A stretch of DNA of 35,730 nt, taken from NCBI GenBank assembly GCA_902767245.1, contig CACXGO010000001.1:1-35730 (forward strand). The letters are read 5' to 3'. Made by a program: the position numbers and the translations under genes. Below are positions 1-35,730 of the stretch, one piece after another (position 1 is the first letter of the stretch; the number at the start of each line of letters is the position of its first letter). The notes beneath the pieces were generated by a model. That model was not told the DNA's origin and ran no database searches. It saw nothing but the letters and a program-made list of their open reading frames with translations. The DNA is from an uncultured Erysipelotrichaceae bacterium (GTDB lineage Bacteria > Bacillota_I > Bacilli_A > RF39 > UBA660).

Positions 1-87
1 AAGAGAGTTTTTGTAATAAAAATTCTTAAGTATCTTTCTATCATTTTATTACTTCTAATCTTTATGATTATTGTAATAAAAAAATGA
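1..87 (+). CDS. Type I toxin-like hydrophobic peptide, copy 1 (5' end cut by window edge)
   Basis: An open frame runs from the first base to the TGA at 85-87. It reads KRVFVIKILKYLSIILL and continues hydrophobic to a Lys-Lys end. The start codon would be just outside the window, giving a peptide of about 29 residues. It aligns in layout with the peptide at 404-496: a basic N-terminus, one hydrophobic helix rich in Leu and Ile, and a C-terminal KK. The downstream palindromes and antisense promoter are also duplicated, so this is the first of two tandem modules. Small membrane-active peptides of this shape are the toxins of type I toxin-antitoxin systems. I do not recognise a named family, and toxicity is inferred. 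Confidence 0.6.
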   Translation, partial: KRVFVIKILKYLSIILLLLIFMIIVIKK

Positions 88-115
88 CACTTAATTTAGA
101 AATAAATTAAATGTC
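78..115 (-). terminator. Intrinsic terminator of antisense RNA copy 1
   Basis: The inverted repeat 86-98 / 103-115 forms a 13-bp stem with one wobble pair and a 4-nt loop. On the minus strand it is followed by seven T (A tract at 78-84). The A tract is the Lys-Lys codons of the peptide and the stem begins inside the TGA stop, so coding and termination signals share bases. Confidence 0.7.
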
Positions 116-130
116 TGTCAAAACACAAAA

Positions 131-177
131 GGTAGACATTTAGATATCTAAATGTTCTCCCACAATTGTGGGCTACC
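131..177. repeat. Double palindrome, copy 1
   Basis: GGTAG (131-135) pairs with CTACC (173-177) and encloses a perfect 20-nt palindrome (136-155) and a perfect 14-nt palindrome CCCACAATTGTGGG (159-172). The core recurs almost unchanged at 537-581. Either strand's RNA could fold into a closing stem with two hairpins. It is the 5' part of the antisense RNA and the 3' untranslated part of the toxin-like mRNA. Confidence 0.8.
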
Positions 178-186
178 TACAAGGTA

Positions 187-215
187 ATTATATCATAATA
201 ACGAATAATAAGCAA
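187..215 (-). promoter_or_regulatory. Promoter of antisense RNA copy 1
   Basis: On the minus strand TTGCTT (210-215) and TATAAT (187-192) are separated by exactly 17 bases. The same elements and spacing recur at 592-620, with changes only in the spacer. Confidence 0.7.
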
Positions 216-217
216 AT

Positions 218-256
218 AAATCTATTTAGAATAAAAGATAAATAGATTTTTATTTT
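218..256 (+). terminator. Probable terminator of the copy 1 toxin-like mRNA
   Basis: AAATCTATTTA (218-228) pairs with TAAATAGATTT (239-249), giving an 11-bp stem followed by a T-rich run. It lies beyond the palindromes and would end the first peptide transcript before the second module. No equivalent hairpin with a T run is seen after copy 2. Confidence 0.5.
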
Positions 257-315
257 TAATAAAAAGAATTAAAAATTTTGAAAAAGAAAATGAGCAAATT
301 TAAGGATTTACTCAT

Positions 316-344
316 TTGATAGTAGGTTTTAGATTTAATATAAT
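316..344 (+). promoter_or_regulatory. Promoter of toxin-like peptide copy 2
   Basis: TTGATA (316-321), a 17-base spacer and TATAAT (339-344) form a near-consensus sigma-A promoter. The expected start is around 351, leaving a leader of about 53 nt before the ATG at 404. Confidence 0.75.
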
Positions 345-350
345 GTCAAA

Positions 351-376
351 AGAACATTTAGAAAAAAGTGTCTACC
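351..376 (+). promoter_or_regulatory. 5' leader element complementary to the 3' palindrome
   Basis: AGAACATTTAGA (351-362) is exactly complementary, over 12 bases, to TCTAAATGTTCT at 552-563. TGTCTAC (369-375) is complementary to GTAGACA at 537-543. The 5' end of the copy 2 mRNA can therefore pair with its own 3' region in two collinear blocks. Long-range 5'-3' pairing that delays translation is known in type I toxin mRNAs such as hok; its role here is inferred. Confidence 0.6.
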
Positions 377-403
377 TTCTTAATAGAAAGGAGGTTTGAC
401 TGC

Positions 404-496
404 ATGAGAATTAAAACTTTTACCTTAAAGTTTTTGAAGCTCCTTGCTCTCATTTTATTACTTCTTACTAACCTAGTAATTGTATTAAAAAAATGA
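404..496 (+). CDS. Type I toxin-like hydrophobic peptide, copy 2
   Basis: A 30-residue peptide beginning MRIKTFTLKFLKLLAL and ending in VLKK. It has a basic N-terminus, one hydrophobic helix of about 20 residues and a C-terminal Lys-Lys. The ribosome binding site AAAGGAGG (387-394) lies 9 bases before the ATG, and a near-consensus promoter is at 316-344. Size, charge pattern, convergent antisense RNA and tandem duplication fit a type I toxin that inserts in the membrane. It does not match Fst, TxpA, BsrG or Ibs closely enough for me to name a family. That it is translated is well supported by the start signals; that it is a toxin is inferred. Confidence 0.7.
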   Translation: MRIKTFTLKFLKLLALILLLLTNLVIVLKK

Positions 497-524
497 CACT
501 TAATTCAGAATTGAATTAAATGTC
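487..524 (-). terminator. Intrinsic terminator of antisense RNA copy 2
   Basis: The stem 495-507 / 512-524 is 13 bp with one wobble, followed on the minus strand by seven T. Compared with copy 1, a T-A pair has become a C-G pair by changes on both arms (ATTTA/TAAAT versus ATTCA/TGAAT). This compensatory change supports selection on the RNA fold. Confidence 0.75.
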
Positions 525-536
525 GCAACAATTACT

Positions 537-581
537 GTAGACATTTAGATATCTAAATGTTCTCCCACAATTGTGGGCTAC
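537..581. repeat. Double palindrome, copy 2
   Basis: GTAG (537-540) and CTAC (578-581) enclose the same 20-nt (541-560) and 14-nt (564-577) perfect palindromes as copy 1, joined by TCT. Conservation is higher here than in the peptide codons. Confidence 0.8.
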
Positions 582-591
582 CTACAAAATA

Positions 592-620
592 ATTATATCA
601 TAATAGTGAATAATAAGCAA
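592..620 (-). promoter_or_regulatory. Promoter of antisense RNA copy 2
   Basis: Minus-strand TTGCTT (615-620), 17 bases, TATAAT (592-597). It faces the toxin-like gene and overlaps the upstream region of the membrane protein at 659. Confidence 0.7.
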
Positions 621-658
621 ATATATATTATTCATGTTATAATTATTAAGGTGATAGT

Positions 659-1225
659 ATGACAACTGGATATGAATTAATGGCAGCTATAACTAACTTG
701 GTAATATTTATTACAAGTGTAATTATTCTATTTAGAATAAAAAATAAAACATGGAATTTATTCTATAAATTTATATCGATAGATGCATTCCTAGGAGTAA
801 TTATTCATGGAATAGAAATGAGTAAAACTATAAACGATTTATTATGGGTAATACTATTAATGCTATTTACAATTACATTTAATACTTTATTATATATATT
901 TGTTACTCAAAAATTAAAAAAAATTACTATTTTATCAATATTAATAAGTATTATATTAATAATAGAATTATTGTTAGATTGGAATTATATAATAACTTTT
1001 ATTATATATGCAATCATAATAGTATTAATAAGTATTTACTTTATGTTTAAAAATAACTATCGAAATAAATTTTATTTTTTAATCGGAATAATCATTCAAT
1101 TCATTGGAATAATTCCAACATTCCTAAAAATAGGAATTGGTAACTTTAATCATAATTGCATAACACATACATTTACTTTGATAACAATTATTATATTTTA
1201 TATAGGAATAAAGAAAACGGATTAA
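659..1225 (+). CDS. Multi-pass membrane protein of unknown function
   Basis: A 188-residue, extremely hydrophobic protein with about six predicted membrane segments separated by short basic or polar turns. The start ATG follows AAGGTGA (648-654), and a TATAAT at 638-643 could serve as its -10 box. No catalytic motif is visible and I do not recognise the family. It sits directly beside the toxin/antisense modules and ends in a strong terminator, so it is a single-gene unit. Association with the toxin locus is by position only. Confidence 0.8.
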   Translation: MTTGYELMAAITNLVIFITSVIILFRIKNKTWNLFYKFISIDAFLGVIIHGIEMSKTINDLLWVILLMLFTITFNTLLYIFVTQKLKKITILSILISIILIIELLLDWNYIITFIIYAIIIVLISIYFMFKNNYRNKFYFLIGIIIQFIGIIPTFLKIGIGNFNHNCITHTFTLITIIIFYIGIKKTD

Positions 1226-1240
1226 AAAATCCGTTTTTAT
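1214..1240. terminator. Bidirectional terminator between convergent genes
   Basis: AAAACGGATT (1214-1223) pairs with AATCCGTTTT (1228-1237) and is followed by T residues on both strands. It overlaps the stop codons of the genes ending at 1225 (+) and 1237 (-). Confidence 0.8.
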
Positions 1241-2727
1241 TTGCTATATTTAGCATCAACTCTTTCATAAATAATACAAACATCATCTTTCATTCTAGCA
1301 TTTGGCCTATCACATACAAGTCCATCAGACATTTCTTTAAAATCTTTAAGATTAAGGCATCTTCCATCTTTAGTAAGAGTATAACCGGTTTCACAAACAC
1401 GTTCTTTTTCTGCTCTACGTTCTTCATAATATAAACAGGTTTTACCATTCAAAGTAAATTCATCATTGCATTTATATGATGTTGGTTTTACATAGCTCTC
1501 AAGGTAACACTTATAACCTCCTTCTGGAATATTGTCCCTAGGATCAATAACTTTACCCTTTTTGCATTTCCAGTCAGAGTTAACCATGTCATTTATCTTA
1601 TTAACACATTTACCTTTATAAACGACGTCTTTTCCAAGACATCCACCATTAATGGTTGGTTTAGTTGCTAAACACTTATGTTCATATAAAGTTCGACCAC
1701 TATCCATACAATATTCAGTAGCATCACCTGCATATGTTTTTACATGACATTTATCAGAAGAAGAATCATATTCTCCTTCTTCACATACACCTTCAGCTTT
1801 ATAAGATTCGCTTCTAACACACTTACCATCTTTTAAGGTGTAGTCGCCATAACAAGTTTCTTTCTCAGTTTCTGAAAAATGACCATCTCGATAACATTTT
1901 CCATTATATTCGCTATAACCTTCTGTACAAACTTTACCTGCTTTTGGTTCTTCTCTACCAATCTCTTTAAAACAAGAGTCACCATCTAAAAAATAGCCTT
2001 TATCACAATATCTACCAATCTCTTTAGCTTCATGAAGATTACGTACTGAACTTTCAAGTAAATAATCAAGTTCAATAGCATTGTTTTCCTCAATGATTGA
2101 ATTTATGTAAGCGGCTTTACAAACACTTATATTTTTTTCTTTAGCCAAATTGATATCCTTGTCATTGATTTTATCAATTGAAGTAATTAAAGTGCGAATA
2201 TCTCGATTTGAAAAACTACCATGAACTTTTTCTTCAATCTTAAAAACATTAATATCACCAGTTGTGCAAAGAAAAATAGGTAGATCATCGTCATAGGGAA
2301 TAAGCTCTTCTTCTGCTAATCTATCTCTTATAAAATCGATTATTTCATCAAGTTCACGGCCTTTTAAACTTGGATCAACAATTTCCTTTGGGTCTTCATT
2401 TAAAGCTACCATTTCATTAACTACATAATATTCATCAAGTTTAAGCTCAATAGTAGGATTTATGTCTAAAATGGCGGTTCCAATAATAGAATTAGGTTTT
2501 TCAATAATTTCTCTATCTTTAAAAATAACATTAACAATAATTGCAGCAAGACTTAAAACACCTGTGACAATTGTTAAAATAGTATAAATTTTAACATATT
2601 TTTCAATTTCTTCTTTTAAAATTTCATTTTCACTTTTTAATTTTTTTCTTGTTATTAAATAAACTACAAGTGTTGCAATCAAAAGTAATATTGCCAAAGA
2701 AAATAAAATGATTTTTAGTATTTTCAT
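1237..2727 (-). CDS. Membrane protein with RsgI-like middle domain and ten Cys-pair repeats
   Basis: A 496-residue protein. Membrane segments lie near residues 3-25 and 45-67, with a charged helix between them. Residues about 80-235 resemble the middle domain of RsgI-type anti-sigma factors: TAILDINPTIELKLDE, then ALNEDPKEIV, LKGRELDEIIDFI and a terminal SVRNLHEAKEIG. The rest, from about residue 240, is roughly ten repeats of the form C-x(8-12)-C with G-x-C (CDKGYFLDGDSC, CTEGYSEYNGKC, CETGYTLTKDGRC). These probably form an extracellular disulfide-rich or metal-binding array. The cytoplasmic anti-sigma domain of RsgI is missing. I chose ATG 2727 because AGGAG (2736-2740) lies 8 bases before it; a GTG at 2736 overlaps that site. 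Domain call inferred by eye. Confidence 0.6.
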   Translation of the reverse strand: MKILKIILFSLAILLLIATLVVYLITRKKLKSENEILKEEIEKYVKIYTILTIVTGVLSLAAIIVNVIFKDREIIEKPNSIIGTAILDINPTIELKLDEYYVVNEMVALNEDPKEIVDPSLKGRELDEIIDFIRDRLAEEELIPYDDDLPIFLCTTGDINVFKIEEKVHGSFSNRDIRTLITSIDKINDKDINLAKEKNISVCKAAYINSIIEENNAIELDYLLESSVRNLHEAKEIGRYCDKGYFLDGDSCFKEIGREEPKAGKVCTEGYSEYNGKCYRDGHFSETEKETCYGDYTLKDGKCVRSESYKAEGVCEEGEYDSSSDKCHVKTYAGDATEYCMDSGRTLYEHKCLATKPTINGGCLGKDVVYKGKCVNKINDMVNSDWKCKKGKVIDPRDNIPEGGYKCYLESYVKPTSYKCNDEFTLNGKTCLYYEERRAEKERVCETGYTLTKDGRCLNLKDFKEMSDGLVCDRPNARMKDDVCIIYERVDAKYSK

Positions 2728-2756
2728 ATTTTTCACTCCTATATTAATTATAACAT

Positions 2757-2781
2757 AAAAAAACTAGTCACCTAGTTTTTT
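2757..2781. terminator. Intrinsic terminator
   Basis: AAAAAACTAG (2758-2767) and CTAGTTTTTT (2772-2781) flank TCAC. T runs on both strands make it usable in both directions. It separates the 1237-2727 gene from the small-gene cluster at 2794-4201. Confidence 0.75.
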
Positions 2782-2793
2782 AATATTATTTAT

Positions 2794-2889
2794 TCACTTT
2801 AATTCTACCATCTTAGCAAATGCATCATTTTCGTGTTCAACATAGATAGTCAATTTAGCATTTTCATCCTCACTATTTTTAATACCTTT
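2794..2889 (-). pseudogene. Possible gene remnant (C-terminal coding fragment)
   Basis: Minus-strand translation gives KGIKNSEDENAKLTIYVEHE followed by NDAFAKMVELK and a stop at 2794-2796. The composition is protein-like. The frame is blocked upstream by TAA at 2890-2892, and the nearest ATG is in another frame and runs only 15 codons. It may be the frameshifted tail of a decayed gene behind the small gene ending at 2904. It is short enough to be chance. Confidence 0.25.
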
Positions 2890-2903
2890 TTACTCATAAA
2901 CGC

Positions 2904-3089
2904 CTACCTAGTCTTTTGTCGACATACAATTGTATAATTATTTAATTGTGCTAGAAACACCATTTTTTGGTAATTTCTATATGCTTCTAATGATTCTGGG
3001 CTATTATGATTAAATAGTCTTTTTTCAGTATAGTAAATCTTACTTTCACTATCTTCTGAAACAACTACTTCAATTTCATCACATGACAT
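2904..3089 (-). CDS. Small hypothetical protein coupled to the Nudix gene
   Basis: A 61-residue protein starting MSCDEIEVVVSEDSES. Its start overlaps the last 25 bases of the Nudix gene, and a strong AAAGGAGG site lies just ahead of the ATG, inside the Nudix reading frame. That combination supports real, coupled translation. It has an acidic N-terminus, a NHNSPESLEAYRNYQ helix and one late Cys. I do not recognise it. Confidence 0.6.
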   Translation of the reverse strand: MSCDEIEVVVSEDSESKIYYTEKRLFNHNSPESLEAYRNYQKMVFLAQLNNYTIVCRQKTR

Positions 3090-3577
3090 TTTTTATCCTC
3101 CTTTGCATATTTTAAATATTCTTGAAACACTAAATAATGACTTTTTTTAAATATTCCTTTATTAAATAAATTATCAATTTCTTCTTTGGTTGCATAAATT
3201 GCATCACTTACTTCATCTTCCTGTAAAACTAAGTCTTTTAAAGAAACATCTTTTTTTAAATAATACAAATCACAGAAAGAATCTTCATCTTTAGTGGTAT
3301 AAAACAAAGTCGGATTTGGAATATCAATACCTAATTCTTCTTTAACTTCTGTTTTTATTCCTTCTAAACTACTTTCTCCAGCTTTAGGATGTCCACCAGT
3401 TAAAGCCCATTTACCATCTTTATTTATGCTTCGCTTTTGAATTAAAAACTTCCCTTCAATATTTTGCATAACAATTATTACAACTAAAATGTGCATCCCT
3501 TTTGGAATATCTTCACCTTTATAAATTGTTCTTCCTGTAAATCTTCTTTCACCATCATATAAGTCTCTTTTTTCCAT
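3065..3577 (-). CDS. Nudix hydrolase, IPP-isomerase-like subgroup
   Basis: A 170-residue protein. The Nudix box is GGHPKAGESSLEGIKTEVKE followed by ELGI, near residues 61-84. It keeps the metal-binding glutamates of TEVKEELGI, but the usual Arg of the RE pair is Thr. The N-terminus (DLYDGERRFTGRTIYKGEDI, then an HILVVIIV strand) resembles YfcD-type Nudix enzymes and isopentenyl-diphosphate isomerases. Such enzymes hydrolyse nucleoside diphosphate-linked compounds; the substrate is unknown. AAGGTGA precedes the ATG by 6 bases. It is the middle gene of an operon with the unknown gene at 3584 and the mini-gene at 2904. Confidence 0.85.
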   Translation of the reverse strand: MEKRDLYDGERRFTGRTIYKGEDIPKGMHILVVIIVMQNIEGKFLIQKRSINKDGKWALTGGHPKAGESSLEGIKTEVKEELGIDIPNPTLFYTTKDEDSFCDLYYLKKDVSLKDLVLQEDEVSDAIYATKEEIDNLFNKGIFKKSHYLVFQEYLKYAKEDKKCHVMKLK

Positions 3578-3583
3578 TTTATG

Positions 3584-4201
3584 TCACCTTTTCTTTATAT
3601 GAGTTTCTCCAATTATTTTAACATCAGTTGGTAAGACTTTATAATTAGAAATAATTCTTTTTAAATATTCTAACAAATCTCTCAAATCAGCTGAAGTCTT
3701 AGTATTAATACCACCAACATAACCAAATTCATCAACGATTGGTTCATTTAATTCTGGTAAAACAGTAGTTACAATTGGATGACCACAAACTTTAGAATAT
3801 TCATAAATGGTGTCATTATATTTATCATAAAATTGCTTGAATAATTCAAACTCTTCCGCACTAATTCGATCTAATCTTTGCAAATAAAATGCTAAAAAAA
3901 CACCAATATCTGGATCATTGGTAAAATGGGCAGTAATGTAGTTTTCACTAATTTTATCTGCCAATCTACATTGTTCGCCTTCTGTATCAATGTTTTTTAA
4001 ACCATAAATGTCTCTAAATGCATTAGTAATAGCGCCATCATGACTACCCATTCCATAATTAAATGTATAACCACAAACGGTTTGATTACCTGTTATAAGT
4101 AAAAATGCTAGTTTTCTTTTTGATGTTTTGTTTGAGTTTAAAAAATCATCCATATTAAAAGCATCAACCATTGGTTTAATACTGTAATTTAATCTTTCCA
4201 T
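3584..4201 (-). CDS. Hypothetical protein, first gene of the Nudix operon
   Basis: A 205-residue soluble protein with no membrane segment. Notable stretches are ITGNQTVCGYTFNYGMGSHD, SENYITAHFTNDPDIGVFLAF and YVGGINTKTSADLRDLLEYL. I do not recognise the family. The start at ATG 4201 is set by AGAGGTAA; an in-frame ATG at 4222 has no ribosome binding site and lies in the likely promoter (TATAAT just upstream). Six bases separate it from the Nudix gene, so the two are probably cotranscribed. Confidence 0.7.
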   Translation of the reverse strand: MERLNYSIKPMVDAFNMDDFLNSNKTSKRKLAFLLITGNQTVCGYTFNYGMGSHDGAITNAFRDIYGLKNIDTEGEQCRLADKISENYITAHFTNDPDIGVFLAFYLQRLDRISAEEFELFKQFYDKYNDTIYEYSKVCGHPIVTTVLPELNEPIVDEFGYVGGINTKTSADLRDLLEYLKRIISNYKVLPTDVKIIGETHIKKR

Positions 4202-4278
4202 AAAAATTACCTCTAAAATCATTATAACATAAATAATTTTTAATATTTAAGACATATTATAAATGAAAGGATGAAATT

Positions 4279-4716
4279 ATGAAAGAAAAAAATGAACTTT
4301 TATTACATATTTATAAAGATGCTGAAATGGGGGCATATACAACTTCAAAATTACTTGAAGATTTAAAGAAAAAAGATAATAAAATTAAGAAAGCTTTAGA
4401 GGATACTTTAAAAGATTATCAAAAATTTGCAAGCATTGCTAAAGAATATTTAGAAAAAGATAATGCCGAAATAAAAGAGAATGGAGCATTTAGTAAAATG
4501 ATGGCGAAAATGGGCATAAATAAAGAAGTTGAAGCTGATAATAGCGATGCTGCAATGGCTGATATGTTAATTAAAGGAATATCAATGGGCTCAATCGAGA
4601 TGACCAAAAAAATTAAAGCTTATGAAAAAGAAGTCACCAAAGATGAGTTGAATTTTGCTAAAAGCTTTTTAAAATTTCAAGAAAAAACTATAGAAATCTA
4701 TAAAGATTATCTATAG
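4279..4716 (+). CDS. Helical-bundle protein, ferritin-like/DUF2383-like
   Basis: A 145-residue, almost entirely alpha-helical, Lys- and Glu-rich protein: four amphipathic helices, with a Met-rich central stretch (FSKMMAKMGINKE and DMLIKGISMGSIEMTKK). The layout resembles small four-helix-bundle proteins such as DUF2383 or ferritin-like proteins. I cannot see a complete di-iron motif, so iron binding is not claimed. AAAGGATG precedes the ATG. It is divergent from the Nudix operon and ends in a shared terminator. Confidence 0.6.
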   Translation: MKEKNELLLHIYKDAEMGAYTTSKLLEDLKKKDNKIKKALEDTLKDYQKFASIAKEYLEKDNAEIKENGAFSKMMAKMGINKEVEADNSDAAMADMLIKGISMGSIEMTKKIKAYEKEVTKDELNFAKSFLKFQEKTIEIYKDYL

Positions 4717-4722
4717 TTTTTT
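4685..4722. terminator. Bidirectional terminator
   Basis: AAACTATAG (4685-4693) pairs with CTATAGTTT (4711-4719), with an inner AAATCT/AGATT helix. T runs follow on both strands. It overlaps the stop codon of the + gene and the end of the convergent gene. Confidence 0.75.
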
Positions 4723-5311
4723 AATAATCAGTTTGGACATAATACCAATTTTCTTTTAATTTTTCAATACTAACAATTCCAGTTTCATTATCCTTTATTA
4801 ATTTTTCACCACCAGTTGAATAAATTAATTCTACAGAACCAGATAACATTCCTCGGAAAATCCAAAAAATTATAACTTGACCTTCTTCGTCATTTTTAGT
4901 AACAAATACTTGTCCAGTATTAGAAAGACTTTTATAATTATCAGGCAAATCAACATTCCCTAATTCGTCATGAGAAAACTCGTCGTTTTTGACTTTTTCA
5001 ATTATTTCAAGCATTTCTTTTTCATGAAATTTTAAATCATACTTTGTTTTCATAAGACGAAAAGGAATTATAAAATGCATGATTAAAGCAAATACCGAAA
5101 TTACACATGCTGTTATATTAATCCAATTACAATTTTTTGGTATTCGACTAAAAGCATACCATATGGCACCTGAGACAAGCGGAAGAACAATTATTGTTGG
5201 TATTGGGAAAAAGATTAAAATCGAATCATATATTTCATCTAAAAACCAAAAATATACAAATCTTATGATAAATGCTAAGATTGCAAAAATTAACGCTAAA
5301 TACTTTTTCAT
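4721..5311 (-). CDS. Membrane protein of unknown function
   Basis: A 196-residue protein with three predicted membrane segments in the first 90 residues and a C-terminal soluble domain of about 105 residues. The latter contains YKSLSNTGQVFVTKNDEEGQ and a Trp/Tyr-rich end. It begins 9 bases after the gene at 5321 with only a weak GGGG ribosome site, so it is probably the second gene of that operon. The soluble domain is probably outside the cell. No family recognised. Confidence 0.7.
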   Translation of the reverse strand: MKKYLALIFAILAFIIRFVYFWFLDEIYDSILIFFPIPTIIVLPLVSGAIWYAFSRIPKNCNWINITACVISVFALIMHFIIPFRLMKTKYDLKFHEKEMLEIIEKVKNDEFSHDELGNVDLPDNYKSLSNTGQVFVTKNDEEGQVIIFWIFRGMLSGSVELIYSTGGEKLIKDNETGIVSIEKLKENWYYVQTDY

Positions 5312-5320
5312 TTTTCCCCA

Positions 5321-6097
5321 TTAAATTATGAATGTTAAAATAGCTGTAACTAAATTAGCGACTAATGTATATATTAAAATCTTAGTTTTACTAATTTTTA
5401 AATTTTTAATATAAAACAAATATTCTAAACCCACAACAATTAATTCAAAACCAATAAAATACCAAATGTAATTACTTACAGTAACTAAATACATCATTGC
5501 TAGTTGTAAACAAGCATTTGTAATTAAATTAACTACAGCAATAAAATAATATTTTCCAGTTTTAAATAAAAATGCAATTAAAGTTTCAACCACAATTGTT
5601 AAAGCAATAATTTTAATAAAATTCCAGACACTATTTTTATCTTCAGTTTTACTAATTACTTTCATGTCATTAACATCAATAGTAACATCAAAATTAAATG
5701 AAGTTTTTTGAATTTTTTCTGATACTTTTAATGTTCCATCTGAAAATTCAATAATAACTTTAAATTCACTAGGAACACCAAAATAAGTAAAACTATGTTC
5801 ATGAGTCGAATTGCCTTCAATGTTTCCCCACAAAAGAAAATCTCTTATTGCAGTTGCATACCAATTATCTTCATGATAAGTATAAATATTTCTTTCTTTG
5901 TAATCATTATATCTTTCAACTATTCCATCTATTAAATTTTCTTTATTACTAAAGTCACTCATTAAGTCAATTAAGTAATTTGAATCTTTCATATTTTTTA
6001 AAGTGACATTAATAGTTGGTTTAGGTCCAGTATCTGCAAGTACGAAAGTTGGAATAAATGCTAAAAGTAAAATAAATATTTTTTTAATTGTTTTCAT
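5321..6097 (-). CDS. Exported membrane protein with signal peptide and four C-terminal membrane segments
   Basis: A 258-residue protein. Residues 1-22 look like a signal peptide ending VLA, with the mature protein beginning DTGPKPTINVTLKN. An extracellular domain of about 130 residues follows, then four predicted membrane helices from about residue 160. A similar layout occurs in uncharacterised Firmicutes proteins starting with (D)xGPKPS; the function is unknown. GGTGATA lies just before the ATG, and an extended -10 box is at 6113-6121. Likely an operon with 4721-5311. Confidence 0.7.
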   Translation of the reverse strand: MKTIKKIFILLLAFIPTFVLADTGPKPTINVTLKNMKDSNYLIDLMSDFSNKENLIDGIVERYNDYKERNIYTYHEDNWYATAIRDFLLWGNIEGNSTHEHSFTYFGVPSEFKVIIEFSDGTLKVSEKIQKTSFNFDVTIDVNDMKVISKTEDKNSVWNFIKIIALTIVVETLIAFLFKTGKYYFIAVVNLITNACLQLAMMYLVTVSNYIWYFIGFELIVVGLEYLFYIKNLKISKTKILIYTLVANLVTAILTFII

Positions 6098-6112
6098 ATT
6101 ATCACCAAATAT

Positions 6113-6121
6113 ATTATATCA
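6113..6121 (-). promoter_or_regulatory. Extended -10 promoter of the 6097 operon
   Basis: TGATATAAT on the minus strand matches the TGN-TATAAT extended -10 consensus. No good -35 box lies upstream because the terminator of the preceding gene is there. Confidence 0.5.
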
Positions 6122-6149
6122 AAAAAAAGCAAACCATAAAAGCTTACTT
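6118..6149 (-). terminator. Terminator of the HTH-membrane regulator gene
   Basis: Minus-strand AAAGTAAGC (6141-6149) pairs with GTTTGCTTT (6125-6133), 9 bp with two wobbles, and is followed by a T run. It overlaps the stop codon at 6144 and abuts the next promoter. Confidence 0.6.
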
Positions 6150-6719
6150 TTCTTCAACCTTACAAGTGCCACCACGATCCTTAACATAAGCATCAATTTT
6201 ATCAAGTGCTTCATAAGCATCATTAGATTTTGAAGCACCTGTTATATTATCAAAATATCCATCGCCACCTGCTTCTATAATATTTCCTGTTTCTTCATAA
6301 AATCTAAAACCCATTGAGTATTCTTCATCATGAAGAGTACAAATAATTGTTTTTTCAATAATTCTTCCAGATTCATTTTTTCTTTTATACATTAATACGC
6401 CCCAAAGAGCTATTAATACTATAAATAATACTAAAGCCCCTATACTAAAAATCTTTATTATTTTTAAAATAAGCCCTGCTAATTTTTCAGTATTTGATAC
6501 TTTTTCTGTTAAAAGTTCTTTGATGTCATTATCAACCAACTCATCTAAACTAACATTAAAAATTTTTGATAGTTTTTTGGCTTCTTCTAAATCTGGAGAA
6601 GTTTCACCCAATTCCCATTTACTAATTGTTTGACGAGAAACACCAACATTCTCTGCAAGTTCCTCTTGAGTTATATTATTTTTCTTTCTTAACTCTAATA
6701 TTTTACTTCCTATTTCCAT
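6144..6719 (-). CDS. Membrane-anchored XRE-family HTH protein
   Basis: A 191-residue protein. Residues 1-65 form a Cro/C1-type helix-turn-helix: LELRKKNNITQEELAENVGV, SRQTISKWELGETSPDL, then a sequence reading ...LSKIFNVSLDELV. A single membrane segment follows at about 88-112, then a C-terminal domain of about 75 residues, probably outside the cell (GFRFYEETGNIIEAGG, then DAYVKDRGGTCKVEE). This suggests a one-component regulator linking an external or envelope signal to transcription. The target and signal are unknown. The ATG follows a clear GAAAGGGATGG site. Confidence 0.85.
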   Translation of the reverse strand: MEIGSKILELRKKNNITQEELAENVGVSRQTISKWELGETSPDLEEAKKLSKIFNVSLDELVDNDIKELLTEKVSNTEKLAGLILKIIKIFSIGALVLFIVLIALWGVLMYKRKNESGRIIEKTIICTLHDEEYSMGFRFYEETGNIIEAGGDGYFDNITGASKSNDAYEALDKIDAYVKDRGGTCKVEEK

Positions 6720-6839
6720 AAATCCATCCCTTTCACTTATAATTCTACTTTAAATAAATGTTTTTAACTACCAATTTTGCTTGGAATTTACGCCCGTTTT
6801 CTTAACATATTATATCACATTTATTTTTTTTTACATTTT

Positions 6840-6848
6840 TGCTATAAT
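6840..6848 (+). promoter_or_regulatory. Extended -10 promoter of the EF-Tu domain 2-like gene
   Basis: TGCTATAAT matches TGN-TATAAT exactly. No convincing -35 box is present at the proper spacing. Confidence 0.5.
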
Positions 6849-6866
6849 TTAAATGGAGGCTATAAT

Positions 6867-7226
6867 ATGGGATTATTTAGCAAATTATTTAATTTTAATG
6901 TTAAAACAGAAGAAGAAAAATATGAGAATCAAGCTTTTGAGCAAAATCAAAATACTCAAACTAGTGGTGAATTTTCAATGATTGTTGAAGATATATTTAC
7001 GATTACCGGTCGAGGAACTGTTATTACCGGAAGAATTGATTCGGGAACAATCAGCATTGGTGAAAAAGTTTTAATAAATAGTGTTTTTGAAGCCGAAGTA
7101 ACAGGAATTGAAATGTTTAGAAAAACACTTGATTATGCAGCTGCTGGTGATAATGTTGGACTTCTATTAAATGGAATAAATCGTAATGATATTTGCCAAG
7201 GAGCTCTTGTAACTAAAAAGAATTAG
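6867..7226 (+). CDS. Free-standing EF-Tu domain 2-like protein
   Basis: A 119-residue protein. After a polar N-terminus of about 35 residues (MGLFSKLFNFNVKTEEEK), residues 38-115 match the second (beta-barrel) domain of EF-Tu: EFSMIVEDIFTITGRGTVIT, GRIDSGTISIGEKV, TGIEMFRKTLDYAAAGDNVG, LLLNGINRNDICQGALV. There is no GTPase domain and no domain 3. In EF-Tu this barrel contacts aminoacyl-tRNA and the ribosome; what it does alone is unknown. I chose ATG 6867 because GGAGG (6855-6859) lies 7 bases before it; the longer upstream frame has no ribosome site. Not a truncated tuf, because it has its own start signals and terminator. Confidence 0.85.
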   Translation: MGLFSKLFNFNVKTEEEKYENQAFEQNQNTQTSGEFSMIVEDIFTITGRGTVITGRIDSGTISIGEKVLINSVFEAEVTGIEMFRKTLDYAAAGDNVGLLLNGINRNDICQGALVTKKN

Positions 7227-7250
7227 AAATTAATCTAATTCTTTTTTTAT
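7216..7250. terminator. Bidirectional terminator
   Basis: AAAAGAATTAG (7216-7226) pairs with CTAATTCTTTT (7235-7245) and is followed by T-rich DNA. It lies between convergent genes ending at 7226 and 7252. Confidence 0.8.
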
Positions 7251-7251
7251 T

Positions 7252-8931
7252 TTAGTTTATTGCTTTACCATCAACATATAGTTTATGGCCATTAAAGTTA
7301 ATATTGCTATTTGTAAGATCAGCGTTATCTAAACTACTAATATAAGAGTCTTTAGTTAAAGTTATCTTCGAGTCTTTATCTAAAGTTAGTTTTATCGATT
7401 TAGCAGTATTGCTAGTATTGATTGCGCCTTCAAAATTAGAAGATGTTAAACTCATATCTAAAGTAGAAATTGAATCTACAACAATATTTCCTTTTATAGT
7501 TTGATTATTCAATAATAAGGTTACAATTCCTCCATTAGATCCACTTTTACCCCAAGAATCAGCTTGAATTCTTAAAAAGTTGCCAGTAGCATCATTATTA
7601 ATGATGGTGTTATTGGTCAAATTGATTGTTGAAGTTGTATTTGTAACATATAAAGTATCTCCTTTGTTAGTTATAATTGTTGAATTTGAAGCTGTAAATG
7701 TTGAACATCCAACTTCGGCATCTCCACTCATTGATTGATATAAGAAAATATTTTTATATGTTGTTGATTGACCATTTAAAATATTATTAGTATCAGTTAA
7801 AGTTACATTATCTAAAGTGATAGAATTCTTACCTTCAATTATAGCTCCTTCTGATGCTTCAGAAATAAGTTCAGCATTTTTAACAGTTATATTAGCTGTT
7901 GAATAAATAGCTGGTGAACCTTTTCCCGTTGTTTTATAAGTTCCACCATCAACATTAACAGTTCCGCCCCCACGATCGCTACGAATTGCAGCACTTGAAG
8001 TCCCTGCCGTTGTAATTTTTAAATTTGAGGCATTCATAATACCTCCTCCAGTAGTCATAATTCCACCAGAGTTATCTTTAGTTGTAACGATAGTAGAATC
8101 ACTTATATTAACAGTAGTGCCATCTGAAGAACTATTATTAGTTGTAGCGCTCCCACCATAACTGAATACACCATTAGATCCGGTAGCATTTGTAGTAACA
8201 TTTACATTACTTAAGTTTAAAGTAACTCCTGATTTAGCTAAAATTGCAGAATTAGTGCCATAAAAACTTGTGTTATCTCCACCAGCCGAATCTCCAGTTT
8301 TATTAACTTCAATACTTGAAATATTAACATCAACTTTATCTGTTGCTAAAATTGCATTTTCATCAGCAGTAGTACTTTCATAACTACCACTTGAAATAGT
8401 AGTTGCTTCTTTTATTTCAGTTTTTCCTTTATAAGAAGTACTATTATTAGTTGATCCATTTGGATTATTCATATTTGAACTAGAACTACCAATAAGAGAA
8501 TTAGATCCCCACACTAAAGCAACAATCAAAGCCACACTCGAAACAGCATAAATTAATATTTTACTTGTTGTTTTAAATGTTTCACCAAATGATTTTTCAT
8601 TAAATTTAGACATTACTAAATAAAATAATATTAATGATATTAAAGAGCTTTCCAAACCCAACAACAAATATGTTGTGGTACTTGTTTCTTTAGTTGTATT
8701 AGGCATTTCTGGTGGATTTCCCATCATATTTTCGCCATCTGGTTTTTCTGGTGGGTTTCCCATCATATTTTCACCGTCTGGTTTCTCTGGTGGATTTCCC
8801 ATCATATTTTCACCCATACTAGGTATTTTTGATTCATTATTACTTTTGGCACTGCTTATTGTAAAAATTAATCCTAAAATACCTAAAGCTAAAATTATAA
8901 TTAAAATAATATTTTTTGAGCTTCTATTCAT
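7252..8931 (-). CDS. Large surface protein: membrane anchor, PP-rich 13-residue repeats, beta-helix-like region
   Basis: A 559-residue protein. A hydrophobic segment (residues 8-28) is followed by three copies of the 13-residue unit GENMMGNPPEKPD (about 39-77). Two more membrane segments lie at about 87-108 and 124-148. A 400-residue region rich in Thr, Ser, Asn and Gly follows. It is made of short turns such as VNISDSTIVTTKDNSGGIMT and TVNVDGGTYKTTGKGSPAIY, typical of a right-handed beta-helix or a carbohydrate-binding surface domain. A role in adhesion or glycan binding is inferred. AAAGGAGG lies directly before the ATG. Single-gene unit. Confidence 0.7.
   Translation of the reverse strand: MNRSSKNIILIIILALGILGLIFTISSAKSNNESKIPSMGENMMGNPPEKPDGENMMGNPPEKPDGENMMGNPPEMPNTTKETSTTTYLLLGLESSLISLILFYLVMSKFNEKSFGETFKTTSKILIYAVSSVALIVALVWGSNSLIGSSSSNMNNPNGSTNNSTSYKGKTEIKEATTISSGSYESTTADENAILATDKVDVNISSIEVNKTGDSAGGDNTSFYGTNSAILAKSGVTLNLSNVNVTTNATGSNGVFSYGGSATTNNSSSDGTTVNISDSTIVTTKDNSGGIMTTGGGIMNASNLKITTAGTSSAAIRSDRGGGTVNVDGGTYKTTGKGSPAIYSTANITVKNAELISEASEGAIIEGKNSITLDNVTLTDTNNILNGQSTTYKNIFLYQSMSGDAEVGCSTFTASNSTIITNKGDTLYVTNTTSTINLTNNTIINNDATGNFLRIQADSWGKSGSNGGIVTLLLNNQTIKGNIVVDSISTLDMSLTSSNFEGAINTSNTAKSIKLTLDKDSKITLTKDSYISSLDNADLTNSNINFNGHKLYVDGKAIN
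8702..8818 (-). repeat. Three 39-bp tandem repeats inside the surface-protein gene
   Basis: Units at 8702-8740, 8741-8779 and 8780-8818 differ by only a few bases. Each encodes GENMMGNPPEKPD or a close variant. The 39-bp period keeps the frame, so gain or loss of units would change length without breaking the protein. Confidence 0.9.
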
Positions 8932-8963
8932 ATTTCCTCCTTTACTATAATTATTTTATCATA

Positions 8964-8995
8964 AAAGCGTAATTATTTCCGCTTTCTTTTTTATT
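8964..8995. other. Hairpin in the intergenic region upstream of the surface-protein gene
   Basis: AAAGCG (8964-8969) pairs with CGCTTT (8980-8985), followed on the + strand by a T-rich run. No + strand gene precedes it, so it may be a back-up terminator or chance. I see no gene in 8932-9064. Confidence 0.3.
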
Positions 8996-9042
8996 GTAGT
9001 ATTTAAATATGTTAAAAATTTATATAAATTATGTGAAATTAC

Positions 9043-9066
9043 AAAGAAAAAAGCAGTTTTCTGCTT
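9043..9066 (-). terminator. Terminator of the lipoprotein gene
   Basis: AAGCAG-TTTT-CTGCTT (9051-9066) is followed on the minus strand by a T run; the stem begins in the stop codon. Confidence 0.75.
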
Positions 9067-9385
9067 ATTTTCTTTCATATTTAACATCTTCATCAAATGA
9101 ATCTTTAATTGTTAAAACATTATTTTCAATTTTAAATTCTGTTTCAAATGGTTCGGTATTACCAGTATAAAGAATTGAAAGTTTATTATCTTTTATTGTA
9201 TAAGTAAATTCCATTTTTGTTCCTAAAGCATCATAATTACCTGTTCCATCTTCATTAAATGTATAAACAAAACCACTATGATCCCATTTACCAACAATTC
9301 CTTTATCCTTTCCACAACCTACAAGTACAAGTGCTCCAACAAATAACACAAATGTTAAAGCAATCATTTTAAAATTCTTTTTCAT
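9065..9385 (-). CDS. Small lipoprotein, DUF5640/lipocalin-like
   Basis: A 106-residue protein with a lipoprotein signal peptide: positive start, hydrophobic core, lipobox LVGC with Cys at about residue 24. The mature part, IVGKWDHSGFVYTFNEDGTG through FTYTIKDNKLSILYTG to LTIKDSFDEDVKYERK, is a short beta-sandwich or lipocalin-like repeat common in Firmicutes lipoproteins. Ligand unknown. AAAGGAGT precedes the ATG and TATAAT lies upstream. Confidence 0.8.
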   Translation of the reverse strand: MKKNFKMIALTFVLFVGALVLVGCGKDKGIVGKWDHSGFVYTFNEDGTGNYDALGTKMEFTYTIKDNKLSILYTGNTEPFETEFKIENNVLTIKDSFDEDVKYERK

Positions 9386-9439
9386 AAAAAACTCCTTTCT
9401 AAAATATTATACAACTTTTTTTATTTATTAGCTACAATT

Positions 9440-11806
9440 TTATTCTGTTCTTAGTGCTTCAACTGGATCTTTTTTAGCAGCCATTTTTGATGGGATTCTA
9501 CCTGCTATTACATTCAATAAAATACTTAATAATATTAATGATATTGCACTTACAATTGGTAATTTAGCAATATTATCAATCTCAATTAATGATTGTCCAA
9601 TTAAATTAATAGGTATAGATAATAATAATGCAATTCCAATTCCTAAAGTCCCAGCAATTGCTCCCTCAATAATTGTCTCCGCCATAAATACTCGTCTAAT
9701 ATCTTTTTTACTTGCCCCAATTGCTCTAAGTATTCCAATTTCTTTTGTTCTTTCTAAAACACTTATATAAGTTATTATTGCAATCATAATTGATGATACA
9801 ACTAAACTAATTGCAACAAACCCAATTAAAACAATTGAAATAACATTTATTATTTTAGTTACGCCATTTATTAAAGATTTTACTAAATCAGTATAATTAA
9901 TAACTAAATCGTATTCTTCCTTTTCTTCTTTTTCTTTATTGTAATTATTTATTAAATCAACAATTTTTTGTTTTGATTCATAATCTTTAGGATAAACACT
10001 AATACTTGATGGATCATCTAATTCATAAATCCCAAGAGTTGCTGCTAAGTTTTCATAGTTATTAGTAAGCCCATCAAATTTAACACCAGTTAAAGCATTT
10101 ACTTCTTTATTTTCAATTTGCTTTTTATAAATATTTGTTTTACTAATTTCATTAATTAAATATATAATTAAATCATTTTTATATCCAATATATGTATCTG
10201 ATGCATCAGAATCTATTAAAATACCAACAATTTTAATATCTAACCCATTATCAATTTTATCTTTCATGTATGATTGATTACTTGAATAATCTATAAAAGT
10301 TCCATCTTCTTCTTTGTAATAATCAGTATTTAAAATAAGTTTATAGGTTTTATTTAAAATGTCTTCATATGAGTAACTACTAGATGGAACACGATAATTT
10401 TCATCTTTTTTGATCTTTTCTAAATCGCTACTAACTTTTTCACGATCTTTAATACCTAATGAATAAATAATTGAGTCTTTAATTACTCTGCTTTTAGGTA
10501 TTACTAATACAATTTCATCATAATTTTTTGGTAATGTTCCTGCTAAAACTTCATATTTTTCTTCATTAAATGAAAGCTTATTAAAAATACTAGCATTACT
10601 TAATACAAATTCACCAGGATCAACTTTATAATAATCATTATTATAAACCTGCAAGTCCAAAGCGTATTCGTAATTTATTGCAATAGCCGATTCTTGAAAT
10701 TCATGACTATTTTCAATAAATTTTTTTAATTCTTTCAAGTTATTTTTATGAATAAGACCTTTTTCACTTGAATAAACTGTTTCTTTAATAATATCATCTT
10801 CAGAACAAATACTATTAGTTGGACATTCTTTATCATTTTCATCGTTAAATCTTAATTTTATTGAACCAAATAAATCATAATTTATTTTTTCAAATGTGAG
10901 TGGATAATCAACAAGTGATTCACGCTCTATTTTCGCGGTATAATCATTAACCCCGTTTGAAAGGGAAAGAATTAAAGCAATACCAACAATACCAATAGAA
11001 CCTGCAAAAGCAGTCAAAAACGTTCTTCCCTTTTTTGTTAACAAATTATTAAATGAAAGCGATAATGAGGTCAAAAATGACATCGATGTTCTTTTTACTT
11101 TATTTTCTTTAAACTCTTCAATCGCACTTTCGTATGGATTAGTATCATTAATAACCATTCCATCTTTTAATTCAATTATGCGACTAGCGTATGTATTTGC
11201 AATATCAGCATTATGAGTTACCATTATAACTAATTTATCAACTGCAATTTCTTTTAAAATTTCCATAATTTGCACACTTGTTTTAGAATCAAGTGCTCCT
11301 GTCGGTTCATCAGCCAATATAATTTCTGGATTATTGACTAGAGCTCGAGCAATAGCTACTCTTTGCATCTGACCACCAGACAATTGGTTAGGTTTCTTAT
11401 TTAAGTGTTCTTCTAATCCTACCTTAATTAAGGCAGCAGTTGCTCTTCTTTTTCTTTCTTCTTTAGAAATCCCAGATAATGTTAAAGCAATCTCAACATT
11501 AGCAAGTACACTTTGATGTTGAATTAAATTATAATTCTGAAAAATAAAACCAACATGATAGTTACGATAAGAATCAAAATCATGATCAGAATATTTCTTA
11601 GTTGATAAACCTTTGATAATTATGTCGCCTTCGTCATACTTATCTAGACCACCAATTATATTTAATAATGTTGTCTTACCACAGCCTGATGGACCTAAAA
11701 TAGTAACAAATTCGTTTTTTCTAAAATTAATATTAATTCCTTTTAAAACCTGTTGACGATTTTCACCAATATGATAACTTTTTTTAATATTTTTTATTTC
11801 TAACAT
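9440..11806 (-). CDS. MacB-type ABC exporter, fused ATPase and permease
   Basis: A 788-residue protein. Residues 1-225 are the ATPase: Walker A GPSGCGKTT, Q-loop FQNYNLIQ, signature LSGGQMQRVAIA, Walker B ILADEPTGALD, H-loop MVTHNAD. After a linker there is a membrane segment (LTAFAGSIGIVGIALILSL), a roughly 370-residue extracellular domain, and three C-terminal FtsX-type segments with the coupling motif LERTKEIGILRAIGASKKDI. This is the MacB/LolCDE mechanotransmission family, which exports peptides or moves lipids and lipoproteins; the substrate is unknown. ATG 11806 follows AAAAGGG by 8 bases. The upstream in-frame ATG at 11830 overlaps the -10 box, so it is excluded. Confidence 0.92.
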   Translation of the reverse strand: MLEIKNIKKSYHIGENRQQVLKGININFRKNEFVTILGPSGCGKTTLLNIIGGLDKYDEGDIIIKGLSTKKYSDHDFDSYRNYHVGFIFQNYNLIQHQSVLANVEIALTLSGISKEERKRRATAALIKVGLEEHLNKKPNQLSGGQMQRVAIARALVNNPEIILADEPTGALDSKTSVQIMEILKEIAVDKLVIMVTHNADIANTYASRIIELKDGMVINDTNPYESAIEEFKENKVKRTSMSFLTSLSLSFNNLLTKKGRTFLTAFAGSIGIVGIALILSLSNGVNDYTAKIERESLVDYPLTFEKINYDLFGSIKLRFNDENDKECPTNSICSEDDIIKETVYSSEKGLIHKNNLKELKKFIENSHEFQESAIAINYEYALDLQVYNNDYYKVDPGEFVLSNASIFNKLSFNEEKYEVLAGTLPKNYDEIVLVIPKSRVIKDSIIYSLGIKDREKVSSDLEKIKKDENYRVPSSSYSYEDILNKTYKLILNTDYYKEEDGTFIDYSSNQSYMKDKIDNGLDIKIVGILIDSDASDTYIGYKNDLIIYLINEISKTNIYKKQIENKEVNALTGVKFDGLTNNYENLAATLGIYELDDPSSISVYPKDYESKQKIVDLINNYNKEKEEKEEYDLVINYTDLVKSLINGVTKIINVISIVLIGFVAISLVVSSIMIAIITYISVLERTKEIGILRAIGASKKDIRRVFMAETIIEGAIAGTLGIGIALLLSIPINLIGQSLIEIDNIAKLPIVSAISLILLSILLNVIAGRIPSKMAAKKDPVEALRTE

Positions 11807-11829
11807 AAAATCAACCCTTTTCTTTATCA

Positions 11830-11858
11830 TTTATACCAAAAACAAGAAGTACTGTCAA
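11830..11858 (-). promoter_or_regulatory. Promoter of the ABC exporter gene
   Basis: Minus-strand TTGACA (11853-11858), exactly 17 bases, TATAAA (11830-11835). The consensus -35 box suggests strong basal expression. Confidence 0.8.
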
Positions 11859-11933
11859 AGACTAAAATATGAATTTTTGATATAAAAAATTCATGTTTTT
11901 GATTAAATACTTAATATTTTTAGATTAATTAAA

Positions 11934-11960
11934 ATAAAAAAGCGTTTAAAAAAACGATTT
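11934..11960 (-). terminator. Terminator of the 14069-11961 operon
   Basis: Minus-strand CGTTT/AAACG stem with flanking A/T pairs and one mismatch, followed by a T run. It lies immediately after the stop at 11961. An AT-rich inverted repeat at about 11870-11894 lies further on, and I see no gene in 11859-11960. Confidence 0.6.
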
Positions 11961-12785
11961 TTATTGATTAATTATTATATCTTCACCATCTGTATATAAA
12001 GTAATATTCCCTTTTCCTGTTAAATAATATTTAATGTTATATTTATCTAATAATTCAATTGTTTTATCATCTTTTAATGCTGAAGTTATAATAGCATATT
12101 TAATAGCTTTAGTTTTAAATAAATCATCAAGACTTTTTAAATAATGTCCATGATATGGAAGCTTTAAAAAATCATATGTTTCACTATTAATAGTTAAAAA
12201 ATCTTTAATTCTAGCATTTTGAGCATCACCCATAAATAAAAACTTTTTGTTTTTATAAGTGATACTTGTAATTAATGAGGAATTATTGCTTTCATTATTT
12301 TTATAAATTGTTTGAGGCCCATTAACAACAATTTTAATATCATCAATATTTATTTCATAATTATCTGATATAACTTTGGCTTCTACATTTTTATTCTTTA
12401 AAGCATTTATGTAATTATCATAATATTTACTATCTTTAGGATAATTACTTTGTAAAATTTCACCTATTTCTAAATTATTAATTATTTTAGATGCACTTCC
12501 AACATGATCTTTATCAAAATGAGTAATAATTAAGTAATCTAGTTTTTTTATATTATTTTGAGTAAAATAATTTAAAATTTCTTCACCTAAAGATTCTTCA
12601 CCAGTATCAATCATAATGTATTTGTCTTTTTTAGATAAAATAATTGCATCAGCTTTACCAGCATTGAAAAAATAAATCTTAAAATCATATTTATTCAAAT
12701 CTTTTTTGTTACTTTTTTCTAAGATCAAAATTGTAATTAAAGCAACTATTAAAACTACTATTAAAATTAAATATCCTTTTTTCAT
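11961..12785 (-). CDS. ComEC-like metallo-beta-lactamase-fold hydrolase, membrane-anchored
   Basis: A 274-residue protein. One N-terminal membrane segment (about 5-24) is followed by an MBL-fold domain starting KIYFFNAGKADAIILSKKDK. Metal-site motifs are THFDKDHVG, MGDAQ and PYHGH. This matches the soluble ComEC/Rec2 C-terminal domain subgroup, typically phosphodiesterases or nucleases acting outside the membrane. No competence channel domain is present, so a role in DNA uptake is not implied. ATG 12785 is preferred over GTG 12794, which lies in the AAGTGA ribosome site. Third gene of the operon with two zinc-ribbon proteins. Confidence 0.85.
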   Translation of the reverse strand: MKKGYLILIVVLIVALITILILEKSNKKDLNKYDFKIYFFNAGKADAIILSKKDKYIMIDTGEESLGEEILNYFTQNNIKKLDYLIITHFDKDHVGSASKIINNLEIGEILQSNYPKDSKYYDNYINALKNKNVEAKVISDNYEINIDDIKIVVNGPQTIYKNNESNNSSLITSITYKNKKFLFMGDAQNARIKDFLTINSETYDFLKLPYHGHYLKSLDDLFKTKAIKYAIITSALKDDKTIELLDKYNIKYYLTGKGNITLYTDGEDIIINQ

Positions 12786-12796
12786 TTTTATCACTT

Positions 12797-13453
12797 TTAA
12801 TAGATTTCAAAATCAACAAAATAATTTGAATAATCATTTGGATCAACTAATAAATCAACCGTTCCATCATCACGTCCAAGAGCGGTTAAATACTTGGGTT
12901 CACTTTCAAAACATTTTGTTTTACCTTTTTCAATTTCATATATTACTTGAATTTTATATATGGTTTTATCTCCTTGAATCATTCCTTTTACTGGTTTAAT
13001 TTGATATTTTAGATTTTTAACAAGCATTCCATTTTTAGCTAGGTATTTCACTTTATTTATATCTTTATTTGATCCTTGAATTATTTTTTTAGATTCTCTA
13101 AAAAATGTAAATGCCGTCTTTAGTATTGAGATAAAAGCAAATACTGCAAATGCAACAAATATATAACCAAACCAACGAGTATTTTCATCTGATGCTTTTA
13201 ATCCTACATAGGCAAATATACTACAAAAAACCAGACCAAATCCTAAAACCCAAAGTCCTATAATAGTTCCTGGGCGATGACCTTTCTTTTCATATTTAAA
13301 GTTCTTCAAATTTACTTTATACCCATCTTTCGGAGGTTCTTTAATTACAACTTCTCCAATATTTTGAACTTTTTTAAAAGCTGTACTACCACATGCAGGA
13401 CATTTATCATATTTTTTCTTTAAATATCTTCCACAATATTCACATATATACAT
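12797..13453 (-). CDS. Zinc-ribbon membrane protein, paralogue B
   Basis: A 218-residue protein. The N-terminal zinc ribbon is CEYCGRYLKKKYDKCPACG. Two membrane segments lie at about 65-85 and 95-115, followed by a C-terminal beta-rich domain ending VDLLVDPNDYSNYFVDFEIY. It is clearly paralogous to the gene at 13464: the same CxxC pairs, the same KNGMLVK motif and almost the same last 20 residues. The ribosome site GGAGGTAA precedes the ATG. Function unknown; DUF3592-like domains share the GTVxLLVDPxDYS-type ending. Confidence 0.8.
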   Translation of the reverse strand: MYICEYCGRYLKKKYDKCPACGSTAFKKVQNIGEVVIKEPPKDGYKVNLKNFKYEKKGHRPGTIIGLWVLGFGLVFCSIFAYVGLKASDENTRWFGYIFVAFAVFAFISILKTAFTFFRESKKIIQGSNKDINKVKYLAKNGMLVKNLKYQIKPVKGMIQGDKTIYKIQVIYEIEKGKTKCFESEPKYLTALGRDDGTVDLLVDPNDYSNYFVDFEIY

Positions 13454-13463
13454 AAATTACCTC

Positions 13464-14069
13464 CTAATATATTTCATAGTCAATAAAATAATTTGAATAA
13501 TCATTTGGATCTATAAGCAAATCAACTGTCTCTGGATTTTTAATATCTGCATCGTATTTAGTTTCACTATAAAGTGGTATTTCTATACCAGCTGAGTTTT
13601 TAAATTTAACTTCTATACATTTATAATATTTGTTACCAACAAATGTGCCTGTATTTACTTCTTTATATGGCATCCCTTTTACGAGCATTCCATTTTTAGA
13701 GAGTTTGATTGCCTTATTCATTGATTTTTTTACTTTTCTTTTATTACTGAAAGCAATGCCAAACATAATTAAACCAAGTGTTGCTCCAAATGGAATAAAT
13801 AATATAATTTCTCCCATCCCTAATAATAAAAATGGTAATACAAAAATTGATGGCATAACAATTAATGCTATTCCAATAATAACAAATATATTAGCTATTC
13901 TAAGTGACTTCTTATAGTTTTCAACATTTATTTTATATCCACCTTTTGGTGTTTCTTTAATAATTGTTTCACCTAAAAAAGCTTTAGTTTTAAATGAGCT
14001 TCCACCACAACCCGGACATTTTTCATATTCTTGTTTTAAAACTCGATTACAATAATTACATATATACAT
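13464..14069 (-). CDS. Zinc-ribbon membrane protein, paralogue A
   Basis: A 201-residue protein with zinc ribbon CNYCNRVLKQEYEKCPGCGG, two membrane segments (about 58-80 and 84-106), and a C-terminal domain with SKNGMLVKGMPY and VDLLIDPNDYSNYFIDYEIY. It is the first gene of the operon: 10 bases separate it from its paralogue, and GAGGTAAT precedes its ATG. The pair probably arose by local duplication; the membrane segments have diverged most. Confidence 0.8.
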   Translation of the reverse strand: MYICNYCNRVLKQEYEKCPGCGGSSFKTKAFLGETIIKETPKGGYKINVENYKKSLRIANIFVIIGIALIVMPSIFVLPFLLLGMGEIILFIPFGATLGLIMFGIAFSNKRKVKKSMNKAIKLSKNGMLVKGMPYKEVNTGTFVGNKYYKCIEVKFKNSAGIEIPLYSETKYDADIKNPETVDLLIDPNDYSNYFIDYEIY

Positions 14070-14101
14070 AGATTACCTCCTCAAAGCATTTTTCTATTTT
14101 A

Positions 14102-14130
14102 ATTATATATTATTTTTCTTTTTTTTACAA
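14102..14130 (-). promoter_or_regulatory. Promoter of the zinc-ribbon/MBL operon
   Basis: Minus-strand TTGTAA (14125-14130), 17 A-rich bases, TATAAT (14102-14107). Confidence 0.65.
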
Positions 14131-14135
14131 TCAAA

Positions 14136-14161
14136 GAAAAAAATGACTTTTAAGTCATTTT
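14136..14161 (-). terminator. Terminator of mgtE
   Basis: AAAATGACTT (14140-14149) pairs with AAGTCATTTT (14152-14161), with a T run on the minus strand. It overlaps the mgtE stop codon. Confidence 0.8.
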
Positions 14162-15516
14162 TATATTCCAAGTAAATGAGTTGCTACTTGAAAATAAACA
14201 ATTAATCCCAAAGCATCAACAATGGTTGTGATAAACGGACTTGCCATTACTGTTGGGTCAAATCCAAGTTTTTTGGTTAAAATTGGAAGCGTACAACCAA
14301 TAAACTTAGCAACTACAACAATCATAAATACTGTTAGACAGATTACTCCCGCCACTTTCATTGTAACTGCTGAATTATGAAGTAGCATTTGATCAATTAG
14401 AATTAACTTAGCAAAATTAGCTACTGCTAAAGTAAATCCAACCATAATTGAAACTCGAAGCTCCTTCCAAATAACTTTACCAATATCTTTAAAATTAACT
14501 TGGTTTAAAGAAAGACTACGAATAATTGTAACTGATGCTTGACTACCAGCATTACCACCTGTATCCATAAGCATTGGAATATAAGCAGTCAAGATTGGAA
14601 GTATAGCAAGCGAATTTTCAAATTTGCTGATTATTTGACCAGTAAATGTTGCCGAAATCATAAGTAAAAGTAACCACGGAATTCTTGCTTTCCATGTCTG
14701 CCAAGCAGTTATTTCTAAATATGGTTTATCTGAAGGTGAAATAGCAGCCATTTTTTCGATATCTTCGGTTGCTTCTTCTTCCATAATATCCATAACATCA
14801 TCAATTGTGATAATCCCAACTAAACGGTCTTCTGAGTCAACAACTGGCATAACTGTTAAGTCGTATTTTTTAAATAATTTCCCAACTTCTTCTTGATCGG
14901 TTGTTGTTTTAACACAAATTGTATCTTTAATTGCAATATCGCCAATTACATCTTCACTATCTGCAAGTAAAATATCTTTAAGACTAATATGCCCGATTAA
15001 TTTTCTTCGTTCATCAACGACATAACAAACATTAACGGTTTCATATTCATCAATCTCTTTACGAAGTCTGCTAATTGCTTGCTTAATTGTCAAAGTATCT
15101 TTTAGTTCCGCATATTCAACAGTCATTACACTACCAGCCGAATCTTCTGGGTAGTTAAGCAAACGATTAATATCACTTCTTGTATCTTTATCACACTCTT
15201 TTAAAATTCGCTTAACAATATTAGCTGGCATTTCATCTAATACATCAGCTGCATCATCAGCAAACATTTCATTAATCAAAAATACAGCTTCTTTATCAGT
15301 TAATTTAGATAAAAGTTCAGTTTCAACAGAAAGTGGTAATTCTGAAAATAAATCAGCTGCCATATCTTTATTCATTAAACGAATTATTTTGGCAATTTCA
15401 TCAATATCAAAATCTTTAATACTATCAGCAATATCAACAATTTGTTTATCGCTTAATAATATCTTTGCTTCTTTAAATTTTTTTGAATTTAATAGTTCTT
15501 TTATTTCCTCCTTCAT
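14161..15516 (-). CDS. mgtE: Magnesium transporter MgtE
   Basis: A 451-residue protein, the usual length for MgtE. Residues 1-125 are the N-terminal superhelical domain (ELLSKLTDKEAVFLINEMFA, DDAADVLDEMPANIVKRIL). Two CBS domains follow to about 250. Five membrane segments come after the linker helix, with the family motif PMLMDTGGNAGSQASVTIIR. It imports Mg2+; the N and CBS domains close the pore when cytosolic Mg2+ is high. ATG 15516 follows GGAGG by 6 bases; an upstream in-frame ATG at 15528 overlaps that site. The leader holds two promoters with a terminator between them. Confidence 0.96.
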   Translation of the reverse strand: MKEEIKELLNSKKFKEAKILLSDKQIVDIADSIKDFDIDEIAKIIRLMNKDMAADLFSELPLSVETELLSKLTDKEAVFLINEMFADDAADVLDEMPANIVKRILKECDKDTRSDINRLLNYPEDSAGSVMTVEYAELKDTLTIKQAISRLRKEIDEYETVNVCYVVDERRKLIGHISLKDILLADSEDVIGDIAIKDTICVKTTTDQEEVGKLFKKYDLTVMPVVDSEDRLVGIITIDDVMDIMEEEATEDIEKMAAISPSDKPYLEITAWQTWKARIPWLLLLMISATFTGQIISKFENSLAILPILTAYIPMLMDTGGNAGSQASVTIIRSLSLNQVNFKDIGKVIWKELRVSIMVGFTLAVANFAKLILIDQMLLHNSAVTMKVAGVICLTVFMIVVVAKFIGCTLPILTKKLGFDPTVMASPFITTIVDALGLIVYFQVATHLLGI

Positions 15517-15556
15517 AAGTACCTCCATATTCTTTTAAAAAGTATTATCTAATTTT

Positions 15557-15565
15557 ATTATAACA
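15557..15565 (-). promoter_or_regulatory. Proximal mgtE promoter (extended -10)
   Basis: Minus-strand TGTTATAAT (15557-15565) matches the extended -10 consensus. It lies just downstream of the leader terminator, so it would drive mgtE without passing it. Confidence 0.5.
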
Positions 15566-15568
15566 CCT

Positions 15569-15587
15569 AAAAAGGAACTTTCGTTCC
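15569..15587 (-). terminator. Leader terminator upstream of mgtE
   Basis: Minus-strand GGAAC-GAAA-GTTCC with a GNRA loop, followed by five T. It lies between two mgtE promoters. A short RNA of about 30 nt or an attenuator are both possible. No M-box riboswitch is present. Confidence 0.5.
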
Positions 15588-15604
15588 AATTAATTTTAGT
15601 TTTT

Positions 15605-15633
15605 ATTATATTTTGTTTTAGCAATAATTGCAA
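15605..15633 (-). promoter_or_regulatory. Distal mgtE promoter
   Basis: Minus-strand TTGCAA (15628-15633), 17 bases, TATAAT (15605-15610). Transcripts starting near 15598 meet the hairpin at 15574-15587 almost at once. Confidence 0.6.
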
Positions 15634-15648
15634 CTATTTTTTTGATAC

Positions 15649-15670
15649 AAAAAAAGCTCTATTGAGCTTT
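15649..15670 (-). terminator. Terminator of the lipoprotein gene
   Basis: AAAGCTC (15653-15659), TATT, GAGCTTT (15664-15670), with a T run on the minus strand. It overlaps the stop codon at 15659. Confidence 0.8.
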
Positions 15671-16117
15671 CTTTAATTCTGTTAAGTATGAATAAGCTGT
15701 TCTTATATCATTAACTGACATATCTTCATATTCACTTTTGTTATATTCAACAACTACATATCTGCCTTTTGTATACATTTTATCAATTGTTTCATCTTTA
15801 TCTTTTTGCAATAACGTTAATGCATAATTAGCAGTTGCAGCGTTTTCATAATCAATATAAGCATGGTAAGCTGTAACAGTATCACCTGTATAGTAATATA
15901 TTAATTTACTATTACCACTTTGAAATACAAGTTTAGTATTGTCTGAATAAAATTCAAAATCATCAGTAGTTGATGATGCCTTATTTGTTTCGCCTTCACC
16001 ATTTTTTTCTTCTACATTATTATTATTTTCGTTATTTTTGCTTGATTCACCATTACCACAGGCAGTTAAAGTAAACATTAAAGCAAATACCATTAAAGTT
16101 AATAAATACTTTTTCAT
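15659..16117 (-). CDS. Lipoprotein of unknown function
   Basis: A 152-residue protein. Lipoprotein signal MKKYLLTLMVFALMFTLTAC with the lipidated Cys at residue 20. A low-complexity Asn/Glu/Ser linker follows (about 22-52), then a roughly 100-residue domain starting DDFEFYSDNTKLVFQSGNSK. It contains AYIDYENAATANYALTLLQK, a pattern seen in other small exported Firmicutes domains. ATG 16117 follows GGAGGAGA; ten residues upstream in frame lack a ribosome site. Confidence 0.75.
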   Translation of the reverse strand: MKKYLLTLMVFALMFTLTACGNGESSKNNENNNNVEEKNGEGETNKASSTTDDFEFYSDNTKLVFQSGNSKLIYYYTGDTVTAYHAYIDYENAATANYALTLLQKDKDETIDKMYTKGRYVVVEYNKSEYEDMSVNDIRTAYSYLTELKKAQ

Positions 16118-16164
16118 AAATTCTCCTCCATAATTAAAGTATATCACAAATCATCAATTTTTTA

Positions 16165-16947
16165 CTATTTTCTTAATTTTTTTATTAACATAGGAATGGA
16201 AATTATTAATGAGAATGCTAAGAAATATAAAACAAGCATCATAATAGGGTTAATAAAACCAAGTCCCTTTGAGATTAAGATTGAGCCAAAATCTTCAAAT
16301 ATTGGAATTCCTCCAAGATTTTTGTATAACATAAAATCAAAATCAAAAATAAAATCAATTGGAATCACAAAAATTGAAATCAAAAAGTGAAAAATAAATC
16401 CTTTTTTTACGGTATTAAAATTAATCTCAACATAATTTGTTACAATTAGTAAAAGTCCAAGAAAAACCATTAGGAAATGCCATATCATTGAATAAAAAGC
16501 TCCAAATGATAAAAATGGATAATACTTGAAAGCATTTAAATAAAGCATTGTTCCCACTCCACCAATAATGCTTCCAGTTGCAATCCAACATTCCGCTGTC
16601 TTTTTTATTTTTCCTTTAGCAAATCCAGCTAAGAGTCCAGCTAGCATAATAATTGAACAAGTATCAAATGGTAAAAGTCCTGTATTAAATTTTCCATTAA
16701 GTTTAATATCATATATTGATTCCCAAGTTGTTTTACCTATGTAAAACAGAATTAGAAATATACTCACAAATCTTATTATATTGAGAATCTTATTTTTTGG
16801 TAGTTTTCTTAATACAATAAGTAAAAATACAAGCAAAATAATTGATATTATAAGATACAAATATTGAGCTAAGCTACCATAATCCTGCCCATTATATCCA
16901 ATAATGTTATATTTATAATCAAAAAAACCATAATTTCCTTTAAACAT
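16165..16947 (-). CDS. YwaF-like (TIGR02206/TMEM164-like) integral membrane protein
   Basis: A 260-residue protein with about seven membrane segments. The motif NTGLLPFDTCSIIMLAGLLA and the later WHFLMVFLGLLLIVTNY resemble the LPLHLC...-type signature of the YwaF family, but the match is partial (FDTC instead of LHLC). Function unknown. GGTGA precedes the ATG. It follows the small membrane gene at 16968 by about 20 bases and is probably in the same operon. Confidence 0.6.
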   Translation of the reverse strand: MFKGNYGFFDYKYNIIGYNGQDYGSLAQYLYLIISIILLVFLLIVLRKLPKNKILNIIRFVSIFLILFYIGKTTWESIYDIKLNGKFNTGLLPFDTCSIIMLAGLLAGFAKGKIKKTAECWIATGSIIGGVGTMLYLNAFKYYPFLSFGAFYSMIWHFLMVFLGLLLIVTNYVEINFNTVKKGFIFHFLISIFVIPIDFIFDFDFMLYKNLGGIPIFEDFGSILISKGLGFINPIMMLVLYFLAFSLIISIPMLIKKLRK

Positions 16948-16967
16948 GTTTTCACCACAATAAATAA

Positions 16968-17189
16968 CTATTTTTTTCTCTTTTCTATACCATATACTAC
17001 TATAGTTAATACTATAGCAAGTGTTAAAGGTTCAACAATATGCTCTTTTGCAGAATAAACAAATGTTGAATTTGTTATAAATTTGCAATAAACAATATCA
17101 AATAAAGGATACAAAATTAATCCTGTAATTGCCGCGATTAATCCAAATACAAAATAATACGATTTGCTATTCTTCGTTATTTTTTTCAC
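16968..17189 (-). CDS. Small two-segment membrane protein
   Basis: A 73-residue protein with membrane segments at about 13-31 and 51-68 and basic ends. The frame is open further upstream, to 17267. Those codons overlap the preceding gene's terminator and this gene's own -10 box, so I place the start at GTG 17189, behind a GAGTGGGAAA stretch. Start confidence is moderate. It is probably cotranscribed with the YwaF-like gene. No family recognised. Confidence 0.55.
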   Translation of the reverse strand: MKKITKNSKSYYFVFGLIAAITGLILYPLFDIVYCKFITNSTFVYSAKEHIVEPLTLAIVLTIVVYGIEKRKK

Positions 17190-17214
17190 TTTCCCACTCT
17201 TTTCTACTAGAGAC

Positions 17215-17223
17215 ATTATAACA
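17215..17223 (-). promoter_or_regulatory. Extended -10 promoter of the 17189-16165 operon
   Basis: Minus-strand TGTTATAAT (17215-17223), placed between the terminator of the preceding gene and the GTG start. Confidence 0.5.
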
Positions 17224-17225
17224 CA

Positions 17226-17250
17226 TAAAAAGCAGGCTTTAAACCTGCTT
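17226..17250 (-). terminator. Terminator of the TPR-like gene
   Basis: AAGCAGG (17230-17236), CTTTAAA, CCTGCTT (17244-17250), followed by T residues on the minus strand. The stop codon TAA lies in the loop. Confidence 0.8.
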
Positions 17251-18123
17251 GCGATTATATCTTGCATTAAACCTATCTATCTGATTTACTTTTACAACTG
17301 GTTTTTCTTCTTTTGTTACCATATAATTTAAATCAACTGGCTTATTTCCATAGTCTATTGGATACATAGTTATCATATTTTGAGTGTTATGAAAACAATG
17401 AACCTCAAAAAAATTAACTGGCTTGCCATTATGTCTTCCACAATTATCATATTTAAAAAAATAAAGATCCTCAAAATAACCCGGTAATAATCTATCATCA
17501 GAAGGAATATATTTTTTTACTTCTTTTACAACTTCTACAATATCAAAACCTTCATAAAATAAAGCAGAATGAAAAATATCTGAATCTTTATTAAAAGATG
17601 CCATATGGTTTTTTATATGTTCCAAAAATCTTGCTTCACTATATTCAACAATTTGACTATATAAGTATCCCCTATCAATTTTTTCAGAAGGTGCAAGAAG
17701 ATCAAGTTGTTTTCGACAATAAGATGATATATATCTTGCCAAATCTGCATCGTCTAATATTTCCTGACTATTAACATATAGATGAAACAATTCTTGATAT
17801 TTTTCACGATAAGATAATAATTTTATCTTACATAAAAGCATATTGCGTCTAAAAACATCGTATTTTTTATATGTTGATAAAAAATGAGCATTGTCATTTA
17901 CTTCTTTTTCAGTAGCATTATATATCATTTCTGCTTCATCAAGTTTACCAAGTCTAATTAGTAACATTATATAATCAGTTTTACCACTATAATCCTTCGG
18001 ATATTTTTCAAAATAGATTTTTAGTCTTCTTTCACATTCGTAAGGATCAGTATTAAGCAACTTTAATCCTTCATTAAATTCCCAAATATTAAAGAATTGT
18101 TTCCTTCCGCCTATTTTTTCCAT
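17239..18123 (-). CDS. TPR-like helical protein of unknown function
   Basis: A 294-residue protein. The first half is helical-repeat-like (KIYFEKYPKDYSGKTDYIML, LIRLGKLDEAEMIYNA: a 34-residue TPR rhythm). The second half is a mixed domain with LYFFKYDNCGRHNGKPVNFF and EVHCFHNTQNMITMYPID, containing three conserved-looking Cys/His positions. I do not recognise the family. The ribosome site GAGGGG is G-rich and eight bases around it are complementary to the small RNA encoded just upstream. A strong promoter is at 18148-18175. Confidence 0.7.
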   Translation of the reverse strand: MEKIGGRKQFFNIWEFNEGLKLLNTDPYECERRLKIYFEKYPKDYSGKTDYIMLLIRLGKLDEAEMIYNATEKEVNDNAHFLSTYKKYDVFRRNMLLCKIKLLSYREKYQELFHLYVNSQEILDDADLARYISSYCRKQLDLLAPSEKIDRGYLYSQIVEYSEARFLEHIKNHMASFNKDSDIFHSALFYEGFDIVEVVKEVKKYIPSDDRLLPGYFEDLYFFKYDNCGRHNGKPVNFFEVHCFHNTQNMITMYPIDYGNKPVDLNYMVTKEEKPVVKVNQIDRFNARYNRKQV

Positions 18124-18147
18124 AAAAACCCCTCAATTTCTTGAAAT

Positions 18148-18175
18148 ATTATATATTAAAGGAATTTTTTGTCAA
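18148..18175 (-). promoter_or_regulatory. Promoter of the TPR-like gene
   Basis: Minus-strand TTGACA (18170-18175), 16 bases, TATAAT (18148-18153), which is consensus in both boxes. Confidence 0.8.
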
Positions 18176-18352
18176 ATTTAAAAACTAGCAATTCTTGAAT
18201 TACTACTTTAGAATAGACATTGATAAAAAAATAGTTTTGTGACAAAAATAAAAAATTAAAAATAACTTCATATTTTACAAATGTTAATTTAATACTCAAT
18301 GAAACAAAATCAAAAAATATAAATATGGATACTTATGATTAACTAAAATAGC

Positions 18353-18383
18353 AAAAAAATGACGGAGTAAATAAATTACTCCG
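18353..18383 (-). terminator. Terminator of the small RNA
   Basis: CGGAGTAA (18363-18370), ATAAA, TTACTCCG (18376-18383), with seven T on the minus strand (18353-18359). The remaining gene-free stretch, 18181-18352, is plain AT-rich DNA in which I see nothing. Confidence 0.8.
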
Positions 18384-18449
18384 CCTTCAGGGGGTTTTGG
18401 TTGCACTCTCACTAATTGTCGTAAGTAGTGCTAGCGTGTTTCACACGCC
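18353..18449 (-). ncRNA. Candidate new small RNA, about 97 nt
   Basis: A consensus promoter (18456-18484) predicts a start at the GG at 18449-18448. The RNA opens with a GCGTGT-GAA-ACACGC hairpin, then a second stem region (GCACT...AGTGC, competing with CACTA...TAGTG). An unpaired C-rich stretch AACCAAAACCCCCTGAAGG follows. It ends in an 8-bp CGGAGTAA/TTACTCCG terminator with seven U. No open frame or ribosome site fits inside. It lacks the SRP-RNA loop, tRNA shape or a riboswitch core I know. C-rich single-stranded motifs are typical of Gram-positive small RNAs that bind ribosome binding sites, such as RsaE/RoxS. Existence is inferred from signals. Confidence 0.65.
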
Positions 18450-18455
18450 ATTATA

Positions 18456-18484
18456 ATTATAAATAAAATGCTATTAAAAGTCAA
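18456..18484 (-). promoter_or_regulatory. Promoter of the small RNA, overlapping the recG stop codon
   Basis: Minus-strand TTGACT (18479-18484), exactly 17 bases, TATAAT (18456-18461). The TGA of recG is inside the -35 box. Confidence 0.75.
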
Positions 18485-20448
18485 GATATCCCCTCTTGCA
18501 TTTCATCTACAATATTTGCAAAATTTTCTAATTTTTTGGTTTTTAAATATTCTTCACTGTCTTCTTTAGCTGCTTTTAAAATATCAAAATCATTCTTAAT
18601 ATTTAGTATTTTGAAAGCCATATCTCCACTTTGACGAACTCCAAAAATATCTCCACTACCTCGAAGTTTAAAATCTTCTTCACTTATTTTAAAACCATCA
18701 CATGTTTTTTCTAAAATTCTTAATCTTTCTGTTTCGTGATCAGAAACTAAAATACAATATGAATCTAAATCATTCCTTCCAACTCGGCCTCTTAATTGGT
18801 GCAAAGCAGAAAGTCCAAACTGAAAAGCGTCAAATATAACCATCATTGTCGCATTCTTGACATCAACACCAACTTCAATAACTGTTGTTGATACAAGAAT
18901 TTGAACTTTATTTTCTTTAAATTTATTCATGATTTCATCTTTTTCTTTGACACTCATTTTACCATGTAAAAGTCCTAGTTTACAAACTTTACCCAATGCT
19001 TTTTCCAAATTTTCATAAAGTGTTTCAACATTAGTTAAGTCACTTCGGTCGCTTTCTTCAATCAATGGTGCAACTACATATATTTGATGCCCCTTTTTTA
19101 TTTCATCTAACATCATTGTTAAAACATCTTTAATTTCTTTTGTATTTTTAATTTTAGTAATTATTTCTTTTCTACCATTGGGTACTGTTTTAATCGATGA
19201 AACATCCATATCACCATATAAAGTTAAAGCATAAGTTCTTGGTATTGGAGTTGCACTCATATACAAAATGTCTGGCTTTTTCCCTTTGTTTTTTAAATTA
19301 CTTCTTTGATTAACGCCAAAACGATGCTGTTCATCTGTAATAACTAAACCTAAATTGGCATAGTTAACTTTTTCACTAATTAAAGCATGAGTTCCAATAA
19401 TGATATCAACTTCATTATTTTCAAGTAACTTATAAACTTTTGTTTTAGATTTAGTATTACCTGTAAGTAAAATGACTTTAACCCCAAAATCTTTAAATAA
19501 GGCTTCAATATTAATAAAATGTTGATTAGCTAATATTTCAGTTGGGGCCATTAATGCGCCTTGATAACCACTCAAATAATTAATATATAAAGCAATTATT
19601 GCAACTATAGTCTTACCACTACCAACATCCCCTTGAAGTAATCGATTCATTCTTTTTTCGCTTGTTAAATCATCATAAATAGCTTCAACTGCTTTTTCTT
19701 GATCAATTGTTAATTTAAATGGAAGCTTATTAATAAATTCAAATACTTTTTCTTTATTAACATTTCTTTTTAAGCCATCATTTTTTTTGGCACTCAACTT
19801 TAAATAATTCATTTTAAACATAAACTTAAATGCTTCTTCATATTTTAAACGCTTACTTGCTATATTTATATCTTTTAAAGTTTGTGGAAAATGAATTAAC
19901 TCTAAAGCTTTTCTTTTGGATAAAAATCCATATTTTTGTGCATATAATTCTGGCACATAATCACTTATTTTAAAATCTTGAAAAAATAGATTATTAATAA
20001 AATTTTCAATTTGTTTACCTGTTATGCCAGAAACGGTATGATAGACGGCTTCTATTTTGGGTCTATCTGGAAGCAAACCAAATTTAAGATCACTTGCAAT
20101 AATTTGACCTCTTTCAAGTTTCCCAATAACAGAAATATTACTACCAATTTTTAATTTGTTTTTTAAAAAACCACGATTAAAAATTGTCACATTAAAAAGA
20201 TTTGATGCTGTTCTAAGTTTAAAATTCATACGATCCTTACGTCCAAAGAAAAAGATTGTTGGAAGGGATTCTAATACACCATCAATGACAATTTTATCAC
20301 CATCTTTTAGGCTTTTTAAATCGCTTCTAGCAATTATTTCATAACGATACGGATAATAATTTATAAGGTCATCCGGAGTAAAAATTTCAAGTTTGTTTAA
20401 AACTTTTTCACTTTTTGGTCCTACTCCTTTGACATCTTTTAAAACCAT
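18481..20448 (-). CDS. recG: ATP-dependent DNA helicase RecG
   Basis: A 655-residue protein, normal for RecG. The N-terminal wedge/OB domain (LKDVKGVGPKSEKVLNKLEI, then an IDGVLES strand) is followed by the helicase core: Walker A GDVGSGKT, DEQH box, SATPIPRT, and the family end ALHQLRGRVGRN and KLRGSGDIFGVRQSG. It remodels stalled replication forks and Holliday junctions. ATG 20448 is set by AGGTGA 5 bases upstream; the longer GTG frame overlaps that site. A LexA-like palindrome lies between its promoter boxes. Confidence 0.97.
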   Translation of the reverse strand: MVLKDVKGVGPKSEKVLNKLEIFTPDDLINYYPYRYEIIARSDLKSLKDGDKIVIDGVLESLPTIFFFGRKDRMNFKLRTASNLFNVTIFNRGFLKNKLKIGSNISVIGKLERGQIIASDLKFGLLPDRPKIEAVYHTVSGITGKQIENFINNLFFQDFKISDYVPELYAQKYGFLSKRKALELIHFPQTLKDINIASKRLKYEEAFKFMFKMNYLKLSAKKNDGLKRNVNKEKVFEFINKLPFKLTIDQEKAVEAIYDDLTSEKRMNRLLQGDVGSGKTIVAIIALYINYLSGYQGALMAPTEILANQHFINIEALFKDFGVKVILLTGNTKSKTKVYKLLENNEVDIIIGTHALISEKVNYANLGLVITDEQHRFGVNQRSNLKNKGKKPDILYMSATPIPRTYALTLYGDMDVSSIKTVPNGRKEIITKIKNTKEIKDVLTMMLDEIKKGHQIYVVAPLIEESDRSDLTNVETLYENLEKALGKVCKLGLLHGKMSVKEKDEIMNKFKENKVQILVSTTVIEVGVDVKNATMMVIFDAFQFGLSALHQLRGRVGRNDLDSYCILVSDHETERLRILEKTCDGFKISEEDFKLRGSGDIFGVRQSGDMAFKILNIKNDFDILKAAKEDSEEYLKTKKLENFANIVDEMQEGIS

Positions 20449-20465
20449 ATGATTCACCTAGAATC

Positions 20466-20494
20466 ATTATAACAAACATTTGTTCTTTAAACAA
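20466..20494 (-). promoter_or_regulatory. recG promoter
   Basis: Minus-strand TTGTTT (20489-20494), 17 bases, TATAAT (20466-20471). It abuts the stop of the upstream gene at 20499. Confidence 0.6.
20474..20485 (-). promoter_or_regulatory. LexA/DinR-like box in the recG promoter spacer
   Basis: Minus-strand GAACAAATGTTT fits the Gram-positive SOS core GAAC-RNRY-GTTY at every position. It lies between the -35 and -10 boxes, where repressor binding would block RNA polymerase. The outer bases deviate from the B. subtilis consensus. Whether the genome has LexA is unknown. Confidence 0.4.
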
Positions 20495-20498
20495 GGCA

Positions 20499-20801
20499 TT
20501 AATTTTTAAAATCTATATCTAAAATATCATTAATATTTATAAATCCATTATCAATTGTTAAAAGTTGGTTACTATTCATTCCTACAATTGTTTTTTCTAA
20601 AGTTCCATTTTTAGTTTTTATAATTGTTTCAGCTTTATAAACATATTTTGGTGAATTAAAAATTTCTTTCAATTTTTTCCTTACATCAATTTCAGACATT
20701 CCTCGAACTTCATCTTTTTTTTCTTGATAAGAAGTAAATACTTCTTCATTATTATTTAATTTATGATCAATTTTATTTGCAAAAACACTTGGTTTTTTCA
20801 T
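20499..20801 (-). CDS. Hypothetical protein upstream of recG
   Basis: A 100-residue soluble protein starting MKKPSVFANKIDHKLNNNEE, with a helical first half and a beta-rich second half (TIIKTKNGTLEKTIVGMNSN, LLTIDNGFININDILDI). GAGGTGA precedes the ATG. It is divergent from murE and only five bases from the recG -35 box, so it may also be cotranscribed with recG. No family recognised. Confidence 0.65.
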   Translation of the reverse strand: MKKPSVFANKIDHKLNNNEEVFTSYQEKKDEVRGMSEIDVRKKLKEIFNSPKYVYKAETIIKTKNGTLEKTIVGMNSNQLLTIDNGFININDILDIDFKN

Positions 20802-20884
20802 TTTTTCACCTCTATTTAATAATATGAAAAAATGTCTAAATTAACACTTATTTTGAAAAGTCATAAACTAAAGTGGTGAATAAA

Positions 20885-22231
20885 ATGAAACTAAAAGATG
20901 ATTCCAGAAAGATTCAAAAAGGTGACACATTTATCGCAATAGATAATGGCAGAAATTATATTGATGATGCTATTAAAGCTGGAGCTAATAAAATTATAAA
21001 TGAAGATAAGATTTATGATGTTGAAACAATCATCGTAAACGATACGAGACAGTATTTAGCTGATTATTTATATCAAAAGTTTAAAAGTGAACTAAATAAA
21101 ATAACTTTAATTGGAATAACTGGAACTAATGGTAAAACAACAACCGCTTATCTTATTTATGAACTTTTTAATTTGCTCAACATCAGATGTGCTTACATTG
21201 GTACTATTGGTTTTTATATCAATAATGAAATCAAGCCATTAAATAATACTACTCCTGATTTAGTTGATCTATATAACATGTTTCAAGAGTGCATCAATAA
21301 AAATATTAAAGTTATTGTAATGGAAGTAAGTAGTCATGCTTTAAAACTTAATCGTGTTTTAAATATTAAATTTGATTATGGTATTTTTACTAATTTAACA
21401 CACGATCACTTGGATTTTCATCACAATTTAGATGATTACAAAGATTCTAAAAAAAGGCTTTTTAACAGCCTTAAAAACAATAAATATGCCATTATCAATA
21501 GTGATGATGCCTCTTTTAAAGATTTTATCTTTAAAAAAAATCATAATGTTTTATATGGTACAGATGGTGAGTATCGCTTACTTGATTATAAACTTTCTCT
21601 TCAAAAAAGCGAATTTAATTTAATTCATAAAAATAGAAAATATCATATTCAATTAAATATTCCTTGTCTTTATAATATTTATAATTATATAGCAGCTTTA
21701 ATTGTTTTAAATAAATATGGATTTAATATTATGAAAATTATGGAAAAAACAAAGTTTTTAAAAGCTCCTGCTGGGCGTATGGAATTAGTAAATAAAGATA
21801 ATAAATATGTCTTAATTGATTATGCTCATACTCCTGATGCTGTTTTAAATGTTTTAAAAAATGTTAAAACTTTTAAACCCAATAAAATCATAACTATTAT
21901 AGGTTGTGGTGGAAATCGCGATAAAACAAAAAGACCTATTATGGGTGAAATTGCAACAAAAAATTCTGATTTTGTTATATTTACAAATGATAATCCTCGA
22001 AAAGAAAATGAATTAGATATCATTAAAGATATTACTTATAATTTGGATAGTAATAATTATGAAATCATCCATAATCGTGAATATGCTATAAAAAAAGGTA
22101 TTAAAATGTTAGCTAAAAATGATATTTTATTAATTCTTGGAAAAGGTCATGAAAAATATCAGATAATTGGTGATAAAAAAATTCATTTTGATGATAAAGA
22201 AATTGCTCTTAAGTTTTTAAATAAGTGCTAA
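20885..22231 (+). CDS. murE: UDP-MurNAc-tripeptide synthetase MurE (meso-DAP type)
   Basis: A 448-residue Mur ligase. ATP-binding loop GITGTNGKTTTAY, central motif EVSSHALKLNR, HDHLDFH, the YKDSKKRLF carbamylated-Lys segment, and C-terminal GCGGNRDKTKRP. The TNDNPRKEN motif corresponds to the DNPR signature of enzymes adding meso-diaminopimelate; Lys-adding enzymes differ here. It adds the third residue of the peptidoglycan stem in the cytoplasm. ATG 20885 follows GGTGA; the GTG at 20873 lies just before that site and has none of its own. Its last 23 bases overlap the convergent popT gene. Confidence 0.94.
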   Translation: MKLKDDSRKIQKGDTFIAIDNGRNYIDDAIKAGANKIINEDKIYDVETIIVNDTRQYLADYLYQKFKSELNKITLIGITGTNGKTTTAYLIYELFNLLNIRCAYIGTIGFYINNEIKPLNNTTPDLVDLYNMFQECINKNIKVIVMEVSSHALKLNRVLNIKFDYGIFTNLTHDHLDFHHNLDDYKDSKKRLFNSLKNNKYAIINSDDASFKDFIFKKNHNVLYGTDGEYRLLDYKLSLQKSEFNLIHKNRKYHIQLNIPCLYNIYNYIAALIVLNKYGFNIMKIMEKTKFLKAPAGRMELVNKDNKYVLIDYAHTPDAVLNVLKNVKTFKPNKIITIIGCGGNRDKTKRPIMGEIATKNSDFVIFTNDNPRKENELDIIKDITYNLDSNNYEIIHNREYAIKKGIKMLAKNDILLILGKGHEKYQIIGDKKIHFDDKEIALKFLNKC

Positions 22232-22976
22232 AAAAAGCTATGATTAAAAATAAAAAACCAATAATTAATTCAATTAAAGATCCATTTAAACAGTTTTTTA
22301 AAATTGAAATAAGTGATGCGATTACTAAACCATTAGTGATACTTAAAAACTTTGATTCATCTTTTTCAAGTAGCATATTTATTAATTTTGAAAAAACAAT
22401 TAAACCAAACAAAATTCCTATAATATAAAATATTAAAAATTCTAAATTTAAAGAACTTATACTTTTTAAAATATCATTATAAACTCCTAAATTAATAAAA
22501 ATTGCCGTTCCACTTATTCCAGGTACAATTGAAGTAAATGCTTCAATAATTCCAATTAAAATAGTTGTTAAAGGAATTATCTTTATGTTAATTTTAAAAA
22601 AATAATTTAAAAAAAATGTTGCTAAAAAAGATATTATTGAAATAATAATATTTTTTTTATTATACTTTGTTTTTTTTATTAGAGAAGGAATTGTTCCTAA
22701 AATAAAACCAAATATAGTAAACATCGTAACTATATAAAAATTATTGATTAAATAATAAATTATTTTAGATCCAAATACTATTGCTAAAGTAATACCAAAT
22801 AAAATTTGAATTAAAAAGACAAAGTTTTCTTTAACATCATCAAAAAAATTACTAAATGAACTTATAATTTTGTCATATATTCCCATTGAAATAGCAAGTA
22901 AAGATCCGCTTATTCCAGGTAAAACCTTACCTATTCCAATAATGAAACCTTTTAGTATTAACAATGTTATCACCAT
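22209..22976 (-). CDS. popT: DUF368 family protein, undecaprenyl-phosphate translocase PopT
   Basis: A 255-residue, multi-pass membrane protein with the twin re-entrant motifs of DUF368: GKVLPGISGSLLAISMGIYD near the N-terminus and SIVPGISGTAIFINLGVYND in the second half. The family returns undecaprenyl phosphate across the membrane for wall synthesis, fitting the adjacent murE. The ATG at 22976 has no ribosome site. A TTG at 22964 sits five bases after GGTGA and may be the true start, shortening the protein by four residues. No terminator separates it from murE; the 3' ends overlap. Confidence 0.88.
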   Translation of the reverse strand: MVITLLILKGFIIGIGKVLPGISGSLLAISMGIYDKIISSFSNFFDDVKENFVFLIQILFGITLAIVFGSKIIYYLINNFYIVTMFTIFGFILGTIPSLIKKTKYNKKNIIISIISFLATFFLNYFFKINIKIIPLTTILIGIIEAFTSIVPGISGTAIFINLGVYNDILKSISSLNLEFLIFYIIGILFGLIVFSKLINMLLEKDESKFLSITNGLVIASLISILKNCLNGSLIELIIGFLFLIIAFFSTYLKT

Positions 22977-22987
22977 TTAAATATATG

Positions 22988-23015
22988 AAAAAAAGTAAGA
23001 TTTTTTCTTACTTTT
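22988..23015 (-). terminator. Terminator of prs
   Basis: AAAAGTAAGA (22991-23000) pairs with TCTTACTTTT (23006-23015), with a T run on the minus strand. The prs stop is inside the stem. Confidence 0.8.
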
Positions 23016-24111
23016 GTTTTTTTCTCTTTGCAACTTCTTGAGCTAAAACAAGTTTTTTCGTTGTTCCACTTAATAACTCACTGATTGATTCACCTTTATT
23101 CATAGCATCAATTACTTCTGCTAAATATGGTGAAACATCAACAACTCTTAAATATGGACGGGTTTTATACTCTGCTGGAATATAAGTTCCATTTGTTGTA
23201 TATATTGCTTCAAATAAGCCCTTTTCATAAGCTCTATCAAATTTTTCAATACCATTTGTAAATAAACAGAATGAAGCAACAAAATAAATTTTATCAGCGC
23301 CCATCTTCTTTAAGCGGGTTGCTGTATCTATGATTGATCCTCCTGATGCAATCATATCATCAACAATAAATGCATGTCTACCTTTAACAGAACCACCAAT
23401 ATATTCATGAGAAACAATAGCATTTTGACCATTAACAACTTTACTATAATCACGACGTTTATTGAATGTTCCCATTTTACAACCTAAAATGTTGGCATAA
23501 TATGTTGTTCTATCTGTTGCTCCTGTGTCAGGACTTATTGCCATAATTTTGCGATAATTAATGTCTTCATGTTTTAAAAATTCTTCTAAAATGTAATGTG
23601 AAGGATACAAATTTTCAAATGGCGTATTTGGAATAGCATTTTGAACGTTTGGATCATGAGCATCAATTGTCATAATACAATCAACGTTTAAATCCGCAAG
23701 CTCTTGTAAGGCGATTGCACAATCTAATGATTCTCTTCCTTTTCTTCTATGTTGTCTTGCTTCATAAAGAATTGATTCAATAACTGTAAATCTATCGGCA
23801 TGTCCTCTTATTGCGCTTACTGTTGAAACAATATTATGAAAGTGATCTTGTGGTGACATATGATTTGTAATACCAAACATTTCATAAGTGACACCCCAGT
23901 TATTTGGATCCGTCAAATAAAATAAGTCAGCGTCACGTACACTTTCTTTTAAGACAACTTTTGATTCGCCATTGCCAAAGGTTGGTTCTTCCATTTCAAC
24001 GATGCGATCTATTTGATCTTTTCTAATTAATTGTAAATTTTGATTAACTTTTTTCCCAAGTTCAATACAACTTTTGGATACTAAAAGTTTTAAGTTGTTT
24101 TTTCTATCCAT
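23008..24111 (-). CDS. prs: Ribose-phosphate pyrophosphokinase (PRPP synthetase)
   Basis: A 367-residue protein, about 50 longer than common class I enzymes. Flexible-loop and ATP motif YEARQHRRKGRESLDCAIAL, IDAHDPNVQNA, SPDTGATDRTTYYA, and the PRPP loop FIVDDMIASGGSIIDTA. It makes PRPP from ribose 5-phosphate and ATP for nucleotide, His and Trp synthesis. The extra length lies at the N-terminus and C-terminus (TKKLVLAQEVAKRKKQK). The ribosome site GGGGGGAG is unusually G-rich and lies 10 bases before the ATG. Confidence 0.93.
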   Translation of the reverse strand: MDRKNNLKLLVSKSCIELGKKVNQNLQLIRKDQIDRIVEMEEPTFGNGESKVVLKESVRDADLFYLTDPNNWGVTYEMFGITNHMSPQDHFHNIVSTVSAIRGHADRFTVIESILYEARQHRRKGRESLDCAIALQELADLNVDCIMTIDAHDPNVQNAIPNTPFENLYPSHYILEEFLKHEDINYRKIMAISPDTGATDRTTYYANILGCKMGTFNKRRDYSKVVNGQNAIVSHEYIGGSVKGRHAFIVDDMIASGGSIIDTATRLKKMGADKIYFVASFCLFTNGIEKFDRAYEKGLFEAIYTTNGTYIPAEYKTRPYLRVVDVSPYLAEVIDAMNKGESISELLSGTTKKLVLAQEVAKRKKQK

Positions 24112-24136
24112 ACTGCTAATCTCCCCCCACGTAATT

Positions 24137-24165
24137 ATAATAATACATTTAATTAAAGTTTACAA
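24137..24165 (-). promoter_or_regulatory. Promoter of prs
   Basis: Minus-strand TTGTAA (24160-24165), 17 bases, TATTAT (24137-24142). A TATAAT shifted by three bases is also present. Confidence 0.5.
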
Positions 24166-24177
24166 TATAATTTTGAT

Positions 24178-24543
24178 TCAAATTTTTAAATATTTAACGC
24201 TATAATTACTATTTTTATTAAAATATTCATTTACAAATTTCATCAATTTAGCAATATCAGTCATATTATTAATTTCAAAATGAGTCATCTTTACAAAGAC
24301 ATTAAACTCATAACAATCTATAATTTTAGCAGTAACAATATACTTATTAACCTTTTCAAAAAAATGAACATTTTTAAGCCATTTTTTATCAACAGAATAT
24401 TTTCTTATTGCAACATAATCATTATCAATGCCAATAAAGGAGAAAGTTAATTCATTAATTATTTTATATTTAAAAAGTCCAATCTTTTTTTCTAACTTAT
24501 TTGTTATATATATGCATATATAAAAATCATTAGTATTTATCAT
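24178..24543 (-). CDS. Hypothetical protein between pgk and prs
   Basis: A 121-residue soluble protein starting MINTNDFYICIYITNKLEKK, rich in aromatic residues and Lys, with predicted alternating beta strands (ELTFSFIGIDNDYVAIRKYS, YIVTAKIIDCYEFNVFVKMT) and a C-terminal helix. I do not recognise it. GGTGA lies 10 bases before the ATG, in the loop of an 11-bp hairpin. Confidence 0.6.
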   Translation of the reverse strand: MINTNDFYICIYITNKLEKKIGLFKYKIINELTFSFIGIDNDYVAIRKYSVDKKWLKNVHFFEKVNKYIVTAKIIDCYEFNVFVKMTHFEINNMTDIAKLMKFVNEYFNKNSNYSVKYLKI

Positions 24544-24571
24544 ATTTTCTAGTCACCATTCTAGAAAATAT
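24542..24571 (-). promoter_or_regulatory. Hairpin presenting the ribosome site of the 24543 gene
   Basis: ATATTTTCTAG (24542-24552) and CTAGAAAATAT (24561-24571) are perfect 11-base inverted repeats. The 8-nt loop contains the GGTGA ribosome site, and the stem's far end includes the first two bases of the start codon. It could be a translational control element or a DNA operator. Confidence 0.45.
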
Positions 24572-24586
24572 ATATTCAATTGCAAC

Positions 24587-24610
24587 AAAAAAAGGATTTT
24601 AAAAATCCTT
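24587..24610 (-). terminator. Terminator of the gap-pgk operon
   Basis: AAGGATTTT (24592-24600) pairs with AAAATCCTT (24602-24610), with seven T on the minus strand. It overlaps the pgk stop codon. Confidence 0.8.
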
Positions 24611-25765
24611 AATTATTTCAATTCCAGGTAATTTCTTACCCTCTAATAGTTCCAAAGAAGCGCCACCACCTGTAGAAATATGACTAAACTTGTTTTTATA
24701 GCCAAATTTTATCGCTGCAGCAGCTGTATCGCCACCGCCTATGATAGATAAAGCTTTCGTTTTTGATACAATTTCTAATAAAGACTTAGTTCCTTTGGCA
24801 AAACTATCTATTTCACTATAACCAACTGGTCCATTCCAAACTATTGTTTTACTTGTTTCAAGATATTTTTTAAATAATTCTATTGTTTTTGGCCCAATAT
24901 CTAAACCTATTCCTTTTATAGTTTCGGTCACAATTGGTTTTACATTTTCGCTTATTTCGGATGCACAAATATGATCAATAGGAAGTATAATTTTATTTTT
25001 ATATTTTTTTAAAATCTTTTTACAAAAATCAATTGATTCTGTATCTAATAGAGATGAGCCAATTTCTACTCCCATTGCTTTTAAAAATGTATAAGCCATT
25101 CCACCACCAACTAAAATATAGTCAGCTTTTGTAACAAGATTTTCAATAACACCTATTTTATCACTTACTTTGGCACCACCTAAAATAACCGTAAATGGTC
25201 TTTCAGGTTTAGTTAAGACTGGTTCAAAAGCATTTAATTCCTTTTCAACTAAAAAACCTATCCCACTTTCTAAATGTGTTGCAATGCCAACATTTGAAGC
25301 GTGGGCACGATGTGATGTTCCAAAAGCATCATTGATGAAAATATCGCCTAAACTTGCCCAGTAAGCTCCAAGCTCTGGATCATTTCCGCTTTCTTTCTTA
25401 CCTTCTAAATCTTCATATCTTGTATTTTGAACCAGTAAAACATCTCCGTTTTCTAATTTTTCAACAAATGGTTCTAGATTTCTTGTTCTATCTGCAAAAA
25501 CAACTTTTTTATCTAATAACTCCTCTAATCTTTTAGCTACTGGTTTTAAATCATTTTTTGCTAAATCAGCTTCTTCTTTAACTCGCCCAAGATGGGAAAA
25601 TAAAATAACTTTAGCATTATGAGCTATGGCATAATTAATTGTTTCTAAACTTTCAACTATACGATTATCATCAGTTATAACGCCATCTTTAATTGGAACA
25701 TTAAAGTCAACGCGAATGATTACTTTTTTATTTTCTAAATCAAAATCTCTTATACTTTTTTTCAT
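24599..25765 (-). CDS. pgk: Phosphoglycerate kinase
   Basis: A 388-residue protein, standard length. The substrate motif VIIRVDFNVPIKDGVITDDN, SHLGRVKEE, RAHASNVG, the ATP-side LGGAKVSDKIGV, and C-terminal IGGGDTAAAA with STGGGASLELLEGK are all intact. It converts 1,3-bisphosphoglycerate plus ADP to 3-phosphoglycerate plus ATP. It starts two bases after the pilin-like gene, with its AAAGG ribosome site inside that gene's last codons. The order gap-pilin-pgk is therefore one coupled operon. Confidence 0.97.
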   Translation of the reverse strand: MKKSIRDFDLENKKVIIRVDFNVPIKDGVITDDNRIVESLETINYAIAHNAKVILFSHLGRVKEEADLAKNDLKPVAKRLEELLDKKVVFADRTRNLEPFVEKLENGDVLLVQNTRYEDLEGKKESGNDPELGAYWASLGDIFINDAFGTSHRAHASNVGIATHLESGIGFLVEKELNAFEPVLTKPERPFTVILGGAKVSDKIGVIENLVTKADYILVGGGMAYTFLKAMGVEIGSSLLDTESIDFCKKILKKYKNKIILPIDHICASEISENVKPIVTETIKGIGLDIGPKTIELFKKYLETSKTIVWNGPVGYSEIDSFAKGTKSLLEIVSKTKALSIIGGGDTAAAAIKFGYKNKFSHISTGGGASLELLEGKKLPGIEIIKDF

Positions 25766-25767
25766 TT

Positions 25768-26088
25768 TTAACCTTTCTCTAGTTCATATGTACCATTACT
25801 ATATTTTACTATAATTATTTTATAATAATTTACCTCATGAATATAACCTTCATTTACTAAATTTGTGCCTTCAACAGTAATTTGACCATTAGTTTTTAAA
25901 TCATTTTTTAAATCTGTATGAGCATCAAAATAGTAATCAAGAACTGCGATAATATCGGCTTTTTCTTGTTCTTCTACCCTATTTCTATCATTTGTGTTAA
26001 TAATAATTGGAATTGTAATAGTTGCAATAAGCGCTATAACAATAATTATTCCAATTGTTTCTATAAGTGTGAATCCATTTTTTTTCAT
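25768..26088 (-). CDS. Type IV pilin/pseudopilin-like protein coupled between gap and pgk
   Basis: A 106-residue protein. The N-terminus MKKNGFTLIETIGIIIVIAL is a class III signal: prepilin peptidase site after Gly5, methylated Phe, Glu five residues later, then a hydrophobic helix. It resembles ComGC/GspG-type minor pseudopilins, with a short soluble C-terminus (VLDYYFDAHTDLKND, VNYYKIIIVKYSNGTYELE). Its ATG shares a base with the gap stop (TAATG), so it is translated by coupling. Assembly proteins are not in the window. Placement inside a glycolytic operon is unusual. Confidence 0.85.
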   Translation of the reverse strand: MKKNGFTLIETIGIIIVIALIATITIPIIINTNDRNRVEEQEKADIIAVLDYYFDAHTDLKNDLKTNGQITVEGTNLVNEGYIHEVNYYKIIIVKYSNGTYELEKG

Positions 26089-27092
26089 TATTTTCGACCT
26101 AAATATTCAGCAACACGAACCATTTGAGCACTATAACCCATTTCGTTATCATACCATGCTGTAACTTTTACTAATTGTTCTCCATTATCATCTAAAACTG
26201 TAGTAAGTAATCCATCAACAATAGCACCTTCATGAGTACCTATAACATCACTTGAAACAATTGGATCATATGTGATTTTTATAGTTTCATTTTGATTTTT
26301 TTCAAATGCTTTATTTATTTCATCTGCTGTCGCATTTTTCTTTAATTTTAAAGTCAAATCAACAATTGAACCTGTTGTTGTTGGAACTCTTAAGGCTCCA
26401 CCTGCTAATTTTCCTTTAAGTTTAGGTAAAACCAATCCAATTGCAGTTGCTGCTCCTGTTGATGAAGGAACAATATTAGCAGCTCCTGCACGTCCACGAC
26501 GAGCCATATGACCTTTTTTATGAGCAACATCCAATATTGATTGATCATTAGTGTATGCATGAACTGTTGTCATAAATCCTCTTTCAACTCCAAAAGTACG
26601 ATCTAAAACATCTAAAACTGGAGCCAAGCAGTTAGTTGTGCAACTGGCTGCACTAATAACTTCCTCACTACCATCTAAAATATTATGATTTACATTATAA
26701 ACAACTGTTTTTAAATCTCCTTTTGCAGGTGCTGAAATGATTACTTTTTTAGCACCCGCTTCAATATGAGCCATTGCTTTTTCTTTTTCCGTAAATTTAC
26801 CAGTACATTCAAATACTTCATCAATACCTAATTCTTTCCAAGGTAAATTTCTAGGATCCATTTCTGCAAAAATACGAATTTTTCTTCCTTTTACAATAAT
26901 GTGTTCTTCATCAGAACTTATTTCGTCTTTCATATAAGTACGATGAGAAGTATCGTACTTAAGTAAATATGCAAGTTGTGCTGGATCAGTTAAATCATTT
27001 ATTGCAACAACCTCCAAGTTAGGATTTTCTTCCATTATTCTAAATACTAAACGCCCTATTCTTCCGAAACCATTAATTGCTACTTTTATCAT
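26088..27092 (-). CDS. gap: Glyceraldehyde-3-phosphate dehydrogenase, type I
   Basis: A 334-residue protein. NAD motif INGFGRIGR, Asp in AINDLTD indicating NAD preference, the catalytic SAASCTTNCLAP loop, TTVHAYTNDQ, RRGRAGAANIVPSSTGAA and WYDNEMGYS. It oxidises glyceraldehyde 3-phosphate in glycolysis. ATG 27092 follows AGGAGG by 7 bases; the open frame extends to a TTG at 27116, but the ribosome site lies inside that extension. The site overlaps the stop codon of the nucleoside kinase gene, so the operon continues upstream. Confidence 0.97.
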   Translation of the reverse strand: MIKVAINGFGRIGRLVFRIMEENPNLEVVAINDLTDPAQLAYLLKYDTSHRTYMKDEISSDEEHIIVKGRKIRIFAEMDPRNLPWKELGIDEVFECTGKFTEKEKAMAHIEAGAKKVIISAPAKGDLKTVVYNVNHNILDGSEEVISAASCTTNCLAPVLDVLDRTFGVERGFMTTVHAYTNDQSILDVAHKKGHMARRGRAGAANIVPSSTGAATAIGLVLPKLKGKLAGGALRVPTTTGSIVDLTLKLKKNATADEINKAFEKNQNETIKITYDPIVSSDVIGTHEGAIVDGLLTTVLDDNGEQLVKVTAWYDNEMGYSAQMVRVAEYLGRK

Positions 27093-27103
27093 CTTTATGC
27101 CTC

Positions 27104-28765
27104 CTATTCGTAACAACTTCCACCTACAAATTCTCTTAATACTGAGTTTATTGGTATTTGATCTGCTGGTATTGGCAAGAAATTTCTTAAAAAATTAATT
27201 AATCTTCTTGCTTCCGGATAAACCTCGCTATCTTCAGGAACTGAATAAAGCAAAGGTTCCGCATATACCTTTAAAACCCCAATCTCATAGATCATTGCCG
27301 AATTAACAATAGTATCTGCCGAATCTTGAAATGGGAAAATATATTTTTCTTCTCCTTCTCTAACTTTCGCCCATCTTTTTAAAGTTTCTTCAGCTGTATA
27401 TCCACGAGTACGACTATCGCGAACTATCCTTCTAAGTCTTCTAGTATCACTTGTAAATATACGGTTATGATTATCTATATTAAGTTGTGTTAATGGACTT
27501 ATATAAATTTTAAATTTATTTCTTTTATCTATTGCACTAGTTAATTCATCATTTAAAGCATGTATTCCTTCAACAATAATTATTTCATCTTTAGCTAAAG
27601 ATATTGTTTTTCCATGATATTCTCTTTCACCTTTAACAAAATTAAACTCTGGAAGTTCAACTTTTCCACCATCTAATAATTTAGATAAATGTTTATTAAA
27701 CAATTTAATATCAATTGCTTGCAAACATTCAAAATCATATTCGCCATTTTCATCTTTTGGTGTATCAACACGATTGACATAATAATCATCCATCCCAATT
27801 GGATGAGTTTTAATTCCTTTACTTCCTAAATATGTTTGAAGTTTCTTTGCTGTTGTAGTCTTACCACTTGATGATGGCCCAGCTATTAAAATAATTTTAA
27901 TGTCATTTCTATTTTCATAGATTTCTTCAGCAATTTTTGCAAGTTGACTGTCATAGTATGCTTCTGCTAAGCGAATTAATTCACCATATTCGCCTCTTGA
28001 TACAAATTCATTTAAATCAGCAGCATTTTCAACACCTACGCACTTGCCCCAATCACTATATTCTTTAAATTTATTAAACAATTTTTTATGATGAACATAA
28101 TCATAAGTAAACTCTGGATTATAAATAGTTGGAGAACTCAATACAAAGCCATTGTCAGCTATATAATCTAGTTTAAAATCATCAATTAATGATGTTGAAT
28201 TAGCTAAAGAACCATAAAAATAATCATATAAATCATCAATTCGATATAAATTAACAAAGGTATTGCTATTATATTTTAAAACATGAACTTTATCTTCTTG
28301 TTTTTCCGATTTAAAATATTTAATTGCATCTTTTCGTAAAACATTAACTTTAGTAAATATTAGATCTTCACTAACAATTTCTTTCATTGTTTTGGTTAGT
28401 TCTTTAATTGCATTTTTATCAACTGTTGCATTTTTTATTTCACAATAAACCCCTTTATCAATAGAATGCTCTATAATCACTTTAGCATCACGACCAAAAA
28501 GTCTTCTAACCGCAAGAATTAAAATAAACTGCAAACTTCTTGAATATATACCATTCCCAACAATACTTGAGCGATCATAAAAATCAATATCACATCTTTT
28601 AGTTAAAACACTTTCTAAAGGTGTAAGTTCATTGTCTACTTTTGCAATTAAAATTTTATAACTAAAATACTCTGCAAAATCAGCTGCGATATCTTTAAAC
28701 TTTGTTCCTGCCGGATATTCTCTTAAAACTTTATCACGAAAGTTAACTCTAACCATTCTTTCCAT
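27104..28765 (-). CDS. Nucleoside (uridine) kinase with N-terminal TGS/ThrRS-like domains
   Basis: A 553-residue protein. The first 60 residues are a TGS domain ([20 protein letters not shown]), then a threonyl-tRNA-synthetase-like second domain to about 165. From about 270 it is a uridine kinase: Walker [32 protein letters not shown], and [20 protein letters not shown]. Such fused proteins are common in Firmicutes and annotated as nucleoside kinases; the substrate is not proven. ATG 28765 follows AAGGGTGA; the GTG at 28774 lies in that site. First gene of an operon with gap-pilin-pgk. Confidence 0.88.
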
Positions 28766-28794
28766 AATAATCACCCTTATTCTTTATCTATATA

Positions 28795-28823
28795 ATTGTA
28801 TCAAAAATATGATTATTTGTCAC
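28795..28823 (-). promoter_or_regulatory. Promoter of the kinase-gap-pgk operon
   Basis: Minus-strand GTGACA (28818-28823), 17 bases, TACAAT (28795-28800). Confidence 0.5.
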
Positions 28824-28883
28824 ATTTTTTTGAGTATATTACTAACTTTTATAGTATATTCTATTAAAGAAAGGATGATAAAT

Positions 28884-29450
28884 ATGAACATTCCTGCCAT
28901 AATTGAAAAAAATCAAAATGGTGAACATATTTATGACATATATTCAAGGCTTTTGAAAGATCGTATAATTATGCTGACTGGTGAAATTGATGATAATCTT
29001 TCAAATATCATTGTTTCAGAATTGTTATATTTAGATTCAATTAATCATGATGACATAAGTCTTTATATAAACTCTCCTGGTGGAAGTATTACAAGCGGAA
29101 TGGCGATTTATGATACAATGAATTTCATTAAAAGTGATGTTTCAACCATATGTATTGGAGAATCAGCTAGTATGGCCGCATTTTTACTTTCATCTGGTGC
29201 TAAAGGAAAAAGATATGCTTTACCAAATAGTGAAATAATGATTCATCAGCCATTAGGAGGTGCTAAAGGACAAGCAACAGAAATAAAAATTGCAGCTGAA
29301 AGAATTTTAAAAATAAAAACAAAATTAAATAAAATCTTAGCTAAAAATACTAAGCAAAACTTATCAAAAATAGAAAAAGATACTGAAAGAGATAATTTTA
29401 TGGATGCAGAAGATGCTAAAAAGTATGGGTTAATTGATAAAATCATATAG
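28884..29450 (+). CDS. clpP: ATP-dependent Clp protease proteolytic subunit
   Basis: A 188-residue protein, family length. Serine in [14 protein letters not shown], histidine in [15 protein letters not shown], aspartate in [13 protein letters not shown] complete the triad. It forms the tetradecameric chamber fed by ClpX or ClpC. ATG 28884 lies 9 bases after AAAGG; an in-frame ATG at 28875 overlaps the ribosome site. No CtsR operator is visible upstream. An intrinsic terminator overlaps its stop. Confidence 0.96.
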
Positions 29451-29466
29451 TGATTTTATCTTTTTA
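29436..29466 (+). terminator. Terminator of clpP
   Basis: GATAAAATCA (29436-29445), TATAG, TGATTTTATC (29451-29460), followed by five T. It overlaps the clpP stop. Confidence 0.85.
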
Positions 29467-29495
29467 TTTACAAAATGCATAATTTTTCGTATAAT
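29467..29495 (+). promoter_or_regulatory. Promoter of the 29631-30755 operon
   Basis: TTTACA (29467-29472), 17 bases, TATAAT (29490-29495). The predicted start near 29502 leaves a leader of about 130 nt. Confidence 0.65.
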
Positions 29496-29570
29496 TTTAT
29501 TAGAATAGATTAGTGTGTGAAACAAGGAAAACTTTAAATATCAGTGAATAGAAAATAATAGTTTTAGACA

Positions 29571-29607
29571 TTTTTAAAATTGATGGGTCCCCATACAGTT
29601 TTAAAAA
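29571..29607 (+). promoter_or_regulatory. Two-step hairpin in the leader of the 29631 gene
   Basis: TTTTTAAAA (29571-29579) pairs with TTTTAAAAA (29599-29607), and inside it ATGGG-TC-CCCAT (29583-29594) forms a GC-rich tip. It has no T run and ends 23 bases before the start codon, so a leader control element is more likely than a terminator. The rest of 29496-29630 shows no gene. Confidence 0.4.
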
Positions 29608-29630
29608 TAAGTTTGAAAGTGGTGAATTAA

Positions 29631-30479
29631 ATGAATGATTTAGATTTTGATTCAATTGAAATTCCAACAGATGATATTGAGTCATTAGATTTGGGCCCAG
29701 AATTTCCAAATATGGAAATTAGTGATAATGAAGCGCAAATATTAAACTCAAATAATAGTGTTTCAGATAAGCACTTTCTAAAAGCTGAAAAAAAAGCATC
29801 AGAAAGAATTGCAAATATTAATGGTAAAATCAAACTATTAGCAGGATTTCATGAATACGGTGATGAAATCTTTAAAATAGATAGAGCAATTAAAAAAGTT
29901 GATAAATTGAGTGATAGGATAGTTAGATTAAGTTCTAAAAGTGGAACTATTGATAAACGACAAAGATCTTTTACAATAAAAGAAGAAATTATCAGGTTAA
30001 AATTCAACAGAAATCAAACTATTTTAAATAATGAATTTAAAGCTGATTATATCAATGATGATAAAGAAAAATTGCATCAATTAAAAGAAAAAATTGATCA
30101 AGGCACTGATTATAGAGAATATAAAACAAATTTAAAGAAATTAAAAAAGGCAGAAAAAGACCTCTATGGAAAAAAATTAAAGAAAAGCGATGTAAAAAAA
30201 ATAGATGAAGCAATTCAAGAAAGAGAAAGAATTATTGCTGGAGCTAAAAATATTGGTATTATAGATGGTAAAAGAGAATATAGAAAAGAATTTAGAAATG
30301 TAATGAATCAATTAAGAGAAGTAGATAAAAAAATAATTGGCAAGAGAAATACAAAAGAAGTATATGAAAGATTAAAGCAAAAATCTTGTTATCTTATTGG
30401 TGGGACAGAACTTGTACTTCCTAGAGAAATAGTAGAATTACATCAAGGGATTTTACCAAACAAAGGTGAAAGTAGATAA
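29631..30479 (+). CDS. Charged coiled-coil protein of unknown function
   Basis: A 282-residue protein with an acidic N-terminus (DLDFDSIEIPTDDIESLDLG), then long Lys/Glu-rich helices with heptad character (DREYKTNLKKLKKAEKD-like segments, IDEAIQERERIIAGAKNIG) and a short non-helical end (CYLIGGTELVLPREIVELHQ). No membrane segment or signal peptide. Unrecognised family. GGTGA precedes the ATG. It is followed after 18 bases by a DUF1292-like gene. Confidence 0.7.
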   Translation: MNDLDFDSIEIPTDDIESLDLGPEFPNMEISDNEAQILNSNNSVSDKHFLKAEKKASERIANINGKIKLLAGFHEYGDEIFKIDRAIKKVDKLSDRIVRLSSKSGTIDKRQRSFTIKEEIIRLKFNRNQTILNNEFKADYINDDKEKLHQLKEKIDQGTDYREYKTNLKKLKKAEKDLYGKKLKKSDVKKIDEAIQERERIIAGAKNIGIIDGKREYRKEFRNVMNQLREVDKKIIGKRNTKEVYERLKQKSCYLIGGTELVLPREIVELHQGILPNKGESR

Positions 30480-30497
30480 AAGAATTGAGGGATTTAA

Positions 30498-30755
30498 ATG
30501 GAAAATGAACTAATAGTATCAGGAGAAAATGGTATCAAATACACAATTAAAGTTATTGATATTTTTACAGTAGATGAATACCCGGATAAAGAATATATTG
30601 TATATACATTTGAAGAACCTGTTGATGCAGAACAGATTAAAGCATATATTTCAATACTCAAAGAGACTGAGACTGATTTTTCTTTATTAGGCATTTCTGA
30701 TAAAGATGAATGGGAAATCGTGTTAAATGCTTTTAATAAAGCAATTGCAAATTAA
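30498..30755 (+). CDS. DUF1292-like small protein
   Basis: An 85-residue acidic protein: ELIVSGENGIKYTIKVIDIF, KEYIVYTFEEP, then a helix ending EWEIVLNAFNKAIAN. The pattern of a short beta-sheet with an EYIVYTFEEP-type strand matches the DUF1292/YrzB family of Firmicutes, usually found near yrrK and yrzL. Function unknown. GAGGGA precedes the ATG. Second gene of its operon. Confidence 0.65.
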   Translation: MENELIVSGENGIKYTIKVIDIFTVDEYPDKEYIVYTFEEPVDAEQIKAYISILKETETDFSLLGISDKDEWEIVLNAFNKAIAN

Positions 30756-30788
30756 AATACTTGGAATAAACCAAGTATTTTTTATTTT
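30754..30788. terminator. Bidirectional terminator
   Basis: AAAATACTTGG (30754-30764), AATAAA, CCAAGTATTTT (30771-30781), followed by T-rich DNA. It separates convergent genes. The 13-base string AAAATACTTGGAA recurs at 30967-30979. Confidence 0.8.
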
Positions 30789-30925
30789 ACATGTATATCT
30801 TTCTTACCACCGATGACTCCATCAGTCATACCTATGGTTTTATCTAAATTTTCACAAAGTTCCTGTGATATTTCCAATTTCATCAAATCATTGCATTCTT
30901 TTTTACTTCGTTTTTTACATTTCAA
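30782..30925 (-). CDS. Small protein with TTG start, alpha/beta SASP-like
   Basis: A 47-residue protein: basic start MKCKKRSKKECND, then LMKLEISQELCENLDKTIGM and DGVIGGKKDIHVK. The TTG at 30925 lies 7 bases after a perfect GGAGG (30933-30937) and has its own promoter. MKLEIS...ELCENL and DGVIGG resemble the MKLEIASEFGVQL and NGSVGG motifs of alpha/beta small acid-soluble spore proteins. It lies directly after thiI, the place of sspA in B. subtilis. It is shorter than usual SASPs (60-70 residues) and has two Cys. DNA binding and sporulation are not shown. Confidence 0.5.
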   Translation of the reverse strand: MKCKKRSKKECNDLMKLEISQELCENLDKTIGMTDGVIGGKKDIHVK

Positions 30926-30961
30926 TATTTCACCTCCGCATTATTATTGTGAGATGAAATC

Positions 30962-30990
30962 TTTATAAAATACTTGGAAATATATTACAA
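30962..30990 (-). promoter_or_regulatory. Promoter of the SASP-like gene, overlapping the thiI stop
   Basis: Minus-strand TTGTAA (30985-30990), 17 bases, TATAAA (30962-30967). The thiI stop codon TAA is part of the -35 box. Confidence 0.55.
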
Positions 30991-32154
30991 ATATTCTTTG
31001 AAATTTTCATTTAATTCAACTTTAAATATACTATTTATACATTCCTTTACTAGTAATTCATAATCAAGTTTTGATTCTTCAATTTCACATTTTTCTAAAG
31101 AAGGATTAATAACTGGATGTTTAGGTACAAAAATAGTACAACAATCTTCATATGGTAGAATACTAGTTTCATATGTATTTATTTTTTTTGCAAGCTCAAT
31201 AATTTCACTTTTGTCAAAACAAACAACCGGTCTTATAATTGGCATATTAGTAACATTATTGATAACTGAAATACTATTTAATGTTTGACTTGCAACTTGA
31301 CCGATATTTTCACCATTAATAATAATTTTGCAATTTCTTTTTCTAGCAAAACCAGTTGCAATACGATACATCATTCTTCTTAAAATTGTAATATTATAGG
31401 TAGGATCACAATTTTTATAGATTTCTTCTTGCAATTTAGTAAATGGAACAATATATAGTTTTATATTACCTGAATATTCATTTAAAATGTTAAGTAATTT
31501 TTTTACTTTTTCTCTTGCATCTAAACTAGTATGTGGAATAGCTTCAAAATAAAGGCATTCTAATGCAATTCCTCTTTTTAATGATAAATAACCAGCAACT
31601 GGTGAATCGATTCCACCACTAATCATTAAAAGGCCTTTACCTTGAACTCCAACAGGATAACCACCAGACCCTAATATTTCTTTGGTATATATTAAAGTCA
31701 TTTCATTTCTGATCTCAATGTTCAAAACAATATCAGGATTATGAACATCAACTTTAGAATTAGTATTCTTTAAAATGTGTGCTCCTATTAAACGACTTAC
31801 TTCCATACTTTGAATAGGAAATTTCTTATTTGATCTTTTAGTTTCAACTTTAAAAGTTTTAAAATCATCTTCTTGAATCAATTTTAATGCTTCATTTTTT
31901 ATTACATCTAAATCTGAAACAATTTTTTTACAAATTACAAAACTATGGATTCCAAAAACATTTTTTAATTTCTTTATAAAATGATCATCAATTATATTTG
32001 ATTCAATAAACATTCTAGAAAAGTCATATGTAATGTTCAATTTATAATCGGACATTGCATTTTTTATATTTTCAGCTAGTAGTTTTATAAATGTTCCTCT
32101 ATTATCACCTTTAGTAGTTAATTCACCATATTTAATCATTATTAGTTTATCCAC
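30985..32154 (-). CDS. thiI: tRNA 4-thiouridine synthase ThiI
   Basis: A 389-residue protein. The N-terminal ferredoxin-like/THUMP region opens MIKYGELTTKGDNRGTFIKL, and the PP-loop is LLMISGGIDSPVAGY. INGENIGQVASQT and RPVVCFDKSEII follow. Without a C-terminal rhodanese domain, as in Bacillus. It activates tRNA uridine-8 for sulfur insertion and may serve thiazole synthesis. The start is GTG 32154, five bases after AGGTGA; a more distant GTG at 32163 overlaps that site. A cysteine desulfurase normally next to it (NifZ in B. subtilis) is absent here; ezrA comes directly upstream. Confidence 0.95.
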   Translation of the reverse strand: MDKLIMIKYGELTTKGDNRGTFIKLLAENIKNAMSDYKLNITYDFSRMFIESNIIDDHFIKKLKNVFGIHSFVICKKIVSDLDVIKNEALKLIQEDDFKTFKVETKRSNKKFPIQSMEVSRLIGAHILKNTNSKVDVHNPDIVLNIEIRNEMTLIYTKEILGSGGYPVGVQGKGLLMISGGIDSPVAGYLSLKRGIALECLYFEAIPHTSLDAREKVKKLLNILNEYSGNIKLYIVPFTKLQEEIYKNCDPTYNITILRRMMYRIATGFARKRNCKIIINGENIGQVASQTLNSISVINNVTNMPIIRPVVCFDKSEIIELAKKINTYETSILPYEDCCTIFVPKHPVINPSLEKCEIEESKLDYELLVKECINSIFKVELNENFKEYL

Positions 32155-32179
32155 ACAAATCACCTAGATAAATTATACT

Positions 32180-32210
32180 AAAAAAAGAGAAAAAGTAAAT
32201 CACTTTTTCT
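32180..32210 (-). terminator. Terminator of ezrA
   Basis: AGAAAAAGT (32188-32196) and ACTTTTTCT (32202-32210), with a T run on the minus strand. It overlaps the ezrA stop. Confidence 0.8.
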
Positions 32211-33927
32211 ACTTGTTTGCAATATATAAATTAATTAATTTTTCATATATGCCTGGTTCAATACGATTTAGGCAGTTAATTGTAAGTTCCAATGATTTTC
32301 GATACTCACCTTTATTAAATAAAACTTCAGCGTAGGTCAAATTTTTATCCAACCCTTCAACACTATTGCGATATCTATTGCCATAAACAATTGCAAATTC
32401 TGCAAAGTTAGCATTTTTGATTAATTCTTTAGTTTTTGCAAGTAATTTTAAAGCTAAATCACGAGCAGTATCAACACGCGTATTTAAAATTGCAATTGTA
32501 ATTGGTTTTTTCTCAAGCTCACGAACAATTTCTTTAACAGCTGATGCAGCTTCATCTCTTTCAACATAATAAGATTTTGGAGTCACCGGTAAAGTTACAT
32601 CACGCATTTTATTAGATGATTCTTTTAAAATTTCAAGTATTTCATTCAACTGCTCTCGAGCTCTTCCTTCATCTTCTTTCATATTACCAATTGAATCCAT
32701 TGATAAGTCTAAATGACTTTCAATTCTTTCCAAGCGCACAATTAAATTTTCAATTTCCTTAGTCAATTGTGAATAAGCAAAGGCATGATTTCCAGTATAA
32801 CTCATAAGAAGTTTATAATCTTCATTTAATGTATTTAAGTCATCACGAACATTTGAAAATATTTCAATATCAGTATCTGATAGATTATAACTTTTTTTAA
32901 GTTCAGGAATTTTTGAAAACATTTCGCTAACAATTTTATTAGTTCTTGCTGATTTAGCAATATATATTTTGTTAATATTGTCATAGTTTTCGCGATTAAT
33001 TTTTTCTTTTTCTAAATCTGCAAATGTCGTGTCAAAATAATCGCTTAAAACTTTAAGTTCAAACAAACTATCTTCCAAATTTAACATTTTACATCTAGTA
33101 ATAATATCTTGAATCTTACTATTTGCTTCATTGATATTATATTCAATATTCATGTAATCAAGAGGATAATTATCATCCGTCATTTTTTTATAAGTCGCTT
33201 TTAATTCTTTAATTTTACTTGGTAATATTTCAGTTGCAAGCAAAACTATTGATGGAACTTCATCTAAAACAACAGCCATATGTTTTAACATCTCATCAAT
33301 TACTCTTAGAATTTTAGTGACCTCAGCAAAATCATTCTTACTCATCGCTTTTTCAAAAAGTTCAAATCGCTTATTAATATTTTCAAATTGAACTGCAATT
33401 GATGGTGCAATATCACGATAATCTTGCTTACCATCTTCAAATTTTGCCAATAAATCACGATAGTCGGCTTTTAATTTTGTGATAATAATACGATTTTTTT
33501 CATCACTTGAAGTAATAGAACGAATATCATTTAACAAATTTTCAGAATCAGACTTTACTTTATACATCGCTATTTCTAATTTTGATAGTTTTAGATTGAT
33601 ATTTTTATAGTCTTTTTGTTTTAAAGTATAATCAGTATCAAGTAGCATATCATTAATTTCAGGAATCTCTTTTTCTCTAATTTCTTCCAATTTTCCCTGC
33701 CATTCTTTGTACATTTCCTCAATTTTATCATTTTTTAGAAATGCTTCTATTTTAGCAAGTTCTGGTGTAATTGGTAAAGATGCAATACTATTTTTTTCAA
33801 TATCTAATTTTTCAATTTTTTCAGATATTTTTTTATTATAAAAATGGCGCAAAATGCAAATAATTGCGATAATTAAAGCTATAGTGACACCAATTATTGT
33901 TATTATAATTAAAGTATTATTATCCAC
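32209..33927 (-). CDS. ezrA: Septation ring formation regulator EzrA
   Basis: A 572-residue protein. One N-terminal membrane segment (about 6-27) is followed by four long spectrin-like coiled-coil repeats to the C-terminus; typical EzrA length is 560-570. Recognisable pieces are KEWQGKLEEIREKEIPEINDM and SIEG-like IVYGNRYRNSVEGLDKNLT. It restrains FtsZ ring assembly and links it to wall synthesis. The GTG start lies 10 bases after AAAGG. Divergent from the paralogue pair at 34055. Confidence 0.93.
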   Translation of the reverse strand: MDNNTLIIITIIGVTIALIIAIICILRHFYNKKISEKIEKLDIEKNSIASLPITPELAKIEAFLKNDKIEEMYKEWQGKLEEIREKEIPEINDMLLDTDYTLKQKDYKNINLKLSKLEIAMYKVKSDSENLLNDIRSITSSDEKNRIIITKLKADYRDLLAKFEDGKQDYRDIAPSIAVQFENINKRFELFEKAMSKNDFAEVTKILRVIDEMLKHMAVVLDEVPSIVLLATEILPSKIKELKATYKKMTDDNYPLDYMNIEYNINEANSKIQDIITRCKMLNLEDSLFELKVLSDYFDTTFADLEKEKINRENYDNINKIYIAKSARTNKIVSEMFSKIPELKKSYNLSDTDIEIFSNVRDDLNTLNEDYKLLMSYTGNHAFAYSQLTKEIENLIVRLERIESHLDLSMDSIGNMKEDEGRAREQLNEILEILKESSNKMRDVTLPVTPKSYYVERDEAASAVKEIVRELEKKPITIAILNTRVDTARDLALKLLAKTKELIKNANFAEFAIVYGNRYRNSVEGLDKNLTYAEVLFNKGEYRKSLELTINCLNRIEPGIYEKLINLYIANK

Positions 33928-33999
33928 ATTATCAATACCTTTCTACTATTAATTATATTTTATCACATTTTTAAATATTTTTGATGATTTTTTTTAATA

Positions 34000-34027
34000 T
34001 TGATTAATTTATTTTTTATGATAAAAT
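34000..34027 (+). promoter_or_regulatory. Promoter of the paralogue pair
   Basis: TTGATT (34000-34005), 16 bases, TAAAAT (34022-34027), with a TG extension at 34019-34020. Confidence 0.55.
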
Positions 34028-34054
34028 ATTTTTCCTAGAAAGAAGGCTTTTTTT

Positions 34055-34789
34055 ATGACAAATATTAAGGACATATTAAATATTGAAATAAATATAAGTG
34101 GAACCTTAGATACTCTATTTAGAATTGAGCAGCTTGATGGAAATAATAGTGCAAAATTCAAAAGTTTATGCGGCCTTTTAAGTGATTTTTTATCAGAAGA
34201 AGAAGAACTATTTAAAAAATTTTATGAAAATAAAGAAAATTTAAACTGTTGTATAGCTAATATTTTAGATGCTGATATTAATAAAATTGATGAAACAATT
34301 TCAATTTTTTCATTTGATTATGAAGAAGCCACTATTCCTAAAGTATATAAACTATTTAAAAAATATCAAGGTGGTTTGGTTTATGAGTTATTAAATTGTA
34401 AATATGCAGTAGAATTTTTAGAAAGTAGTAACAATAAAGCTTTAAAATATAAATATGCATTTATGATGCCAGAATTATGCCACGAATTAATAAAAACCAA
34501 TTTTGATATCAATATGATTAATTCAAATAAATATGATATTTATAGTCGGGAAGAAAAGGATAGATACCTTTATAAAAGATTTATTGAATTATTCTATCTA
34601 ATATCATCTAATCAAGACGAGGATCTTAGTTTGTATATGGATTACTTGGCCTTCTTAAGAGGACAAATGTCAGATGAATTAATAGAAAAGGCCAAAGAGT
34701 ACTTAAAAGATGATGCTCAAATAGATGAAAAACTCATTTCAAAAATTGAAAAAGAATTATTTATAAAACAAAAAAGAATGGAGAATTAA
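34055..34789 (+). CDS. Hypothetical protein, paralogue 1 of a tandem pair
   Basis: A 244-residue helical, acidic, soluble protein. The motif FKSLCGLLSDFLSEEEELFK and a KYKYAFMMPELCHELIK segment recur in the next gene. No known domain or catalytic motif is visible. AGAAGG precedes the ATG. Two genes, four bases apart, form one operon with a promoter at 34000-34027. Confidence 0.7.
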   Translation: MTNIKDILNIEINISGTLDTLFRIEQLDGNNSAKFKSLCGLLSDFLSEEEELFKKFYENKENLNCCIANILDADINKIDETISIFSFDYEEATIPKVYKLFKKYQGGLVYELLNCKYAVEFLESSNNKALKYKYAFMMPELCHELIKTNFDINMINSNKYDIYSREEKDRYLYKRFIELFYLISSNQDEDLSLYMDYLAFLRGQMSDELIEKAKEYLKDDAQIDEKLISKIEKELFIKQKRMEN

Positions 34790-34793
34790 AAAT

Positions 34794-35600
34794 ATGGCAA
34801 AAATTTTACATAAAGATAATAATAATTTTGAAAAATTATATGAAATTGAAAAAAGAATTATTAGTGTTTTACATAAATTAGAAACAATTGAAAACGAAAA
34901 AACAATAGATTCTAATGAATATAAAAGTATGTGTGGTTTATTACAAGATTTTTTATTAGAAGAAGAAGATTGTGTTGCTATTATTTTAAAAGATCCATAT
35001 TCCTTAGGATATGTTTTGAAAAGTTTAAATGAAAAATCAATCACCAAATTAGATGAAGCTCTTTGGGCATTTAATTTTACAATGGAAGAAAGTATATTAT
35101 ATCGTATGAACAAAATATTAAATGCTTGCAATCCTAATGATGGTAAACTATGCAACGAATATTCAATTAAAGCAATTGCTGATGAAGAAATAAACATTGA
35201 TTTTTTAAAAAGAGAACATAATTCTAAATATAAATATCGTTTAGCATTTGTAAATCCATTATTTTGTAGCGATATGACGCAATCTTGTTTTCATGTAGAA
35301 ATGTTATATCCTGAAATTTTAAATGATTCATTAAAAAGTGATATTTTATATGAAATAAATAGAACAAATTATTTGTTGAAAAGATTTGGAGAAGTATTTG
35401 GTTTTATTGTTTTAAATAATGCAAAAGATGAAAAATACTTTAATTTATTAATAGCTATTAAAAATTTATTGCCACAGGTATTTATTGAGCAACTTTTAAA
35501 GTCACTTGAAAGAAATGGAATTGACTCTAATAAAATAAATGAAATTTATACAATGTTACTTGATAAGGAAAAAAAAGAAAAAACAAAAGAAAATAAATAA
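34794..35600 (+). CDS. Hypothetical protein, paralogue 2 of a tandem pair
   Basis: A 268-residue helical protein. It shares with paralogue 1 the motif YKSMCGLLQDFLLEEEDCVA, KYKYRLAFVNPLFCSDM, and the YLLKRFGEVFGFI region near the end (YLYKRFIELFYLI in paralogue 1). GGAGA precedes the ATG. The tail is Lys/Glu-rich (DKEKKEKTKENK). No terminator follows, so transcription may run into the leader at 35641. Family unknown. Confidence 0.7.
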   Translation: MAKILHKDNNNFEKLYEIEKRIISVLHKLETIENEKTIDSNEYKSMCGLLQDFLLEEEDCVAIILKDPYSLGYVLKSLNEKSITKLDEALWAFNFTMEESILYRMNKILNACNPNDGKLCNEYSIKAIADEEINIDFLKREHNSKYKYRLAFVNPLFCSDMTQSCFHVEMLYPEILNDSLKSDILYEINRTNYLLKRFGEVFGFIVLNNAKDEKYFNLLIAIKNLLPQVFIEQLLKSLERNGIDSNKINEIYTMLLDKEKKEKTKENK

Positions 35601-35605
35601 AAAAC

Positions 35606-35634
35606 TTGACTATTTGACTAATTAATAATATAAT
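35606..35634 (+). promoter_or_regulatory. Strong promoter at the right edge
   Basis: TTGACT (35606-35611), 17 bases, TATAAT (35629-35634). One mismatch from consensus. Confidence 0.75.
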
Positions 35635-35640
35635 CATTTT

Positions 35641-35730
35641 GCACAGCGCTGATTTGAAGATTTTAACGCGTTTATTACACTATTGGTTATTAGTAACTTT
35701 AGCTGAAAAGCGAAAATATTTGAATAAACA
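35641..35730 (+). ncRNA. Structured leader RNA, 3' part outside the window
   Basis: Ninety bases downstream of the strong promoter contain no start codon with a ribosome site. GTTTATT (about 35669-35675) can pair with AATAAAC at the edge, enclosing a TTAC-A-CTA...TAG-GTAA hairpin, and CAGCGCTG lies near the start. It looks like an autoregulatory leader. In B. subtilis rpsD lies a few genes from ezrA, so a ribosomal protein S4 leader is a candidate. The downstream gene is not visible. Confidence 0.35.

Follow-up and report, generated by a model that had tools for sequence, protein, structure and literature searches.

The window, by which we mean the whole 35,730-nt stretch of genomic DNA analysed here, comes from an uncultured Erysipelotrichaceae bacterium and contains a gene for a small RNA (sRNA) between recG and a gene coding for a protein of 294 aa (Table 1). 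An earlier sequence-only reading had proposed a complete transcription unit at this place without naming a strand; all the parts it described are present, on the minus strand. As it had claimed, the -35 box TTGACT (18484-18479) overlaps the TGA stop codon of recG (18483-18481). A spacer of 17 nt separates it from the -10 box TATAAT. This promoter matches at 11 of 12 positions and ranks second among the promoter-like sites of 2 kb, a length in which 13 such matches are expected in AT-rich genomes; terminator-like sites number three against 0.5 expected. The terminator has a stem of 10 pairs (18385-18361) followed by AUUUUUUU, with the seven U already noticed. The predicted fold of the transcript (18449 to 18353) has -37.6 kcal/mol against a mean of -16.7 for shuffled sequences (z -6.8, none of 200 shuffles as low). 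Hairpin 1 is the 5' hairpin of the earlier reading, which overlooked a second conserved hairpin behind it. The C-rich stretch is there and unpaired as described, although it had gone unnoted that this is the most conserved part of the RNA.

Table 1. Features of the small RNA locus and its neighbours in the window.
Feature	Position	Strand	Basis or remark
recG, upstream neighbour	18481..20457	minus	Pfam RecG wedge, RecG_dom3_C and helicase domains
-35 box TTGACT, overlapping the recG stop codon	18479..18484	minus	most of the 117 parsed homologues have TTGAC[AT]
-10 box TATAAT	18456..18461	minus	promoter scan and homologues
Small RNA gene, ~97 nt, new family	18353..18449	minus	fold z -6.8; covariance-model match
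Hairpin 1, GGCGUGU GAA ACACGCU	18433..18449	minus	fold and covariation
Hairpin 2, consensus CACUCUUACG...GUGAGAGUG	18403..18431	minus	fold and covariation
Unpaired core AACCAAAACCCCCUGAA, 17 nt	18386..18402	minus	presumed pairing seed; its CCCCCTGAA end is the putative attachment-site core for integrative elements
Intrinsic terminator GGCGGAGUAA UUUAU UUACUCCGUC AUUUUUUU	18353..18385	minus	module replaced by mobile elements in relatives
Downstream neighbour, 294 aa	17239..18123	minus	no Pfam or NCBIfam match; sporadic accessory gene

No Rfam family reached its gathering score anywhere in the window, and in a lax search the best match (E 8.8) was a chance one to an unrelated family. The covariance models of SRP RNA, 6S, tmRNA, tRNA and riboswitches did not match the sRNA either, so that the lack of resemblance to known classes, initially judged by eye, holds in a covariance search. 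Literature searches found no description of the sRNA or of the attachment site presented below.

Comparison by BLAST with 60 relatives revealed clear homologues. Of 291 family genomes, 137 contain the exact core 17-mer and none contains its reversed control; 127 of the 141 distinct loci with the 17-mer keep the promoter, both hairpins, the core and the terminator. Among the 117 homologues whose promoters were parsed, the -35 box is TTGAC(A/T) in most and the spacer is 17 nt long in 107. The distance from the -10 box to the core ranges from 53 to 77 in this set, with nearly all lengths in between represented and no 3-base period, which argues against a coding sequence and agrees with the absence of an open frame claimed before. 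Comparing the region downstream of recG in relatives, as the same reading had suggested, the anatomy of the sRNA recurs and the synteny is conserved, with recG upstream of the sRNA also in L069, L078, L081, L089 and L164. The hairpin sequences themselves vary freely among homologues. In an alignment of 48 of them, 15 of 16 base pairs had changes on both sides (7/7 in helix 1 and 8/9 in helix 2), and the covariation cells amounted to 92 against 26.7 in shuffles, a value reached by none of 500; the signal was lost when the partner columns were slid.

A covariance model recovered the sRNA at E<=0.01 in 207 of the 241 genomes of the order, represented in this search by a single family (f1), the match in the window's own genome having an E value of 2.6e-11 and 47.6 bits. 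The remaining 34 family genomes gave no match under strict filters, a count to which genome incompleteness could contribute. Outside the family, the search of 247 genomes of the class gave one strong match only (G487, 3.5e-14). Weak matches in other Bacilli families turned out to be coding sequence or unrelated terminators in those inspected (L287, L288, L290 and L291), and secondary matches inside the family were cassette boundaries instead of additional sRNAs. The gene is usually single-copy. Its carriers are MAGs labelled uncultured Bacilli, Erysipelotrichaceae, Mycoplasma or Tenericutes, many from samples whose names indicate rumen or the gut of goat, sheep or rabbit, and we take them to be RF39-like lineages. 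At the level of sequence, the gene, its conservation and its structure are established and the family is new. The probable new small RNA of the sequence-only reading is thus upheld by the empty Rfam searches, the family-wide presence and the covariation; what that reading missed was the attachment site, and it proposed no function. The lack of visible repeat arrays, together with a core too constant for such a role, led us to drop a CRISPR or tracrRNA interpretation.

Several of the homologue sets had been selected by the core, and for this reason its constancy was re-tested on 20 homologues picked by the covariance model and not by the core. ACCCCCTGA was present in 20/20 of these, and so was the unpaired core ACCCCCUGA. 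The variants AACCAAAACCCCCTGAAG and AACCGAACCCCCTGAAG are common, and the seed consensus AACC(A/G)AA(A)CCCCCUGAAG is single-stranded, C-rich and nearly constant. The copies of the core found on mobile elements and cassettes share CCCCCTGAA only and not AACCAAAA, so the 5' half must be conserved for another reason, presumably the RNA. Some copies depart from the usual arrangement. L033 (G214:C4:53339 and 53578) has a promoterless inverted core 240 nt from a complete sRNA gene, and L020 and L159 have cores without sRNA and with similar flanks; the extra core of the former and those of the latter two are probably distal element ends or partial duplications. Multi-copy repeats with AAAACCCCCTGAAT found in two genera (G012 and G013, L210-L226) are unrelated to the sRNA anatomy.

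Within clades, the identity among nearly identical sRNAs ends at CCCCCTGAA and is followed by different terminators. Identical terminators with identical downstream DNA occur, in turn, in different clades, and terminators (typical replacements are GTTCCCTCGAGAGAGGGAACGC and GGAGCGCAATAGCGCTCC) are common to several genera. Past the terminator, 7-nt direct repeats 10-13 nt apart were detected in 59 of 108 loci (1.9 in shuffles, 3/89 in the upstream control); they look like putative arm sites of an integrase. Furthermore, among the 77 loci with at least 1.4 kb of downstream sequence, 21 have a tyrosine integrase gene starting within 450 nt, convergent in every case, compared with 0/118 upstream. 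These integrases match Pfam PF00589 (Phage_integrase) with E values of 1e-25 to 1e-29, and most have an Arm-DNA-bind_4 domain. Second core copies with terminators were found 0.95-3.3 kb away, in line with a short, sharply bounded core at both ends. On these comparisons, the predicted attB site is the seed's 3' edge (CCCCCTGAA|G). As contigs usually end shortly past the terminator, no contig was found to span a complete element from end to end. A virus origin of the sRNA was rejected, the 17-mer being present in only one IMG/VR contig. This sole contig with the core in the viral collection, L061 (IMGVR_UViG_3300031555_005889), carries the sRNA, a convergent integrase and an S24-type repressor, so the users of the site include at least one phage-like element with a repressor.

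The longer elements add a MobV-type relaxase and an AAA_25 protein. The relaxase is above the Pfam Mob_Pre cut-off in L139 and L146, and matches the NCBIfam MobV model NF041497 with E values of 3e-23 and 1e-25, yet below its curated cut-off. By their predicted gene content, these are integrative mobilizable elements. Further CCCCCTGAA sites in the same orientation were found downstream (11, with a terminator after 11/11), while upstream of the sRNA there was no CCCCCTGAA site with a terminator. They delimit cassettes of 0.95-3.3 kb that may stand in tandem, as in L170 (sites at 1331 and 2750 nt past the sRNA) and L149 (1401 and 2510). Among the cargo genes are those for a DUF1016/YhcG nuclease (PDC-S02), for Fic and SoFic-like proteins and for type II restriction-modification pairs, besides HTH genes with IrrE or Fic. 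These small defence-gene cassettes have no integrase of their own, and we infer that one supplied in trans would mobilise them. The tandem cassette loci (L170, L149, L148, L156, L174, L150, L152, L087 and L096) also contain some genes without an assigned role; those lacking a family match in L149 (411 aa), L152 (413 aa) and L096 (184 aa) are candidate new defence genes.

The window's own copy has no second core within the window and no direct repeat after its terminator (it lies outside the 59 loci above), and the 294-aa gene next to it, besides its lack of a family match, is sporadic, with presence in 5 of 38 relatives counting itself and absence from the same-genus genome G001. For these reasons the site looks unoccupied here, though the downstream gene is accessory. 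The Shine-Dalgarno (SD) of this gene (18123 region, minus strand) is GAGGGGUUUUU, of which GGGGUUUU is complementary to the core segment AAAACCCC; the predicted duplex of -20.0 kcal/mol is not clearly above that of other genes in the window. Elsewhere in the same genome (G000), contig C32 has cassette-type sites at 120 and 4458 (L331 and L332), 4.3 kb apart, with an HTH gene and an IrrE-like gene behind them.

Many relatives contain another unannotated small RNA (sRNA2) between nifJ and recG, on the other strand and divergent from recG, also with no Rfam match. In L089, L164, L081, L078, L069 and L150 it lies 2.3-3.6 kb upstream of the sRNA, and some 40 distinct loci carry it; it is not in the window. 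Its parts are a promoter similar to TTGACA-17-TAGTAT, a hairpin CACCAAUUC..GAAUUGGUG, a hairpin CUAGU AUCAC ACUAG, the sequence CAACCCCUUUUUAUUC and a terminator. A 24-mer of sRNA2 is present in 118 of 145 family genomes and absent from the window's genus. The terminator loop CAGGGGG, kept in 33 of 40 distinct copies despite differing stems, is complementary to the sRNA core, and sRNA2 is a candidate sponge of the C-rich sRNA.

Gram-positive pairing sRNAs, RoxS and FsrA among them, typically have an unpaired, G-less, C-rich stretch between their hairpins; the C-rich regions of RoxS bind mRNAs, and a G-rich sponge RNA, RosA, is known for RoxS/FsrA (PMC8216469). Judged by its letters, the sRNA described here belongs by kind with these C-rich pairing sRNAs, although the Rfam test placed it in no named family. 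An unpaired, C-rich seed of this sequence would be expected to pair with UCAGGGGG. Its own genome was searched for long complementary targets by allowing up to 3 mismatches to the 17-mer complement; none was found, as the search gave the sRNA gene itself and otherwise about as many matches as the control. Occurrences of CAGGGGGTTTT in relatives were discarded as targets, being mostly the antisense of the sRNA, with the copies in G012/G013 belonging to the unrelated repeats. The seed complement UCAGGGGG lies 3-9 nt before an ATG in 92 of 193 family genomes, about twice the reversed-pattern control, which is no fair control for SDs. In the window's genome a ClpX-like gene that follows an aminoacyl-tRNA synthetase gene has UCAGGGGG as its SD, and G001, the second genome of the genus, retains this SD; the predicted duplex with the sRNA has -32.9 kcal/mol against -18.9 in shuffles (0/300). 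Homologous groups of genes with this SD recur over genera (membrane or secreted proteins, acyltransferases), with about 9 homologous pairs against 2-4 by chance as a rough estimate. This recurrence of the same target genes, and with it their pairing by the sRNA, is only suggestive. Hfq was not found in 40 relatives, in a search in which control genomes gave Hfq, so an Hfq-independent mode is expected.

We consider it probable that the locus encodes an Hfq-independent, trans-acting, C-rich sRNA, of a type confined to one family of low-GC, uncultured gut Bacilli, that pairs with UCAGGGGG SDs and whose 3' end has been adopted as attB by mobilizable elements. The gene would be transcribed independently into an RNA of ~97 nt, in which two covarying hairpins precede the single-stranded C-rich seed, and the seed would repress translation of selected mRNAs by covering their UCAGGGGG Shine-Dalgarno. 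Elements with a tyrosine integrase, a MobV relaxase and an AAA ATPase, and integrase-less defence cassettes probably mobilised by integrases in trans, would insert at CCCCCTGAA|G. Each insert would carry the 3' part of the site and a new terminator, so the sRNA would stay complete, in a manner comparable to the repair of the tRNA 3' end by elements that enter tRNA genes. A more ambitious version is possible but doubtful, in which the gene is the docking platform of an integron-like system, with non-IntI tyrosine recombinases stacking defence cassettes with replacement terminators at the seed/terminator junction, and recG is flanked by a pair of RNAs, sRNA2 acting as the sponge.

The C-rich core might instead bind a protein, and the sRNA might have a structural or housekeeping role (as a protein-binding, decoy or ribosome-associated RNA). 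The usual single copy, the near constancy of both core halves, the missing Hfq and the lack of an extended conserved target would fit such a role, but the freedom of the hairpin sequences to vary, the absence of the sRNA from other Bacilli families and the G-less unpaired C-rich stretch that is typical of the pairing sRNAs RoxS and FsrA (PMC8216469) make it unlikely. More improbable is that the transcript is a leader or attenuator of the downstream genes, comparable to the promoter and attI of integrons, and regulates no others. A strong promoter does point towards the cassettes, and tandem cassettes share its orientation; however, each insert opens with a strong terminator right after the core, which insulates the promoter from the cargo, the covarying hairpins 1 and 2 cannot form anti-terminators with terminators that vary between strains, and loci with no visible element, the window's among them, still have the gene.

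Since core and attachment site coincide, the core could also be conserved solely as attB, with the RNA incidental. We give this very little credit, because element copies have CCCCCTGAA alone and yet AACCRAA, the promoter and the two covarying hairpins are kept, the promoter, hairpins and 5' core half being retained even in genomes without any element; moreover, selection acts on the host gene and not on the preference of the element. That an AT-rich intergenic region with the terminator of recG merely resembles a gene is hardly credible: promoter-like matches are abundant in such genomes, as the 13 expected illustrate, but the fold z of -6.8 and the family-wide conservation speak against chance and the covariation refutes it. 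The pairing sRNA with an adopted 3' end is therefore the reading we prefer.

In this way an uncultured and very common gut lineage gains a small RNA whose seed can be tested and for which there are candidate targets. More surprising is the use of its gene by integrating elements that replace the terminator, defence cassettes among them. Elements would find in the sRNA gene, as they do in tRNA genes, a landing site that is nearly universal: with the seed so strongly constrained, any element that recognises its edge could enter nearly every genome of the family, and the insertion would be harmless because the insert brings a terminator. It would also explain why assemblies often break just past the gene, and it offers a fixed address at which to seek new anti-phage systems in the genomes of the family.

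Like RoxS/RsaE, FsrA and CsfG, the sRNA is ~100 nt long, has its own promoter and terminator and contains an unpaired C-rich region presumed to pair with G-rich SDs; as RoxS/FsrA have the G-rich partner RosA (PMC8216469), here there is the G-loop RNA sRNA2. It differs from them in lacking Rfam similarity, in its other hairpins, in a different and longer core (AACCAAAACCCCCUGAA), in its restriction to one uncultured Bacilli family and in a 3' end that would be attB. The integration resembles that of phages, ICEs and IMEs at the 3' ends of tRNA and tmRNA genes, with an adjacent convergent tyrosine integrase, the 3' end of a stable-RNA gene as the site, restoration of the 3' part by the insert, arm-type direct repeats and tandem accretion. 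Here, in contrast, an sRNA gene is the target, and the insert restores the edge of the core and supplies an entirely new terminator in place of an identical 3' end. MobV integrative mobilizable elements have the same set of integrase, MobV relaxase and AAA/DnaB-like protein; the attachment site is new, and the hosts are an uncultured Bacilli family. Integrons share the arrays of small cassettes in one orientation at a fixed chromosomal site, the single site per cassette and the defence cargo. However, the integrase here is not IntI (TIGR02249 gives 44-47 bits against a cut-off of 265), no attI or attC was recognised, the site consists of CCCCCTGAA and the terminator hairpin, and relaxase-bearing elements share it with the cassettes.
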